NCBI RefSeq assembly: GCF_000317045.1
Contig: NC_019703.1
Coordinates: forward strand, 3,790,934 to 3,854,933
Length of the DNA stretch: 64,000 nt
Direction of reading: 5' to 3'
Source of the DNA: Geitlerinema sp. PCC 7407
Lineage (GTDB): Bacteria > Cyanobacteriota > Cyanobacteriia > PCC-7407
Part shown: positions 1-64,000 of the stretch, one piece after another
How the letters are laid out: every line of letters begins with the position of its first letter
Numbering within the stretch: the first letter of the stretch is position 1
Notes under the pieces: model-generated
What the model saw: only the letters and a program-made list of their open reading frames with translations
Databases searched by the model: none
Told to the model about the DNA's origin: nothing
Made by a program: the position numbers and the translations under genes

Positions 1-307
1 AAAAAAAGCGATCGCCAAAGAACTGCCGCAAAAACGGATCGTCCATCATCGGATCGAGACTGCGGGTAATCGTCCGCTCGGTATCTAGCCGGACCACCGC
101 TGGCCCCACTTGATTCACGGCCGCGGCCACAAAGCTAGTGCTGCGGCTGATGGGCGTCGGACTACTTTCTGTCTCCAGGGGCGACGCCTGGGCCCCGGCC
201 CAAGGCCCCCCAGCCAAGGTCAGCAAGACACACAGTGCACTCACGACCAGACAGGCACCAAGCCGTCTCATCCAAGCAGGTTGGGGACGTTGGATTGGAA
301 ATCGCAT
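1..307 (-). CDS. HtrA/Deg-family serine protease, N-terminal part
   Basis: Only the first 102 codons lie in the window; the rest runs off the left edge. The start is the ATG at 307, with AAAGG about 11 bases upstream. The protein opens with a basic segment, then a hydrophobic stretch near residues 18 to 35 ending AGAQA, which reads as a signal peptide for export. The following block ([18 protein letters not shown], then [10 protein letters not shown]) matches the start of the trypsin-like domain in cyanobacterial HhoA, HhoB and HtrA proteases, which degrade damaged periplasmic or thylakoid-lumen proteins. The catalytic His, Asp and Ser lie beyond the window, so activity and exact paralog cannot be judged. 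Confidence 0.85.
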
Positions 308-626
308 AGCATCAACCTTTCATTGATCCTTTCACACGTTCACAGGCAAGCGCTGCCTCAGAGATCGCTCCTGACGGGTTAAGCGGCTCTCCGCTGGGTG
401 GGCAAGCGCCAAATTCTCTGGGCGAAGCCGCAGAATCCATTGCTCTTTCGCTGGGTCCCAGATCCAAGCACGGTATCTTGCCCAAGACTTATCCCTTATT
501 TTGGCAGTTCCTGCGAAGTTTCTGGGGCAGGGGCTTGGTGGGCCGGGGTCCGGCTCTGCTACTTTTGCCACCGATGGGCCTGAGCAGTCTAGGGTAGGAT
601 GGACAGACGCTGCTCTAACCAACCCC
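308..626. other. Divergent intergenic region between protease gene and InrS-like gene
   Basis: This spacer should hold the promoters of both flanking genes. I see no convincing reading frame, no perfect long dyad and no clear consensus promoter pair. A metal-responsive operator for the downstream CsoR-family gene might be expected here, but I could not identify one with confidence. Confidence 0.5.
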
Positions 627-1031
627 ATGACCCGATCCCACGCCCACTCCCCGTCTCCGCTGTCTTCCGGCGATCGCCAACCGAGTGAGCGATCCCACAG
701 CCACGATCCAGCCGATCATCTGGCAGATGAACCGGGCGATCGCGGCCTTCACCATGCCCACGTCCACAGCGAAGAGTCTCTGCGGCTGGTTATCAACCGC
801 CTCTCGCGGATCGAAGGGCATATCCGGGGCGTCAAGACCATGGTGCAAGAGAGTCGCCCTTGCCCCGACGTTTTGGTCCAGATTGCTGCGGTCCGAGGAG
901 CCCTCGATCGCGTAGCGCGCCTCATTCTAGACGAGCACCTCACCGAGTGCATCGCTCGGGCCGCCGAAGAGGGCAACATCGACGTTGAAATCGCCGAGCT
1001 CAAATCCGCCTTGGATCGATTTCTACCTTAA
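627..1031 (+). CDS. inrS: CsoR/RcnR-family metal-sensing repressor, InrS-like
   Basis: Protein of 134 residues. The first ~47 residues are disordered and His-rich (HAH, HSHD, HHAHVH). The remainder is the all-helical CsoR/RcnR/FrmR DNA-binding fold, with RLSRIEGHIRG near residue 58 and a C-terminal LKSALDRFLP. Candidate metal ligands are His47, Cys79, His104 and Cys108. Their spacing (32, 25, 4) equals that of His21, Cys53, His78 and Cys82, which I recall for the Synechocystis nickel sensor InrS. Known InrS represses a nickel exporter until nickel binds. No exporter is adjacent here, so the target is unknown. The open frame extends upstream to 501, but ATG 627 is preferred because the extension has no family character. 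Confidence 0.82.
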   Translation: MTRSHAHSPSPLSSGDRQPSERSHSHDPADHLADEPGDRGLHHAHVHSEESLRLVINRLSRIEGHIRGVKTMVQESRPCPDVLVQIAAVRGALDRVARLILDEHLTECIARAAEEGNIDVEIAELKSALDRFLP

Positions 1032-1439
1032 GTTTCATTTGCTACCAGCGATAACAGAGGACATACTAGGAGCGGACAAGCTAAGTACAGTCCTCTAAAG
1101 CGCTGTGCCATTTGGCTTCTCGCAGGGCTCCAGAGCAGACCTTCGATCGCCTCAAGCCCCGATTGGATGCTCTCGAGGCCGTGATCTAGAGGAACCCTAC
1201 TTGAGAGCTGACACAGCCGAACCTCCAAGTCCAGGGACCGCTAACTGCTTCCTGCGCTTTCCTGACAAAGGCAGCCGTCCTCTCGTAGAGCTCACGGAAG
1301 GTGCTAAGTCGGGAAAGAAACACCTTCGTCACGGTGCCTTTTGAGGCTCCCTGCCGCAGGACAGATTCTTGTCGTCGCTCGACTCTACTATGCTGGATCC
1401 GAGCCGCTTCGCATTCTCTAGCTCCGCGTGCGTTGTCGA
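1032..1439. other. Intergenic region without recognisable genes
   Basis: No credible coding frame. A 7-base inverted repeat (AGAGGAC and GTCCTCT, about 1054 to 1098) lies shortly after the InrS-like gene and could be a weak hairpin, but no T-run follows. The remainder is the presumed leader of the histidine kinase gene; no consensus promoter was identified. Confidence 0.4.
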
Positions 1440-4400
1440 ATGTCTCGAGATTTTTTTTCTCCCCCTATTTGGTTTCGTCGCACCTGGATTCCCTATCTTG
1501 CTCTTGCAACCGCTCTGAGTTTGACGTTCACGGTGGCACTCTACAGTGCACGGGTTACCGAAGCCCGAGAGCAGTTGCGCTTTGAGAGTCATGTCCGCCG
1601 GACCAAGCGAGATATTTCAGCCCGCATGGATACCTATATTGCGCTGCTGCGGGGCACGAGCGGTCTCTTTGCTGCCAGCAATGACGTCAGTCTGAGGCGC
1701 TTTCAGGCTTACATCAATCAGCTTGATCTGGGGCGCTATTACGAAGGCATTCAGGGAATTGGATTTTCTCAGCGAGTGGCGCCCGCTGAGCGAGAGGGTC
1801 TGGTGCGTCGGCTGCGCAGCGAGTTCGCCAGCGGGCTGGCCAGCGATCTCGCCAGCACGTTCGCCATTACTCCCGCCTATGAGCGAGATGAGTATCACGT
1901 CATTGTGTACCTTGAGCCGCTCGATGAGCGCAATCGGGCGGCTTTGGGCTATGACATGTTCACGGATAAGACGCGGCGGTTTGCGATGGAGCAGGCCCGA
2001 GATTTTGGGGAGCCGAGGGCGTCGGGCATCGTGACGCTGATGCAGGAAATTGACGGCAACCCTCAGGCTGGTTTTTTGCTGTACATGCCGGTGTATGAGC
2101 GCAGCATTACCCCGGCGACGGTGGAGGCTCGGCGGGCGGCGCTGCGGGGGTTTGTGTATAGTCCTTTCCGCGCTACGGATTTATTTCAGGGGCTCTTTAG
2201 CGATCGCCAGTCCTATGTGGACTTTCGGATCTACGACGGGGACGCCAAGAACAAAGCGGCGCTGCTGTATCAGTCTTCAAAAGAGTGGGATGAGGGGCGG
2301 GCCAAGCGCAGCAAGACAGAAACGCTCATGGTGGCGGGTCGCCAGTGGCAGCTCGTTTTTCAGCCGCGGCCTGAGCTGGATATTGCGTCTGGGCGGATTT
2401 TCACGACCTATGTGGCGATCAGCGGGGTGCTGGGCAGCTTGATTTTGTTCGGGGTGCTGCGATCGCAGGTCAAGGCGCGGCTGCTGGCGGAGAAGGTGGC
2501 CAGTGAGCTGCAACAGTCCCAAACGGCCCTAGAGCAGAGCGAATCACGCCTGCGCTGCTTGGTCGAGGCCAATATCATTGGCATCATTACCAAGGAAATG
2601 AATGGCCGCATTCTGGAGGCCAATGACGCTTTTTTGCGGATTGCTGGCTATTCGCGGGAGGATGTGCAGGCGGGGCGGGTAAACTGGCTGACGATCACGC
2701 CGCCGGAGTACCGCGATCTCGATCAGCAGGCGATCGCCGCCCTCAACACCATCGGCAGCCATCCTCCCTACGAGAAGGAATACATCCGCAAGGATGGCCA
2801 GCGGGTGCCGGTTTTGGTGGGTACGGCCCGCATCGACCAGGGCGTCGGCGTCAGCTTCTTGATCGACCTGAGCAACCAAAAGCTGGCGGAGCAGTCTTTG
2901 CAGGCCTCAGAGCACCGTTTCCGGACGGTGATCGAGCAGTCGCCCCTGGGAATGCAAATCCTGTCGCCCAGCGGCGAGACGCTCCAGGTCAACCACGCCT
3001 GGGAGCAGCTTTGGGGCTTGAAGCTCTCAGATTTGGCAGGCTACAGCCTGCTGCAAGACCCGGTTCTGGAGGGCACCGGGGTATTGCCCTATCTGGAGCG
3101 CGCTTTTGCGGGAGAGGCGATCGCCCTGCCCGCCCAGCAGTACGACCCCCACGAAGCTTTTCCCCATGTGCCCGAGCGAGACATCGCCCGACCTTGGGTC
3201 CAGATCTACGCTTACCCTGTGCTGAACGAGGCCCAGGAGCTCCAGCAGGTCGTGCTGGTCCATGAGGACATCACCGAGCGCGTCCAGGCAGAAGAAGCCC
3301 TGCGCCAGAGCGAAGAGCACTTCCGCAAGCTGACGGAGAAGGTCCGGGCGATTCCCTGGGAGTCGGACGTGACCATGGAGCAGTTTAGCTATGTCGGTCC
3401 CCAGAGTCTTGAGATTTTGGGCTATGCGCCCGAGGCGTGGTACATCCCCGGCTTTTGGCAGGATCATCTGCACAGCGAAGATCGGGGGTGGGTTCTAGAG
3501 CGCTGCACGACCCAGGCCAAAACTCAGGATTTCTTTGAGCTGGAATACCGCATCGTGGGGGCTGACGATCGCACGATCTGGGTCTATGACACGGTGAGCG
3601 TGCTGCAAGATGGCGATCGCCGGCGGGTGCGGGGACTGATGATCGACATCACCGAGCGCAAGCAGGTCGAGAGCTCCCGCGAGCAGCTCCTGCGCCAAGA
3701 GCAGGCCGCCCGCGCCGAGGCAGAGGCCACCAACCGGATGAAAGACGAATTTTTGGCCACGCTGTCCCACGAGCTGCGCACCCCCCTCAACGCCATTCAG
3801 GGATGGACGCAGATGCTGCGCACGCGCCGACTGGACGAAACCATGACCAGTCGCGCCCTGGAGACCATCCACCGCAACACGCGATCGCTCACCCAGCTGA
3901 TTGAGGACCTGCTCGACGTCTCGCGCATCATCACCGGCAAGCTCAGCCTGACCCTTTATCCGCTGATGATCACCCCGGTCGTGGAGGCCGCCATCGAAAG
4001 CATCCGGCCCGCCGCCGACGCCAAAAATATCGAGATTCTGACGGATTTTGACCCGCTGACCGAGCCCGTTCGCGGCGACGTCAACCGCCTCCGGCAAATC
4101 TTGTGGAACCTGCTGTCCAACGCCGTCAAGTTCACGCCCCAAGGCGGCCAAATTTGGATCGCCATCACCCTCGAGCGCCGTCAAGTTTGCGTCCATATCC
4201 GAGATACGGGCCAAGGCATCAGCGCCGAATTTTTGCCCTTTATTTTTGAGCGATTCCGCCAAGCAGATAGCTCCATCACCCGCTCTCAGAGCGGCCTGGG
4301 TCTGGGCCTGTCCATTGTGCGGCACCTCGTCGAGCTCCACGGCGGCACTGTCCAGGCCGAAAGCGCCGGGCCTAACTGCGGCGCTACGTTCACGGTGCGG

Positions 4401-4877
4401 CTTCCCCTCGCGCGCCCCGATCGCGACCCAACCCCGGACAATCTCGGCATCGAGGACTCCCCGGCGATCGCCCAGCCGCTGCAGCCTTTCCGGATTCTGG
4501 TAGTTGAGAACGACCCCGATATTCGCGAACTGCTGACCACGATTTTGGAGCAGGCGGGCGCTGAGGTCAAAGCCGTTGCTGACTGCGCAGTCGCCCTGGA
4601 CTTGATCGAGCCGTTTCAGCCCAGCGCCATCATCAGCGAGATGACCGGTGCCGAGGAAAATGGTCGCGGCCTAGTCAACTGGCTCAAAGCCTCAGACTCT
4701 AGCCACAGCAACATTCCAGCGATCGCCCTCACCGCCTACGATCGCGCCGAAGACCGGACCCAAGCGCTCCAGGCGGGCTTTCAGCAGCACGTCGCCAAAC
4801 CCGTCAACCCCAGCGAATTGGTCACCGTTGTGGCAGAGCTGTGTCGGCAGTGGCGCAAAAACCACAGCCAAAGCTGA
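1440..4877 (+). CDS. Hybrid sensor histidine kinase: CHASE, three PAS, HisKA, ATPase, receiver
   Basis: Protein of 1145 residues from ATG 1440 (GTG 1428 is an in-frame alternative). A membrane segment near residues 14 to 36 is followed by an extracytoplasmic CHASE-type sensor (about 75 to 240) and a second membrane segment near 320 to 342. Three PAS domains follow (about 370-485, 493-615, 627-745). The HisKA domain has SHELRTPL with His777, and the ATPase domain has NLLSNAVKF, DTGQGIS and GLGLGLSIV. A C-terminal receiver domain starts near 1017 (ILVVENDPDI). Its expected phospho-acceptor Asp appears to be Glu1067 (ISEMTG), while the conserved Thr and Lys (ALTA, AKP) remain, so phosphotransfer within the receiver is doubtful. 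CHASE domains sense small ligands; the ligand here is unknown. No response regulator is adjacent. Confidence 0.93.
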   Translation: MSRDFFSPPIWFRRTWIPYLALATALSLTFTVALYSARVTEAREQLRFESHVRRTKRDISARMDTYIALLRGTSGLFAASNDVSLRRFQAYINQLDLGRYYEGIQGIGFSQRVAPAEREGLVRRLRSEFASGLASDLASTFAITPAYERDEYHVIVYLEPLDERNRAALGYDMFTDKTRRFAMEQARDFGEPRASGIVTLMQEIDGNPQAGFLLYMPVYERSITPATVEARRAALRGFVYSPFRATDLFQGLFSDRQSYVDFRIYDGDAKNKAALLYQSSKEWDEGRAKRSKTETLMVAGRQWQLVFQPRPELDIASGRIFTTYVAISGVLGSLILFGVLRSQVKARLLAEKVASELQQSQTALEQSESRLRCLVEANIIGIITKEMNGRILEANDAFLRIAGYSREDVQAGRVNWLTITPPEYRDLDQQAIAALNTIGSHPPYEKEYIRKDGQRVPVLVGTARIDQGVGVSFLIDLSNQKLAEQSLQASEHRFRTVIEQSPLGMQILSPSGETLQVNHAWEQLWGLKLSDLAGYSLLQDPVLEGTGVLPYLERAFAGEAIALPAQQYDPHEAFPHVPERDIARPWVQIYAYPVLNEAQELQQVVLVHEDITERVQAEEALRQSEEHFRKLTEKVRAIPWESDVTMEQFSYVGPQSLEILGYAPEAWYIPGFWQDHLHSEDRGWVLERCTTQAKTQDFFELEYRIVGADDRTIWVYDTVSVLQDGDRRRVRGLMIDITERKQVESSREQLLRQEQAARAEAEATNRMKDEFLATLSHELRTPLNAIQGWTQMLRTRRLDETMTSRALETIHRNTRSLTQLIEDLLDVSRIITGKLSLTLYPLMITPVVEAAIESIRPAADAKNIEILTDFDPLTEPVRGDVNRLRQILWNLLSNAVKFTPQGGQIWIAITLERRQVCVHIRDTGQGISAEFLPFIFERFRQADSSITRSQSGLGLGLSIVRHLVELHGGTVQAESAGPNCGATFTVRLPLARPDRDPTPDNLGIEDSPAIAQPLQPFRILVVENDPDIRELLTTILEQAGAEVKAVADCAVALDLIEPFQPSAIISEMTGAEENGRGLVNWLKASDSSHSNIPAIALTAYDRAEDRTQALQAGFQQHVAKPVNPSELVTVVAELCRQWRKNHSQS

Positions 4878-5248
4878 GAGGCAGGGCCGTCCGTCAGCTG
4901 GGCTTTCAGCGCAGCCCCTTGTAGAGGGTCAGTTTGGCCCCGCGCCAATTCGGTGCTTAAGAAAGATTTCCAACTCTGTAACGCTGTGCAATCTTTTATT
5001 AAAGACTCCAACAAGAGATTGCAAGATGCAGAGAAGTAATGCCTTTTTATCTAATGTATAAAAAGACACTCCACAACCCGAGTCTACTTTTTGTATTCTG
5101 AGTACATCGAAAAGCTGCCGATCCCAAAAGGCGATCGCACTTTTCAGCAAGACTTAACGCAGCCATTTTTCTATGGCTCACAACCATTTTCCATGACTTC
5201 TGCGGTTCCTTCCATCGTCACCCTGCCTCGAGTGCGCCCTTAAATCTC
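4878..5248. other. Intergenic region between kinase gene and small hypothetical gene
   Basis: No credible gene. A short hairpin (GGGCT, AGCCC) sits about 4909 to 4927, just after the kinase stop, but lacks a T-run. The middle (about 4965 to 5090) is markedly A+T-rich compared with the surroundings and probably contains the promoter of the next gene. Confidence 0.4.
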
Positions 5249-5524
5249 ATGCTGCCATCCCTCATTCACGAACAGTTGCTTCAGCCTTTCAATTTCTACA
5301 ACGGTAGCAACGTTTACCAAGGAATGAGTCATCAAGGCAGACTCTACAAACTCCTTCACACCTTTAGCGTGAGCGATCGCCCCAAGTCCTACGCCCGGGG
5401 CTGCGAGCTGTCCTACCAGGGCTTCCAGGTCGTCATCAGCGTCTCGCTGCGGCAGTACAAGGTCTGGGTCAACGTTGCCGCTGACCTGACCCCAGAAGCA
5501 ACGCTCCTCCAGAAATCTGCCTAG
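5249..5524 (+). CDS. Conserved cyanobacterial small protein of unknown function
   Basis: A 91-residue soluble protein with no signal peptide, membrane segment or cysteine pair beyond a single Cys. Motifs such as YNGSNVYQGMSHQG and SLRQYKVWV look like a compact conserved domain, and I recall similar short proteins in cyanobacteria without an assigned role. The gene is isolated, with 371 bases upstream. No ribosome-binding site is evident before ATG 5249. Composition (aromatic and polar residues evenly spaced, HIP1 inside the frame) supports a real gene. Function cannot be stated. Confidence 0.6.
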   Translation: MLPSLIHEQLLQPFNFYNGSNVYQGMSHQGRLYKLLHTFSVSDRPKSYARGCELSYQGFQVVISVSLRQYKVWVNVAADLTPEATLLQKSA

Positions 5525-5584
5525 GCAAGCAGCCCGCCCTGACCCGTGCCAGCCGGACTGCCAGCCTTCAGCGCGACCCCGGGT

Positions 5585-6682
5585 CTAGCGTCGACGGCCC
5601 GAGGAGCGGCTCGACGAACTGCTCGATGAACTGCTCGATCGCCGCGACGAGCTGCTGCTACTGCTGCTGCTGCCAAAACTCGATGAGCCCGACGATCGCC
5701 GGGGCGAGGACACTGAGCTGCTGCTCGATGAGCCCGATGACTTCTTCGGAGCAGACGTCGAGGAAGAACTGCCTGACCCTAGACGACTGGCGCCATAGCC
5801 CGAACCACTAGACTTCGTAGCGGTCGAGGAAGAGGGCGATCGCGGGGCCGGACTCGGCGTTGCGCGCGTCGTTGAGGAGGTCGATGGTGCCGGACTTGGC
5901 GTTGCGCGCGTCGTTGATGAAGCCGAGGATGTACTAGCAGGACTCGGGCTTGTCTTCACCGCCGCAGACGTCCCGCTTGGGCGCGCCGTCGTGCCAGAGG
6001 CCGCAGGGGTTGGCTTGATCTGCCCCGCCGTCCGAAACTGCGTCTTGCGGGCCGCAGGGGGTGCCGTTTGGTAGCGCTGCTCGTACTGCGTCACCGCCTG
6101 TTGATAGGTCTTGCCCGTACTGCCATAGCCCCGCAACACCCGGCCCGATGTGTAGGGCGGTGGCACATAGTACTGCGGATAGCCAATGTAGGTCGTCTCA
6201 AACTCCAGCTCCATGGGATACCAAGGCGTCGAAGCCTGCTGGACCATCACCACTTCGTTTTCGCCCGTTTGGGGGTTGGTCTGGTTTTGGGCCACGAAGT
6301 GGGTGTAGTCGATCTGAAAGTTCTCAGCCAGGTGGAGCACCGCCTGACCCGCCGCCATCTTCAGATAGGACTTGGTGCCGGCTTGCGCCTCAGCGGCTGA
6401 TAGCGGCGCCATTTGCAGGTTTTGGGTGCGGTACAGGCTTGGGTTCGCGTTCAGCAAAAAGAGCGTGTACTGGCCATCGGCATCGTTGTAGGACGCTTGC
6501 TGGACGGGGTACTGACCATCGGCCAGGGGAGCCATGGTCCGCACGATCGGGCTCGCAATCGGCGAGGGAGGAGCAACCTGAGCCGAGTAGTTGTCACAGG
6601 CAAGGGTCGTCCAGATCAGCGCGGTCCCGAGCAGCCAAGGGGTCGATCGACGAAGGACTGATCGCGGTGTGGGAGAAACCAT
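5585..6682 (-). CDS. Putative lipoprotein with Ser/Arg-rich low-complexity C-terminus
   Basis: Protein of 365 residues. A basic N-terminus and hydrophobic segment end in TLAC, with Cys29 as probable lipid-attachment site (a weak lipobox, since position -3 is Thr). Residues about 50 to 215 form a folded region rich in Tyr and Gln (YIGYPQYYVPPPY, QYEQRYQTAPP). The last ~130 residues are low complexity: Thr/Pro/Ala-rich with the unit STTRATPSPAP present twice, then long Ser runs broken by Arg, ending SSGRRR. Such a tail suggests a surface-exposed, flexible, basic segment that may bind polysaccharide or other polyanions; that is inference. The family is not recognised. Confidence 0.7.
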   Translation of the reverse strand: MVSPTPRSVLRRSTPWLLGTALIWTTLACDNYSAQVAPPSPIASPIVRTMAPLADGQYPVQQASYNDADGQYTLFLLNANPSLYRTQNLQMAPLSAAEAQAGTKSYLKMAAGQAVLHLAENFQIDYTHFVAQNQTNPQTGENEVVMVQQASTPWYPMELEFETTYIGYPQYYVPPPYTSGRVLRGYGSTGKTYQQAVTQYEQRYQTAPPAARKTQFRTAGQIKPTPAASGTTARPSGTSAAVKTSPSPASTSSASSTTRATPSPAPSTSSTTRATPSPAPRSPSSSTATKSSGSGYGASRLGSGSSSSTSAPKKSSGSSSSSSVSSPRRSSGSSSFGSSSSSSSSSRRSSSSSSSSSSRSSGRRR

Positions 6683-6807
6683 AGGTCAAAAAGCTTAGGT
6701 TTGGAGAAAAACAGCGGACCAAGCCCTCACCCAGGTGCAGTATCAGAAGGCCAAATCCGCCCAGAACACTGGGGCACAACAGACTCAGTCGTAGAATCGC
6801 AGCCGTT

Positions 6808-7407
6808 CTACAGGGGAATCAGTTCGGCAAAGTTGAGCAACAGCTGCTCATCGGTTAGGGCGTCGATGGGGCTCGCCGGAGACCAGTGAACCTGGATCGC
6901 CTCCAGCTGCTCTTGGTAGTGCAAGTTGATCAAGGCCCGCAGCCCTTCTGACAAGGCTCCCAAGCTGGCGAGGCTGGTCTCCAGCGCGGGCTCTTCGCCC
7001 CGGTAGGCAGCGGTGAGCATGACGACCAGATTGGGGGTGACGGGGGCAAAGAAATCGTCACTGCCGTCAGCGGCGGGGGGAATAACGTCGCTGAGATAGC
7101 GCTGGGCCGAGTCGCTAAAGAGGTCGTTGATGTACTGGCTGGCGTCGTTCTCTTCCCAGAAAACATCGCCTTCATTGGCAGCGGCACTCCAATAGGCATC
7201 TTGCTGGAGCAGGGTCTGACAAATCTCGACTAAACCTTGACCCAACACGTAGAGGTCTCCTTCGGCGTCGAGAGCCTGCTGTCCGGAGCGCTGCAAGACT
7301 TCAAACACTGGGGTGATGCCGGGGCCGGTTAGCTGAACCATGAGGCGACAACCCACAAACCGGGTGCGGCCTCGAAATTGATTGAAGCGATCGCGAATAG
7401 AGCTCAT
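6808..7407 (-). CDS. Conserved cyanobacterial hypothetical protein
   Basis: A 199-residue, acidic, cytoplasmic-looking protein. The N-terminus SSIRDRFNQFRGRTRF is basic; the remainder is mostly helical and acidic, with GEGDLY-type and DSAQRYLSDV segments. There is no signal peptide, membrane helix or catalytic motif that I recognise. I recall similar sequences only from cyanobacteria. It lies downstream of acs on the same strand but is separated from it by a likely terminator (7521..7554), so it is probably transcribed on its own. Confidence 0.65.
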   Translation of the reverse strand: MSSIRDRFNQFRGRTRFVGCRLMVQLTGPGITPVFEVLQRSGQQALDAEGDLYVLGQGLVEICQTLLQQDAYWSAAANEGDVFWEENDASQYINDLFSDSAQRYLSDVIPPAADGSDDFFAPVTPNLVVMLTAAYRGEEPALETSLASLGALSEGLRALINLHYQEQLEAIQVHWSPASPIDALTDEQLLLNFAELIPL

Positions 7408-7520
7408 GAACTCTCGAGCGGTGGGTGGTGAAGCGTCTCCCTAGAGCCAGGGTAACGCCCTTCACCAGAGAAAACACGAGCTGAGCCCAGGGTTCCTGAA
7501 ATAGCCCAGAAAATACACAA

Positions 7521-7554
7521 GGGAGAGGAACTGGCTTTCGCCAATTTCTCTCCC
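7521..7554 (-). terminator. Likely terminator of acs
   Basis: An imperfect hairpin: GGGAGAG pairs with CTCTCCC, and the inner TGGC pairs with GCCA around a TTTC loop. Read on the minus strand it follows the acs stop by about 50 bases and is followed by TTGTGTATTTT, which fits a rho-independent terminator. Confidence 0.6.
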
Positions 7555-7603
7555 CCCAAGGGCCTTCAAAAATCGTTAGGTTGCTGGGCTAGCGGGCCGC
7601 TTT

Positions 7604-9574
<1,971 letters not shown>

Positions 9575-9722
9575 AGTGCGTCAACTGATAAAAAGAGAAG
9601 CGCCAGGGTTCCAGATCGTCACCCAACGCCCAGAGTGGTTCTCCCAAAACCATACTGCCTTGGCGAGCGCTTCGGCGATCGCTTCTTCTGGTTTCGCTTT
9701 GCGCTTGTTGTGTCCCCGCGTC

Positions 9723-10307
9723 CTAGCGGCCCATCTGGCGCTTGAGATCATCGAGCTCTGCCTGAGCTTCCCAGCGCCGAAACTGCTCATCCAGCGGGTC
9801 CGCCCCCCCCGAAAAGCTCGAACTCGCCCCTTGATTCCAGCCCGTCGTCGCATAGGGAGCCGACTGGGCGCTGCTGGCGGCCCGCGCCGCCGCCTCGGCC
9901 TCAACCGCTTTGGCCCGAACCTCTTGGCGCCGCGCCTGGATTTGCTTTTGCAGCTCACGCGCCTTCTGGATTCGCGCATTCACTCCCTGCATCTGGCCCC
10001 AGAGCTGATTGCCCTGCCGCAGCAGCGACGCTTCCCGCTCCTGGGCAGGCTGCACCAGATCCCAGCGGTTGGCCTGCTTGGCCTTCTCAATGCGGATATG
10101 CCAGCGCTGAATCTCCTGCGCCGTCTCCAAGATTTGCTCTTCTAGGCGCTTGTGCTGGAGCTGAAAGTCAGCGACGAGCTTGAGCGTGTCCTCTTCCTGC
10201 TCCCGCAGCTGCTCCTCGAGAGCCTGAAGCTCCAAATGGGGATTGCTGCGCAAAAATTCTTCTAGACGCGTTTCGAGAAATTGGCTGAATTCGTCAAAGA
10301 GGCCCAT
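9723..10307 (-). CDS. TIGR04376-type coiled-coil protein
   Basis: Protein of 194 residues from ATG 10307, which has AGGAG about 8 bases upstream; the open frame runs to 10406 but the extension lacks family character. The N-terminus MGLFDEFSQFLETRLEEFLRS followed by ELQALEEQLREQEEDT matches what I recall of the cyanobacterial TIGR04376 family. Residues about 25 to 140 are strongly heptad-like, with many Glu, Gln, Lys and Arg, indicating a long coiled coil. The C-terminal part is Ala/Ser-rich and ends in LDDLKRQMGR. No enzymatic motif is present; a structural or scaffold role is possible but not shown. Confidence 0.75.
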   Translation of the reverse strand: MGLFDEFSQFLETRLEEFLRSNPHLELQALEEQLREQEEDTLKLVADFQLQHKRLEEQILETAQEIQRWHIRIEKAKQANRWDLVQPAQEREASLLRQGNQLWGQMQGVNARIQKARELQKQIQARRQEVRAKAVEAEAAARAASSAQSAPYATTGWNQGASSSFSGGADPLDEQFRRWEAQAELDDLKRQMGR

Positions 10308-10469
10308 GCCCAGAACTCCTGGCAGCGAAACATCCCACGGCATCGGGAGACCCTGAGGTCCCCTACCACTACCCACGATGCCATAACCACAGATTTTAAG
10401 GCCCACCGAAAGCCTAGGGGCGATCGACCCCGCAGCGGACCTGCCTAGACAACCCTAGGCTCTAGTCGC

Positions 10470-11528
10470 CTAGAACTGCTGGCCGATGTAGATCGAGCGC
10501 ACTTCACCATTGCGGCGGACCACCGCGTCTTGGCCGTTGACCTCCACCAGAGTCCAGCCGCTTGAGCCGATGCTTTCGCCGATGTAGACCCGGCGGGTAA
10601 CGCCGTTGACCTCAAAGAGGGCCGCCGATCGCTCACCGAGCTGGAGCAGACCCACCAGCGTATGGGGAACGGCAGGAACCGCGGGCGGGGCAGGGACCGC
10701 CGGAGCCGCCGCCACCGGCCCACTGGGAGCCGGCGCGCTCGGGGCAGGGGCAGGCGCGTTGGCGGGATAGGGAATGGTGGGCGGCAGCAGGCGATTGGGG
10801 GCGTTGGCGGTGCGCTCTAGGAGGGCGGCCACGCGGTTGAGGGCCTGGGTCAGGTCTCGGGTCGCCGCTGCGTCTAGGGGCGCGCTGGCCGCAGGAATCT
10901 GCAAGGTAGGCACTGGGCCCGGCGGCGTGACGGGCTTTTGCGACGGGCTGGAGGCGGATTCAGACTCGATCAGCTTGAGCGATCGCTGCATGTACTGCGT
11001 AAACTGAGCGTCGGCTTCGGCCTTGGTCAGGGGCGCGACTGCGGGCGGAGCGGGCGCTGTGGCCGTGGTGGTCACCGCCGACTGGCCCGTGAGCGATCGC
11101 CCCCAGGAGCGTACAGATTCTTGATTGAGGGCAAACCAAACCCCCGCCGCTAGGACCAGGGAGGTGCAGCCCGCCAGCAGGAGCAGACGATTGGAGGTCT
11201 GGGCCGCTTTTTGGCGCTCGGCGATCGCGCGATCGCCCGCCGACGCGATGGGGCTCTCCCCCGGTGCCGTCTCTAGGTTGGACTCTTCCCGCCGAAACAT
11301 CAGCGTGGACGGAAAATTGAACAGCGGCGCGTTGAGAGGCGTTGCTGGCGGCTCCGGCTGCAGCGGCTCATCCGGCAGATTCAGCGTCCCGTCTAGGGTG
11401 TGCTCCACGTCCTCAAACAGCTCATTCATGAGGCGATCGGCATAGGCATCAGCAGACCAATGTTCGGTCAGCGGCAGATCGTCCGGCGCTTGCAGAGCAG
11501 TTTTGTTGGTACGACGTTCCTGGGACAT
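10470..11528 (-). CDS. Single-pass membrane protein with GspC/PilP-like C-terminal domain
   Basis: Protein of about 352 residues from ATG 11528; GTG 11537 is an alternative. The first ~110 residues are acidic and cytoplasmic. One membrane helix follows (LLLLAGCTSLVLAAGVWFAL), then a long Ala/Pro-rich linker and a compact C-terminal domain of ~60 residues (VGLLQLGERSAALFEVNG, VYIGESIGSSGWTLVEV, SIYIGQQF). That domain resembles the beta-sandwich of type II secretion GspC or pilus PilP proteins, which bind an outer-membrane secretin. A role in envelope assembly or secretion is therefore possible but inferred. No secretion genes are adjacent. Confidence 0.65.
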   Translation of the reverse strand: MSQERRTNKTALQAPDDLPLTEHWSADAYADRLMNELFEDVEHTLDGTLNLPDEPLQPEPPATPLNAPLFNFPSTLMFRREESNLETAPGESPIASAGDRAIAERQKAAQTSNRLLLLAGCTSLVLAAGVWFALNQESVRSWGRSLTGQSAVTTTATAPAPPAVAPLTKAEADAQFTQYMQRSLKLIESESASSPSQKPVTPPGPVPTLQIPAASAPLDAAATRDLTQALNRVAALLERTANAPNRLLPPTIPYPANAPAPAPSAPAPSGPVAAAPAVPAPPAVPAVPHTLVGLLQLGERSAALFEVNGVTRRVYIGESIGSSGWTLVEVNGQDAVVRRNGEVRSIYIGQQF

Positions 11529-11928
11529 GGCGCTCACTGTGTCGTGGCTGAATCAACCTGGCAAGTTGCCAAAAGCAACCTGTGGCTTTGGCGGCTATTG
11601 TACTGGGTCTGACACCCAACGACGCACCCGATAGAGAGCAATTTTGGCAGTTTTTGCGGCAGACGGCGATCGCCGACGCGCAAAAGTTTGCAAATTTCGC
11701 CCCAATTAAAGCAAAAGTGTTGCCGCATCCGCGGACTTTTGGGCATCAAAGGCACGAGGAGCACCTTTGCAGCCCTTCCCCTCCCTGAGCCCATGTCGCA
11801 GCGAAAAGGGTCAGAGCACCCCTTTCCTGGGCCACGAAAAAAGGTTCCCTAAAATTTAGCAGCTGAACAAGGCCAAGATGCAAAAATCTTGGCCTTGTTC
11901 GCAAACTTCACTGGGTTTGGGACTGGCC
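11529..11928. other. Intergenic region between membrane-protein gene and mnmG
   Basis: I see no credible gene. It contains the strong hairpin at 11865..11900 after mnmG and a small 5-base hairpin (GTTGC, GCAAC) near 11561 to 11575 in the leader of the minus-strand gene that starts at 11528. The remainder is A+T-richer sequence suited to a promoter, with no consensus that I can assign. Confidence 0.4.
11865..11900 (-). terminator. Perfect 15-base-pair hairpin downstream of mnmG
   Basis: GAACAAGGCCAAGAT and its exact complement flank a 6-base loop. On the minus strand it begins 28 bases after the mnmG stop codon, where a terminator would lie. The downstream side (AGCTGCTAAATTTTAG) has only a short T-run, so it may be a terminator, an RNA-stabilising 3' end, or both. 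Confidence 0.55.
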
Positions 11929-13860
11929 CTAGGCTGAGGGGACCGGGTCCGAGGAGGCTGCAGCAGCGCTTTCGGCGCGCGATCGCAGCTCTAGGTGGAC
12001 CAGCAGCGCATTCATGTCAGCTGGGTTGACGCCGCCAATGCGGGCCGCCTGGCCCACAGTCAAGGGGCGCACCTTGGTGAGCTTTTCGCGGGCCTCCATG
12101 GAGAGAGTCGCGATCGCCATGTAGTCCAGATCCTCCGGCAGCTTGCGGTTGGACTGGCGGGCGATCTGCTCAATTTGGTTTTGCTGGCGCTGAATGTAGC
12201 CGGAGTACTTGATGTCAATTTCAGCCCCTTCGCGCTCGGCCCGATCGAGGTCCGGGTTGGCGAGGCCGTGCTCCGCCAGTTGCCCATAGTGAAAGCCCGG
12301 TCGCCGCAGCAGGTCCGCCAGGGTGATGGAGCCTTTGATCGCCTGCTGGGTTTGGGCGGCGATCGCCTGACCCACCGGCTCGTGCTCTTTCACCCGCGTC
12401 GTGTGCAGGCGCTCTTTCTCGGCGGCGATGTTTTCTTGCTTGCGCTGATAGAGAGCCCAGCGGCGATCGTCAATCAGGCCCAAGTCTCGTCCGAGGGGGG
12501 TCAGGCGCTGATCCGCATTGTCCGATCGCAGTAGCAAACGATACTCCGAGCGGCTCGTCAGCATGCGGTAGGGCTCCCGCAGATCCTTTGTGCACAGATC
12601 GTCAATCAAGGTGCCCAGATAGCTCTGCTCCCGCGGGAAAATCACCATTTCCTGGCCCCGCGCCAGCCGCGCCGCATTGATGCCCGCCACCAGGCCCTGG
12701 GCCGCCGCTTCTTCGTAGCCCGTGGTGCCGTTGATTTGACCAGCGCAAAAGAGCCCCTCCACGGTTTTGGTCATCAGGGTGGGATAGCACTGGGTGGCTG
12801 GCAAATAGTCGTACTCTACGGCGTAGGCCGGCCGCAGCATTACGCAGTTTTCCAGGCCGGGGAGCGATCGCAGCATCGCCAGCTGCAGGCCCTCCGGCAG
12901 ACCCGTCGAAAACCCCTGAATGTAGAGCTCCGGCGTGGTCCGGCCCTCCGGCTCAATGAAAATCTGGTGGCTCTCCTTCTCGGCAAAGCGGACAATCTTG
13001 TCTTCGATGCTGGGGCAGTAGCGCGGCCCCTTGGCGTCGACCCAGCCGCCGTAGACCGGCGACAGGTGGAGGTTTTCGCGAATCAGGCGATGGGTCTCGG
13101 CGGTAGTGCGCGTCAGGTGGCAGGGCAGCTGCTCCTGCTCTACCCACACTTCCGGGTCAAAGCTAAACCAGCGGACCTCTTCGTCCCCCGGCTGGGGCTC
13201 CATTTGACTGTAGTCCACCGAGCGGCGATCGACGCGGGCGGGGGTGCCGGTTTTTAGGCGGCCCGTCTCGAAGCCCAGCCGATTGAGGGTGTCCGTCAGG
13301 CCGACGGCGGCAAATTCCCCAGCGCGGCCTGCGGGCATGGACTTGTCGCCCACCCAGATGCAGCCCCCCAAGAAGGTCCCCGTGGTCAGCACCACCGCCC
13401 GACACTGAAAGGCAACCCCAAAATAGGTTTGGACGCCCAAAATTTCTTCGTTGGGGCCAAGCACCAGGTCCGTCGCCATGCCTTCGCGAATCACCAGATT
13501 CTCCTGGTTTTCGACGATGCTCTTCATGATGGCGGCGTACTCTCGCTTGTCAGTCTGGGCGCGCAAGGCCCACACCGCTGGCCCCCGGGAGGAGTTGAGG
13601 ATGCGCTTTTGCAGGTAGGTGCGATCGGCCACTTTGCCAATTTCGCCGCCCAGGGCATCGACCTCATGGGTGAGCTGGGATTTGGCAGGTCCCCCCACCG
13701 CTGGGTTGCAGGGCTGCCAGGCGATCTTGTCGAGGTTGAGGGTCAGCAGCAGGGTCCGGCAGCCGAGGCGAGCCGAAGCCAGGGCCGCTTCGCAGCCAGC
13801 GTGGCCCGCCCCAACGACGATGACATCAAAGGCGTCGATGAACTGAGGAGACGAAGTCAT
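11929..13860 (-). CDS. mnmG: tRNA uridine-5-carboxymethylaminomethyl modification enzyme MnmG (GidA)
   Basis: Protein of 643 residues from ATG 13860; the frame is open to 13902 without family character. MnmG works with the GTPase MnmE to modify wobble uridine 34 of several tRNAs, using FAD and a methylene-folate carbon. The N-terminus has the FAD-binding motif [12 protein letters not shown]. Further conserved blocks include [26 protein letters not shown] and [10 protein letters not shown], and the C-terminal helical domain that contacts MnmE and tRNA is present. Full length for the family. No mnmE is in the window. Confidence 0.97.
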
Positions 13861-13929
13861 GGAAGGTGGCGATCGCGCAATAAAAGGCCAGGATCTTCCC
13901 ATTTTAGCGGGTCGGCCCGAGAGACTTGG

Positions 13930-14391
13930 CTAGTCCTCGTAGGGACGGCCATCTCGATGGGAAAAGATCCAGCCTCCGGGGCCATCCTGGGCCAGCAGGT
14001 CGTGATCGGGATAGGTCACGGTGTCACCGGGGGTGCGATCGCCCACTTCCAGATAGCAGGCAGGCTCCGTCGACCGATTGACCAACTGGTGGCCATTGGC
14101 CTCGCCTGCCGGGAAAGCCGCCGCCATGCCAGCAGTCAGCACCTGCTCGCCCGCCTCCGTCACCAGGGTCAGCTCCCCCGACAGCACGTAGATAAATTCG
14201 TCTTGGCGGGCGTGCCAGTGGCGCAGCGCCGAGATGCCGCCCGGCAGCAGGGTCACCCGGTTTACGCCAAAGTTGGTGAGCCCGGCCGCTTGGCCGAGGC
14301 GCTGCTTTAGGCGGCCCTGCACCAAGGGCAGGAAGGGCGCAGGATAGACAGAACGGGCAACCGTCGGGACGTCATTGGGGTCGATGATCAT
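13930..14391 (-). CDS. Cupin-domain protein
   Basis: Protein of 153 residues from ATG 14391. A single cupin barrel is visible: the first motif HWHARQDEFIYVLSGE supplies the usual His, His and Glu metal ligands, and the second motif follows near FPAGEANGHQLVNRS. Such small cupins bind a metal and act as dioxygenases, isomerases or sensors; the substrate is unknown. Its start overlaps the end of the upstream gtrA-type gene (stop at 14372) by 20 bases, so the two are almost certainly co-transcribed, although a shared pathway is not obvious. Confidence 0.82.
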   Translation of the reverse strand: MIIDPNDVPTVARSVYPAPFLPLVQGRLKQRLGQAAGLTNFGVNRVTLLPGGISALRHWHARQDEFIYVLSGELTLVTEAGEQVLTAGMAAAFPAGEANGHQLVNRSTEPACYLEVGDRTPGDTVTYPDHDLLAQDGPGGWIFSHRDGRPYED

Positions 14392-14869
14392 GGCCTTGGG
14401 GAGAGTGGCGGGGGGTGGACCCAAAGGAATACATGCGGTGACCGACAAAATTCAGAACGGCGATCGCGCCTGCGCTCAGGAGGCGCGCCAGCGTCGGGTC
14501 GATCTGGAATTCGCGGACCATGAGCTGCAAAAGCCCCAGATTGGCCAGCAGGCCGTTGAGGGCCACCACGCTAAACACCAGATACTGAAAAAACCAGTTG
14601 CGCCAGTACACGCCAAAGACAAACCGGCGGCTGAGCAAAAAGTTGGTGGTCAGGCCCACGCTGTAGCTGATCAGCAGGGCAAAAACGTACCACAGCCCTG
14701 CGCGGTTCAGCAGCCAAAAAAGGCCCACATCCACCACTGTGGCAAAGCCCGCCGCTCCTAGGTAGCCGCCAAACTGCCGGACAGCAGCCCGGAGCGGGCG
14801 ATCGCCCTTGGGGGGTGGAGACGTCGGCGGAGAATCAGACAAAGGCGACTTGGGAGGCAAGGGACCCAC
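14372..14869 (-). CDS. GtrA-family membrane protein
   Basis: About 165 residues if translation starts at GTG 14869; in-frame TTG codons slightly downstream are alternatives. The frame is open to 15313, but that extension runs antisense through the neighbouring methyltransferase-like gene and is not believable. A Pro/Ser-rich N-terminus precedes four predicted membrane helices with LWYVFALLISYSVGLTTNF, LSRRFVFGVYWRN and LNFVGHRMYSF. GtrA proteins are linked to moving polyprenyl-phosphate-linked sugars across the membrane. It is about 64 percent identical by eye to the C-terminal domain of the protein at 24659..26524. Confidence 0.8.
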   Translation of the reverse strand: MGPLPPKSPLSDSPPTSPPPKGDRPLRAAVRQFGGYLGAAGFATVVDVGLFWLLNRAGLWYVFALLISYSVGLTTNFLLSRRFVFGVYWRNWFFQYLVFSVVALNGLLANLGLLQLMVREFQIDPTLARLLSAGAIAVLNFVGHRMYSFGSTPRHSPQGHDHRPQ

Positions 14870-15022
14870 AGGCGACAGGCTTGGACAAGAATCTTCGCCA
14901 TTGTATCGGTTCAGCTCTGGGAACGATCGCCCGTCAGAAACGCTGCAATCCCCCCAGCGCGGCGGAAACCCCGAAAGTTTTTTACGCTGGAGGAGTTGTT
15001 GAGCCCAGTTATTTTCTGGTTT

Positions 15023-15676
15023 ATGTTGCTTCACCCTGGCCAGCGCAGCAAGCTGGATGAATCCGATGATGGGGCTTTTTATGCCCAGCCCCGGTTTGTC
15101 ACCCACGTGGACGAAGGGTTTATTCAGCAGTTGACGGACCTCTACCGAGAGCGGCTCCGGCCCGAGATGCGACTGCTGGATTTGATGAGTAGCTGGGTGT
15201 CCCATCTGCCCGAGGAGATGGACTTTGCCCATGTAGAAGGCCACGGCCTCAACCAAGCCGAACTGGCCCGCAACCCTTGCCTGGACAACTTTTTTGTTCA
15301 AAATCTCAACCAAAATCCCAAGCTGCCGCTGGTGGACGCGAGCGTCGATGCGGTGCTCAATACGGTGTCCGTGCAGTATTTGCAGTATCCCGAGGCGATT
15401 TTTACGGAGATTTGCCGAGTCCTGAAGCCAGGGGGTGTGGCGATCGTGAGTTTTTCTAACCGGATGTTTTACCAGAAGGCGATCCAGATCTGGCGAGACA
15501 GCGCTGAGGGCGATCGCGTCGAGCTAGTGAAGCAGTATTTCGCGGCGGTGCCCGGCTTCACAGCGCCCGAGGTGATCGAGCGCGTGTCGGCCGCGCCCGC
15601 CTTCTTGCAGTGGCTCGGGGTGCCGGGGGGCGATCCTTTTTATGCGGTGATTGCCCAGCGAAAATCGGCGATTTAG
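15023..15676 (+). CDS. Methyltransferase-domain protein (class I SAM-dependent type)
   Basis: Protein of 217 residues from ATG 15023, consistent with remembered homologs that begin shortly before KLDESDD; TTG codons at 14996 and 14999 follow a GGAGG and are alternatives. Conserved pieces are FYAQPRFVTHVDEGFIQQLTDLY, LLDLMSSWVSHLP, ASVDAVLNTVSVQYL and EICRVLKPGGVAIVSFSN. The last two correspond to motifs of Methyltransf_11 proteins. The SAM-binding glycine motif is atypical (LMSSW in place of GxGxG), so catalytic activity is uncertain. The gene is divergent from the GtrA gene. The substrate is unknown. Confidence 0.78.
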   Translation: MLLHPGQRSKLDESDDGAFYAQPRFVTHVDEGFIQQLTDLYRERLRPEMRLLDLMSSWVSHLPEEMDFAHVEGHGLNQAELARNPCLDNFFVQNLNQNPKLPLVDASVDAVLNTVSVQYLQYPEAIFTEICRVLKPGGVAIVSFSNRMFYQKAIQIWRDSAEGDRVELVKQYFAAVPGFTAPEVIERVSAAPAFLQWLGVPGGDPFYAVIAQRKSAI

Positions 15677-15877
15677 CCGAAATTCTGCCTTTGGAGACGT
15701 GCCTGGGCGATCGCCCCCGCCTAGGCTAGGAGCATCCGGCGATCGCTCGTCTCCAGCATCTCCCTCGCCGCCCTACTGAGCAAGGGCGGTCTTAAATCTT
15801 TGTGTGGGGGGAGGAGAGACCGGATAGCGCTTTTGATAATGGGAAACAAGATTCAATCCCTTGAAGGAATACGCACC

Positions 15878-16381
15878 ATGAAAAACCTGCGCAGCATTTT
15901 GGCCGCATTCGCCCTCGGGCTGCTGCTCCTGGTGAGCGCCTGCGCCGAGGCTCCCTCGCGCTGGGATCAGGCTCAGCAAGAAAGCACCCAGCGCAACGCC
16001 ACCCCTGCCGTGGCCGAAGACGCCACCCAGGGCAGCAGCTTTAACCGCTTTTTCCCCGATCCGGGCGACGGCTACGAGCGAATCTACACCCAGGAGAAGA
16101 AAGGCTTTGCCGAGGCCAAGCTGAAGAAAGACGGCAAGGACATGGCCATGCTGGCGATCTCGGACACCACCAGCACGCCCAGCGCCGCCGAGAAATTTAA
16201 GAGCAGCCAGAAGCGCATCGGTGGCTATCCCGCCGTGGATCAAGGCAGCACCGCGACGGCTGTGCTGGTGGGCGATCGCTACCAAGTGAAGGTCCTCTCG
16301 CGCGATCCGGCCTTTACGGCGAGCGATCGCGAGGCCTGGCTGCAACGCTTTGACCTTCGAGGACTGTCGCGGCTCCAGTAG
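15878..16381 (+). CDS. Small lipoprotein, conserved hypothetical
   Basis: Protein of 167 residues from ATG 15878, with GAAGGAA about 8 bases upstream. A basic N-terminus and hydrophobic stretch lead to the lipobox VSAC with Cys22, so it is probably a membrane-anchored lipoprotein. The mature part has FFPDPGDGYERIYTQEKKGFAEAKLKKDGKDMAMLAISDT and YPAVDQGSTATAVLVGDRYQVKV, which look like a compact alpha/beta domain and recall other cyanobacterial lipoproteins of unknown role. No enzyme motif is seen. It has its own leader and may be monocistronic. Confidence 0.78.
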   Translation: MKNLRSILAAFALGLLLLVSACAEAPSRWDQAQQESTQRNATPAVAEDATQGSSFNRFFPDPGDGYERIYTQEKKGFAEAKLKKDGKDMAMLAISDTTSTPSAAEKFKSSQKRIGGYPAVDQGSTATAVLVGDRYQVKVLSRDPAFTASDREAWLQRFDLRGLSRLQ

Positions 16382-16456
16382 GGCGATCGCCCCCGATCCC
16401 CCTGCCCATCGCCATCTTTTGAAATCGAGTTTTCCTAGTTTTCCTGAGAGGAATTT

Positions 16457-17344
16457 GTGAGCAAATCCATTTTTGAACTGGTCGACGAGCTGCCCACCCA
16501 AAACATCACCGTTTTTGCCCTGCGCTCCCTCGACTCGATCATCCCCGGTCAGTGGCAAAACACCGTCGGCTTCACCAACACCATCCGCGTCGTCACCGGC
16601 GAAACCGACGAAGCCCTGATCCAGCAGATCGGCGAACGGGCCATCCACCTCTACAACGACAAATCCCAGGGCTATCAGCGAGCCATGTGGCTCTACCAGA
16701 CCGTGGACAGCACGGACAAAGCCCTGGGCGCTGCGGCCCTCGCCAACAAAGTCGGGGAGAAAATCGCCCTCCTGGGGATGCTCAACAAGCTCACCCCCAA
16801 AGCCGACAAAGCCCAAACCATCGACCTGTGCATCAAGCTGGTGGTCGAGCTGGTTGCCTTCTGCCAAATCAACGGCATCCCCGGCGACAGCATCGGCGAC
16901 TTCGTGGCGTCCCTGGGCGACTACAGCGGCGAGTCTCTGATGCGGATGGCGGCCCTGGTTTGCTTTGACGGCCTGATTCCCTTGGGGCCGGACTTCATTC
17001 GCCAGGTGCAGACGCTCCTGGGCGGTATGCAGCCCGCAGACCTGGAGTCCAACCAGACCTTCAACAGCGTCAATGACATCATTCCCGGCGGCAACAAGGC
17101 CGGCAAGCTCAGCTTTATTCAAGAAAGCTTTGAGTCGGTGCAGGGCTGGATGAGCAGCTTTGTCAGCTCCCACAACCTCACGCCCCAAAAGGTGGCGGGC
17201 AATCTCCAGCAGTTTGTGGATGTCGCCGACGACAAGCTGGACTACCTGGCAGCGTTCCTGGATATGTCGACCAACTACTACGAGCACACGGGCACCCAGA
17301 CCCTGGCTCGCCGCCTGATCGAGCGCGCGGTCGCCGAAATCTAA
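16457..17344 (+). CDS. Conserved hypothetical protein, 295 residues
   Basis: The start is GTG 16457, supported by AGAGGA six bases upstream. The protein is cytoplasmic, largely helical and lacks a signal peptide or membrane helices. Segments such as SLDSIIPGQWQNTVGF, AIHLYNDKSQGYQRAMWLYQ and YYEHTGTQTLARRLIERAV suggest a conserved globular family. I do not recognise an enzyme motif or a named domain. A clear rho-independent terminator follows at 17401..17428. Function is unknown. Confidence 0.75.
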   Translation: MSKSIFELVDELPTQNITVFALRSLDSIIPGQWQNTVGFTNTIRVVTGETDEALIQQIGERAIHLYNDKSQGYQRAMWLYQTVDSTDKALGAAALANKVGEKIALLGMLNKLTPKADKAQTIDLCIKLVVELVAFCQINGIPGDSIGDFVASLGDYSGESLMRMAALVCFDGLIPLGPDFIRQVQTLLGGMQPADLESNQTFNSVNDIIPGGNKAGKLSFIQESFESVQGWMSSFVSSHNLTPQKVAGNLQQFVDVADDKLDYLAAFLDMSTNYYEHTGTQTLARRLIERAVAEI

Positions 17345-17400
17345 GCGGGCTTGGGTTTGTCCAGGCTGCCCACTTTTCCCCATTGATAAATTTCTGCCCC

Positions 17401-17428
17401 AGGATGGATGCCTTGTCCATCCTTTTTT
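17401..17428 (+). terminator. Rho-independent terminator
   Basis: AGGATGGA and its exact complement TCCATCCT flank a 7-base loop and are followed by TTTTTG. It ends the transcript of the 295-residue hypothetical gene, whose stop is at 17344. Confidence 0.85.
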
Positions 17429-17519
17429 GTGGGAACTTGCTCTAGCGAATCGCGCTCATCAGAAGGGCCGCTTTTTCGCCTTTGTCCCTTCTTTCCCCAA
17501 GTGTGGATCGCTGCATCCC

Positions 17520-18788
17520 ATGGCTGATGTTTCTTTGACTGCTGGTGCTCGCCGCTTCTCCTCTGGTCAGGCTTGGCGACGGGCGATCGCCTGGGGGTTG
17601 CTGCTGACCCTGCTACAGCTTCTGGGGGTGTACTTGCTCAGCGGGACGTGGAACCCGAGCAGCGCCTACGATCGCCTCTACCAGTGGGATAGCGGCTGGT
17701 ACGCCTCGATTGTGGATCAGGGCTACATCAGCTCAATTCCGCCGACGCCCCAAAATGCCAGCGTCTCGAATGTGGCGTTTTTTCCGGGCTATCCCGGCCT
17801 GAGCTGGCTGCTGGGGCGGGTGCTGGGGCTGCCGACCCGCGCGGCTCTGCTGGTGACGGCGCAGCTGGCTTGCTGGGGATTCTGGACCTATTTCCTGCGC
17901 TTGCTGAGCCGCTGGGAGGTCCCAAGAGGGGGCGCGATCGCGGCGGTGCTAGCGGTTTTTGTCTATCCCACAGCATTTTTTTTGGTGGCGGGCTACTCGG
18001 AGTCGCTCTTTTTGATGACGCTGCTGGGGCTGATTTACTGGGGGGACGGGTCTGGAGCCAAGGCATTTTGGGCGGCGGCGGGCCACGGTTTCTTGATGTC
18101 GGCGACGCGCATTGTGGGTCTGCCTCTGGCGCTGTATGCGGTGCTTCAGGTCTGGGAGCGATCGCCCACGCCCAGCCTTCGGGTCTTTACCTGGGGCGAT
18201 CGCCGTTTTCGCCGATCGCTGTTGATTGCGGCCTGCACCGCCCTCGGCGGCCTCAGCTTTTTCGCCTTCTGCCAGTGGCGCTTTGGCATCTGGAATCTGT
18301 ACATGGAGACCCAGCAGATCGGCTGGAACATCCAACCCGACTACGGCGCCCTGCTCAATCCCATGGTTTATCAGCTCTTTTGGCCCACGCTGGACTCAGA
18401 CACCTTGAGCCGGTTTTCGGTGCCGGTGGTGGTGTACCTGCTGGGGGCGGTGGTGGCGTGGGAGGGCTGGATCGCCCGTCGTCACGCCCCCAGTTTGTGG
18501 CATCAGCGGCTGGGGCTGTACTTCTGTGCCGGGGCGATGCTGTACATCTCGATTTGCGGCCTGATCAATCGCGATCTGATCAGCATGAGCCGCTACAACT
18601 TTTGCGTTTATGTGGTGCTGGTGCTGGCAGTGGCGAAGCTGGGAACCCAGGTTCCTCGGGCATTTCCAGGCAGAAAAGGCTTTCCCAAAGCCACTTGGGG
18701 CGTGGCGGCGAAGGCGATCGCCACCCTCAGCCTGGTGCTCCAGGCCCTGCTGCTCCAGCGCTTTCTCCAGGGCATCTGGGTTGCCTAG
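17520..18788 (+). CDS. Multi-pass membrane protein, PIG-V/GT-C mannosyltransferase-like
   Basis: Protein of 422 residues from ATG 17520 with about ten hydrophobic segments. After the first membrane helix comes YDRLYQWDSGWY, then VAFFPGYPGLSW, the pattern of the PIG-V type GT-C fold, in which an acidic residue in the first extracytoplasmic loop binds the polyprenyl-phosphate sugar donor. It probably transfers a sugar from a lipid carrier to an acceptor outside the cytoplasm. Donor and acceptor cannot be told. It stands alone between a hypothetical gene and a fatty acid hydroxylase gene. Confidence 0.7.
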   Translation: MADVSLTAGARRFSSGQAWRRAIAWGLLLTLLQLLGVYLLSGTWNPSSAYDRLYQWDSGWYASIVDQGYISSIPPTPQNASVSNVAFFPGYPGLSWLLGRVLGLPTRAALLVTAQLACWGFWTYFLRLLSRWEVPRGGAIAAVLAVFVYPTAFFLVAGYSESLFLMTLLGLIYWGDGSGAKAFWAAAGHGFLMSATRIVGLPLALYAVLQVWERSPTPSLRVFTWGDRRFRRSLLIAACTALGGLSFFAFCQWRFGIWNLYMETQQIGWNIQPDYGALLNPMVYQLFWPTLDSDTLSRFSVPVVVYLLGAVVAWEGWIARRHAPSLWHQRLGLYFCAGAMLYISICGLINRDLISMSRYNFCVYVVLVLAVAKLGTQVPRAFPGRKGFPKATWGVAAKAIATLSLVLQALLLQRFLQGIWVA

Positions 18789-18919
18789 AACCTCCTAGGA
18801 GCACGCGATACGATGGAATTGATTTTTGTCCGGCGGGGATAGACGGCGATCGCCTGAGACCGCTGCCCCCCAAACCCCATACAGCGTTCTAGATAGAAAC
18901 ATTGGAGGAAGGAGAAGCG

Positions 18920-19423
18920 ATGTCGACCATTGAAAAAGTAGCCGTCGGTGTTGTCTGTTTCGCGATCGCCTTCTTACTCGCCAGTCTCCTGGAGTATTGG
19001 GTCCATCGCCTCATGCACGCCTCCCCCAAAATCGGGGAGCGCCACCGTGATCACCACCGCCGCAACGAAGGCCAAGGCGTGGTGTGGGAGTTTCGCGACT
19101 ACGTCAAAGGCGGCATCCTGGTGATGGGCCTGATGTTCTTTATTTCCCCCGAAGCGGGCATCGGCTGGCTTCTCGGCGGCCTGGTGTACTCGGCCTTTTC
19201 GGCCTACGCCCACCAGCTCCAGCACGAAAACCCCACCAAGTGTTTCTGGATGAAGATGCCCGTCCACTACGTCCACCACAAGTACGGCATGTGGCACCAC
19301 AACTTTGGCCTAGCCGTGGACTGGTGGGACCACATTTTTGGCACCTACAAGCCCGTGGAGTGGCTGACTGACGAGGAAACCCAGCAGCCAGAGCGCGGCT
19401 ACCTGCAACTGCGCTGGTGGTAA
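18920..19423 (+). CDS. Fatty acid hydroxylase / sterol desaturase superfamily di-iron membrane enzyme
   Basis: Protein of 167 residues from ATG 18920, preceded by GGAGGAAGGAG. The di-iron His boxes are complete: H29xxxH33, H42xxH45H46, H98xxxH102, H116xxH119H120 and H126H127, with about four membrane helices around them. The family uses O2 and electrons to hydroxylate membrane lipids or carotenoids. The short size and box pattern resemble the Scs7/FA2H-type 2-hydroxylases and also CrtR/CrtZ-like enzymes, so the substrate is open. It ends 89 bases before a gene for an Mpo1-like 2-hydroxy-fatty-acid dioxygenase, which favours a 2-hydroxy fatty acid product by context. Confidence 0.85.
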   Translation: MSTIEKVAVGVVCFAIAFLLASLLEYWVHRLMHASPKIGERHRDHHRRNEGQGVVWEFRDYVKGGILVMGLMFFISPEAGIGWLLGGLVYSAFSAYAHQLQHENPTKCFWMKMPVHYVHHKYGMWHHNFGLAVDWWDHIFGTYKPVEWLTDEETQQPERGYLQLRWW

Positions 19424-19512
19424 AGGTCTCAGGAAATTCTCGGAGAGATGCGCTATCTTGCCTACAAGCGCAGTTGCGCTTCAAACGGGTTTCGCGTGAG
19501 GAGAATACCGTT

Positions 19513-19830
19513 GTGAGTTACTTCCAAGAAGCAAAAGCCCACTTCATTGCTTCGCATCAGCACCCCATCAACCAAGCGCTGCACCATTTGACCAATATCC
19601 TGGCGATCGCGGCAGTCGTGCTGCTATTCATCGATTGGCGCTTCACGCTGATCTGCCTCGTGCTCACCCAGGTTTTTGCCCTGGGGGGCCACGCCGTCTT
19701 CGAAAAAAATGAGCCCGCCTTTCGCAAGTACCCCGGCATCACCATCTTGGCGTCGCTTTCTTGGTCCTTCGAAAATTGGTTCGGGTTGCGACAGCTTTTG
19801 CAGCGGCCTACCCGTCAAATTCATTCCTAA
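19513..19830 (+). CDS. Mpo1/DUF962-like membrane protein, possible 2-hydroxy fatty acid dioxygenase
   Basis: Protein of 105 residues from GTG 19513, which has AGGAG about 9 bases upstream. Two to three membrane helices are visible. Conserved residues are His17-Pro-x-Asn20-x3-His24-His25 near the N-terminus, GGH60 and FEKNEPA at 63 to 69, the pattern I recall from the DUF962 family. Yeast Mpo1 of this family is an iron-dependent dioxygenase that shortens 2-hydroxy fatty acids by one carbon. The protein is shorter than the yeast enzyme but keeps the His residues. Its position directly after a fatty acid hydroxylase gene suggests a two-step alpha-oxidation unit. Confidence 0.78.
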   Translation: MSYFQEAKAHFIASHQHPINQALHHLTNILAIAAVVLLFIDWRFTLICLVLTQVFALGGHAVFEKNEPAFRKYPGITILASLSWSFENWFGLRQLLQRPTRQIHS

Positions 19831-20086
19831 CCCTTCAGATCGCCTGACGGAGCGATGTTTTTGCGCTTCCAGCCTGTTTAGGTCAGGAAATCATTATCCG
19901 GCCTGTAATTCACGGCATTTTCTGGAAGCTTCCTGTGGGAGATTTGAAGCACGCTTTGGATCGATAGGACCACAGCCAGCGTCCCCCTTTGTCCCTTCGG
20001 AAATAGGCCTAGAATTTTTGGATTTTGAGTCTGTTTCCATCGTCTAGAAGTTCGTTGCGAATTTACTGTCTAGAGAAGGAGATTTC

Positions 20087-21481
20087 ATGTATCAAGGTCT
20101 GTTGGTGATTGATGCGGATGCTCACAAGTTAGAGAATCCCCTCGTTTTGCGGGAATACCTGGAGCCGGAATACCGCGATCGCATTGGTTTGGTGATCGAC
20201 AGCCTCGGCGATCAGCGCGCTCGCCTCATCGACCACAACCCTGCCACGGGCAAAGCAGATTTCACCCGGATGTTCCCCCAACCCCAAGGCTTGGGCAAGG
20301 GCGGCTTCCGCAACCTCCATCCTGAAACGACCCTGGGTGCCACCTTCAATCACTTGCGGGTCGAGCACATGGACCGTGAGGGAGTCGACGTTCAGGTGAT
20401 CTACGGGACCCTGAACCTGATTTTTTCGAGCATTATCGACAAAGATTTTGCGATCGCCCTGTGCAAGGCCTACAACAACTACATCGCCGATGACTGCCGT
20501 CCTTACGGCGATCGCCTCAAGCCCATCGGCGTGATCCCGCTGCAAGACGTGGATGAAGCCGTCAAAGAAATGCGCCGCTGCGTCAACGAGCTCGGCATGA
20601 TCGGGGTCGCCGTCGCTCCCAACATGCCCATTCCCCACCCCAAGGCTCCTGACGCCTTTCCCGACATCCGCACCTGCAAAGTCATCAGCCATCCGGATTT
20701 CCGGCCCATCCTGCAAGCCGCGGTGGATCTCGACATCGCCCTCGGCATCCACGGTGGCCCCGGCTCCTACATGGTCGGCGGCATCTCCGACCACACCGAG
20801 ACCTTTGTGCTGACCCACATCTTCGTGCAGCGCAACCAGCAGCAGCTCGCCATGGCCCGCATGGTCTTTGACGGAGCCTTCGAGCAGTTCCCGGATCTAC
20901 GCGTCGGCTTCCTCGAAGGCGGCTGCGGCTGGATTCCCGATCTAGCCCACGCTTTCCACGAGCACTGGGAGAAGCGGATTCGCGACTTTGATCCCAAGAG
21001 CCCCTACCGTCCGTCCCTGGTGGAATACACCAAGAACATGATGATGGAGCGCGGTTCCAAGAACAAAGTCAACATCATCAACCAGGCGAAGAACCTGTTT
21101 GATCTGCTGTGGAACGCTGAGCACGATCCGAGCAAGATCGACGACGCCAGCCTCTACGAGCACTACGATCTGCGCCACCGCGATCCGATGGATTATTTCA
21201 AGCGCGGCCAGATCTTCGCCTCTTTTGAGTCGGATGATCCAGGCCCCATGTACATGCCCACCGGCCTGGGTGAGTGCGGCAAGCATATTGCCTGCTTCTC
21301 GGGAGACTATGGCCACTGGGATGGCGTCCTCACCGACTGCGTGAAGGATGCAGCGACGCTCAACGATTACGATCGCGACTACCTGAGCCTGCTGCTGGGC
21401 GGCAACGCGCTGGCGCTGTACGGCGATCGCCTCCGCAACTCCCTGCCCGAGTCCCTCAAGGCAGCCGCAGCCGCTGTATAA
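20087..21481 (+). CDS. Amidohydrolase-family (Amidohydro_2) metal-dependent hydrolase
   Basis: Protein of 464 residues, ATG 20087 with AAGGAG 7 bases upstream. The N-terminal metal motif is VIDADAHKLE (D-x-D-x-H rather than the usual H-x-H). Later blocks are RVEHMDREGVDVQVIYG, ALGIHGGPGS with a candidate His ligand, VGFLEGGCGWIP, and CFSGDYGHWDG with a candidate Asp. These fit the TIM-barrel Amidohydro_2 family, which includes decarboxylases and hydrolases. I cannot tell the substrate. The gene has a 256-base leader and a strong terminator (21544..21592), so it is probably a single-gene unit. Confidence 0.85.
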   Translation: MYQGLLVIDADAHKLENPLVLREYLEPEYRDRIGLVIDSLGDQRARLIDHNPATGKADFTRMFPQPQGLGKGGFRNLHPETTLGATFNHLRVEHMDREGVDVQVIYGTLNLIFSSIIDKDFAIALCKAYNNYIADDCRPYGDRLKPIGVIPLQDVDEAVKEMRRCVNELGMIGVAVAPNMPIPHPKAPDAFPDIRTCKVISHPDFRPILQAAVDLDIALGIHGGPGSYMVGGISDHTETFVLTHIFVQRNQQQLAMARMVFDGAFEQFPDLRVGFLEGGCGWIPDLAHAFHEHWEKRIRDFDPKSPYRPSLVEYTKNMMMERGSKNKVNIINQAKNLFDLLWNAEHDPSKIDDASLYEHYDLRHRDPMDYFKRGQIFASFESDDPGPMYMPTGLGECGKHIACFSGDYGHWDGVLTDCVKDAATLNDYDRDYLSLLLGGNALALYGDRLRNSLPESLKAAAAAV

Positions 21482-21543
21482 CTCAGGGCAAATAGGTTCT
21501 CTCGGATACAGTCCGCCCTAAATTAGGGCATCAAAATTAAGGC

Positions 21544-21592
21544 ATCCACGGGTCTAAGAAAAAGTAATTTCTAGATCCGTGGATTTTCTTTT
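21544..21592 (+). terminator. Strong rho-independent terminator of the amidohydrolase gene
   Basis: Thirteen bases (ATCCACGGGTCTA) pair with TAGATCCGTGGAT with one G-T wobble; the loop contains further AGAAA/TTTCT pairing. The stem runs into TTTTCTTTT. It lies 62 bases after the amidohydrolase stop. Confidence 0.85.
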
Positions 21593-21720
21593 GCCTGCCA
21601 CCAAGCATCCAGAATAGGCAACATTCGCCCCAAATTGAGGGGCGATCGCCCTTTGGCAAATTGGCTTGACAAGACTTTACGACAGTGAGTATTGTTTGCA
21701 TTAATTTTGACAAGCCACGG

Positions 21721-22293
21721 ATGAAGTACAAAGAGCCCTTTCTAGAGCCAGTTCTCAGAAAAATGCGATTGCGCCGGGTCATGCCCCACATTCCAGCGCA
21801 GTCCATGCTACTTGATATCGGATGTGGCCACTCAGCCTCTTTTCTCAAAGCAATCTCTCACCACATCAAAGAAGGGTTCGGTGTAGATTTCAAAGTCAAA
21901 GAAGCACAATTTGGCAACATTTTCACTCGCCAGCTCAGGCTGCACGATCAGCTGCCCTTTGAGGACAACCAATTCGATGTCGTCACGATGCTGGCGGTCC
22001 TAGAGCACATCGAAAACGAATCATCCATTCTCCAAGAAATTCAGCGCGTCTTGAAACCGGGAGGCGCACTAGTGCTCACGGTTCCTTCGATTTGGGCTCA
22101 GCCAGTTCTAGAGTTTTTGGCCTACAAAGTCAAGATTGTCAGCGAGGCCGAAATTCGCGATCACAAGCGCTATTACAACCGCGATCGCCTTTACCGTTCC
22201 CTGGTGGAGAAAGCGAGTTTTGACGACTTTTATCACCAGTATTTTCAGCTCTGGATGAATAACTTCTGCACCGTGGCAAAGAGGATCGGTTAA
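21721..22293 (+). CDS. Class I SAM-dependent methyltransferase (type 11)
   Basis: Protein of 190 residues from ATG 21721; GTG 21685 is an in-frame alternative. The SAM-binding motif LLDIGCGHS is intact, followed by LPFEDNQFDVVTMLAVLEHIENE and EIQRVLKPGGALVLTVPS, typical of Methyltransf_11. It starts a tight run of genes: the GT2 gene begins three bases after its stop. In this setting it may methylate a sugar or lipid-linked intermediate, though the acceptor is unknown. Confidence 0.88.
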   Translation: MKYKEPFLEPVLRKMRLRRVMPHIPAQSMLLDIGCGHSASFLKAISHHIKEGFGVDFKVKEAQFGNIFTRQLRLHDQLPFEDNQFDVVTMLAVLEHIENESSILQEIQRVLKPGGALVLTVPSIWAQPVLEFLAYKVKIVSEAEIRDHKRYYNRDRLYRSLVEKASFDDFYHQYFQLWMNNFCTVAKRIG

Positions 22294-22296
22294 CCT

Positions 22297-22986
22297 ATGC
22301 GGCTTTCTGTGATCATCCCCTGCTTTAACGAATTGGGCACTATCAGCCAGGTCATAGAAGCAGTTCGAGAATCCCCCGTCAAGGACTGTGAAATTATTAT
22401 TGTTGACGACTATTCAACCGATGGCACTCGAGACCTGATCAAAACGCACATTGCCTCTCAGGTGCATCAAGTGATTTACCATGAGCGAAACATGGGCAAG
22501 GGAGCGGCATTGCGCAGCGGATTTGCGGCGGCCACCGGCGATGTTGTCATCGTTCAAGATGCAGACCTCGAGTATGACCCCCAAGAATATTCGCTCTTGC
22601 TAGAGCCGATTCTCAATGGCAAGGCCGACGTTGTTTTTGGCTCTCGTTTTATGGGGGGTCGCCCCCACCGCGTGGTGTACTACTGGCACCGAGTCGGCAA
22701 CGGTTTCTTGACGATGCTTTCGAATATGTTTACCAATATCAACCTCACCGATATGGAGACATGCTACAAAGCATTTCGTCGCGAAATTATTCAATCAATC
22801 AAGATTGAAGAAAATCGATTTGGCTTTGAGCCAGAAATCACGGCCAAAGTCTCGAAGCTCAACTGCCGCATCTACGAAGTTGGTATTTCCTATTACGGAC
22901 GCACCTACAAGGAAGGCAAGAAAATTGGCTGGAAAGACGGTTTTCGAGCCATCTTTTGCATTCTGAAGTACAACCTTTTTCGGTAA
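22297..22986 (+). CDS. Family 2 glycosyltransferase, dolichyl-phosphate mannose synthase-like
   Basis: Protein of 229 residues with a GT-A fold and no C-terminal membrane helices. It has [21 protein letters not shown], the donor-loop motif [12 protein letters not shown] (D-x-D), and [26 protein letters not shown]. The pattern is that of DPM1/GtrB enzymes, which move a sugar from a nucleotide onto polyprenyl phosphate at the cytoplasmic face. It is sandwiched between a methyltransferase gene (3 bases away) and a DUF2142 gene (overlapping TAATG), so these are one operon. The lipid-linked sugar it makes would be a donor for the GT-C-like proteins nearby. Confidence 0.92.
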
Positions 22987-24416
22987 TGCAAACTCCATTT
23001 TTTAGGCTCTTTACGCCAGCCATGAAAGCCTTCAAGGTGCCCCTTTTCAATCAGGCCGATCGCATCTTTTTGTGGATTGCCGCCCTATTTGGTGTTCTCT
23101 ACATTTTCATCACGCCGCCCTTTCAGGCACCCGATGAGTTTTTCCATTTCTATCGGGCTTATCAGCTGTCTGAGGGGCAGGTGATGGCAATCAAAGAGGG
23201 AAATCAGGTCGGTGGCCTTTTGCCGCGATCGCTCCAAACAGTTTCTCTGCCCTTTATGGGACTCCCTCACCAGCCCGAAAATCGTCTGAGCCTCGCGCAG
23301 TTGGGGGACGCGCTAAAGCTGCCTTTAGGCGATACGGGCGATCGCATCTTTATGCATCTGTCCACCATGGCCCTTTACTCGCCAATTCCCTACATTCCTG
23401 CAACCGTGGGGGTAGGGTTAGGCAAACTGGTGGGCCTCTCTCCCCTCGCTCTGACCTACGTCGGACGCCTCTTCAACCTGGCTGCCTGGATCGCGCTCGG
23501 CTACGCAGCTCTCAGAATCACGCCCATCTTTCGCTGGGTGATGCTGCTCCTGCTGCTGACCCCCATGTCGCTCTTTTTAGCGGCCTCGCTCTCAGCAGAC
23601 GCCATCACCAATGGCTTGGCCTTCGTTCTCGTTGCCCTGGTACTGCGCACCGCCTTCGGCGACTCAGAAACGCTCTCGCGCCGGGATGTCGGGGCGATCG
23701 CCCTCACGACAACCTTGCTGGCCCTCTCCAAACAAGCCTACGTCCCGCTGGCATTTCTCTGGCTGCTTATTCCCATCAGCAAAGCCAAAAACCCCCAGCG
23801 ATACTGGCTTTGGTTTGGGCTTGTGCTTCTCGTTAGCGTGGGTACCAGTCTGCTCTGGGCAAGCTGGATCAAGCCGCTCTATGTACCGCTCAATCCCTTT
23901 CATCCGCCCGAGAGCCAATCCCCCGACGGTCAACTTGCCTACGTTCTTGCCCATCCGATCGCCTTTTTTCAGGTTGTCAAAAAGACCGTGGATCTGTTGG
24001 GAGACACTTGGCTACACCAATTTATTGGTCATTTAGGCTGGGTTGATGTTCCTTTGCCCATTCCTTTTGTCGTCTCCTACTTTGGTGTTTTGATCGGAGC
24101 GGCTCTGGGAGATGGCGATCGCAAAATTCAGATTCATCTCTGGAAAAAGCTAGGTTTAGCCACCCTGTTTGTGTTAAATGGACTCCTTTTGTGTCTCTCG
24201 ATTTATCTTGTTTGGGCTCCTGTTGGCGGCACAGTCATTGAAGGAATTCAAGGTCGCTATTTCATTCCCCTTTCACCCGCATTATTTCTATTGTTTTATA
24301 ACCAACGCTGGCTATTTTTGAACAAACTCAAGAAACAATTCTCTCTATTCATCAGCCTTTACCTGCTTTTTTCTAGCGGATTGACCGCTGCTATTTTAGT
24401 TCACAGGTACTACTAG
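22986..24416 (+). CDS. DUF2142 multi-pass membrane protein
   Basis: Protein of 476 residues from the ATG at 22986, which overlaps the GT2 stop codon (TAATG). It has about ten to twelve membrane helices and an N-terminal TPPFQAPDEFFHFYRAYQLSEG, the conserved acidic-aromatic motif I associate with DUF2142. These proteins are usually found in polysaccharide clusters and have a GT-C-like topology, so it may transfer a lipid-linked sugar on the outer face. The acidic PDE motif would be the expected catalytic position by analogy. Translational coupling with the GT2 gene supports a shared pathway. Confidence 0.85.
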   Translation: MQTPFFRLFTPAMKAFKVPLFNQADRIFLWIAALFGVLYIFITPPFQAPDEFFHFYRAYQLSEGQVMAIKEGNQVGGLLPRSLQTVSLPFMGLPHQPENRLSLAQLGDALKLPLGDTGDRIFMHLSTMALYSPIPYIPATVGVGLGKLVGLSPLALTYVGRLFNLAAWIALGYAALRITPIFRWVMLLLLLTPMSLFLAASLSADAITNGLAFVLVALVLRTAFGDSETLSRRDVGAIALTTTLLALSKQAYVPLAFLWLLIPISKAKNPQRYWLWFGLVLLVSVGTSLLWASWIKPLYVPLNPFHPPESQSPDGQLAYVLAHPIAFFQVVKKTVDLLGDTWLHQFIGHLGWVDVPLPIPFVVSYFGVLIGAALGDGDRKIQIHLWKKLGLATLFVLNGLLLCLSIYLVWAPVGGTVIEGIQGRYFIPLSPALFLLFYNQRWLFLNKLKKQFSLFISLYLLFSSGLTAAILVHRYY

Positions 24417-24658
24417 ATCCACCAGCTTCTCATCCCAAAGACACACTAAATTTAGGCAAACGATACAAGAATCAAGGCTCAATTCAGCTTTTAGGTTCTT
24501 GCTATATCTATCTTTGGGAGGATGCAGTAATTCTTTGGCATTATGCTACCTTGAGGAAAATTTCCACACCGCTTCTTACGATCCGCCTCAAAAGTTTAGC
24601 GAGCAACCGATAGAAAAATCTTGAGCCTCGCTCAGTTTGTCACATTAGCGCTTTGGTC

Positions 24659-26524
24659 ATGCTTAATTCCTCTTCTGCGAACCCCACATACATCTTGGGT
24701 GCAGGTCCCGCAGGGCTTGCGGCTGCTTATCAGCTTTCAAAAGCAGGACAATCTACGGTTGTCTTAGAGCGAGACCAGCGCGTAGGAGGACTGGCCAAAA
24801 GCTTGGAATATCAAGGGTTTATATTGGACTATGGACCTCATCGCTTTTACACCAAGCTGGCGCCTGTTTTGGCACTTTGGGATGAGGTTTTGCAAGATGA
24901 GCAGGTCACCGTTGATCGGCTGACGCGAATCTATTATGAAGACAAATATTTTAACTATCCGTTGAAAGCAACTGAGGCCATTTTTGCCTTGGGCTTTTGG
25001 GAGAGCAGCCGAATTATTGCCTCCTACGCCAAAGCCAAGCTGTTCCCAAACCACCATCCCCAAAATTTTGCTGAGTGGGTCTCTGGACAATTTGGGCGTC
25101 GGCTGTTTGAAATCTTTTTTGATTCCTACACAGAGAAGCTCTGGGGGATTCCCTGTACAGAAATCAGCGCAGACTGGGCGGCTCAGCGGATCAAAACGCT
25201 GTCGTTGGGCAAAGCCATGCGGACGGCTCTTTTAGGGAACGATGGAAAAATCAAAACCCTAATTGATCAATTTCAGTATCCGCGCCTGGGGTCTGGCCAG
25301 CTCTACGATCGCATCCAGGAGGATCTAGAGCAGCGCCAACAAACGGTTTTGCTCAATACAGAGGTAGTCAAGCTCCACCATCAGCACGGCCAGATCACCC
25401 ACGTCACGATGCGCGATCGCGCCACTCAGGAGGAGTCCACGGCTCCCTGTGGCCACGTGATTTCGTCGATTCCCATCACGCTGCTGCTAGAGCAGATGGA
25501 CCCGCTGCCGCCTGAACCTGTTTTGAATGCAGCGCGATCGCTCAAGTTCCGCAACACGATTTTGGTCTATCTCATTGTCGAGGCGGCAGACTTATTTCCC
25601 GACAACTGGCTGTACATCAATGATGGCAGCGTGGGCCTAGGACGAGTCACCAACTTCCGCAACTGGTCCCCAGACATGCTGCCCAACGACTACCAAACGC
25701 CGCTGTGCTGCGAGTACTGGTGCAACTTTGACGAAGCAGGCTGGACTCAATCAGACGATCGCTGGATCGAGCAGGCCGCTCAAGATTTGCGCAAGATTTC
25801 TCTGCTCGGCAATCAGAAGGTTTCGGGCGGATTTGTTTTGCGACTGCCCAGAACCTATCCAATCTACGCCGGGGACTACAAGCAGTCTTTGCAGACTCTT
25901 CAAACCTATCTTCAGAGCTTTCAAAATCTGCAGCTGGTTGGTCGCTATGGCTCCTTTAAGTACAACAACCAAGACCATAGTTTGCTGATGGGAATTCTGG
26001 CAGCTGAAAATGTGCTTGAACCAGGCAAGCATAATCTTTGGTCGATCAACTCTGACAGTGAATATGTTGAGGAAGCGCGGGCAGAAGACGCCACCACAGC
26101 GGCGATCGCCCGTGAAGCTTCGCGTCGACAACGCATCCTGCAAACCGGTCAGCGATTCGGCCGTTATCTAGGCACTGGCAGCGCCGCCACCTTTGTGGAT
26201 GTCTTCATCTTTGTCAGCCTCATCAAGCTAGATGTTTGGTATGTGTTCGCGTTGCTTACTAGCTATTGCTGCGGCCTGACCCTCAACTTTTTCTTGAGCC
26301 GACGCTACGTTTTTGGCGTGTATTGGAAAAACAGCCTTTTTCAGTATCTCGTCTTTGCGGCAGTGGCGCTTAATAGCCTGTTGGCAAACTTGGGACTGCT
26401 GCAAATCATGATGAATGAGCTTAGCTGGAGTCCGACGATCAGTCGCTTGATTTCTGCGGGGCTTATTGCGGTTCTCAGCTTTAGCGGGCATCAGATTTAT
26501 TCTTTTGCCAATCGCCCTTCTTGA
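24659..26524 (+). CDS. FAD-dependent oxidoreductase fused to a GtrA membrane domain
   Basis: Protein of 621 residues from ATG 24659 (TTG 24653 is just upstream). Residues 1 to ~480 are an amine-oxidase/UDP-galactopyranose-mutase-like flavoprotein: YILGAGPAGLAAAYQL for FAD binding, VGGLAKS, YGPHRFYTK, and a late GRYGSFKYNNQDHSLLMG. Residues ~499 to 621 are a complete GtrA domain with four membrane helices (VWYVFALLTSYCCGL, LSRRYVFGVYWKN). The fusion suggests that the flavoenzyme acts on a sugar or polyprenyl-linked intermediate that the GtrA part moves or holds at the membrane. The frame is continuous through the junction, so this is not a sequencing join that I can detect. Confidence 0.88.
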   Translation: MLNSSSANPTYILGAGPAGLAAAYQLSKAGQSTVVLERDQRVGGLAKSLEYQGFILDYGPHRFYTKLAPVLALWDEVLQDEQVTVDRLTRIYYEDKYFNYPLKATEAIFALGFWESSRIIASYAKAKLFPNHHPQNFAEWVSGQFGRRLFEIFFDSYTEKLWGIPCTEISADWAAQRIKTLSLGKAMRTALLGNDGKIKTLIDQFQYPRLGSGQLYDRIQEDLEQRQQTVLLNTEVVKLHHQHGQITHVTMRDRATQEESTAPCGHVISSIPITLLLEQMDPLPPEPVLNAARSLKFRNTILVYLIVEAADLFPDNWLYINDGSVGLGRVTNFRNWSPDMLPNDYQTPLCCEYWCNFDEAGWTQSDDRWIEQAAQDLRKISLLGNQKVSGGFVLRLPRTYPIYAGDYKQSLQTLQTYLQSFQNLQLVGRYGSFKYNNQDHSLLMGILAAENVLEPGKHNLWSINSDSEYVEEARAEDATTAAIAREASRRQRILQTGQRFGRYLGTGSAATFVDVFIFVSLIKLDVWYVFALLTSYCCGLTLNFFLSRRYVFGVYWKNSLFQYLVFAAVALNSLLANLGLLQIMMNELSWSPTISRLISAGLIAVLSFSGHQIYSFANRPS

Positions 26525-26604
26525 CGAGCGTTTTTTGAGCTCACTCAATTCAATTTTGATTAAAAAAACTTTCTTTTAGCGTTAGAAACTTTCCGCGAAA
26601 CAGC

Positions 26605-28233
26605 ATGAATAAGATTTTCACCTTCCGCCAGTCTTGGCACCGGTGGGTCGGTTTTGCCTTGCTCTTTATTGCTCTTGGCATTGGATATACTCAAGTCTTC
26701 TGGGGCATTTTTGCCGATGAGGGCGAGAATTTAGCATCTGGATTTCTAGCATTAGACGATAAGGTTCTTTTTCGAGATATTTTCAGTCACCATTTTCCTT
26801 TCGCTCACTACTGGACAGAAATTATTTTTCGCATTTTTGGGCCGTCTATTTTTGCTGTCAGGTTCTCAGTTTTAGCTTTTCAGATTAGCGTTTTAGGGAT
26901 CCTGGGATGGCTTACGCGAAAGCCGATTGCGATCGGCATTTTAGCGATTATTTGGACCCTGGTTCGACTCGTTTACTTTGGCAACATGGTGCTTTATCAG
27001 CACTTTAGCGCCTTCTTCATGCTGCTGGCGTTTTGGATTATTTTTGATTTTCTGCGATCGCGTCAAGTTCAACGCACTGAGTTAGCCATTCTAGGCTTCT
27101 GTTTTACAGCTTCTTTTTTGGCATCACCTCTTTCAATTTATCCAATCTTGATTGGGTGCATTTTCTTACTTCTAGGTCGCTGCAAAATTAGAGGATTCTT
27201 ATTCTTAATCATTGTTTCTATAGCAGTTGCGCTGCCCTACATTATTTATCTTTTATCCACCCAGACCCTAGATGATTTCTGGATTCAAAACCTAGATTTT
27301 AATTCCAAAATTCTCAGTCAGTATCTCTATGCGAACCCCAACCGATTTGCAGAGTTTTTCCAGCTGCTTATCACGGGTCTAGGGATTTTTTCCTTTGACT
27401 GGTTTGCCGTGGACTGGGGCTGGTTTAAGCCTTTACCCATTTTCATGGGTCTCACAATCGCCGATCACCAGGTTGTTGGCGGATTCGCCTATCGCGGCTA
27501 CGTGATTCTGCTTGCTTTACTCTTGTTGATCGATCGCAAAGTTCTATCTGCGCTGTTTGTCTATTGCTTTGCAGCTTCCCTGTTAGTGCGAACTCCTGGA
27601 GGCCTGCACGCAACCAGTTTCGCGCTTTTGGGTCTTTTTTCTGGGATTTGGATTATTGTTAGCATTTGGCGATCGCCTTTTATTTTCGACTGGCTTCCTT
27701 ACAAGCTGCATCAGCCTCAGACAGCCCAAAAAATTCAGGACTTCTTATTTACTCGAAGCAGTAAGGCGATCGCCTGCTTGGGCCTTGTGCTGCTGTTCTG
27801 GCATGGCGTTTTGACCAACCTTCAGCCCCACGGCCTTTCTTATCTAGAAAACTTCTTTCCCTATGAGCAGCGAGCCCTCGAAGTACGGGCGCTAAGCTGC
27901 AACAATTCAGAAACGCAGCTTGCCTACTATCCCGGCGATCCGATTATTCACTTCATGACCCGGATGCCGACCGTGTCGCGGTACTTCTATATGTATCCCT
28001 GGGTGGCAGAGTTTGGCCTCAAGGAAGTTTTGAAAGCTTTGCAAGATCCAGAGGCCAATGCACTCGTTTTTATCGATCAAGGGGTTGAAATCTGGGGTCA
28101 TTCTCCGAAAACTTATCTAGCCCCTCTTAACGAGTTTCTGGCTAAAAATTATCAGTTAATTGATGGATTTTATCGATCGCCCAAGCTCACCCAGATTTGT
28201 CCGCTTGAAACCGCGAAAAATTCGGCCCAATAG
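26605..28233 (+). CDS. Multi-pass membrane protein, GT-C (ArnT/GT39)-like glycosyltransferase
   Basis: Protein of 542 residues with about eleven membrane helices in the first 400 residues and a soluble C-terminal part. The first loop carries FADEGENLASGF, the acidic DE-type motif used by GT-C enzymes to bind polyprenyl-phosphate sugars, and then HHFPFAHYWTE. It likely transfers a sugar outside the cytoplasm, acting after the GT2 and FAD-GtrA proteins. The gene is markedly A+T-rich: the 60 bases from 27181 contain about 37 percent G+C. That suggests recent acquisition or relaxed codon use. Confidence 0.78.
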   Translation: MNKIFTFRQSWHRWVGFALLFIALGIGYTQVFWGIFADEGENLASGFLALDDKVLFRDIFSHHFPFAHYWTEIIFRIFGPSIFAVRFSVLAFQISVLGILGWLTRKPIAIGILAIIWTLVRLVYFGNMVLYQHFSAFFMLLAFWIIFDFLRSRQVQRTELAILGFCFTASFLASPLSIYPILIGCIFLLLGRCKIRGFLFLIIVSIAVALPYIIYLLSTQTLDDFWIQNLDFNSKILSQYLYANPNRFAEFFQLLITGLGIFSFDWFAVDWGWFKPLPIFMGLTIADHQVVGGFAYRGYVILLALLLLIDRKVLSALFVYCFAASLLVRTPGGLHATSFALLGLFSGIWIIVSIWRSPFIFDWLPYKLHQPQTAQKIQDFLFTRSSKAIACLGLVLLFWHGVLTNLQPHGLSYLENFFPYEQRALEVRALSCNNSETQLAYYPGDPIIHFMTRMPTVSRYFYMYPWVAEFGLKEVLKALQDPEANALVFIDQGVEIWGHSPKTYLAPLNEFLAKNYQLIDGFYRSPKLTQICPLETAKNSAQ

Positions 28234-28255
28234 TGGTTTTTCAGGTTGGTTTCGG

Positions 28256-29143
28256 TCAAGATTCTAGATTCCTGGGAGGCAGGGTGCCAATCCAGTGGCG
28301 CGTCCCAAAGGACTGGCAGGCGTGAGACGCCACCGCCGCAGCGAACTGGAGGGCTGCGGGAAAAGGATGACGCAGAATGCCATGGCAAAAGGCACCGTGG
28401 AAAATGTCTCCGGCCCCCAGGGTATCAACGACCGGCATCGGGGGAATGGCGATCGCCCCCCGCTGACCGCGATCGCTAAACTCCAGCGGGTCGGGGCCGT
28501 GAGTGATGGCAGCGGCCGGAATCTGGAGCGACTCCAGGTAGTCCAGCACGTCCTCTGAAGCAGTCGGCGGCCGAAAGTTAGCTGAGCAAATCACGTGGGT
28601 CGCCAGGGGCAAGACGGTTTCAAAGCCGGGCTTCCAGCTGCCGCCGTCGATCACGACCGGAATCCCTCGCCGCCGCGCAGCTTGGGCGATCGCCCGTCCC
28701 ACGGCCATCTGGTGACCGTCAATTAGCACGATGTCAACGTCATCTAGGACTTGGGGCAAGACCAACTCTGGGTCTGCAGCCGTCTTGGCGGCATTTAGGG
28801 AAATCACGGCGCGATCGCCCGTAGACTCGGTCACCACAATGGAGGAAATGGCGGGTGGTTCCAGGCGATGGGGCTCTAGATCGGCGATCGCCACCCCTAA
28901 GGGCTCCAGGTCAGCCCGAATGAGCTGGGTAGCGGGATGCTGGCCCACAACGCTCAAGAGCGTGGCGCGATCGCCCAGGGCCTGAAACGCCACCGCCGCA
29001 TTGGTTGCTGGTCCGCCCGCCGCCATCAGCGCATCCTTGGCAACGCATTTTTCGTTGGCTTGGGGCGCGCGATCGGCCGCATAGAGCAGATCCAGGGTCG
29101 TCAGGCCCACGAACAGACCGTGGTAGCTTGGACGGTGAGACAT
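28256..29143 (-). CDS. PfkB-family sugar kinase
   Basis: Protein of 295 residues from ATG 29143. It has AAGGPATNAAVAFQALGD, the PfkB substrate-binding region, and the second PfkB signature DTLGAGDIFHGAF with the catalytic Asp and anion-hole glycines. The family phosphorylates sugars, nucleosides or related alcohols with ATP. Ribokinase-, fructokinase- or adenosine-kinase-like specificity cannot be decided from motifs. It ends 22 bases from the convergent GT-C-like gene and starts only 14 bases from the divergent rsmI, so its promoter must lie within rsmI coding sequence or be shared. Confidence 0.9.
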   Translation of the reverse strand: MSHRPSYHGLFVGLTTLDLLYAADRAPQANEKCVAKDALMAAGGPATNAAVAFQALGDRATLLSVVGQHPATQLIRADLEPLGVAIADLEPHRLEPPAISSIVVTESTGDRAVISLNAAKTAADPELVLPQVLDDVDIVLIDGHQMAVGRAIAQAARRRGIPVVIDGGSWKPGFETVLPLATHVICSANFRPPTASEDVLDYLESLQIPAAAITHGPDPLEFSDRGQRGAIAIPPMPVVDTLGAGDIFHGAFCHGILRHPFPAALQFAAAVASHACQSFGTRHWIGTLPPRNLES

Positions 29144-29157
29144 AGCGGCAAAAGCCC

Positions 29158-30024
29158 ATGGAAACGGCAGCAAAATCGGGAACACTTTACGTGGTGGGCA
29201 CCCCCATCGGCAACCTGGAAGACATGACCTTTCGGGCGGTGCGGATTTTGCAGACCGTGACCGTGATCGCCGCCGAAGACACGCGCCACACCGGCAAGCT
29301 GCTGCACCACTTCCAGATCAAGACGCCTCAGCTGAGCTATCACGAGCACAACAGCCGCAGCCGCACCCCAGAGCTGGTCTCGCGTCTGGGCCAGGGGGAA
29401 TCTGTGGCCTTGGTCACCGATGCGGGGATGCCGGGCATCTCCGATCCGGGGTACGAACTGGTCAAGGCCTGCGCCGAAGCGGGGTTAGCCGTGGTGCCCA
29501 TTCCCGGCCCCAGCGCGGTGGTCACCGCCCTGAGCGCCGCCGGACTGCCGACGGATCGGTTTTGCTTTGAGGGATTTTTGCCCGCGAAGGGATCGCCCCG
29601 CCGCGATCGCCTAGCGCAGCTAGGACGGGAAACGCGAACGCTGGTTTTTTATGAATCTCCCCACCGCCTGCGCCAAACCCTGGACGACTTTGAGGCGGTG
29701 TTTGGGGGCGATCGCGCCATCGTCTTGGCCCGCGAACTGACCAAGCTGCACGAAGAATTTTGGCGGGGCACCGTTTCAGAGGCGATCGCCCACCACACCC
29801 AGCGCAATCCCCAGGGCGAATACACCCTGATCGTCGCGGGCGCTACCCTCAGCGAGCCCCAGTGGTCCGACGATGACCTCAGGCTCGAGCTTCAGCAAAT
29901 GATCAGCCAAGGCCTTTCGCGCTCCCAGGCCAGCCGCCAGCTCGCCGATCGCACCGACCTGTCTCGCCGCCACATCTACCAGCTCGCCCTCGCCCTACCT
30001 GAATCTCCCGAAGAGTCTTTCTAA
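29158..30024 (+). CDS. rsmI: 16S rRNA (cytidine1402-2'-O)-methyltransferase
   Basis: Protein of 288 residues from ATG 29158. RsmI methylates the ribose of C1402 in the decoding centre of 16S rRNA, using SAM. Conserved blocks are LYVVGTPIGNLEDMTFRAVRIL, IAAEDTRHTGKLL, LVTDAGMPGISDPGYELV, IPGPSAVVTALSAAGLPTDRFCFEGFLP and FYESPHRL, all typical of this tetrapyrrole-methylase-fold family. Length is normal. It is divergent from the PfkB kinase gene with almost no spacer. Confidence 0.97.
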   Translation: METAAKSGTLYVVGTPIGNLEDMTFRAVRILQTVTVIAAEDTRHTGKLLHHFQIKTPQLSYHEHNSRSRTPELVSRLGQGESVALVTDAGMPGISDPGYELVKACAEAGLAVVPIPGPSAVVTALSAAGLPTDRFCFEGFLPAKGSPRRDRLAQLGRETRTLVFYESPHRLRQTLDDFEAVFGGDRAIVLARELTKLHEEFWRGTVSEAIAHHTQRNPQGEYTLIVAGATLSEPQWSDDDLRLELQQMISQGLSRSQASRQLADRTDLSRRHIYQLALALPESPEESF

Positions 30025-30338
30025 GCGCTCAATCCTTTCTAGACGCGAAGATTGGCGAAGGTTTACAGGTGACTCCCAAGCAATTCACACAAGGGGCGAT
30101 CGCCCAGTTTCGCCCCACGATCTCAAGCTTGCTTCACCCTTCTTTTGCCAAATTTTGCCCCATAAGCCGCAAAATTCTTCAAATATTGGCACCCTTGCCC
30201 CTAGGCATAAGTCAACCGCGAAAATCGCTCACCCAGTCCATTTTCAGCCTAAAGAAAGGGGTAGAATCCCCCTAGCGCTGAATTTCGGATGAAGACCGCG
30301 CTGCTACGATAAAGTGTGAACAAGAGAGAGTCGCCCAG
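30025..30338. other. Intergenic region upstream of the phosphohexomutase gene
   Basis: A 68-codon open frame is present but has no homolog-like character and no ribosome-binding site, so I do not call it. Near the right end, TACGATAAA at about 30306 to 30314 is a plausible -10 element, some 25 bases before the ATG at 30339. Nothing else is recognised. Confidence 0.4.
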
Positions 30339-31778
30339 ATGAGTGCAGCCAGCAATTCAACAGAAATCGTATTCGGTACCGATGGATGGCGTGGCATCAT
30401 TGCCAACGACTTTACGTTCCCCAACGTGCGAAAAGTCACTCGGGCGATCGCAAGCTATTTAGAAACGGCTTACAGCAAAGATCGTCCGGTGCTCGTATCC
30501 TACGACACCCGCTTTCTCGCCGATGAGTTTGCCCGCGCGGCAGCAGAAGTACTAGTTGATCTTGGCTGGACCGTCAAAATTGTTGAGCGGGACTGCCCCA
30601 CCCCGGTCATCGCCTACAACGCCAAGCATCTCAACTCCGCCGGGGCCCTCATGTTCACCGCCAGCCACAACCCGGCGCCCTACTGCGGCATCAAATACAT
30701 TCCGGACTACGCAGGCCCCGCCACGCCAGAAATCACCGACACCATCGTGGCCAACATTGCCCGCTCCAGCGATGAAGTGCCCTCGGGTCGGAACCTCGAT
30801 AAAATCACCACTTTTGATCCCAAACCCGCTTATCTACAATTTATCTACAGCCTGCTCGATGTCGAGCGGATTCGCGCAGCCAAGCTAAAGGTCAAGTATG
30901 ACGCGCTCTTTTCCACCTCCCGCGGCTACCTCGACGAAGTGCTCGAGTACTGCGGCTGCGAGGTCGAGTCCTTCAACACCTACCGCGACGTGCTGTTTGG
31001 CGGCGGGATGCCTGAGCCCAAGGGCGAGCAGCTCGAAGGCCTGGTTGCCGCAGTCAAAAAAGATCAGGCCGATCTGGGCCTCGCTACGGATGGCGACAGC
31101 GATCGCTTTGGCGTAGTCGATGAGCAGGGCAATGTCCTGACCCCCAACACGGTGCTACTGTTGCTGGCCCGTCACCTGGTGAAAAATCGCGGCAAGTCTG
31201 GGGCGATCGTGCGCACCGTCGCCACGACCCACCTGCTCGACAATATGGCTGCGCAGTACGGCCTGCCGCTGTACGAGACGCCGGTCGGCTTCAAGTACGT
31301 GGGCGAAAAAATGCGGGAAACCGAGGTCCTCATCGGCGGTGAGGAGTCTGGCGGCCTGAGCATTATCGGCCACATCCCCGAGAAAGACGGCATTTTGGCC
31401 AATATGCTGGTGGCAGAGGCGATCGCCTACGAAGGCAAGCCCTTGACGCAGCTCGTCGACGAAGCCATCAAGGAAGCCGGCGGTCCGCTGTACAACACCC
31501 GCCTCGATCTGCACCTCAACGACGCTCACAAGAAAGCAGTCCTCGACAGCTGCATCAACAACCCTCCCAGCGAAGTTGCCGGGATCAAGGTGAAGGAAGT
31601 CGGTCGCAAGGACGGCATCAAGCTCTATCTGGAAGACGGCGGCTGGGTGCTGCTGCGTCCCTCCGGAACGGAGCCGCTGATGCGGGTGTACCTCGAAACC
31701 AATAGCCCCGAGAAAGAAACCAAAGTCGCTGCGGCGATGGAGGCCATGATACAGAAGCTCGAGCCCGCTACGGTCTAG
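30339..31778 (+). CDS. Phosphoglucomutase/phosphomannomutase-family protein
   Basis: Protein of 479 residues. The alpha-D-phosphohexomutase fold is shown by FGTDGWRG at the N-terminus, the active-site TASHNP with phospho-Ser109, the metal-binding loop ATDGDSDRFG, the sugar-binding GGEESGGLS, and the phosphate-binding RPSGTEPLMRVY. It interconverts sugar 1- and 6-phosphates in the cytoplasm; phosphoglucomutase, phosphomannomutase and GlmM activities are all possible for this cyanobacterial subgroup. A terminator follows at 31807..31844, so it is probably transcribed alone. Confidence 0.95.
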   Translation: MSAASNSTEIVFGTDGWRGIIANDFTFPNVRKVTRAIASYLETAYSKDRPVLVSYDTRFLADEFARAAAEVLVDLGWTVKIVERDCPTPVIAYNAKHLNSAGALMFTASHNPAPYCGIKYIPDYAGPATPEITDTIVANIARSSDEVPSGRNLDKITTFDPKPAYLQFIYSLLDVERIRAAKLKVKYDALFSTSRGYLDEVLEYCGCEVESFNTYRDVLFGGGMPEPKGEQLEGLVAAVKKDQADLGLATDGDSDRFGVVDEQGNVLTPNTVLLLLARHLVKNRGKSGAIVRTVATTHLLDNMAAQYGLPLYETPVGFKYVGEKMRETEVLIGGEESGGLSIIGHIPEKDGILANMLVAEAIAYEGKPLTQLVDEAIKEAGGPLYNTRLDLHLNDAHKKAVLDSCINNPPSEVAGIKVKEVGRKDGIKLYLEDGGWVLLRPSGTEPLMRVYLETNSPEKETKVAAAMEAMIQKLEPATV

Positions 31779-31806
31779 AGCGGCGATCGCGCTTTTGAAA
31801 TTAGAT

Positions 31807-31844
31807 GGGCGGCGGCTGCTTGCAGCCGCCCATGTTTGTTTTTT
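31807..31844 (+). terminator. Rho-independent terminator of the phosphohexomutase gene
   Basis: GGCGGCTGC pairs with GCAGCCGCC around a very short loop, and the stem is followed by CATGTTTGTTTTTT. It lies about 30 bases after the stop codon. Confidence 0.85.
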
Positions 31845-31897
31845 GGTAAATTTGGGGCTAGCAACTCCTGAGCCCCTTCTTTTCGATCACCCTTGCT

Positions 31898-32119
31898 ATG
31901 CTGCAAACCTTCAACACGCTGCTCACAGCCCTGATCGTCTCGGCTTGGGTCGTGGCGATCGCCCTGATTTCCATCCAGAACGTCACCCCAGTGTCGTTGC
32001 GGTTCCTGATCTTCCGCACCGTCGAGATTCCCTTTGGGCTGGTACTCGCTTTCTGCGCAGCGGGCGGCATGATGCTAGTGGCGATCGCTCGTCCCTTCTT
32101 GAGCCGCTCTAGCGAATAA
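31898..32119 (+). CDS. LapA-domain (DUF1049) small membrane protein
   Basis: Protein of 73 residues with two membrane helices (LLTALIVSAWVVAIALISI and FGLVLAFCAAGGMMLVAIA) separated by QNVTPVSLRFLIFRTVEIPFG. The QN..PV.L.F pattern between helices is typical of the LapA/DUF1049 domain, which in enterobacteria takes part in lipopolysaccharide assembly. The role in cyanobacteria is not known. The gene follows the phosphohexomutase terminator and precedes a convergent HTH gene. Confidence 0.82.
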   Translation: MLQTFNTLLTALIVSAWVVAIALISIQNVTPVSLRFLIFRTVEIPFGLVLAFCAAGGMMLVAIARPFLSRSSE

Positions 32120-32191
32120 TTTTGCAGGTCTATCCCACAGGCCTGTGCGAGCAGCCCAGGACTCCTGGGCGCTCACTGGCTTAGCAGCAAT

Positions 32192-33346
32192 CTAGAAGCC
32201 GTACACCTGACCATCGATCAGCAGCCGCGTAATGCCCTTCGCCTGCAAGTAAGGCAGCGCTTTTTGGAACATGTTGCTGTCAGGCACCTTGATCACCCGC
32301 TGGTTGCGCTTCGAGAACCGCCGCGCCACTCGGTGATTATCAAAAATCGGCAGCGTTTTTTCCTGAACTTCTGCCTCCGGGATTTGGCCCAGATCACCAA
32401 ATTCTCGCAGGGGGCGCGCCACCAGCTCCGCTAGGCGATCCACGACCAGATAGGACACCTTAGGCAAGGACGCTTCTGCAAAAGGCAGAATCTTGACGAT
32501 CTCGGTAGAGATGACCTTCTGGCGCAGCTTGGGTGCTCCGCTCTCCTCGTCGTCGTCTTCGTCGTCTTCGTCGTCCTCATCCCCAAAGTCGTCATCATCG
32601 AGATCATCTAGATCATCGAGATCGTCTTCGTCCTCATCTTCATCGTCGAGGTCTTCGCGGGAGTCCGGCACGTAGGCTAGATCTTCTTCCTCTGCATCGA
32701 CCTCCGGGGCTTGCTGCGGCGAAGCTTCGAGATCAGGCGCTTGGCGTTTGGGCTGAGCACCGTTCAGGCTCGGCAACTCTAGCTTGAGCTGAGCTTCATC
32801 CTCTTGGCGAGCCGAATTTCGCGTAGGGCCGCGCGAGGAACGTTTGCGGACGCGGCGTGACTCGCTCGACTCGGAGACTTTCGAGTCTTCAGCGGATGCT
32901 GCTTCGGGAGTTTCTGGGGCGGGCTCGGGTTCTGAGGCGATCGCCGCGTCGGCTGTCGGAGGCGCCACTTTCTTTTTGGTGGGCTTCGGCGTCTCCGCCT
33001 TAGACGGGGGAGCAGCTTCAGGCTCCGCTGGAACCTCCGCAGGCTCAGACTTGGCAGCTTTGCGGCCCCGGCTAGGCTTGGGTTTTGAGGAAGCTGCGGG
33101 CTCAGGGGCGATCGCCGGGGGCTCAGGCGTCGGCTCAGCCTCTACGGACGGCTGAGAGCGCGAGGAGCGCTTTTGCTGCACCAGGATCTCGTATTCGGTC
33201 TCCGGCAAACTATTTTTGAGAATGCGGCTCACCGTTGAGTTGCTGACCCCGTAGCGACTGGCCAAGGTAGACGTTGTCTCTCCTGGCTGGCGATACAGGT
33301 CCAGCAATTCTTGAATATCTTGTTCAGATAGCTTTCTAGAGGACAT
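32192..33346 (-). CDS. HTH protein with long acidic linker and conserved C-terminal domain
   Basis: Protein of 384 residues. Residues about 1 to 50 are a helix-turn-helix of the Hin/transposase type (SEQDIQELLDLYRQPGETTSTLASRYGVSNSTVSRILK). Residues ~55 to 270 are low complexity: Pro/Ala/Glu-rich, then a run of about 35 residues that is nearly all Asp and Glu (DDLDDLDDLDDDDFGDED). The last ~105 residues are a conserved globular domain ending ITRLLIDGQVYGF. No transposase catalytic residues and no inverted repeats are present, so it is better viewed as a cyanobacterial DNA-binding protein than as a mobile element. The acidic segment might mimic DNA or contact basic partners; that is inference. 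Confidence 0.75.
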   Translation of the reverse strand: MSSRKLSEQDIQELLDLYRQPGETTSTLASRYGVSNSTVSRILKNSLPETEYEILVQQKRSSRSQPSVEAEPTPEPPAIAPEPAASSKPKPSRGRKAAKSEPAEVPAEPEAAPPSKAETPKPTKKKVAPPTADAAIASEPEPAPETPEAASAEDSKVSESSESRRVRKRSSRGPTRNSARQEDEAQLKLELPSLNGAQPKRQAPDLEASPQQAPEVDAEEEDLAYVPDSREDLDDEDEDEDDLDDLDDLDDDDFGDEDDEDDEDDDEESGAPKLRQKVISTEIVKILPFAEASLPKVSYLVVDRLAELVARPLREFGDLGQIPEAEVQEKTLPIFDNHRVARRFSKRNQRVIKVPDSNMFQKALPYLQAKGITRLLIDGQVYGF

Positions 33347-33621
33347 GCCGCAAGTACCGAAACAGCGAGAACCGCAAAGACTTGTTTACCCAAACGCGCG
33401 ATCGCCCTTTAGCCATCTATGAGACTTAGCCAAGGCCGCGATCGCTCTCAAGAGACTGCCTCTACCTAAAACAGGCAAGCAGTTCACCCATCGGAGTAAG
33501 CTTAAGCCTCCGCAAGCGCTAGAGTATTTATCCTACTGCACTTTGGCCGGGTTCGTGGGATTACCCAGAGCAACTTTAGCAGGCGATCGCCAAGCCCCAA
33601 GACCGCCCAAAGCCCAACCCT

Positions 33622-34650
33622 CTAGCCCCGACGACGGCTGCTTCGCCGCGTCGCCTTGCTCGACACGTCGTACTCCAAAACCGCCCCTGCCCCAAACAAG
33701 ACGCCGCTAAACACCCAGAAAACCTCGAGCAGGCCGCCGCTTTGATAGTCCGGCAAAAACGTCTGAGCATAGTTCAGCCAGATATCCGCAATGTAGAGGC
33801 AAAAGGCCGCCGCCGCAATCAGCCGCCAAGACTGGGAGAAACGTCCTCCCCAAAACGCCAGCAGCAGCGTCGTTGCCACAATCAGTAGACCAATATCCGC
33901 CACAATATAGAACAGCTTGAGCGGCTCCGACAGAGGCTCCAGATATTTTTCGGTGGTCAACACCCAGCCCGCCGTATTGGCATCCTCAGCGTCTGATTCT
34001 GCCGACTCCCCGCTCACTGGCGGTGCTGCCTGGGGCTGCGCCCCGCCCGGCAGCGGGCTTGGAGAAGCCGCTGGGCGCTGGGCAGAAGCCGCCGGAGAGG
34101 GAGTTGCTGCTTCCGGAGTCAGACCGGGCGGTGCCGCAGACGACAGCAGCCAAGCAATCAAGACACCAACCACGGCAATGCCTCCGACCGTCGCCCACTG
34201 CCATTTTTCCAGGTTGAGGCGCCGTGAGGTCACCGCCAAAATCATGCCGAAGGCCAAAAAGCCGTAGCTCAGGACAAAGAACACATCCCCCAAAGAAACC
34301 AGGGGCTCCCGCCGCAAAACCAGTTCCCAGTAGCCAAAGAACAGGTTGCCAACGAAGTAAAAGAGCATCCCCAGTCCAATGGACAGCCACACATTGCGGC
34401 CGCTGATCACCTGGGAACTGCGCCAGTTGCGCAGACACAGCAGCGAGGCGCTCAAGAAAGCTCCTTGCTCGAGAACGTAGGTGCTGATCAGGTACCACAG
34501 CGGCCGATCGAGATCGCCAGAACCCGTCGAGCGACTAAACAATAAAAAGAAGAAGAGCGCAAAGACAGCCCAGGCGACCGCCGAAAGAATAAGCGTTTGA
34601 GTGCTCAAAAATGATTTGGACGGAGATGATTTGTCCGAGGAGCTACTCAT
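33622..34650 (-). CDS. Multi-pass membrane protein of unknown function
   Basis: Protein of 342 residues. About six to seven membrane helices are spread through it, interrupted by a Pro/Ala/Ser-rich loop of ~65 residues (about 180 to 235). Features include FYFVGNLFFGYWELVL, LGDVFFVLSYGFLAFGMI and FCLYIADIWLNYAQTFLP, and a basic tail RRSSRRRG. The Asp-containing helix D-V-F-F-V-L-S-Y recalls other cyanobacterial integral membrane proteins of unknown role. No transporter or enzyme signature is recognised. Confidence 0.7.
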   Translation of the reverse strand: MSSSSDKSSPSKSFLSTQTLILSAVAWAVFALFFFLLFSRSTGSGDLDRPLWYLISTYVLEQGAFLSASLLCLRNWRSSQVISGRNVWLSIGLGMLFYFVGNLFFGYWELVLRREPLVSLGDVFFVLSYGFLAFGMILAVTSRRLNLEKWQWATVGGIAVVGVLIAWLLSSAAPPGLTPEAATPSPAASAQRPAASPSPLPGGAQPQAAPPVSGESAESDAEDANTAGWVLTTEKYLEPLSEPLKLFYIVADIGLLIVATTLLLAFWGGRFSQSWRLIAAAAFCLYIADIWLNYAQTFLPDYQSGGLLEVFWVFSGVLFGAGAVLEYDVSSKATRRSSRRRG

Positions 34651-34787
34651 AGGACAGATGCAATAACAATAACGATTAACAAAGAATGAATCCTAGACTC
34701 AGGTGCAGGCGCGATCGCCCAAGCGTCAAGATTGTACCTAAGCGTCGCACAATTGATGAAACCTGACGCATATTTATCAACGTTTCT

Positions 34788-35456
34788 TCAACCAACCCCC
34801 CACAAACGCCCGAGCGGCGACTGCTTGAGCCAGCCCTGAAACTGCTGGCGATCGCCCGCCGGCAGATCCTGCAAAGCATCCATCGCCCGCTCGACAAAAC
34901 TCAAATTGCCAAAATAGTCCTTTCCCAAGCGGTGCAGTTCCTGCAACAGCGTATTCAGGTGGTGCTCCTGCCACGGCGGCACCTGTCCGCCCGCCAAAGG
35001 ATCCATTGTGAGCAGATAGTTGATCGCCTCAGGCGACTCTGTCTGAGGAAACTTCCATTGCTGAAAAACACTGCTAATTTCTTTCTGGAACGCAGCCGCC
35101 TGCCGATTGCCCAGCAAATCCTCAATGTCGATGTGCAACGCTTGCAGCAGCAAAATCGCCGCCTGGGTAAAGGACTCCTTAGCGTCCTCCGATCCCCCAG
35201 AATCAGCGCCCAGCTGCTCGAGGCGAATCTTTCCCCAAACGCTGTAGCGCTGAGGCTCTTCGAGCAAAACACACGCCTTACCGCGATTGTCCGTCAGATC
35301 CCGCCAAAAGGCTCTGGCCTCGTCCTCTTGGCTGGCATTGAAGACGCTAATAAGGCGAAAGGTTTGGCCCTGATACTGGAGGATTGGAATCTTTTGATCT
35401 CGACTGGGGTGCTGAATGCTGGAGATTTCAACATCCTGCGGCTTAAGAATAAACAT
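34788..35456 (-). CDS. Conserved cyanobacterial protein, Npun_F0813-like
   Basis: Protein of 222 residues, cytoplasmic, without membrane helices. The N-terminus FILKPQDVEISSIQHPSRDQ and the block FWRDLTDNRGKACVLLEEPQRYSVWGKIRL match my memory of the Npun_F0813 family, which is restricted to cyanobacteria and has no assigned role. The C-terminal ~120 residues are helical and acidic. It is a stand-alone gene. Confidence 0.7.
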   Translation of the reverse strand: MFILKPQDVEISSIQHPSRDQKIPILQYQGQTFRLISVFNASQEDEARAFWRDLTDNRGKACVLLEEPQRYSVWGKIRLEQLGADSGGSEDAKESFTQAAILLLQALHIDIEDLLGNRQAAAFQKEISSVFQQWKFPQTESPEAINYLLTMDPLAGGQVPPWQEHHLNTLLQELHRLGKDYFGNLSFVERAMDALQDLPAGDRQQFQGWLKQSPLGRLWGVG

Positions 35457-35863
35457 GACACTGCTATTGACTCCTGTCAGGGCCGGGAAGGCTGGCGTTC
35501 AAAGAGTTGCCCGCAGCGCAGACGACGTCTCGCGGTCGTTAATCGAATGTCCGGCAAAGCAGCAATCGCGTCGATTAACACCCTATCCTACCCAAAACTA
35601 CATTTGAATGGTTCTTAGTGTACCCCTGAAGCGAAAAAACACTTGTTTTAACAACTCTTCCTTACAGACATTGCGACCTCGTCAAATTTAGCGGCCTCTG
35701 AGCGGAGACTACAAATGCAGGGCGCATTTTGGTAGGATTGCGATCGCATTAGGGAACAAGTCTGGCAACCGGTTCTCAACGAGATACCCAAGCAGGTACC
35801 CTAGGATATAAGGAGTTCATGGCCGCCAAACCTTTCTTTGGCACCTAGTTAAGCTTCTTTCTA
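35457..35863. other. Spacer before tRNA-Arg
   Basis: No standard gene. Just before the tRNA there is AAGGAG followed by a nine-codon mini-frame (35819 to 35848), whose sequence also forms a GCCAAA/TTTGGC hairpin. The middle of the spacer (35640 to 35720) is A+T-rich and may hold the tRNA promoter; no consensus pair is clear. Confidence 0.4.
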
Positions 35864-35937
<74 letters not shown>

Positions 35938-36051
35938 TTTCACAAACTTTCTGGATTCTTGTCGATTCTCGCCGACTGAACTGCGTCTTGAGAGGATTGC
36001 GCAGGCGTCTTTGTGATGCTGAAATGCGGATAGTTTTTGGAGTCTCATCAC

Positions 36052-36246
36052 ATGAGTCGCTCGCCCAACTCTCAGCCAGGCATCAAAATCTTGCTTTCAA
36101 TTTTTGGCCTAGCGCTGGTCGTCACAGCTGTGCTGATTGTGCTGAAGGGATCAGGGCTGCTGACGGCGATCCCTGGCTACGTGATCGTAGCCCTCGTGCT
36201 GATCACGATCGGGATTGGCATCATAACGGGACTACGAAATAGCTAG
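36052..36246 (+). CDS. Small membrane protein, 64 residues
   Basis: From ATG 36052. Two closely spaced hydrophobic helices (ILLSIFGLALVVTAVLIVL and AIPGYVIVALVLITIGIGIITGL) form a hairpin separated by KGSGLLT. The N-terminus is polar (SRSPNSQPG). No family is recognised with certainty. A two-sided terminator follows at 36328..36360. Its position next to tRNA genes gives no functional hint. Confidence 0.6.
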   Translation: MSRSPNSQPGIKILLSIFGLALVVTAVLIVLKGSGLLTAIPGYVIVALVLITIGIGIITGLRNS

Positions 36247-36327
36247 ATCAGAGGTTGGCGAGCGGATTGGCTCTTTCCGGCGATCGCCCTTAGCCTAGTC
36301 TCCCGACCCACCGTCAATACACAACAA

Positions 36328-36360
36328 AAAAGGGAGAACCCATTTAGGATCCTCCCTTTT
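36328..36360. terminator. Two-sided terminator between small membrane gene and tRNA-Thr
   Basis: AAAAGGGAG pairs with CTCCCTTTT across a 15-base loop. On the minus strand it is followed by TTGTTGTG after the T-rich arm and would end the tRNA-Tyr/tRNA-Thr transcript; on the plus strand it would end the small membrane gene. Confidence 0.75.
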
Positions 36361-36368
36361 GCTTTAAG

Positions 36369-36440
36369 AGCCCGTGACGAGGATTGAACTCGTGACCTCA
36401 CCCTTACCAAGGGTGTGCTCTACCACTGAGCCACACGGGC
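36369..36440 (-). tRNA. tRNA-Thr (anticodon GGU)
   Basis: A 72-base cloverleaf on the minus strand: acceptor GCCCGTG pairs with CACGGGC, the anticodon loop is TTGGTAA with anticodon GGT, and the T arm is ACGAG-TTCAATC-CTCGT. CCA is not encoded. It follows tRNA-Tyr by 20 bases and is probably co-transcribed with it. Confidence 0.95.
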
Positions 36441-36460
36441 AAAACCAGTTACCTGGTTCG

Positions 36461-36545
36461 TGGTGGGCCGGGCTGGATTCGAACCAGCGTAGGCGTAGCC
36501 AGCGGATTTACAGTCCGCCCCCATTAACCACTCGGGCACCGACCC
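36461..36545 (-). tRNA. tRNA-Tyr (anticodon GUA), CCA encoded
   Basis: A long-variable-arm (class II) tRNA on the minus strand. Acceptor GGGTCGG pairs with CCGGCCC, the anticodon loop is CTGTAAA with anticodon GTA, and a variable arm with GGCTACGCC follows. The discriminator A is followed by genomic CCA (36461 to 36463), unlike the other tRNAs in this window. Confidence 0.93.
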
Positions 36546-36685
36546 ATTTGTCCCACGGGTTCTAATAGTAGCACAGGCAACTTGAAAGTCAAACGTTTTT
36601 TAAAAGTTTTGGGAAATTGGGTGAGAATCCCGCGAATCAGGAGGCAATCGGCGGTTTTAGCGATCCCCAGATCGGCGGCTCACGG

Positions 36686-38328
<1,643 letters not shown>

Positions 38329-40143
38329 TCAGCCCCAAAGCTCACCCGTTTCCTGGAGGGCGTGCAGGCGATGGTACAGGCCGCCGTGGCGCAGCAGTTC
38401 TTCGTGATTGCCCACTTCTACAATTTCGCCGCGATCGAGGACGATGATCTGGTCAGCCTCCCGCACGGTGCTGAGGCGGTGGGCGATGATCAGCAGGGTG
38501 CGCGTCCCGAGGAGCGATCGCATGGCTAACTGGATCGATCGCTCCGACTCATAGTCCAGGCTCGAGGTCGCCTCATCAAACACCAGCACGTCAGGATTGA
38601 CAATCAGCGCCCGGGCAATGCCCAGTCGCTGGCGCTGCCCGCCCGAGAGCCGCAGTCCCCGCTCGCCCACCACGGTGTTGTAGCCCTTGGGCAGCTGATC
38701 GAGAAACTCATCGACGCGGGCAATTCGGCAGGCTTCCCGCACCTGCTCCAGGGACGCATTGGGATTGCCGTAGGTCAGGTTGTCCATCAGCGTACCGTTG
38801 AAGACGTCGACTTCTTGGTGCACGATGGCCAGGCGGCGACGGTAGCGATCGACCTCCAAGCGGCGAATGTCCAAACCATCGAGGCGGATCGCGCCTCGAG
38901 TCGGCTCAAAGTAGCGAAACAGCAGCTTGACCAGGGTTGATTTGCCTGAGCCCGATCGCCCCACTAGCGCCACCGTCTGGCAAGGCTCGATACACAGGCT
39001 AATGTCCTTGAGCACTGGCTTGTCCGGCTGATAGCCGAAGGAAACGTGGTCAAACTCTAGCTTGCCGGTGAACTGGTAGGGGTTGGCCGTGGGCAGCTCA
39101 GGGCTAAAGGTAATCGCGTCGCGACCGGGCGATCGCTGCATAAACTCGTGAAAGCGCACCATCGAGGCGTACCGCCGCGCAAAGGTTTCCGCCAGGGTAT
39201 TGATCGGGTTGAGCTCCGCATAGGCCATGCTCGATACCGTCAGCGTCGTCACAAAGTGGCCCAGGGAAATGCGGCCCTGGATCGTCTCCACCAGCGCAAA
39301 CACCAGCACCGCAAACACGCAGGCTTGAATCACGGTGCTCTGCCAGGTGTTGAGATTCACATAGCCCCGGTGAATGCGCTCCAGCACCACCATCAGCTCC
39401 CGGTCTAGGCGGCGACTCTGGCGATCGCGCTCCCGCGTTTCTGTCGCAAAGGCTTTGACGGTTTTGATGTTGGTAATGATCTCTGAGGTGCGGCTTTCGG
39501 TGTTTTCCTGATGGCGATCGAGCAGCCGTTCTTGGTGAATCAAAATGCGCAGACTGCGCAATCCAAACACCAAAATCCCGACAAAAGACACCAGCAGCAG
39601 CAGGGCAATTCGCCACTCAATGAACCAGAGAATCACGAAAATTCCCAGCACCCGAGCCAGCTTGGGCACGAGCTGACCTGCCACCTCGGGATAGGACCAG
39701 GTGTGGTTTTCGAGCCCCCGCGCCACCCGACCAGCAATCCGGCCCGGGTTATTTTCGTCGTAGAACTCCAGGGGCAAGCTGAGAATTTTTTCGACGACGC
39801 GCTGGGTCTGATCTCGGCGAGCTTTGAGCGGGATTGCCCAGTGAAACCACAGCCCCAGCCAGGGCTGGATCGGCGCCCGAACAATCGTCACCAAGCAGAT
39901 CAGGCCCAGCAGCAGGCCCAGGCCAGCAGAGCGCGGCGACATTCCCCAAAAGGACACCAGCGGGGCGATCGCTCCCTGGACGAGGGGGTCAAGGGGCTGC
40001 TGGGACAGCACATTGAGGATTTGACCAATGGCGTAGGGGACTGCTAAATCCGCAATCTCGAAGAAGCTGCTGGCTCCTATGCTGAGCAGCGCCGATCGCC
40101 AGTAGTGTCGGTAGTACTGGAGGATATCTCGGAAACTAGCCAT
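38329..40143 (-). CDS. ABC exporter, fused membrane and ATPase domains
   Basis: Protein of 604 residues. Six membrane helices lie in about residues 15 to 330 (for example ALLLLVSFVGILVFGL). The ATPase domain follows with Walker A GRSGSGKST, Q-loop VHQEVDVFNG, signature LSGGQRQRLGIARAL, Walker B VLVFDEATSSLD and switch His IAHRLST. It is a half-size type IV exporter that should act as a homodimer for lipid, glycolipid, peptide or drug export. The substrate is not inferable. A hairpin at 40181..40215 separates it from the upstream small gene. Confidence 0.95.
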   Translation of the reverse strand: MASFRDILQYYRHYWRSALLSIGASSFFEIADLAVPYAIGQILNVLSQQPLDPLVQGAIAPLVSFWGMSPRSAGLGLLLGLICLVTIVRAPIQPWLGLWFHWAIPLKARRDQTQRVVEKILSLPLEFYDENNPGRIAGRVARGLENHTWSYPEVAGQLVPKLARVLGIFVILWFIEWRIALLLLVSFVGILVFGLRSLRILIHQERLLDRHQENTESRTSEIITNIKTVKAFATETRERDRQSRRLDRELMVVLERIHRGYVNLNTWQSTVIQACVFAVLVFALVETIQGRISLGHFVTTLTVSSMAYAELNPINTLAETFARRYASMVRFHEFMQRSPGRDAITFSPELPTANPYQFTGKLEFDHVSFGYQPDKPVLKDISLCIEPCQTVALVGRSGSGKSTLVKLLFRYFEPTRGAIRLDGLDIRRLEVDRYRRRLAIVHQEVDVFNGTLMDNLTYGNPNASLEQVREACRIARVDEFLDQLPKGYNTVVGERGLRLSGGQRQRLGIARALIVNPDVLVFDEATSSLDYESERSIQLAMRSLLGTRTLLIIAHRLSTVREADQIIVLDRGEIVEVGNHEELLRHGGLYHRLHALQETGELWG

Positions 40144-40180
40144 CTGTCCTTTGCGACCGGGGCGATCGCCCCATAAAACA

Positions 40181-40215
40181 AGCCTGTAGCACTTGTATTA
40201 TACATGCTACAGGCT
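40181..40215 (-). terminator. Hairpin, probable terminator of the 47-residue peptide gene
   Basis: Perfect 11-base arms (AGCCTGTAGCA, TGCTACAGGCT), with an inner TGTA/TACA pair, enclose a 13-base loop. On the minus strand the stem is followed by TGTTTTATGG. It lies 117 bases after the stop of the small gene and 37 bases before the ABC exporter start. It could instead act as an operator or attenuator for the exporter. Confidence 0.5.
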
Positions 40216-40331
40216 GGAGTTGTGGTTCCTTTGGCGCTGCCGACGCGGGTTGCTTTCCGCTTAGCAGGCGCCTTGCTTTGAAGAGATGGCTCAAGCAAAG
40301 GCCAAAGCGCTACTCTGAGAGGCCGGAGGCC

Positions 40332-40475
40332 CTAGACGAAACAATAGGCGGCTTGGAGAGACCACCAAATGAGGGCAGCGATCGCGCCCAAAATCACAAC
40401 TGACGAAACTGCAATGGCAGGGGTGCTATCAGCGCCGCGGAATTTCATGATTCCACGATCGAGATCTGAAGGCAT
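40332..40475 (-). CDS. 47-residue single-pass membrane peptide
   Basis: A short frame on the minus strand, ATG 40475 with AAGGAGC about 9 bases upstream. The peptide has a charged N-terminus (PSDLDRGIMKFRGADS), one membrane helix (AIAVSSVVILGAIAALIWW) and a short tail SLQAAYCFV. The size and the Lys-Phe-Arg followed by a Trp-Trp-ended helix resemble small subunits attached to photosynthetic or respiratory membrane complexes, but I cannot match it to a named one. The good ribosome-binding site, an upstream dyad (40513..40537) and a downstream hairpin (40181..40215) make a complete transcription unit. Confidence 0.65.
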   Translation of the reverse strand: MPSDLDRGIMKFRGADSTPAIAVSSVVILGAIAALIWWSLQAAYCFV

Positions 40476-40512
40476 GATGTTTGCTCCTTGCGGGCTCGAA
40501 AAGTGCTCAAGA

Positions 40513-40537
40513 TATTTATAAGCATGGCTTATAAATA
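40513..40537 (-). promoter_or_regulatory. Perfect palindromic dyad upstream of the small membrane peptide
   Basis: TATTTATAAGC and its exact complement GCTTATAAATA flank a 3-base centre. A second overlapping dyad extends to the right: GCTTAT-TT-ATAAGC on the minus strand (40527 to 40540), so the hexamer GCTTAT occurs three times. On the minus strand the element ends 37 bases before the ATG and also contains -10-like TATAAAT, as expected for an operator overlapping a promoter. Confidence 0.6.
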
Positions 40538-40655
40538 AGCACGTTATTTTTTATCCACATCGATTCTAGCCACCGATGGGCCAAAATCAACCGCTGAATC
40601 AGGTTAGTTTTGTTAGCAATTACTCAGGATTGGGCGATCGCCCAAGGCCAAGGTC

Positions 40656-41624
40656 ATGGTTTTGAAGGTTTTGCTTGGGTTTGCTGGCGTTTTGGTAGTC
40701 GCGCTCGGCCTCGCGGAGGTGTTTTTGCGCCTCCGCTTTGGCTTTGGCAATCCCCTGATTTACCAAGCAGATCCCCAAATCGGCTACCTGCTGGCCCCCA
40801 GCCAGCGCACCCGACGCTTTGGCAATCGCATCGAGATCAACGCGTATTCCATGCGCGCAGCGGCAATCAGCCCCCAGCGATCGCCGGGCACGCTGCGACT
40901 GCTGCTGCTCGGAGACTCGATCGCCAACGGCGGCTGGTGGACCGATCAGCCTGAGATTATTTCTGAGCGGCTCGGGGATCTCCTGCGGCGATCGCCTGCC
41001 CTCGCCCAGCGCCCCGTCGAGGTGCTCAACGCCTCCGCCAACTCCTGGGGACCGCGCAACGAGTGGGCCTATCTCCAGCGCTTCGGCACCTTTGAAGCCC
41101 AAATTGTGGTTGTCTTGATCAACACCGATGACCTTTTCGCCACCCAGCCGACGCCGCTCCCGGTAGGCCGCGATCGCAACTATCCCGATCGCAAACCCCG
41201 ACTGGCCCTCGAAGAAGTGCTCAAGCGCTACCTGCTCAAGGCCCCTCCCCTGCCCGCCGAGCTCCAGACCCTGCAAGCCGAAACGGGCGATCGCGTGGGG
41301 CGGAACCTAGCCGCGATTGAGCAAATTCAGCAGCACATCAAAGCCAACCAGAGTCACCTAGTCTTGGCCATGACCCCCCTCAAACGAGAGCTCGCCAGCC
41401 AGGGCGGCCCCCGCGACTACGAAATCGCCGCCCGCCAGCGCCTCAGCGACTTCGCCCAAGCACAGCAGATTCTCTATCTTGATTTCTTAGACATTTTTGA
41501 CGCGAGCGATCGCCCCGAAGAGCTCTATCGGGATCACATCCACCTGAGCCCTCGGGGCAATCAGCTCGTCAGCCAGCAAATTCTGGCCGTTCTAGAGCCC
41601 CTCACTTCGCAACTCGCTAAGTGA
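40656..41624 (+). CDS. SGNH/GDSL-family hydrolase, membrane-anchored
   Basis: Protein of 322 residues. One N-terminal membrane helix (VLLGFAGVLVVALGLAEVFL) would place the enzyme outside the cytoplasm. Block I is LLLLGDSIANGG with the nucleophile Ser, block III is in NASANSWGPRNEW, and block V is RDHIHLSPRGN with the catalytic Asp and His. SGNH enzymes cleave or transfer acyl esters, often O-acetyl groups on polysaccharides. The 3' end overlaps the convergent Gfo/Idh gene by 8 bases. Confidence 0.85.
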   Translation: MVLKVLLGFAGVLVVALGLAEVFLRLRFGFGNPLIYQADPQIGYLLAPSQRTRRFGNRIEINAYSMRAAAISPQRSPGTLRLLLLGDSIANGGWWTDQPEIISERLGDLLRRSPALAQRPVEVLNASANSWGPRNEWAYLQRFGTFEAQIVVVLINTDDLFATQPTPLPVGRDRNYPDRKPRLALEEVLKRYLLKAPPLPAELQTLQAETGDRVGRNLAAIEQIQQHIKANQSHLVLAMTPLKRELASQGGPRDYEIAARQRLSDFAQAQQILYLDFLDIFDASDRPEELYRDHIHLSPRGNQLVSQQILAVLEPLTSQLAK

Positions 41625-42684
41625 GCATCACCGACGAATTCATCGGGTCCACTTGCAGATCAGGCTGCGACCACACCTGGCCGTCCAGCGCCATTTGCTC
41701 AATCAGGCTCGCCAGCCGCAGCGCCTTGAGAGCCTGCTCACCGCCCACCGACGGCTGATTGCCGCCCCGGACACAGTGAACAAAGTGCTCCAGCTCTGCA
41801 TGGAGCGGCTCGATATTGCTCGTGTAGACCTTTTCGATCAGGCCGTCTTGGCGGTAGAGCACCTGGCCGTAGTCGGTCATGCAGTTGGCCGTCGTCTGCC
41901 GATGAATCAAGATCTCGTTGTTGAGGAAATCCGCCTCCGTCAACGAGCCGCGACAGTGAGCAACAATGCTGCGAATCTTGCGGTGGGTGACCTTACTCGC
42001 CGTCAGCGTCGCCACGATGCCATTGGCAAAGCCCAAGATCGCCGTTACGTAGTCCAGATATCCGGAATCCGAAGCGCGGCTGCCACTAGCGGTCAGGCGC
42101 ACCACCGGCGCTCCTGCCAGCTCCAGCAGCAGGTCGATGTCATGGATCATCAGATCCAGCACCACCGACACGTCATTGGCGCGATCGGAGTAGGGACTCA
42201 TGCGGTGAGCTTCGAGGGCCAGCAGTTCTTCCGTCTTCAGCACCTTGCTGAGTTCTTGGAAGGCTGGATTGAAGCGCTCGATGTGCCCCACCTGCAAAAT
42301 CACCTGGGCCTCAGCAGCAGCATTCACCAAAGACTCAGCCTCAGAAATGCTGGCGGCGATCGGCTTTTCGATCAGGACATGCACCCCTGCCTGCAAGCAG
42401 GCCATGCCCACCGAGTGGTGTAACCGCGTCGGCACTGCAATGCAAACAGCATCAACGTGATTGAGCATTTCCCGATAGTCCTCGAAGAAGCGCACTCGGT
42501 ACTTGCTAGCCGTATCAAGACCGCGCTCAACGTTGACATCCGCAACGCCCACGAGCTCAACATCCTTTAGCATGCTCAGAACACGGGTGTGGTGCTGCCC
42601 CATGTTGCCAACCCCAATCACCCCAACTCGAATGGGGGCTGATTGTCCGCGCTGTGGGTGGACGTTTGAGGGTAAAACTGTCAT
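41617..42684 (-). CDS. Gfo/Idh/MocA-family oxidoreductase
   Basis: Protein of 355 residues from ATG 42684. The N-terminal Rossmann fold has RVGVIGVGNMGQHHTRVL for NAD(P) and the catalytic LIEKPIA. The C-terminal domain carries DLMIHDIDLLLELAG and GSRASDSGYLDYV. Such enzymes oxidise or reduce sugars, inositols or nucleotide sugars such as UDP-GlcNAcA. The pattern VGHIERFNPA recalls sugar-nucleotide 3-dehydrogenases (WlbA-like). The specificity is not certain. Confidence 0.9.
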   Translation of the reverse strand: MTVLPSNVHPQRGQSAPIRVGVIGVGNMGQHHTRVLSMLKDVELVGVADVNVERGLDTASKYRVRFFEDYREMLNHVDAVCIAVPTRLHHSVGMACLQAGVHVLIEKPIAASISEAESLVNAAAEAQVILQVGHIERFNPAFQELSKVLKTEELLALEAHRMSPYSDRANDVSVVLDLMIHDIDLLLELAGAPVVRLTASGSRASDSGYLDYVTAILGFANGIVATLTASKVTHRKIRSIVAHCRGSLTEADFLNNEILIHRQTTANCMTDYGQVLYRQDGLIEKVYTSNIEPLHAELEHFVHCVRGGNQPSVGGEQALKALRLASLIEQMALDGQVWSQPDLQVDPMNSSVMLT

Positions 42685-43172
42685 GCTCTCTTGCACTCCT
42701 GTTTCTTGCTCCACCGCTGAGATACGCTGCCTGTCAAAAATTTGTTGTAAATGGCCGCTGCCGAAATCGTGTCGATAGTTGGCCTGTCCTTTGTCTATTG
42801 ATAGGTTGATTAACGCTGCGCTTTGGCGCAAAACCGCGCCCATCAACCGGATCAAATCAAGCAGATACTATCACAGCGTCCGGATTCGTAAAGAATCCTA
42901 AATTTGAACGGTTGAATTGTTTCAATATATGCGAATTTAGGGCGCATATTACGACTTCCTTTAAATTTTGCGGCGGCCAAGTACCTGCTTTGTAAAGCTT
43001 GTGTCACTTTCTCGCCTGTCCATTGGGGGCGGACAGTCCAGCCATTGCTGAGCATGGTCAAGGGTGTTCCGCTGGGGATGTGGGGGTGCGAAAATTGCGA
43101 TCGCGCACTGAGGTGCGCAGCAACGATTATTTTGCTTCTGCAAGCAATTTGCTGTTACCAGGGCACACTCTC
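42685..43172. other. Divergent intergenic region with nested inverted repeats
   Basis: No credible gene. Around 42898 to 42949 two inverted repeats interlock: CCTAAATT with AATTTAGG, and ATATGCG with CGCATAT around a 9-base centre. The segment is A+T-rich and lies about 215 to 265 bases upstream of the Gfo/Idh start and 225 to 275 upstream of the plus-strand gene, so it may be a regulatory site. Confidence 0.4.
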
Positions 43173-44585
43173 ATGGCCTGTTTTCGCACGCTACTGGCGT
43201 CCCTCTCCTGGGGCAGCCTGATCGCTAGTTTTTGGCTGGGAGCTCCAGCCCTCGGCCAGAGCGTCACGGCGCTGACATCCAATTCTCTGCCGCCGCCTCA
43301 GCCCAAGGCCACTGGGGACGCGCGGCAGCAGCAGCGCCTAGAGCAAGAGGCATTGATTGTGCCGGAGCGATTTGATCTGCGGCGCTATCCGGTCGGGGAG
43401 CGCCACGCCACGCACTGGCGCAAAACCCTCTGGGCAACGGCGGTCCTGGAGCCCCAGGCGGACTATGTGGGGACCGGCGTCGCGAGCATCCTGGCTCTGG
43501 CGAATGCTCGCCGCCTCTCCGACCCGCAGAAGGCAACAGTGGATCTGGCGACGCAGGTCGGCACGCAGCTCTATATCGGCAATCCGACGCTTTACCGGGC
43601 GATCGGTCGGCAGTTTGAGGCGATGATCGATCGCAGCAAAGACCCGATGTGGGTGGCCATGGCGCTGTCGGCCCTGGCCAAGGGGGGCGCTTCGGCAGAA
43701 GAAATTTCTCAGTGGCGCGATCGCATTCAGACGCGCTTTCCCCAGTGGAGTGAGGATGTCTTTCTGCGCACAACGCTGACGGATCTGGCGGCGGCGGAGC
43801 AGCCCGCCCCGCCGCTGGCCGACCTGCTGACCTGGCAGGCCGTTCCAGGTCAGCCCCATCTATATGTAGTGTGCCAGAGCGATCGGGCTGTGCTGTGCCG
43901 GGCTGTGCTGAAGGATAAGCGGGGCCGCTTTGTGCGGGAGGGAGAGGCGCTGTGGTCGGTGCCGCTGATGCTGCGATCGCTCCACGGCGTGAACTGGAAC
44001 TTTTTCCATGGCCAGACGCCCCAGGGCCTCTATCGGATTGAGGGGACGATTCCCCAGCCCGATGATGAATATTTTCGAGCCTACGGCTATTTTCCGCTGG
44101 TCAACTTGTTTGTGCCCTTCGAAGCGGGAGCCAAGGCCTTTCTACCGGGTCAAAAAGGCCCTTTCAAGGGAGATCTAGAAGACTATCTGGCGCTGCTGCC
44201 GCCCTCTTGGCGATCGCACTTTCCGATCCAGCAGAGCTTCTGGGCAGGCAAGGTGGGGCGATCGCTCTTTCGGATTCATGGGTCCGGCGAAGCACCCAAT
44301 TTCTTTAGCCAGCGCCAAGGCAGCCCTGAGAGCTACGGCTGGAACCCCACCATTGGCTGCTTGTCTTCGCTGGAGCTCTACGACGAGGTGGGCCAGCTCC
44401 AGCAGGCCGACATGCCCAAGATTTTGGCGGCGCTCCAGGCCGTGGGTGGCCGGGATTTTCAGGGGTACATGACCGTGGTGGAGGTGCCCGGAGATGGGCA
44501 GCCCATTGCCCTGGAAACCATCGAGGCGGCGATCGCCCAGGCCCCATCGGCTCCTTCCCCATCTACCTATTCTTCTTCAAGATGA
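43173..44585 (+). CDS. Secreted protein with possible YkuD-like C-terminal domain
   Basis: Protein of 470 residues from ATG 43173. A signal peptide (LLASLSWGSLIASFWLGAPALGQ) precedes a helical repeat-like region (about 60 to 220) and a C-terminal domain of about 200 residues. That domain has GQTPQGLYRIEGTIPQPD, FRIHGSGEAPNFFS and, some 20 residues later, NPTIGCLSS. The His-Gly and Gly-Cys pattern resembles the active site of YkuD L,D-transpeptidases, but the canonical SHGC is not exact, so the enzyme assignment is tentative. Its stop overlaps the queC start (ATGA), implying coupled translation. Confidence 0.6.
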   Translation: MACFRTLLASLSWGSLIASFWLGAPALGQSVTALTSNSLPPPQPKATGDARQQQRLEQEALIVPERFDLRRYPVGERHATHWRKTLWATAVLEPQADYVGTGVASILALANARRLSDPQKATVDLATQVGTQLYIGNPTLYRAIGRQFEAMIDRSKDPMWVAMALSALAKGGASAEEISQWRDRIQTRFPQWSEDVFLRTTLTDLAAAEQPAPPLADLLTWQAVPGQPHLYVVCQSDRAVLCRAVLKDKRGRFVREGEALWSVPLMLRSLHGVNWNFFHGQTPQGLYRIEGTIPQPDDEYFRAYGYFPLVNLFVPFEAGAKAFLPGQKGPFKGDLEDYLALLPPSWRSHFPIQQSFWAGKVGRSLFRIHGSGEAPNFFSQRQGSPESYGWNPTIGCLSSLELYDEVGQLQQADMPKILAALQAVGGRDFQGYMTVVEVPGDGQPIALETIEAAIAQAPSAPSPSTYSSSR

Positions 44586-45280
44586 AAGCAGTTATTTTAC
44601 TCTCGGGAGGACTCGACTCCTCCACGGTGATCTATCAGGCCAAAGCGGACGGCTGCGACTGCTACGCGCTGTCCTTTGACTACCGCCAGCGCCATCGGCG
44701 AGAGCTGGCAGCGGCTGCTGCGATCGCCCAGGCCGCCGGGGCCGCCGATCACCAGGTCATCCGGTTTGACCTGCGGCAGTGGGGCGGCTCGGCCCTGACC
44801 GATGACGCCCTCGACCTGCCCCAGCACCGCTCCCTCGAAAGCATGGCCGCCGAGGTGCCCATCACCTACGTCCCGGCTCGCAACATGATTTTCCTGAGCT
44901 TCGCGTCGGCCTACGCTGAGGTGCTGGGGGCTGAGCGGGTGTACATCGGCGTCAATGCGCTGGACTACTCGGGCTACCCCGACTGTCGGCCAGATTTTAT
45001 TGAGGCGATGCAAGAAGTGTTTCGCCTGGGCACTCAGCAGGGCCGCGAAGGCAAGCCGATCGAGATTGTGACGCCGCTGCTGACCCTGCGCAAAACCGAA
45101 ATTATCGAGCTGGGCGATCGCCTGGGGGTGCCGTGGGAGCTGACGTGGTCTTGCTATGACGGGGGCGAAAAAGCCTGCGGGGTCTGTGACGCGTGTCAGC
45201 TGCGCCTTGCGGCTTTTGCGGAGCTCGGTCGTCCAGATCCGGTGGCCTATGCAGAAAATTCAGAGGATCTGCGGGGATAG
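44582..45280 (+). CDS. queC: 7-cyano-7-deazaguanine (preQ0) synthase
   Basis: Protein of 232 residues. QueC converts 7-carboxy-7-deazaguanine to preQ0 with ATP and ammonia, the step before queuosine in tRNA. The PP-loop motif SGGLDSST lies at residues 8 to 15. Further blocks are VPARNMIFLSFASAYAE and YIGVNALDYSGYPDCRPDF, and the zinc site is CYDGGEKACGVCDAC near the C-terminus. The start codon overlaps the stop of the upstream secreted-protein gene. No other queuosine genes are in the window. Confidence 0.97.
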   Translation: MKAVILLSGGLDSSTVIYQAKADGCDCYALSFDYRQRHRRELAAAAAIAQAAGAADHQVIRFDLRQWGGSALTDDALDLPQHRSLESMAAEVPITYVPARNMIFLSFASAYAEVLGAERVYIGVNALDYSGYPDCRPDFIEAMQEVFRLGTQQGREGKPIEIVTPLLTLRKTEIIELGDRLGVPWELTWSCYDGGEKACGVCDACQLRLAAFAELGRPDPVAYAENSEDLRG

Positions 45281-45466
45281 CAGCGGCGAACTCGGTGCAG
45301 AGGCGATCGCCCTCTAGGCGCGCCCTCCGTGGATTCCCGGCCTGTCTAAAGATTATGTAAAACCCTGGTTTTCTAAGCGATTTGGCGGATTTTTCGGGCA
45401 CTCTCTAGAACAGAATCCAGGTCACGCAGGGTGCTGACCTTTGGGCACGTGTTGGGAGAGAAGACT

Positions 45467-46429
45467 ATGCCCCTCGATCATGTTCCAGCCACAACGCTTG
45501 AAAATTTGGCTGAAGATTTGGCGCAGATAACCGCTCGGTGGTGGACGGCGATCGCCACCCAAAACCTCGAGCAGGTGCGATCGCTGCTGATCAGCGGCTT
45601 TGATCCCGACAGCCTCCACCCCGACAGCGCCATGACCGCTCTAGAAATCGCCGCCGAGAAGGGCGCCTTGGCCTTGATCCAAACACTCCTCCAAGCCGGG
45701 GCTCTCCTGGACGCGGGCGAGCTCTCGCCCCTCGGCCTGGCGGCCCAGCGGGGCGACCTCGCCGCCCTCGAAATGCTGCTGCGGGCCCAGCCCGGACCCA
45801 GCCTCGCCGACAAATGCGACGCTCTCATGATGGCAACCAGCAGCGATCAGCCCCAGATTGTCCAGCGGCTGCTGGCCGCCGGAGCCCTTGCAGACAGCAT
45901 GGTCTGGGAGGGCGGCACTGCCTTGCACTACGCCACCGATCGCGGCCATACCGCCGTTGTTGATGCCTTGTTGGCCGCTGGGGCCGAGGTGAATCTGGCC
46001 GACCCCGACCAGGGCTGGACGCCGCTGATGTATGCCGCCTACGACGATCGCGCAGACATTGCCCAGCGGCTGATCGCCGCCGGGGCGGATCTAAATGCCC
46101 GCGACCCCCAAGGCCGCACTCCGCTGATTTTGGCGGCGGAGGCCTGTAGCGCCCAGGTGGCCGAAATTCTCATTGCGGCGGGGGCCGATACCCAAGCCAT
46201 GGATGAAAACGGCAACAGCGCCGCTAGCTGGGTCGACCCCTGCGAAACCAGCGAAGCAGCGCCACGCCCCTTAACGCTCGAAGCGCTCCACGAGGAGATC
46301 TTGGCTGAGCAGTCCTACGCGGATGATCTGGAGACCTCTCTCCAGCAGCTCGCAAAAGCCGTCCAAACCCTCGAATCTGTCGAGAAATCCGGGCGATCGC
46401 GCATAGCCCAGCTCCTGGGTCACCGCTAG
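45467..46429 (+). CDS. Ankyrin-repeat protein
   Basis: Protein of 320 residues from ATG 45467, with GGAGAG about 7 bases upstream. Residues about 40 to 265 hold six to seven ankyrin repeats with the usual TALEIAAEKG, TPLMYAAYDD and TPLILAAE pattern and AAGA turns. The last ~55 residues are helical and acidic. Ankyrin repeats bind other proteins; no partner is suggested by the context. The gene overlaps the convergent CNNM/CorC-type gene by 4 bases. Confidence 0.92.
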   Translation: MPLDHVPATTLENLAEDLAQITARWWTAIATQNLEQVRSLLISGFDPDSLHPDSAMTALEIAAEKGALALIQTLLQAGALLDAGELSPLGLAAQRGDLAALEMLLRAQPGPSLADKCDALMMATSSDQPQIVQRLLAAGALADSMVWEGGTALHYATDRGHTAVVDALLAAGAEVNLADPDQGWTPLMYAAYDDRADIAQRLIAAGADLNARDPQGRTPLILAAEACSAQVAEILIAAGADTQAMDENGNSAASWVDPCETSEAAPRPLTLEALHEEILAEQSYADDLETSLQQLAKAVQTLESVEKSGRSRIAQLLGHR

Positions 46430-47994
46430 CGCTCTGGCTCGGGGGAGTCGGGGGCTGGCTCGGGCGGCGACTCCGGGGGCAGATCGAGGGACGCTTCCGG
46501 GCGATCGCTGGTTTGAAACTCGGGGGGCAGGCCGTCGGCCGCTTCCGCCGAGGCTGGGCTGCCCTCAGAGACCGCGGGCATCTCATCGAGCAAGTCCGTC
46601 ACATCCTCAAAGGCGCTGGTCGGCTCAAGCTCGATCCGGTGGACCCGGATTTGGTGGAGGCGGGGGCCATCCGCCGACACGAGGGTAAACTCCAGATTGT
46701 GATAGCGAAAAGAATCCCCTTCCATGGGGATTTTTTGCATCTCGTAAATTAAGAAGCCGCCCAGGGTTTGGTATTCATCAATCAGGGGAAGATCCAGGCT
46801 CAGCAGCTCATTCACTTCCTCGATGTGCAGCTGGGCCTGCACCAAGAAGGTTTGTTCATCGAGCATCTGGAAGCTCAGCTCCTCGGGATTCTCGGCCTCT
46901 CCGCCATCGCCGATGATCTCTGCAATCAGATCCTTAATACTAATGAGTCCGGCAGTGCCGCCAAACTCATCTACCACCACCACCATGACCTGGCGCGATC
47001 GCTGCATCAGGGCCAGCAGCTCATTGAGGGGCACGTACTCCGGTACAAAGCGAGCGGGCTTGATCCAGGGCTGAATCGGCGTATCCGGCGTAATTTCGCC
47101 CTGGGCCAAGGGAGCCGCCAAGTCCTTGAAGTAGATGATGCCGCGAATGTCGTCTAGGGAGTCGCCGGTCACTGGATAACGCGAGTGGCCCGAGATGGCG
47201 ATTTCCTCCAGCAGCGTCTGAAACGTCGCTTTTTCGGGCACTGCTACCACGCTGGTGCGCGGCACCATCACCTCGACCGCTGTCACTTCCCCAAACGCAA
47301 AGACATTGCTGAGCAGCTCGCGCTCCTCGGCCTCAAGCCCCGTCGACTCGCTGGAGGTGCTGATAATCAGCTGTAGCTCCTCGGGGGTCACGCGGTTGTA
47401 CCAGCCCTGGCCCGTGTACTGGATCCCCACCAGTCGCAGCAGCCAGCGCGTGGACTGGTTGAGCGCCCAGATAAAGGGGTTGAAGAGGCGGGCAATCGTG
47501 AGGCTGGCCGGTCCCAAAAAGCGCGCCAGCTCTTCGGCGTAGAGGAGAGCGACGGACTTGGGACACAGCTCGCCTAGGACAATTTGCAGATAGGCGATCG
47601 CAAAGAACGCGACGGGGATGGCTAAAGCATGGGCGAGAGAGTCGGCGGTCGCTGGCGGGAGGGGCCACTGACGCATCCAGGCGGCCACCAGCACCGACAT
47701 GGTGCTTTCGCCAATCCAGCCGAGGGCCAAGCTCGAGAGGGTGATGCCAAATTGGGTGGTGGACAGCAGGCGATCGATGCCCCGCTGAAGGTGCTGGACG
47801 GTGCGGGCCTGGAGATCTCCCGCCGCCACGAGCTGGTTGATGCGCGATCGCCGCACGGACACAATCGAGAATTCGGCCGCCACAAAGAAAGCATTGATAG
47901 CAATCAGCAGCAGCACCGAGAGCAGCCGCAGCGCTACATCTTGTCCACTCAGGGAAATCGACGCGCTGGCGGCAACCAACACCGAGGCATCCAT
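46426..47994 (-). CDS. CNNM/CorC-type membrane protein with CBS and CorC_HlyC domains
   Basis: Protein of 522 residues from ATG 47994; TTG 48024 is upstream in frame. DUF21 transmembrane domain (FFVAAEFSIVSVRRSRINQL, GWIGESTMSVL, IVLGELCPKSVAL), a CBS pair (VMVPRTSVVAVPEKATFQTL and VVVDEFGGTAGLISIKDLIAEIIGD), then the CorC_HlyC domain (FLVQAQLHIEEVNELLSLDLP, YQTLGGFLIYEMQKIP). The last ~70 residues are Pro/Glu-rich and disordered. Proteins of this family export or regulate divalent cations. It is the longer of two such paralogs in the window. Confidence 0.92.
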   Translation of the reverse strand: MDASVLVAASASISLSGQDVALRLLSVLLLIAINAFFVAAEFSIVSVRRSRINQLVAAGDLQARTVQHLQRGIDRLLSTTQFGITLSSLALGWIGESTMSVLVAAWMRQWPLPPATADSLAHALAIPVAFFAIAYLQIVLGELCPKSVALLYAEELARFLGPASLTIARLFNPFIWALNQSTRWLLRLVGIQYTGQGWYNRVTPEELQLIISTSSESTGLEAEERELLSNVFAFGEVTAVEVMVPRTSVVAVPEKATFQTLLEEIAISGHSRYPVTGDSLDDIRGIIYFKDLAAPLAQGEITPDTPIQPWIKPARFVPEYVPLNELLALMQRSRQVMVVVVDEFGGTAGLISIKDLIAEIIGDGGEAENPEELSFQMLDEQTFLVQAQLHIEEVNELLSLDLPLIDEYQTLGGFLIYEMQKIPMEGDSFRYHNLEFTLVSADGPRLHQIRVHRIELEPTSAFEDVTDLLDEMPAVSEGSPASAEAADGLPPEFQTSDRPEASLDLPPESPPEPAPDSPEPER

Positions 47995-48056
47995 GGGCAA
48001 ATCGTCAGAGGCGATAAAGAACAAAACAACGGGCGATCGCGCAGATCGCCGAATCC

Positions 48057-48767
48057 CTACCGTACCACTGGAATGCCTGAGATTTTTAGCGCGAGCTGCT
48101 GTTCGGGATAGTTTGTTAGGGCCAGAGAAATTTGGCGCGAGTTTTCGAGGACGGCAGTCGGCACACTAATCACGCCGCTGTAGATTCCGCTCTGGGGGGC
48201 GAGCTCCGTCGGCAGCCCCTCCGTCGTCGCAATCAGGGTTTGGCCGCGATCGTCCTTCACGTCCAAAAAGCTATAGAGAAACTCAATCGGGCGATCGCCC
48301 TGGTTTTGGAGACTCACATCCATCAGCAGCGTTTCGCCCTGCTGGCGCACCGAGGCCACGGTCATCACGATGCCCTCGTCTTCGGCTTTGCGGGGCAGGT
48401 TGGCCGCAGCGGTATCCGCCGTAGTCGACGTGTAGCTCACCGGCTGAACCACGGGCTTGGCCTGGGCAACCGGCGATCGCTCTACGCTCGACTGCTTTTG
48501 CGCGCCTTTATTCTCTTCTTGACCGGCGATCTTGGCCTTGACGCGCTTGAGAATTTCCGTTTCCTTGATCAGAAACACCGCTTCCCCGTTGTTGCTGCGC
48601 GTCTTGGCGACTTGCTTGCTGTTGGGTCGCACATCCGGCTGTCTCACACCCTGGAGGGCTGTCCGGCCGAGCGCAAATCCCCAAGCGGCGCTGACGACCC
48701 CAGACCCCAACATCAGGGTCAGCAAGATAAGCGTAAAGGCAACCGTGGGACTAATTCGCTGGTTCAT
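48057..48767 (-). CDS. Membrane-anchored protein with Ig-like/beta-sandwich domain, unknown
   Basis: Protein of 236 residues from ATG 48767. One N-terminal membrane helix (VAFTLILLTLMLGSGVVSAAWGFAL) is followed by a charged helical linker and a C-terminal beta-rich domain (EGIVMTVASVRQQGETLLMDVSLQNQGDRPIEFLYSFLDV, SGVISVPTAVL). The order of strands recalls DUF4352-like or similar extracytoplasmic beta sandwiches. No catalytic motif is seen. It lies 62 bases upstream of the CNNM/CorC-type gene on the same strand and may be co-transcribed with it. Confidence 0.7.
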   Translation of the reverse strand: MNQRISPTVAFTLILLTLMLGSGVVSAAWGFALGRTALQGVRQPDVRPNSKQVAKTRSNNGEAVFLIKETEILKRVKAKIAGQEENKGAQKQSSVERSPVAQAKPVVQPVSYTSTTADTAAANLPRKAEDEGIVMTVASVRQQGETLLMDVSLQNQGDRPIEFLYSFLDVKDDRGQTLIATTEGLPTELAPQSGIYSGVISVPTAVLENSRQISLALTNYPEQQLALKISGIPVVR

Positions 48768-48958
48768 GGGGGTCAAAAGTGAGCGAGGAGCCACCCTCAA
48801 AACTTGATTAATATCCTATCGGCGATCGGCCAAAAGTCCAGACCAAACTGCCACAAGGGGCGTGGCCAGATCGGGCCAGTTCGCGCCCGCAACACCCAGT
48901 TTGGCAGCGCAGACGGTGGATTATCCGGAAGCAATCAGGCTAAACTAATGTCCAGCAA

Positions 48959-49031
48959 CCAGGGTTGGCCGAGCGGTTTAGGCAGCGAACTCATAATTCG
49001 CCTCAGGCAGGTTCGACCCCTGCACCCTGGA
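48959..49031 (+). tRNA. tRNA with CAU anticodon, probably tRNA-Ile2 (lysidine-modified)
   Basis: A 73-base cloverleaf: acceptor CCAGGGT pairs with ACCCTGG, the anticodon stem GCGAA/TTCGC encloses CTCATAA with anticodon CAT, and the T arm is GCAGG-TTCGACC-CCTGC. It has no C1-A72 mismatch, so it is not the initiator. The D arm GGCCGAGCGGTT and AACTCATAATT resemble plastid and cyanobacterial tRNA-Ile(CAU), whose wobble C becomes lysidine. Elongator tRNA-Met is the alternative. TAAACT about 15 bases upstream may be the -10 element. Confidence 0.88.
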
Positions 49032-49216
49032 TTTAATCAAAAATTTCGGTACGAACTTCGCGAATCCCCGTAAAAAGTGAGTGGGAGGGGAGCAAGAAAG
49101 CTTTGGGGCGGTGAGCCCGAGGCGCGATCGCCCCAAACCCCGAACAGATAGCTCTATAGAAGTTTCAGCGCTACCTGCTCAGGGAACTTAGACCTTGCAT
49201 AAAGCGAGAGTGCGCC

Positions 49217-49657
49217 TTATTCGAAGACCAGCTCGCTACCCACCAAGCGACTGCCCGCTTGGCTAGCCGGCAGCGACTGCACAGACGTATCGAAGGGGCT
49301 GTTCAGATCCGGCGTGCGAATGAACGGATCGCCGACCGTTTGCTCGGCCATCACCTCATCGTAGACCGCTCGCAGACGCAGGCTGTCGCGGGCAATTTGG
49401 TTCTCGGGGTAGGAGTTGCGCAGGATCGTACCCTGGCCCAGAATGCTGTTGATTTGACGCTCGAGGGAGCGATTTTCGTAGAAATCACCGGACTCCGAGT
49501 TGAGCGCGTCGTAAACCGTCTCAGGAATCGTTCTGTAGTTGTCGTCCGAGACGCCGTAGGATTCCGCTGTTTGGGCCATTGCGCTTGTGGAGGCGAGGGC
49601 CACAGAAGCAGCAGTTAGCGCGAGTACACCGGCAAGACTCTTGAAGCGATCGCCCAT
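49217..49657 (-). CDS. Secreted conserved hypothetical protein
   Basis: Protein of 146 residues; ATG 49657 is preferred over ATG 49663 because AGGAG sits 7 bases before it. A signal peptide ends near ALASTSAMAQ. The mature protein is acidic and helical (YRTIPETVYDALNSESGDFYENRSLERQINSILG) and resembles cyanobacterial secreted proteins with no assigned function. No cysteine or enzyme motif is present. Confidence 0.75.
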   Translation of the reverse strand: MGDRFKSLAGVLALTAASVALASTSAMAQTAESYGVSDDNYRTIPETVYDALNSESGDFYENRSLERQINSILGQGTILRNSYPENQIARDSLRLRAVYDEVMAEQTVGDPFIRTPDLNSPFDTSVQSLPASQAGSRLVGSELVFE

Positions 49658-49896
49658 AGCCATACTCCTCACAAATTTTTCCGATAAATCCTACCCCATC
49701 TTGGCAGTCAAACTGGGGATTGGCAAAAACTTTGACCGAGCGTTACGGACCTCAAAGGGCAATCGCTCGTAGCGCGGTTGGGGCGTTGGCAGCCCCATGG
49801 ACGCCCAGATGTCAAGGTCAGGACCCCCGATGACTCGAGAGCCAAATCCGGTACATTAGGAGGGCACTTTTAACGGTTGGTTCCATCGTCGAAACT

Positions 49897-50517
49897 ATGA
49901 CCGAGCATTCTTCTGCCCAGCCTTCTTCCGCTCTCGCGATGGCAACGGTTCCGCTTGATCAGCTTCGCCAGCAGCTGCTGGATCTGTTTTGTCAGGTGGC
50001 CTACCGCGAGGGAGACTTCGTGCTCTCGTCGGGACAGCGCAGCACCTACTATATCAATGGCAAACAGGTCACCCTCCATCCGCAAGGCGGCGTGGGCGTG
50101 GGGCGGATCTTGCTGCCGATGCTGCCAGCAGACACGGTGGCAGTGGCGGGGTTGACCCTGGGCGCGGACCCGATCGTGACGGCGGTGAGCGTCGCGGCGG
50201 CCTACGCCGGGCAGGAAATTGCGGCGCTGATCGTGCGCAAGGAGGCCAAGGGCCACGGCACCCAGGCCTACATCGAGGGGCCGACGCTGCCCGCGGGCAG
50301 CCCGGTCGTGGTGCTCGAAGACGTGGTGACTACGGGCCAGTCAGCTCTCAAGGCGGTGGATCGCTTGCGGGATGCGGGCTACACCGTGGATCGGGTCATT
50401 TCGCTGATCGATCGTGAGCAGGGCGGGGCTGAGCTCTATCGCGAGAAGGGGCTTGCCTTTGAGGCGGTGTTCTCCATTGGAGACTTGCAGCGACACTGGA
50501 AAGAGCTGCACCCCTAG
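49897..50517 (+). CDS. pyrE: Orotate phosphoribosyltransferase
   Basis: Protein of 206 residues. PyrE joins orotate to PRPP to form OMP in pyrimidine synthesis. The PRPP-binding motif VVVLEDVVTTGQSALKA is intact; FVLSSGQRSTYYINGKQ, GLTLGADPIV and ALIVRKEAKGHGT are further family blocks. The first ~15 residues are a polar extension. Length is normal. The gene is convergent with the next minus-strand gene, ending 11 bases from its stop. Confidence 0.96.
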   Translation: MTEHSSAQPSSALAMATVPLDQLRQQLLDLFCQVAYREGDFVLSSGQRSTYYINGKQVTLHPQGGVGVGRILLPMLPADTVAVAGLTLGADPIVTAVSVAAAYAGQEIAALIVRKEAKGHGTQAYIEGPTLPAGSPVVVLEDVVTTGQSALKAVDRLRDAGYTVDRVISLIDREQGGAELYREKGLAFEAVFSIGDLQRHWKELHP

Positions 50518-50528
50518 GGCGATCGCGG

Positions 50529-50996
50529 CTAGGCGGGAGGCGACTGGGTGTCTATGTACTCCCGCCAGTAGACGATTTTGCCGTTTTTTAGCTGAAAGAT
50601 AATCGCGTCGTCGGCTTGGCTGCGATCGCCCGTGGCGCGGTGCTGCTCCTGCCACTGCCATTCGATCGCGGCCTGCTTGCCCTGGCCGATCACGCGCCGA
50701 ATCGCAATCTCGATGTGGCTGTAGTCAGCGAAATGCTGACTGACAAAGTCTCGAATCTGGGCTTTGCCCTGGACGACCTGTCCCGGCACGACAAACCGGG
50801 CGTCCTCCGCAAAGTCGGCCAGGATCGCGTCCACGTCGCTGGCGGACCAGGCGCGGGCTTGGCGATCGGCGATCGCCCGCAGTTCAGACACTTCAGCAGC
50901 ATTCACAGGCAGCAGCTCCAAAGGGGGTCTCCCCATGCCTACCACGAGGAGCCCCACCGCCAAAACGATCGCCAGACAGAAAGCCCATTTGCTCAC
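50529..50996 (-). CDS. SnoaL/NTF2-like protein with N-terminal membrane segment
   Basis: About 155 residues from GTG 50996, supported by AGGA 9 bases upstream; GTG 51032 is an alternative. An N-terminal hydrophobic segment (FCLAIVLAVGLLVVGMG) acts as a signal or anchor. The remainder is a SnoaL/NTF2 fold: AIADRQARAWSASDVDAILADFAEDARFVVPGQ, GKAQIRDFVSQHF and IFQLKNGKIVYWREY. Such domains act as small-molecule isomerases, cyclases or binding proteins; no ligand is inferable. Confidence 0.8.
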   Translation of the reverse strand: MSKWAFCLAIVLAVGLLVVGMGRPPLELLPVNAAEVSELRAIADRQARAWSASDVDAILADFAEDARFVVPGQVVQGKAQIRDFVSQHFADYSHIEIAIRRVIGQGKQAAIEWQWQEQHRATGDRSQADDAIIFQLKNGKIVYWREYIDTQSPPA

Positions 50997-51051
50997 GTTG
51001 CTTTTTCCTGCGGCACCCTGAAGCGCTTTCACCAAAACCTAGCAGCCAATC

Positions 51052-51084
51052 AAAAGAGAGCGGCTATCTTGGCCGCTCTCTTTT
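51052..51084 (-). terminator. Strong hairpin terminator downstream of thiC
   Basis: Perfect 13-base arms (AAAAGAGAGCGGC, GCCGCTCTCTTTT) flank a 7-base loop. On the minus strand it follows the thiC stop (51151) by 67 bases and ends in TTTT, and it lies just upstream of the SnoaL-like gene, separating the two transcripts. Confidence 0.8.
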
Positions 51085-51150
51085 CAGGTTATTGCGATCG
51101 CCCAAATGCTTCAGCCGATCGCAGCAACCGGTTCAAAGGGCGATCGCCCT

Positions 51151-52630
<1,480 letters not shown>

Positions 52631-52702
52631 CTTGGTGATTTATTGTATCACCGAGGGTTGGGCGCGGCGGTTGGGGAAGCGGGCATCTTTTGGCGAGGGG
52701 GA

Positions 52703-52993
52703 TCAGGCGCTGGTGAGGCTGGCTCGCGCCTGCTTGACCAGGGCGATCAGGGTCTGGTGGGCGTCCTCGGAGTCGGCGAGCTCGTGATCAAAGGCGATGC
52801 GCAGGGGGACGGTGTCGCCGTTGACCTGGGCTTCGAGGTCCATGCCCTGGGCGTCGATGCGCAGCATGGTGGCCGCCGTGGCCTCGGGCTGCTGTCCCAA
52901 AGCGCGGGCGTAGAGGGCGATCGCCTCTGCATGGTCGTCGTTCATGTGCTTGCAGATGCGATCGCTAATAGCGGGGGTAAGGGGGTCAGCCAT
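52703..52993 (-). CDS. DUF2470-domain protein
   Basis: Protein of 96 residues from ATG 52993. It contains ICKHMNDDHAEAIALYARAL, the DUF2470 hallmark found as the C-terminal domain of haem-utilisation HugZ-type and pyridoxamine-oxidase-fold proteins, and DAQGMDLEAQV and LRIAFDHELADSEDAHQTLIALV. The domain stands alone here and is cytoplasmic. In the HugZ family the domain carries the haem-binding His, which may correspond to the His of DDH. The role in this organism is unknown. Confidence 0.85.
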   Translation of the reverse strand: MADPLTPAISDRICKHMNDDHAEAIALYARALGQQPEATAATMLRIDAQGMDLEAQVNGDTVPLRIAFDHELADSEDAHQTLIALVKQARASLTSA

Positions 52994-53014
52994 AAAACAG
53001 TTTTCCCTCGTCAA

Positions 53015-53134
53015 TTACGCAATAGGGTGGGCCTGTAGCAAAAAGGTTATCAGACGAAAGAGGCTCGTCGCGATAAAGGCAACCAACACAAAGGTGATAA
53101 GGACGTTGATCACGTCACCGGCTTTTTTCAGCAT
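53015..53134 (-). CDS. 39-residue putative membrane peptide
   Basis: A short minus-strand frame, ATG 53134. The peptide MLKKAGDVINV is followed by one long hydrophobic helix (LITFVLVAFIATSLFRLITFLL) and ends in QAHPIA. The ribosome-binding site is weak (CAGAG). It lies 21 bases upstream of the DUF2470 start on the same strand and might share its transcript. It could be a chance frame; the clean topology (positive N-terminus, single helix) is the main support. Confidence 0.4.
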   Translation of the reverse strand: MLKKAGDVINVLITFVLVAFIATSLFRLITFLLQAHPIA

Positions 53135-53191
53135 GGCTCTGGCGTGGCTTGATGGCTTTCAATGTACAGCAATTTGTTGGGTGGCCAGGGC

Positions 53192-55543
53192 CTACGGGGC
53201 GGGGCGCGGCGGCACGGGCGATCGCGGCAGCCATACGGTGAAGGTCGTCCCCTGCCCTTCGGCGCTGACGACTTCGATGCGGCCGTTGTGCAGGTCCACG
53301 CACTGCTTGACGATGGAGAGCCCCAAGCCCGTGCCGGAAATCGCGCCGACGTTGCTGCCGCGATGAAACGCCGAGAACAGGCGGGACTGGTCGGCCTCTG
53401 GGATGCCGATGCCCTGGTCCGTCACCGCCAGGGCGATCGCCGTTTCGCTCCACTCGAGGCGCACCTGCACCGAGCCGCCGTCCGGCGAGTACTTGATGGC
53501 ATTGACCAGCAGATTCATCAGCAGATGGCGCAGCAGCTTGGCATCTAGCCACACGGCTTGGACCTGAGCCATCGTCACAAACTCAATTTGATGGGTGGGG
53601 TGGGTGGTGATTTGCAGGTCTTCGACGATCTCCTGACACAGCGCCACTATATCTACAAACTCGGGCTGAAACTCCAGGCGACCGGCCTCGGCTTTGCTAA
53701 TAGTCAAAACGTCGTTGAGCAGCTGGCTCAGGTGGCTAATGGCGCTCTGGATTCGCTGGAAGTAGCGGGTTTTCTTCTCGTCTGTGAGGCGATCGTAGTG
53801 ATTTTCCAGCATGTGGGACGAAAACAAGATCGTGCTCAGGGGCGTGCGGATTTCGTGGGAGACCATCGCCACAAAGCGGGACTTGAGCTCGCTCAGCTCT
53901 TTTTCTCGGGAAAGGGCGTCTTGGAGATTGTGCTCGAGCTCCTTGCGGCGGGTCATATCTCGCACAAAGGCGCATTTGTACTCCTGACCGCCGAACTGGA
54001 GATAGTTGGAGGTGACTTCGACCGGAAACAGCAGGCCCTGTTTGGTGCAGTTGATGGACTCGACGGTGCGAGAACCGCACAGCTTCAGGCTCGCCCAGTA
54101 CTCTGGCCATTTCTCGGCCTCGCAGTGGGGGTCGACGTCGCTGACGCTCATGCCCAGCAGTTCTTGGCGGGTGTAGCCCAGCAGGCGACAGGCAGCCTCG
54201 TTGACGTAGAAGAAGCGACCGTCAGGGTTCGTCCAAAAAACGGCGTCGGCGGCCCTGTCCACAGAGAACTGGGTCAGACGCAGGGCGGTTTCGGCGGCCT
54301 TGCGATCGCTGATGTCCCGCTGGAAGGCGACCCAGTGGGTGAAGGTGCCCTGGGCATTGGCGATGGGGATGATGTCCATCTCGACCCAAAACTCGGAGCC
54401 ATCCCGCCGGTAGTTGATCATCTCGACGTGGACCGACTGCCAGGTTTCGAGGGCGACGCGAATTTTGCGGAGCTCGCGGGGGTCGGTCTTGGATCCCTGG
54501 AGCAGCCGAGGCGTCTGGCCGATCGCCTCGGTGGCGCTGTAGCCCGTCATGGCGGTGAAGGCCTGATTGGTGTAGATAATTTTGGGGCCGTGGGGGGCAT
54601 CGAGGGGGGTCACTTCGGTAATCAAGATGGCGTCTTTGGCATAGACCACCACCGATTCGAGGAGGCGGACCCGCTCCTCGGTTTGGCGCTGACTGGAGAT
54701 ATCTTTGACCACAACGATCACGAATTGAGGCTCGTAGTCGAGGTTGCGGACCAGGGTGACGGTGAGGCTGACCCACAGGACGCGGCCGTCCTTGCAGATG
54801 TAGCGCTTTTCGAGCTGGTAGGTGTCGCGATCGCCCGCCTTGAGGCTCTGAAAGAGGTGGAAGTTGCCGCGATCGTCCGGGTGGGTGATCTCCATGAAAG
54901 AATGGCCCACCAGCTCCTCGGGTTCGTAGCCGACCATGCGCCAAAAAGCGGGATTGGCTTCTAGGATGAGCCGGTCCAGGCTAACGATGCTGATGCCGAT
55001 GGCCGTGCTCTCGAAGATGACGCGGAAGCGGTGCTCGCTTTCCTGGAGGGCGGCGTCGGCTCGCTGGCGATCGCGGATTTCCTGGCGCAAAATGGCGTTC
55101 ACCTGGCACAGCTCTGCCGTGCGCTCCTCCACTTCGGTCTCCAGGCGATCGCGCAGATCGGTGAGGGCCTTTTCGAGGCGTCTTTGGCGGGTGACGTCCT
55201 GGGCAATGCCGTAGCGATCGCCCCCCTCTCCCCAAAAGAGCGACCAGTGCAGCCAGCAGTAGCCGCCATCGCGGTGGCGATAGCGGCTTTCAAACTGCTG
55301 CTGGGGCGCCTCGGGAGCCAGGGCCTGGAGCGCTGCGCGGGACAGATCGCGATCCTCAGGGTGAATCCCTTCTAGCCAGGGGCGATCGCGCAGATCCTCC
55401 GCTGACCAGCCCAGGATTCGCTCCCAGGCAGGATTGGTCATCTGCAACGAGTCATCCTCACCCAACCCAACAAACAGCTCCTGGGCAGCCTCAAAAAACC
55501 GCTGTAAAGGGAGAACATTAAACGGCGGCAGAGTATTTGCCAT
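53192..55543 (-). CDS. Multi-PAS sensor histidine kinase
   Basis: Protein of 783 residues from ATG 55543, without membrane helices, so a cytoplasmic sensor. Four PAS/PAC modules (starting near residues 25, 170, 300 and 425) carry motifs such as NPAWERILGWSAEDL, NPAFWRMVGYEPEELVGHS and NQAFTAMTGYSATEAIGQTPRLLQG. The third has the LOV-like arrangement but lacks the photoactive Cys. A HisKA domain has SHEIRTPL with His563, and the ATPase has NLLVNAIKYSPDGG, DQGIGIP and GTGLGLSIV. No receiver domain and no adjacent regulator. Confidence 0.93.
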   Translation of the reverse strand: MANTLPPFNVLPLQRFFEAAQELFVGLGEDDSLQMTNPAWERILGWSAEDLRDRPWLEGIHPEDRDLSRAALQALAPEAPQQQFESRYRHRDGGYCWLHWSLFWGEGGDRYGIAQDVTRQRRLEKALTDLRDRLETEVEERTAELCQVNAILRQEIRDRQRADAALQESEHRFRVIFESTAIGISIVSLDRLILEANPAFWRMVGYEPEELVGHSFMEITHPDDRGNFHLFQSLKAGDRDTYQLEKRYICKDGRVLWVSLTVTLVRNLDYEPQFVIVVVKDISSQRQTEERVRLLESVVVYAKDAILITEVTPLDAPHGPKIIYTNQAFTAMTGYSATEAIGQTPRLLQGSKTDPRELRKIRVALETWQSVHVEMINYRRDGSEFWVEMDIIPIANAQGTFTHWVAFQRDISDRKAAETALRLTQFSVDRAADAVFWTNPDGRFFYVNEAACRLLGYTRQELLGMSVSDVDPHCEAEKWPEYWASLKLCGSRTVESINCTKQGLLFPVEVTSNYLQFGGQEYKCAFVRDMTRRKELEHNLQDALSREKELSELKSRFVAMVSHEIRTPLSTILFSSHMLENHYDRLTDEKKTRYFQRIQSAISHLSQLLNDVLTISKAEAGRLEFQPEFVDIVALCQEIVEDLQITTHPTHQIEFVTMAQVQAVWLDAKLLRHLLMNLLVNAIKYSPDGGSVQVRLEWSETAIALAVTDQGIGIPEADQSRLFSAFHRGSNVGAISGTGLGLSIVKQCVDLHNGRIEVVSAEGQGTTFTVWLPRSPVPPRPAP

Positions 55544-55774
55544 GGTTCGTGACGATGGAGGGCAAAAAACTTCAGGGGTCAAGTAGATGCCCTAGTGTTC
55601 CCCGCAAGGTGGCTTCATTCATCGCTGGGCGGTCGGCTCGCCGGGTTCAGAGGGCGATCGCCTCTGAACCCGGCCGCAGTTTTTCACCAAAGCCTGCGCC
55701 GCCTAGGCAATTGCCGATAAACTCTTCTTTTATTCATCAACGCAGTGGAACGATTCTTTATTAAGAGGACAAAT

Positions 55775-56698
55775 ATGGCGGGATTGAAAGGGAGAGATCT
55801 TCTGAGCTTGGCCGATCTCAGCGCTGGCGAAGTCGCAGAGCTATTGGAGCTGGCCTTCCAACTGAAAGCTGGCGCTATCCATCCTCGGTGTGAGGGCAAG
55901 GTGCTCGGCCTCCTGTTTTACAAAAACTCAACCCGCACTCGGGTCAGCTTCTCCGTCGCCATTGCTCAGATGGGCGGCCAGGTGCTCGACCTCAACCCCA
56001 ACGTCACCCAGGTCAGCCGCGGCGAACCCATCGCGGACACGGCCCGTGTCCTCAGCCGCTACCTCGATGTGCTCGCCATTCGCACCTTCGCCCAGGCCGA
56101 CCTGCAAACCTTCGCGGACTACGCCGACATTCCGGTGATCAATGCCCTTTCGGACTTGGCTCATCCCTGCCAGGCCCTAGCGGACTTGCTGACGGTGCGC
56201 GAGACCTTTGGTCAGCTCTCGGGGGTGACCCTGACCTATCTGGGGGACGGCAACAACGTGGCCCACTCCCTGCTGCTGGGCTGCGCCCTGGCCGGGGTGA
56301 ATGTGCGCGTAGCCACGCCCCCTGACTATCGCCCTGATCCGACCATCGTGGCCCAGGCCCAGGCGATCGCCGGCGACGCCACCGAGGTCACCGTCACCAC
56401 CGACGCCGTCGCTGCAGTCCAGGGCGCCCAGGTGCTCTACACCGACGTGTGGGCCAGCATGGGTCAGGAGGACGAGGCCGCCAATCGGGTGCCGATCTTC
56501 CAGCCCTACCAAATCAACGAAGACTTGCTGGCCAAGGCTGACTCCAAAGCCATCGTGCTCCACTGCTTACCCGCCCACCGCGACGAAGAAATCACCGAAG
56601 GCGTCCTGGAAGGGCCGCAGTCGCGGGTGTGGGACCAGGCCGAAAACCGCATGCACGCCCAAAAAGCCCTGCTGGCCAGCCTCTTGGGCGCGGTCTAG
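55775..56698 (+). CDS. argF: Ornithine carbamoyltransferase
   Basis: Protein of 307 residues from ATG 55775, with AGAGGA about 6 bases upstream; GTG 55745 is an in-frame alternative. It makes citrulline from ornithine and carbamoyl phosphate. The carbamoyl-phosphate motif STRTR lies at residues 52 to 56, HPCQALADL binds the second side, and the ornithine loop has DVWASMGQE and HCLPAHR. Length and motifs are normal for the anabolic enzyme. It is a single-gene unit as far as can be seen. Confidence 0.97.
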   Translation: MAGLKGRDLLSLADLSAGEVAELLELAFQLKAGAIHPRCEGKVLGLLFYKNSTRTRVSFSVAIAQMGGQVLDLNPNVTQVSRGEPIADTARVLSRYLDVLAIRTFAQADLQTFADYADIPVINALSDLAHPCQALADLLTVRETFGQLSGVTLTYLGDGNNVAHSLLLGCALAGVNVRVATPPDYRPDPTIVAQAQAIAGDATEVTVTTDAVAAVQGAQVLYTDVWASMGQEDEAANRVPIFQPYQINEDLLAKADSKAIVLHCLPAHRDEEITEGVLEGPQSRVWDQAENRMHAQKALLASLLGAV

Positions 56699-56773
56699 AG
56701 ACGGGCGATCGCCCGCCCTTTTCTCCCGTTTGGGACGCCAGGTTGGGACAACAGCCTGGGAACGGGCGATCGC

Positions 56774-57547
56774 TCAAAACTCCCGCCGCGCGAAGCTCAC
56801 CCCCGCAATCAGCAGCAGCAGCGCCGTGTAGACAAAGGCGTACACCGCGTTCAGGGCCAGGGTCTCAGGGCCGGGCAGCACGCCATACACCGCGTCGTTG
56901 CGTAGGGTCAAGCGCGACAGGTCGGGCAAGATCAAGTAAGCGGCCTGGGTGACCTGCTGAAAGCCAGGGCTCTCGGTGAGCCGCCCCAGGGCCAGCAGAT
57001 CGCGGCTGGAGTGCCCCATCAGGTAAACCCCCAGGGTCAGCAGCGAGGCCAAAATCGAGCTGGTGAAAACGCCAAAGGCGATCGCCACCGCCGTGATCAG
57101 CATCAGCTCCAAGAAGCTATAGACCGCCGACACCAGCAAGCTGACCAAGGGATATTCGATCTGGCTCGCCTCCAGCAGCGCCAAATTAATCGCCGTCATG
57201 GCCACCACCAGCACTGCCAGCACCGCTGACAGCCCCAGGTGCTTGCCCAGCATAAACTCCATCCGGCTGACAGGTTTGGCGATCAGCACCAGCACCGTGC
57301 GCTTCTCGATTTCCTTGCTGACTAGGCCCGTGCCGATAAACACCGCCACCAGCAGCCCCAGCAGGCTGCTGGCCGCCAGGCCCACGTCCAAGATCACCTT
57401 GTCCTGAGCCGTCACCGCGACCTCAGGCAGCAGGCGCAGGGCCACAGCCATCACCAAGGCATAAAAGCCGATTAGATAGAGGACGCGATCGCGAATCACC
57501 TCTCGAAACACATTCGAGGCGATCGCCAAGACTCTGCTCAGACTCAC
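56774..57547 (-). CDS. fraE: FraE-like ABC-2-type permease
   Basis: Protein of 257 residues with six membrane helices. The block GTGLVSKEIEKRTVLVLIAKPVSRMEFMLGKHLGL is typical of ABC-2/NosY-type permeases. It overlaps the upstream gene stop by 4 bases and is the third gene of a run that matches the fraC-fraD-fraE order of Anabaena. There, FraE is a predicted ABC permease needed for filament integrity. No ATPase gene is adjacent, as in the known operon to my recollection. Confidence 0.85.
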   Translation of the reverse strand: MSLSRVLAIASNVFREVIRDRVLYLIGFYALVMAVALRLLPEVAVTAQDKVILDVGLAASSLLGLLVAVFIGTGLVSKEIEKRTVLVLIAKPVSRMEFMLGKHLGLSAVLAVLVVAMTAINLALLEASQIEYPLVSLLVSAVYSFLELMLITAVAIAFGVFTSSILASLLTLGVYLMGHSSRDLLALGRLTESPGFQQVTQAAYLILPDLSRLTLRNDAVYGVLPGPETLALNAVYAFVYTALLLLIAGVSFARREF

Positions 57548-58554
57548 CCTTCATCCCTCACGCTGCGAGTTCGCCATGAGTCTACCACCGGGCCACACTC
57601 CACGTTACCCACCGTCTCAAAAATCGGCTGTCCCCCTGTTTGTCCAGCTGGCTGCCTTTCTCCCTCCTGCTGCTCCCGCACCCGCGAGACCTCGCAGGTC
57701 CGCTGGAGAACTCGCACCTGCTCCGCCATCGACGTCGGTCCCAGCCACACTGCCTCTAGGGGCATCTGATAGGACCTTTCCTGGCCCACAATATTCAGGC
57801 GCAGATGCCACAGTTCCCGCTCTCGGGACGGACTCAAGGGGCTATTGAGGGGCCGAAACACCGCCTCCTCAAAGGCTTCTAGGGCGGTCGAATCGCTGCG
57901 AATATCCACCAGCCAGCGCTCAACCTCAGGCCAAGGGCGATTTTCCATCCGCTCCTGAAACACGCGCTCCGCCTGATTGAGCAGCAGCACCCCTCCCTCC
58001 GGCTCCGGCAGCTCCTCCGCCAGCGACACCACAAAAGCGCTGCGGCGAAAGCTGTCTGCCAGCAGGCTGGGATAGGCCTCTAGCCAAGTGCCCAGCAAAA
58101 AATAAAACTGGAGCCAGCAGCTCACCAGCAGCTGGCTGAGCACCAAAATGATCAGCTGCTGACGCACCGCCGCGTCGGGAATCTTGAAGCGGGTCCCCCG
58201 CTCGACAAAGGCCAGCAGCGTAAAGATAATCGCGGAAATAATCGGCCAGCTCACCACCGCGTAGGACGGCACCGTATCCGACTGGCTGCCAAACAAAAAG
58301 AGACAGATCAGCGCCGAGGTCAGCCAGGGCCACAGCGGAATCGTCCCGATCGCCAGTTTTTCTTGGCTCGCCGCGATCCAGCTCACCCCGATGATCAAAA
58401 AGATCCAGGCAGCAACCGCCAGGATCTCGCGGGCCAGAGGGCCAGCAGGCAGCGACATCACCCACGCCAGCAGACTCAGCAAAATCGGCGTCTGCCAGGA
58501 CACCCAGGTCGGCGGGAGAAACAGTCGCTTGAGCAGGGCGAGGATCAGTTTCAA
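57544..58554 (-). CDS. fraD: FraD-like filament integrity membrane protein
   Basis: Protein of 336 residues. Five membrane helices lie in about residues 18 to 165 (WQTPILLSLLAWVMSL, ILAVAAWIFLIIGVSWIAAS, WLTSALICLFLFGS), followed by an extracytoplasmic domain of ~165 residues (EEAVFRPLNSPLSPSRERELWHLRLNIVGQER). Topology and length match Anabaena FraD (about 343 residues), a septal-junction component needed for cell-cell communication. The gene lies 26 bases after fraC and overlaps fraE by 4 bases. The C-terminal ~40 residues are Gln/Gly/Arg-rich and probably disordered. Confidence 0.82.
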   Translation of the reverse strand: MKLILALLKRLFLPPTWVSWQTPILLSLLAWVMSLPAGPLAREILAVAAWIFLIIGVSWIAASQEKLAIGTIPLWPWLTSALICLFLFGSQSDTVPSYAVVSWPIISAIIFTLLAFVERGTRFKIPDAAVRQQLIILVLSQLLVSCWLQFYFLLGTWLEAYPSLLADSFRRSAFVVSLAEELPEPEGGVLLLNQAERVFQERMENRPWPEVERWLVDIRSDSTALEAFEEAVFRPLNSPLSPSRERELWHLRLNIVGQERSYQMPLEAVWLGPTSMAEQVRVLQRTCEVSRVREQQEGERQPAGQTGGQPIFETVGNVECGPVVDSWRTRSVRDEG

Positions 58555-58580
58555 GGGTCAGCGAGATCCAAGGGAAAGAT

Positions 58581-59129
58581 TTAATCAGCGAGGACGAAGC
58601 TGCGCAGCAGCAGCAGCAGCGAAATGACGCTAAAGCTGAGGGCATTGGCGCGCAAAAAGGCGGTCGTCCGGCGCTTGGCCATCGAGAACGGCAGCAGCTG
58701 GAGGGGGGGCCGGCGATAGCGGTAGGCCGCCTCTTCGAAGGATTCATCAGGGGGCTTTTCTTCGCGGATAAATTGCAGGGCGTCGTAGGTCTGGATTTTG
58801 ATCGTGAGGGCGCCGAAGAACATGAAAAAGGCGGCCACGATGAGCCACAGATAAATGCTGTCTCGATTTTGGCCAAAGATGAACTGATCAAAGAAGATGA
58901 AGCTGATCAGCTGGCGCGTCACGCTGGGGGGCAGCACAGGCTGAATGGCGAAGAAGACAAACCAGCCCGACAAAGTCGACAGCAGGTTGGTGATGGCGGC
59001 GTACTGGACGCTGAGGTTGGGGGAGATCTGGAGCGATCGCTGCAAGATCGGGGTTTCGACGGCGATCGCCACCACCAGCAGCAGCGCCTGAAACAGCATC
59101 ATGCGGAAGGGAAAGACCGAGGAAGCCAT
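58581..59129 (-). CDS. fraC: FraC-like filament integrity membrane protein
   Basis: Protein of 182 residues with four to five membrane helices (LFQALLLVVAIAVETPIL, TNLLSTLSGWFVFFAIQPVLPPS, YLWLIVAAFFMFFGALTI, ALSFSVISLLLLLRSFVL). QLISFIFFDQFIFG and the Tyr/Arg-rich loop near residue 135 match what I recall of FraC, the first gene of the fra operon, which sits at the septum between cells. It heads the operon on the minus strand; the promoter should lie in the 153-base spacer shared with the cobO-like gene. Confidence 0.85.
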   Translation of the reverse strand: MASSVFPFRMMLFQALLLVVAIAVETPILQRSLQISPNLSVQYAAITNLLSTLSGWFVFFAIQPVLPPSVTRQLISFIFFDQFIFGQNRDSIYLWLIVAAFFMFFGALTIKIQTYDALQFIREEKPPDESFEEAAYRYRRPPLQLLPFSMAKRRTTAFLRANALSFSVISLLLLLRSFVLAD

Positions 59130-59282
59130 GGAACAAGGTCTAAAACATTGGGCGATCGCCCCTAGTTGAGCGTAGTCTACAGCGCTTTGGGGGCCGCGTC
59201 GCCGACCGAATCGCTGGGTAGTGTTCCCAGTCTCTCAGCGGCTGAGGATTAGAATTGGAACGGACCGCAGCAGTTAACAACT

Positions 59283-60416
59283 ATGGTACGAACCGGCATT
59301 GGCATTCGCACAGCCCAGGTGCGCTCTGAGCGCCTCGTAGGACAGATCCACGTCTATGACGGCGCGGGCAAGGGCAAATCCCAAGCGGCCTTGGGAGTGG
59401 TGCTGCGATCGATCGGTCTGGGCATCGCGGCGGCGGAGCCCACCCGCGTGCTGCTGCTGCGCTTCTTGAAGGGGCCGGGGCGCAACTACGACGAAGACGC
59501 CGCCATTGAGGCACTTCAGCAGGGCTTTCCCCACCTGATCGACCAGGTGCGCACCGGTCGAGCCGAGTATTTCGGGCCAGAGGAAATTACCAAGTTTGAC
59601 CGCTTGGAGGCGCAGCGGGGCTGGGATGTGGCCAAGGGGGCGATCGCCTCTGGGCTGTACTCCGTGGTCGTGATGGACGAGCTGAACCCGGTGCTCGACC
59701 TAGGGCTGCTGCCGGTGGAGGAAGTGGCCAAGGTGCTGCAAAACAAGCCCGCCGACCTTGAAATCATCGTCACCGGCCGGGCCGCGCCGCCGAGGCTGCT
59801 GGAGGTGGCGGATTTGCACTCCGAGATGCGGCCCCATTTTCACCAGACCGCCATCGACCACGGCATGGAGGGCATCGAGATCTACACAGGGGCAGGCAAG
59901 GGCAAATCCACCAGCGCCCTGGGCAAGGCCCTCCAGGCCATTGGCCGCGGCATCAGCCAGGACAAGTCCCACCGTGTGCTGATCATGCAGTGGCTCAAGG
60001 GTGGCAGCGGCTACACCGAGGACGCCGCGATCGCCGCTTTGCAGCAGAGCTATCCCAACCTGGTCGATCACCAGCGCTGCGGCCGAGACGCCATCGTCTG
60101 GCGGGGCCAGCAGCAGGAGCTCGACTACGTGGAGGCCGAGCGGGGCTGGGAAATCGCCCGAGCCGCGATCGCCTCTGGCCTCTACAAAACCATCATCCTC
60201 GACGAGCTCAACCCCACCGTCGATCTGGAGCTGCTGCCCCAGGAGCCGATCATTCAGGCCCTCCTGCGCAAGCCCCGAGACACCGAGGTGATCATCACCG
60301 GCCGCTGCAAGCACCCGCCGGCCTACTTTGATCTGGCCAGCATCCACTCCGAGATGATTTGCCACAAGCACTACGCCGAGAAGGGCATTGATCTCAAGCG
60401 CGGCGTTGATTTCTAG
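59283..60416 (+). CDS. Tandem CobO/CobA-type cob(I)yrinate adenosyltransferase
   Basis: Protein of 377 residues made of two P-loop adenosyltransferase units in one chain. The first P-loop is GAGKGKS at residues 27 to 33 and the second is GAGKGKS at 203 to 209. Both halves have the Walker B-like MDELNPVLDL / LDELNPTVDL and the IVTGR / IITGR motif, so neither half is obviously dead. A single CobO/BtuR subunit is about 180 to 200 residues and works as a dimer; this protein would be a covalent dimer. It adds the adenosyl ligand to cobalamin or its precursors. Confidence 0.87.
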   Translation: MVRTGIGIRTAQVRSERLVGQIHVYDGAGKGKSQAALGVVLRSIGLGIAAAEPTRVLLLRFLKGPGRNYDEDAAIEALQQGFPHLIDQVRTGRAEYFGPEEITKFDRLEAQRGWDVAKGAIASGLYSVVVMDELNPVLDLGLLPVEEVAKVLQNKPADLEIIVTGRAAPPRLLEVADLHSEMRPHFHQTAIDHGMEGIEIYTGAGKGKSTSALGKALQAIGRGISQDKSHRVLIMQWLKGGSGYTEDAAIAALQQSYPNLVDHQRCGRDAIVWRGQQQELDYVEAERGWEIARAAIASGLYKTIILDELNPTVDLELLPQEPIIQALLRKPRDTEVIITGRCKHPPAYFDLASIHSEMICHKHYAEKGIDLKRGVDF

Positions 60417-60432
60417 CAAAAATGGCTCATTT

Positions 60433-60951
60433 ATGACTTCTAGCTGCCAGATTCGCCCCGAAACGCCGGAGGACTACGCCGCGATCGCCGCTGTGGTGAC
60501 CGCCGCCTTTGGTCGAGCGGACGAAGCCCGCTTGATTGATCGGATTCGAGAGAGCGATCGCTATCGGCCCGAGCTTGCTCTGGTCGCCGTGGACGGCGAC
60601 GCCATCGTCGGCCACGTTTTGCTGAGCGGCATTGACCTCGTAGGGGCCGAGACCTGGCCCGTCCTGGGTCTCGCGCCCCTGGCCGTCCACCCCGACCACC
60701 AGCGCCAAGGAATCGGCAGCGCCCTCACCCAAGGGGCGATCGCCGCCGCCGAGGCCCAAGCCGCGCCGCTCATCGTCGTCCTCGGCCACGCCGACTTTTA
60801 CAGCCGATTCGGGTTCGAGATCTCGACCGATCACGGCATCGAGTCCCCCTTTCCCGTCCCTCCGGAGGTCTTCCGGATCCAGCGCCTGACCCACTACCGG
60901 GACGAGTACCGGGGCCTCGTTCAGTACCCCGCCGCCTTCCAGGGTTTGTGA
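60433..60951 (+). CDS. GNAT-family N-acetyltransferase
   Basis: Protein of 172 residues from ATG 60433, 16 bases after the cobO-like gene, so probably co-transcribed. The acetyl-CoA-binding motif is VHPDHQRQGIGSALTQGAI (R/Q-x-x-G-x-G/A). VLGHADFYSRFGF is typical of the YhbS-like subgroup. It would transfer an acetyl group to an unknown amine acceptor. Confidence 0.9.
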   Translation: MTSSCQIRPETPEDYAAIAAVVTAAFGRADEARLIDRIRESDRYRPELALVAVDGDAIVGHVLLSGIDLVGAETWPVLGLAPLAVHPDHQRQGIGSALTQGAIAAAEAQAAPLIVVLGHADFYSRFGFEISTDHGIESPFPVPPEVFRIQRLTHYRDEYRGLVQYPAAFQGL

Positions 60952-61014
60952 GCCCAAACACACCAAACCCCTTCTCCCAGACTTGAGAAAAGGGGTTTGG
61001 AGCCAACCAGACGT

Positions 61015-62199
61015 CTAGCCCTTCACGCAGAGCACCTGCTTGAGCGTCGCCACAACCTCGACCAAATCCGCCTGCTGAGCCATCACTTCTTCAATGGGCT
61101 TGTAAGCTGCCGGAATCTCGTCAATCACGCCAGAGTCCTTGCGGCACTCGATGCCCTCGGTTTGGCGCACCAAGTCGTCCACCGTGAACTGCTGCTTCGC
61201 CTTGGAGCGAGACATCAGGCGTCCAGCGCCATGGCTGCAAGAGCAGTAGCTCTCGGGGTTGCCCTTGCCCCGCACGATAAAAGACTTGGCCCCCATCGAG
61301 CCGGGAATGATGCCGTAGTCCTCCGACCGCGCCCGCACCGCTCCTTTGCGGGTGACGTAGACCTCTTGGTCGTAGTGGGTTTCGCGCTCTGCGTAGTTGT
61401 GGTGGCAGTTCACCATCAGGCGCGGCTTGGTCGCCTTGCCGCCCGCCAGGTGGGTCTCGACGATGCGCTGAAACCGCCGCATCATCACGTCCCGGTTGTA
61501 GCGGGCGTAGTCCTGGGCCCACTGCAAGTCGCGCCAGTAGGCCGCAAACTCCGGCGTCCCCGCCACAAAGTAGGCCAGGTCTGGATCGGGCAAGCGGAGC
61601 TCCGCCAGCTTCGCGAGGTCGCGGGCCGTGCGGATGTGGTTTTGGGCCAGCATATTGCCGATGTTGCGCGAGCCGGAGTGCAGCATCAGCCACACCTGGT
61701 CCTCGGTGTCGAGGCACAGCTCGATGAAGTGGTTGCCGCCCCCTAGGGAGCCCATTTGGCGCAGGGCCTTGGTTTCCAGGTGCTGCACGCCGCCATGGAG
61801 ATCTTTGAACTGGGACCAGCCGCGCCAGTTGTAGACCTCTTTCTCGATGTCTTTGTTTTCGCTAAAGCCAACGGGAATGGCGGCCTCCAGTTCACGGCGA
61901 ATTTTCTTGAGGGTTTTGCTTTCGAGCTGGTCGGCCCGAAAAGGCGTCTGAAGGGCACACATGCCACAGCCGATGTCAACGCCGACAGCCGCCGGAATGA
62001 TGGCATCTTGGGTGGCGATCACGGAGCCGACCAGCGCCCCTTTGCCCAGGTGGACGTCGGGCATGAGGGCCACGTGCTTGAAGACAAAGGGCAGGGAGGC
62101 GACGTTTTTGGCCATCTGGGTCTCCGCATGCCCCAGTCCGTGGCTCGCCCAGGACAAGACGGGCGCTGGCGTGGTGATGTTGAGGGGTTCGTGGGGCAT
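61015..62199 (-). CDS. rtcB: RNA-splicing ligase RtcB
   Basis: Protein of 394 residues, the shorter bacterial form. RtcB joins 2',3'-cyclic-phosphate or 3'-phosphate ends to 5'-hydroxyl ends using GTP and Mn2+. Metal ligands and active-site blocks are visible: VGVDIGCGMCA, GSLGGGNHFIEL, LHSGSRNIG, NCHHNYAE and SCSHGAGRLMSR, where the His of SHGAGR is the site of guanylation. GAGG lies about 9 bases before the ATG. No archease or RNA-end cyclase gene is adjacent. Confidence 0.96.
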   Translation of the reverse strand: MPHEPLNITTPAPVLSWASHGLGHAETQMAKNVASLPFVFKHVALMPDVHLGKGALVGSVIATQDAIIPAAVGVDIGCGMCALQTPFRADQLESKTLKKIRRELEAAIPVGFSENKDIEKEVYNWRGWSQFKDLHGGVQHLETKALRQMGSLGGGNHFIELCLDTEDQVWLMLHSGSRNIGNMLAQNHIRTARDLAKLAELRLPDPDLAYFVAGTPEFAAYWRDLQWAQDYARYNRDVMMRRFQRIVETHLAGGKATKPRLMVNCHHNYAERETHYDQEVYVTRKGAVRARSEDYGIIPGSMGAKSFIVRGKGNPESYCSCSHGAGRLMSRSKAKQQFTVDDLVRQTEGIECRKDSGVIDEIPAAYKPIEEVMAQQADLVEVVATLKQVLCVKG

Positions 62200-62961
62200 G
62201 AAGGGTTGCCTCGCAATGCACTACGTTATACTACAAATATAATACACAAGGAAATCGCCGTTTCCGAAAGCATTGATAAGTTTCCGTGAGCAGTACAGGG
62301 GCGATCGCCCTTGAGACGCTGAGCTCTTCCCTGTCTAACTTGCTAGTTCTTTTAGGCAGCGCGCTCTCTAGCAATTGCGGCTCTCAGCCTGGGCCTTTCG
62401 GTCAGGTGCTTCTAGTGCCAAGCAAGACTGGGGAAAGCACGCAATACTCCTTGGAGATCCAAAGTTGCGGTCTTGGGAAAGCTGGCGCGCAAGCGCTCTC
62501 ACTGGCAAGGCTGGGCGACCATCGGTGACGGCGATCACCACAAAGGTCAGTCAAGGTCACTCGTGGAGTCCCTGCTGCGTCACCCGCATAATTGCGGATC
62601 TTTCTTAGATTTGAGCCATAGCAGAAATGCAAGACTACTCCTAAGGACCAGCCGCAGCCCCCACCACAAGGCTGCGATTTTTTTCGTCTGGGTCCGGGAG
62701 GGCTCTAGGCGAGACAGAGGACGCCGTGTCTCGTACCCAATGCCGATATACTGAACACTGCGAAGCAGGCTGGCCCCAGAGTCAGTCGCTCGCTGTGTTG
62801 CAGGGTCTAGGGCGACGGCAATGGTTGAGAGGCTTGCTGGGCGGGGCGCTCTCCGGGCAGCGGAGCTGAGGGAGACGCTAGGGTCAGTCCATCAAATCAG
62901 TTGCTGCCATCTTGATCTTAGACTTGGCGACGTGCTCAGTTGGTGAATAGAGGATTGTGTC
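62200..62961. other. Long intergenic region before rpiA with an orphan terminator
   Basis: Several short open frames exist but none looks like a gene. On the plus strand there is a perfect TATAAT at 62238 to 62243 and CATAAT at 62587 to 62592, and a clear rho-independent terminator at 62653..62684. A further -10-like TATACT at 62747 to 62752 may serve rpiA and would give a leader of about 200 bases. Something transcribed and terminated before 62684, such as a small RNA, is possible. Confidence 0.5.
62653..62684 (+). terminator. Rho-independent terminator without an upstream gene on its strand
   Basis: CGCAGCC pairs exactly with GGCTGCG across a 10-base loop, followed by A and seven T. The nearest upstream plus-strand gene ends at 60951, and the minus-strand rtcB lies between, so the transcript it ends is unknown. 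Confidence 0.75.
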
Positions 62962-63669
62962 ATGACCGCAGAAGACCCCATCAAGGTGATGAAGCAGAAG
63001 GTCGGCGAGGCAGCGGCGGCGCGGGTGCAGTCGGGGAGCATCGTGGGCCTAGGCACCGGATCGACCACGGCCTACGCCATTCAGGCGATCGGCGATCGCC
63101 TCAAGTCGGGTGACCTCAAAGACATTAAAGGTATCCCGACATCCTTCCAGGCAACGGTACTCGCCAAGGAATACGGCATTCCCCTGACGACGCTGGACGA
63201 AGTCGATCGCATTGATATCGCCATCGACGGCGCTGACGAAGTGGACCCCCAGCGCAACCTGATCAAGGGCGGCGGCGCAGCCCACACCCGCGAAAAGATC
63301 GTGGACGCGCTGGCGGTGCAGTTCGTGGTGGTGGTGGACAGCGGCAAGCTGGTGGACAAGCTGGGCTCGACCTTCCTGCTGCCGGTGGAAGTGCTGCCCA
63401 TGGCAGTGACGCCGGTGATGCGGATGCTCGAGAAGCTGGGCGGCAAGCCCCAGCTGCGGATGGGCGTCAAGAAAGCCGGTCCGGTGGTCAGCGACCAGGG
63501 CAATCTGATCGTTGACGTGAAGTTCGACAGCATCGACGACCCAGAGGCGCTGGAAAAGACGATCAACAATATCCCCGGCGTCCTGGACAATGGCCTGTTT
63601 GTGGGTCTGGCCGACGTGGTGCTGGTGGGCGACATTCAAGACGGTCAGCCGGTGGTGCGGGAAGTCTAG
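62962..63669 (+). CDS. rpiA: Ribose-5-phosphate isomerase A
   Basis: Protein of 235 residues. RpiA interconverts ribose 5-phosphate and ribulose 5-phosphate in the Calvin cycle and the pentose phosphate pathway. Visible motifs are [13 protein letters not shown] (phosphate binding), DGADEVDPQ with catalytic Asp residues, and [13 protein letters not shown] with the catalytic Glu and Lys. The length is normal. A HIP1-built hairpin at 63700..63740 may end the transcript. Confidence 0.97.
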
Positions 63670-63699
63670 GACCGAGAACAACCGTATTTGCGGCATGAG

Positions 63700-63740
63700 C
63701 GCGATCGCCCCTGGTTTCAAGGGCGATCGCGTTTGGTTTT
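63700..63740 (+). terminator. Hairpin built from two HIP1 sites, probable rpiA terminator
   Basis: CGCGATCGCCC and its exact complement GGGCGATCGCG flank a 10-base loop, and TTTGGTTTT follows. Each arm contains a full GCGATCGC octamer. Confidence 0.55.
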
Positions 63741-63845
63741 GGGCGCAGATCGCAGGGCCAGCCGGGGCGATCGCCCGTCCAAAAGCCGCGATTTCGCTAC
63801 ATTGAGAAGGTGCTTCGTGCCTTGAACCCGAAACCCTACGAAATG

Positions 63846-64000
63846 ATGCAATATCGACGATTTGGGCGAACTGAGCTGCAAATGCCCGTGTTCTCCTGTG
63901 GCGGCATGCGTTACCAGCATTCCTGGAAAGACCGGCCGATGAGCGAGATCCCGGCCGCCAACCAGCAAAACCTCGAGGCGACGATCCGGCGATCGCTTGA
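63846..64000 (+). CDS. Aldo/keto reductase, N-terminal part
   Basis: The window ends after 51 codons and two bases. The start is ATG 63846 (ATG 63843 is directly upstream). The sequence MQYRRFGRTELQMPVFSCGG, with MRYQHSWKD and NLEATIRRSL, matches the beginning of cyanobacterial aldo/keto reductases, NADPH-dependent enzymes that reduce aldehydes and ketones. The catalytic Tyr and Lys are beyond the window, so function cannot be refined. Confidence 0.88.
   Translation, partial: MQYRRFGRTELQMPVFSCGGMRYQHSWKDRPMSEIPAANQQNLEATIRRSL

Follow-up and report, generated by a model that had tools for sequence, protein, structure and literature searches.

Why does a cyanobacterium carry, side by side, genes for two oxygenases whose yeast relatives meet in lipid metabolism? 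Yeast Scs7 is a ceramide fatty-acid 2-hydroxylase and Mpo1 is the 2-hydroxy-palmitate dioxygenase of phytosphingosine breakdown, and both work on sphingolipid chains. In the window, a stretch of 64,000 nucleotides from Geitlerinema sp. PCC 7407, a gene for a fatty acid hydroxylase-type protein (HYD) is followed by one for an Mpo1-like protein, and the original prediction took the two to be a possible fatty-acid alpha-oxidation pair. The analysis described here suggests that they probably belong, together with a third gene encoding a protein termed ARO, to an oxygen-dependent lipid-tailoring trio (18920-21481) of a ceramide-type, sphingolipid-like pathway.

Reports of sphingolipids in cyanobacteria cover just two organisms, and as of PMC8895605 the phylum had no characterized enzyme of sphingolipid metabolism; the one candidate tested, Nostoc Npun_R3567, was found not to be a serine palmitoyltransferase (PMC8895605). 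A search of open-licence papers for the present gene combination yielded none. The finding is real and under-described, being a probable bacterial ceramide gene cluster plus an oxygenase module for which no earlier description was found. It offers a sharply defined candidate gene set that makes cyanobacterial sphingolipid synthesis and modification directly testable, and a concrete metabolic context for bacterial DUF962/Mpo1 proteins and for an oxygenase-like branch of PF04909.

The oxygenase genes and their products

The locus comprises the following features:

18920..19423, + strand: HYD, a putative membrane di-iron hydroxylase of the FA_hydroxylase family (PF04116); ATG start, 167 aa
19513..19830, + strand: Mpo1-like protein (PF06127/DUF962), a putative Fe-dependent 2-hydroxy-acyl dioxygenase; GTG start, 105 aa
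19831..20086, + strand: gap of 256 bp separating the Mpo1-like gene from ARO and containing a single weak terminator-like hairpin (19839-19856)
20087..21481, + strand: ARO, a 464-aa member of PF04909 in which the ligands of amidohydrolase-related dinuclear oxygenases are all present

Both neighbouring oxygenase genes are real. The predicted arrangement of a 167-residue His-box protein, a spacer of 89 bp and a 105-residue DUF962 protein was recovered among the open reading frames of the window, and both products exceed the Pfam cut-offs: HYD scores 57.3 bits against PF04116 (cut-off 31, E 2.9e-15) and the Mpo1-like protein 50.4 bits against PF06127 (cut-off 24, E 2.5e-13). The di-iron His boxes ascribed to HYD are indeed complete, with H29, H33, H42, H45, H46, H98, H102, H116, H119, H120 and H127 invariant in 29 homologues. 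The only plausible PDB fold matches of its AlphaFold2 model (pLDDT 83.8) are 4zr0 and 4zr1, both yeast Scs7p, found by Foldseek with a probability of 0.90-0.91, weak E values of 0.24-0.46 and a TM score of 0.51-0.57 on the query. In the Mpo1-like protein, H15, N20, L23, H24, G59, H60 and E64 are invariant in 24 homologues, including ones that are 21-33% identical. Its AlphaFold2 model has a pLDDT of 89.8, and no PDB relative was detected by sequence or by fold; the papers searched contained nothing direct on the biochemistry or activity of bacterial Mpo1 members. The source genome contains a single PF06127 gene, and its relatives are cyanobacterial.

A scan for terminator-like sites gave 6, only slightly above the 3.4 +/- 1.7 expected from shuffled sequences, which speaks neither for nor against co-transcription, and the promoter scan gave no signal above shuffles. 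Elsewhere in the window, a single open reading frame at 24653-26524 (+ strand) was observed to combine an FAD amine oxidoreductase domain with a GtrA/DPMS membrane domain.

Conservation of the gene pair

Conservation was assessed in 59 relatives (own genome counted), in a sample of 386 cyanobacterial genomes, where the Mpo1-like subfamily was delimited at E < 1e-39, and in 66 named loci with a close Mpo1 homologue. Among the relatives, 10 of 59 have a close Mpo1 homologue, all ten also have HYD, and the two genes are adjacent in nine. The Mpo1-like subfamily was detected in 18 of the 386 genomes, every one of which encodes HYD, compared with 7 of the 368 others (p 1e-25, Fisher test; this value overstates independence because the genomes are related, those with Mpo1 representing 8 families). 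Whether the genes are neighbours in other cyanobacteria had been proposed as a check on the prediction, and neighbours they are: 17 of the 18 genomes have them adjacent in the same order, and the eighteenth has them on separate contigs. The pairing is thus beyond chance. Taking the 59-relative and 386-genome sets together, adjacency and order are kept in 20 of 22 genomes, with gaps of 15 to 264 bp in those 20, and HYD lies at most 600 bp upstream of Mpo1 in 48 of the 66 named loci. The ten loci that were compared share few flanking genes besides ARO and one for a GH3-family ligase, indicating that the genes are kept together while their surroundings change. Neither HYD nor ARO was found near 14 distant DUF962 loci, so the linkage is specific to the Mpo1-like subfamily.

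The pair can also be separated. One genome (G056) has Mpo1 and ARO together and HYD 1.5 Mb away, and 7 of the 25 genomes with HYD lack Mpo1. A short HYD-like fragment with an internal TAG was observed in another genome (G036:C53:62140-62229), which has its GH3 gene (59386-61059) about 1 kb away; the fragment is perhaps a remnant of an earlier GH3-HYD arrangement.

A dinuclear oxygenase-like partner of the Mpo1-like protein

The two genes were correctly described, and the conserved unit was found to extend one gene further than predicted, to 21481. The third gene, ARO, lies directly downstream of Mpo1 in 64 of the 66 named loci (64 of 65 assessable, as one of the two exceptions ends 116 bp past Mpo1). 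In a gammaproteobacterial metagenome-assembled genome (MAG), the Mpo1-like and PF04909 proteins are fused in one 577-aa open reading frame (L168:8001-9734, + strand). ARO is present in 18/18 genomes with Mpo1 and in 0/9 genomes that have the synthase described below and lack Mpo1; a search of 30 other genomes gave one weak match of 32%. ARO is thus the constant partner of Mpo1, and the two have the same phyletic pattern. Baaleninema simplex PCC 7105 and Aliterella atlantica CENA595 are among the culturable strains that carry the trio.

ARO matches Amidohydro_2 (PF04909) with E 1.2e-20, and its PDB relatives include DitZ, ACMSD and PtmU3. The family takes in dinuclear monooxygenases (AROs; PMC10811679), among which AibH2 binds its metals through D25, H27, H211, E265, D337 and H340, with D342 in the second sphere (PMC7782822). 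The corresponding residues of ARO, matched to AibH2 by motif and spacing (D-x-H, H, E, D-xx-H and an Asp two residues past the last His), are D11, H13, H222, E277, D407 and H410 plus D412, all invariant in 62 sequences. ARO is therefore predicted to keep all six dinuclear-oxygenase metal ligands and the second-sphere Asp.

A divergent Mpo1-like gene was also observed in another, unrelated cyanobacterial cluster (L089-L099, for example L091:773-14639). This cluster further encodes a PF04116 protein of 250 aa, a GH3-like ligase, an Amidohydro_3 protein, several Rieske-type oxygenases, and ferredoxin-like, AurF-like and ferritin-like proteins, so that GH3, PF04116, Mpo1 and an amidohydrolase-fold protein recur there without ceramide-type genes. 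In one of its loci, Amidohydro_3 and the divergent Mpo1-like protein form a natural fusion of 731 aa (L099:9417-11612, - strand), the second independent fusion of Mpo1 to an amidohydrolase-fold protein.

Could the PF04909 protein instead be a conventional hydrolase or decarboxylase? An enzyme akin to a ceramidase-type amidase or to ACMSD would free a 2-hydroxy acid for Mpo1 and would make the unit catabolic, serving lipid turnover; this conflicts with the preferred reading only on the role of the third gene. The family name, the ACMSD-type decarboxylases among the PDB relatives and the Amidohydro_3 fusion of the unrelated cluster, which suggests an amidase partner, are consistent with such a role. 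The invariant oxygenase-type ligands and second-sphere Asp argue against it, as does E277, which aligns opposite a histidine of ACMSD. A simple hydrolase was accordingly downgraded on ligand comparison and is considered rather unlikely.

Genes for a putative ceramide-type backbone

Which other genes accompany the trio? The families common to the named loci are GH3 (26 loci), Rieske oxygenase (25), DevC-type ABC permease (20), B12-radical SAM protein (19) and a PLP-dependent alpha-oxoamine synthase (19). Of the 386 genomes, 27 encode the synthase, namely all 18 with Mpo1 and 9 more (18/18 versus 9/368); all matches have E <= 1e-211, with none between there and the limit of 1e-90. HYD (at least 68% identity) was found in 25 genomes, and the synthase is present in 25/25 of these versus 2/361 others (p 3e-37, Fisher test, inflated by kinship). 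Six further genomes contain HYD homologues of 49-61% identity and no synthase. HYD is therefore read as accompanying the putative backbone genes, with Mpo1 and ARO as an optional, tightly bound sub-unit.

The bacterial ceramide pathway consists of Spt, bCerS and CerR (PMC11087976, PMC11334938). A bCerS-like GNAT acyltransferase was detected in 27/27 genomes with the synthase and in 1 of 41 controls; it is 27% identical to Escherichia coli YghO and matches Acetyltransf_1 in the source genome. A CerR-like short-chain dehydrogenase/reductase (SDR) gene often adjoins it. These two labels rest on GNAT and SDR folds, on the YghO identity and on linkage of the three genes. The synthase lies with the acyltransferase in 8 of 14 synthase regions. 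Synthase, acyltransferase and SDR are all found side by side in 6 of these regions, among them that of the source genome, and also in G056; they are dispersed in other genomes. In the source genome, CerR, bCerS, synthase, Rieske, MFS and GH3 genes follow one another on the contig (about 3781352-3789535), which places them 1.4-9.6 kb ahead of the start of the window and some 20 kb upstream of the trio, and in one cyanobacterium (G338, L205) DevC-type ABC, CerR, bCerS, synthase, Rieske, MFS, GH3, HYD, Mpo1 and ARO genes are contiguous.

The identity of the synthase as Spt-like is putative. It scores far below the cut-offs of all three NCBIfam Spt models (159 bits against a cut-off of 640, 152 against 500 and 117 against 670), and its best NCBIfam score is with BioF (230 of 426 bits), which counts against the ceramide reading. 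Its PLP-lysine motif, TFSK, aligns with that of Spt (3a2b, E 3.8e-33), tied with KBL, and it also matches cysteate fatty-acyltransferase.

Incomplete sets and additional genes were observed as well. One genome (G326:C20, L235:8467-10643) has the GH3, CerR-like and bCerS-like genes and lacks the synthase and HYD at the thresholds used; this set is possibly decayed or incomplete. Genes for B12-binding radical SAM-like proteins often come right after the trio (L158:9762-11345, L152:9763-11337 and L104:2455-5942, the last apparently with two in tandem).

The putative backbone genes were also found outside the cyanobacteria. In two SAR324 and two gammaproteobacterial MAGs, Mpo1 and ARO are accompanied by the synthase (56-62% identity), which has acyltransferase and SDR genes next to it, and in one SAR324 genome (G417) acyltransferase, synthase, SDR, radical SAM, GH3, Mpo1, ARO and two Rieske genes lie in a stretch of about 20 kb. 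MAG loci may be misbinned; identities of 56-70% to their cyanobacterial counterparts argue against simple cyanobacterial contamination as the source of the SAR324 and gammaproteobacterial proteins. The SAR324 genomes with Mpo1-ARO, which are MAGs and possibly incomplete, yielded no HYD homologue, and HYD matches in the gammaproteobacterial MAGs are of only 23-32% identity. HYD is thus probably not the sole supplier for Mpo1.

Does the synthase cluster make something other than a ceramide? It could yield another aminolipid or a secreted small molecule (a sulfonolipid, an N-acyl amino acid, a deoxyceramide or an oxidized natural product), which the trio would oxidize, Mpo1 performing some other oxygen-dependent cleavage. 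The synthase falls outside the curated Spt models and matches cysteate fatty-acyltransferase; GH3 is part of the set (21 of 22 GH3 genomes have the synthase), and its nearest characterized relative is the lyso-ornithine lipid synthetase OlsH; and the Rieske, B12-radical SAM, DevC-type ABC and MFS genes resemble a biosynthesis-and-export cluster. Against this, the linkage of a bCerS-like acyltransferase gene to a CerR-like SDR gene, seen in three lineages, agrees with the bacterial ceramide trio (PMC11087976), and such another product is regarded as unlikely.

What does the oxygenase module do?

The layout of synthase, acyltransferase and SDR, which resembles that of the bacterial ceramide pathway, and the roles of yeast Scs7 and Mpo1 together lead to the reading of the trio as an oxidative tailoring and shortening module. 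The observations are gene families, metal-ligand residues, linkage, co-occurrence and fusion; every substrate and reaction given here is inferred from them. By family and gene linkage, the Spt-like synthase, bCerS-like acyltransferase and CerR-like SDR would build a two-chain backbone. By analogy with yeast Scs7, HYD would hydroxylate either the amide-linked acyl chain or the long-chain base. ARO and Mpo1 would act as one unit, with ARO or HYD supplying a 2-hydroxylated chain that Mpo1 would cleave with O2, shortening it by one carbon; the product could then be used again by the GH3 ligase or by an acyl-ACP synthetase. ARO is the only constant candidate for the maker of the Mpo1 substrate, HYD being a possible one in cyanobacteria.

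A natural product may be relevant here. The cerebroside mooreaside A of Moorea producens combines an odd C25 acyl chain with a C17 base and is without a 2-hydroxyl (PMC6272925). Its odd chains would fit one-carbon shortening, and the missing 2-hydroxyl counts against the reading; field material can be mixed, and the compound is treated as a lead only.

The alpha-oxidation idea is kept in part. The two genes are conserved neighbours, HYD lies outside the CrtZ group, and co-occurrence with sphingolipid-type genes gives the yeast analogy weight; the two-gene unit did not hold, since the constant partner of Mpo1 is ARO. In a free-standing pair, HYD would make free 2-hydroxy fatty acids and Mpo1 would turn them into odd-chain acids, with no sphingolipid involved. 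The adjacency and kept order of the genes and the family chemistry of yeast Scs7 and Mpo1 speak for it; however, HYD tracks the synthase rather than Mpo1, occurs without Mpo1 in seven genomes and was not found in SAR324, which makes a free-standing pair improbable. Least probable is a role for HYD as carotenoid (CrtZ-like) or sterol/hopanoid hydroxylase in a coincidental neighbourhood: PF04116 also includes sterol and carotenoid enzymes, and Rieske and SDR neighbours match SdmA, SdmB and HpnA models, far below cut-off, whereas the linkage is kept across 8 families and the CrtZ proteins of Pantoea, Acinetobacter and Sphingomonas split from HYD at 100/100, which rules out the carotenoid hydroxylase that had been named as a possible refutation of the prediction.

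A wider proposal built on the lipid-tailoring reading can be offered only tentatively. Cyanobacteria, SAR324 and some gammaproteobacteria may share an undescribed ceramide-type pathway with an oxygen-dependent chain-shortening module, in which Mpo1 is coupled, and once fused, to a dinuclear oxygenase of amidohydrolase fold. Yeast-type alpha-oxidation of sphingolipid chains would then take place in bacteria with another hydroxylase.

Comparison with known systems

How does the gene set compare with characterized systems? It resembles the Caulobacter ceramide pathway, by layout and fold, in linking an alpha-oxoamine synthase, a GNAT N-acyltransferase and an NAD-dependent SDR. Caulobacter also has a hydroxylated amide-linked chain (PMC11324152), and acyl hydroxylation there is carried out by the DesA-family protein CC_0202. 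Here, in contrast, the synthase falls below the Spt cut-offs, the hydroxylase is of the PF04116 rather than the DesA family, and Mpo1, ARO, GH3, Rieske and B12-radical SAM genes are added.

ARO is like AibH2, PtmU3 and SfbO in being a PF04909 protein with six metal ligands, a second-sphere Asp and Rieske proteins nearby. It differs from them in its length of 464 aa and in being fused or adjacent to Mpo1, and its Rieske neighbours are complete oxygenases (Rieske plus VanA_C) rather than small AibG-type ferredoxins. The extended set includes a GH3-family acyl-activating ligase, as OlsH, the lyso-ornithine lipid synthetase of planctomycetes, is of GH3 type; the ligase scores 97 bits against a cut-off of 620 and hence is not OlsH.

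With yeast Scs7 and Mpo1, HYD and the Mpo1-like protein share their Pfam families, and the best, though weak, PDB fold match for HYD is Scs7p. Unlike in yeast, HYD is only 167 aa long and lacks a cytochrome b5 domain, the genes stand linked, and the constant partner of the bacterial Mpo1 is an oxygenase-like PF04909 protein.
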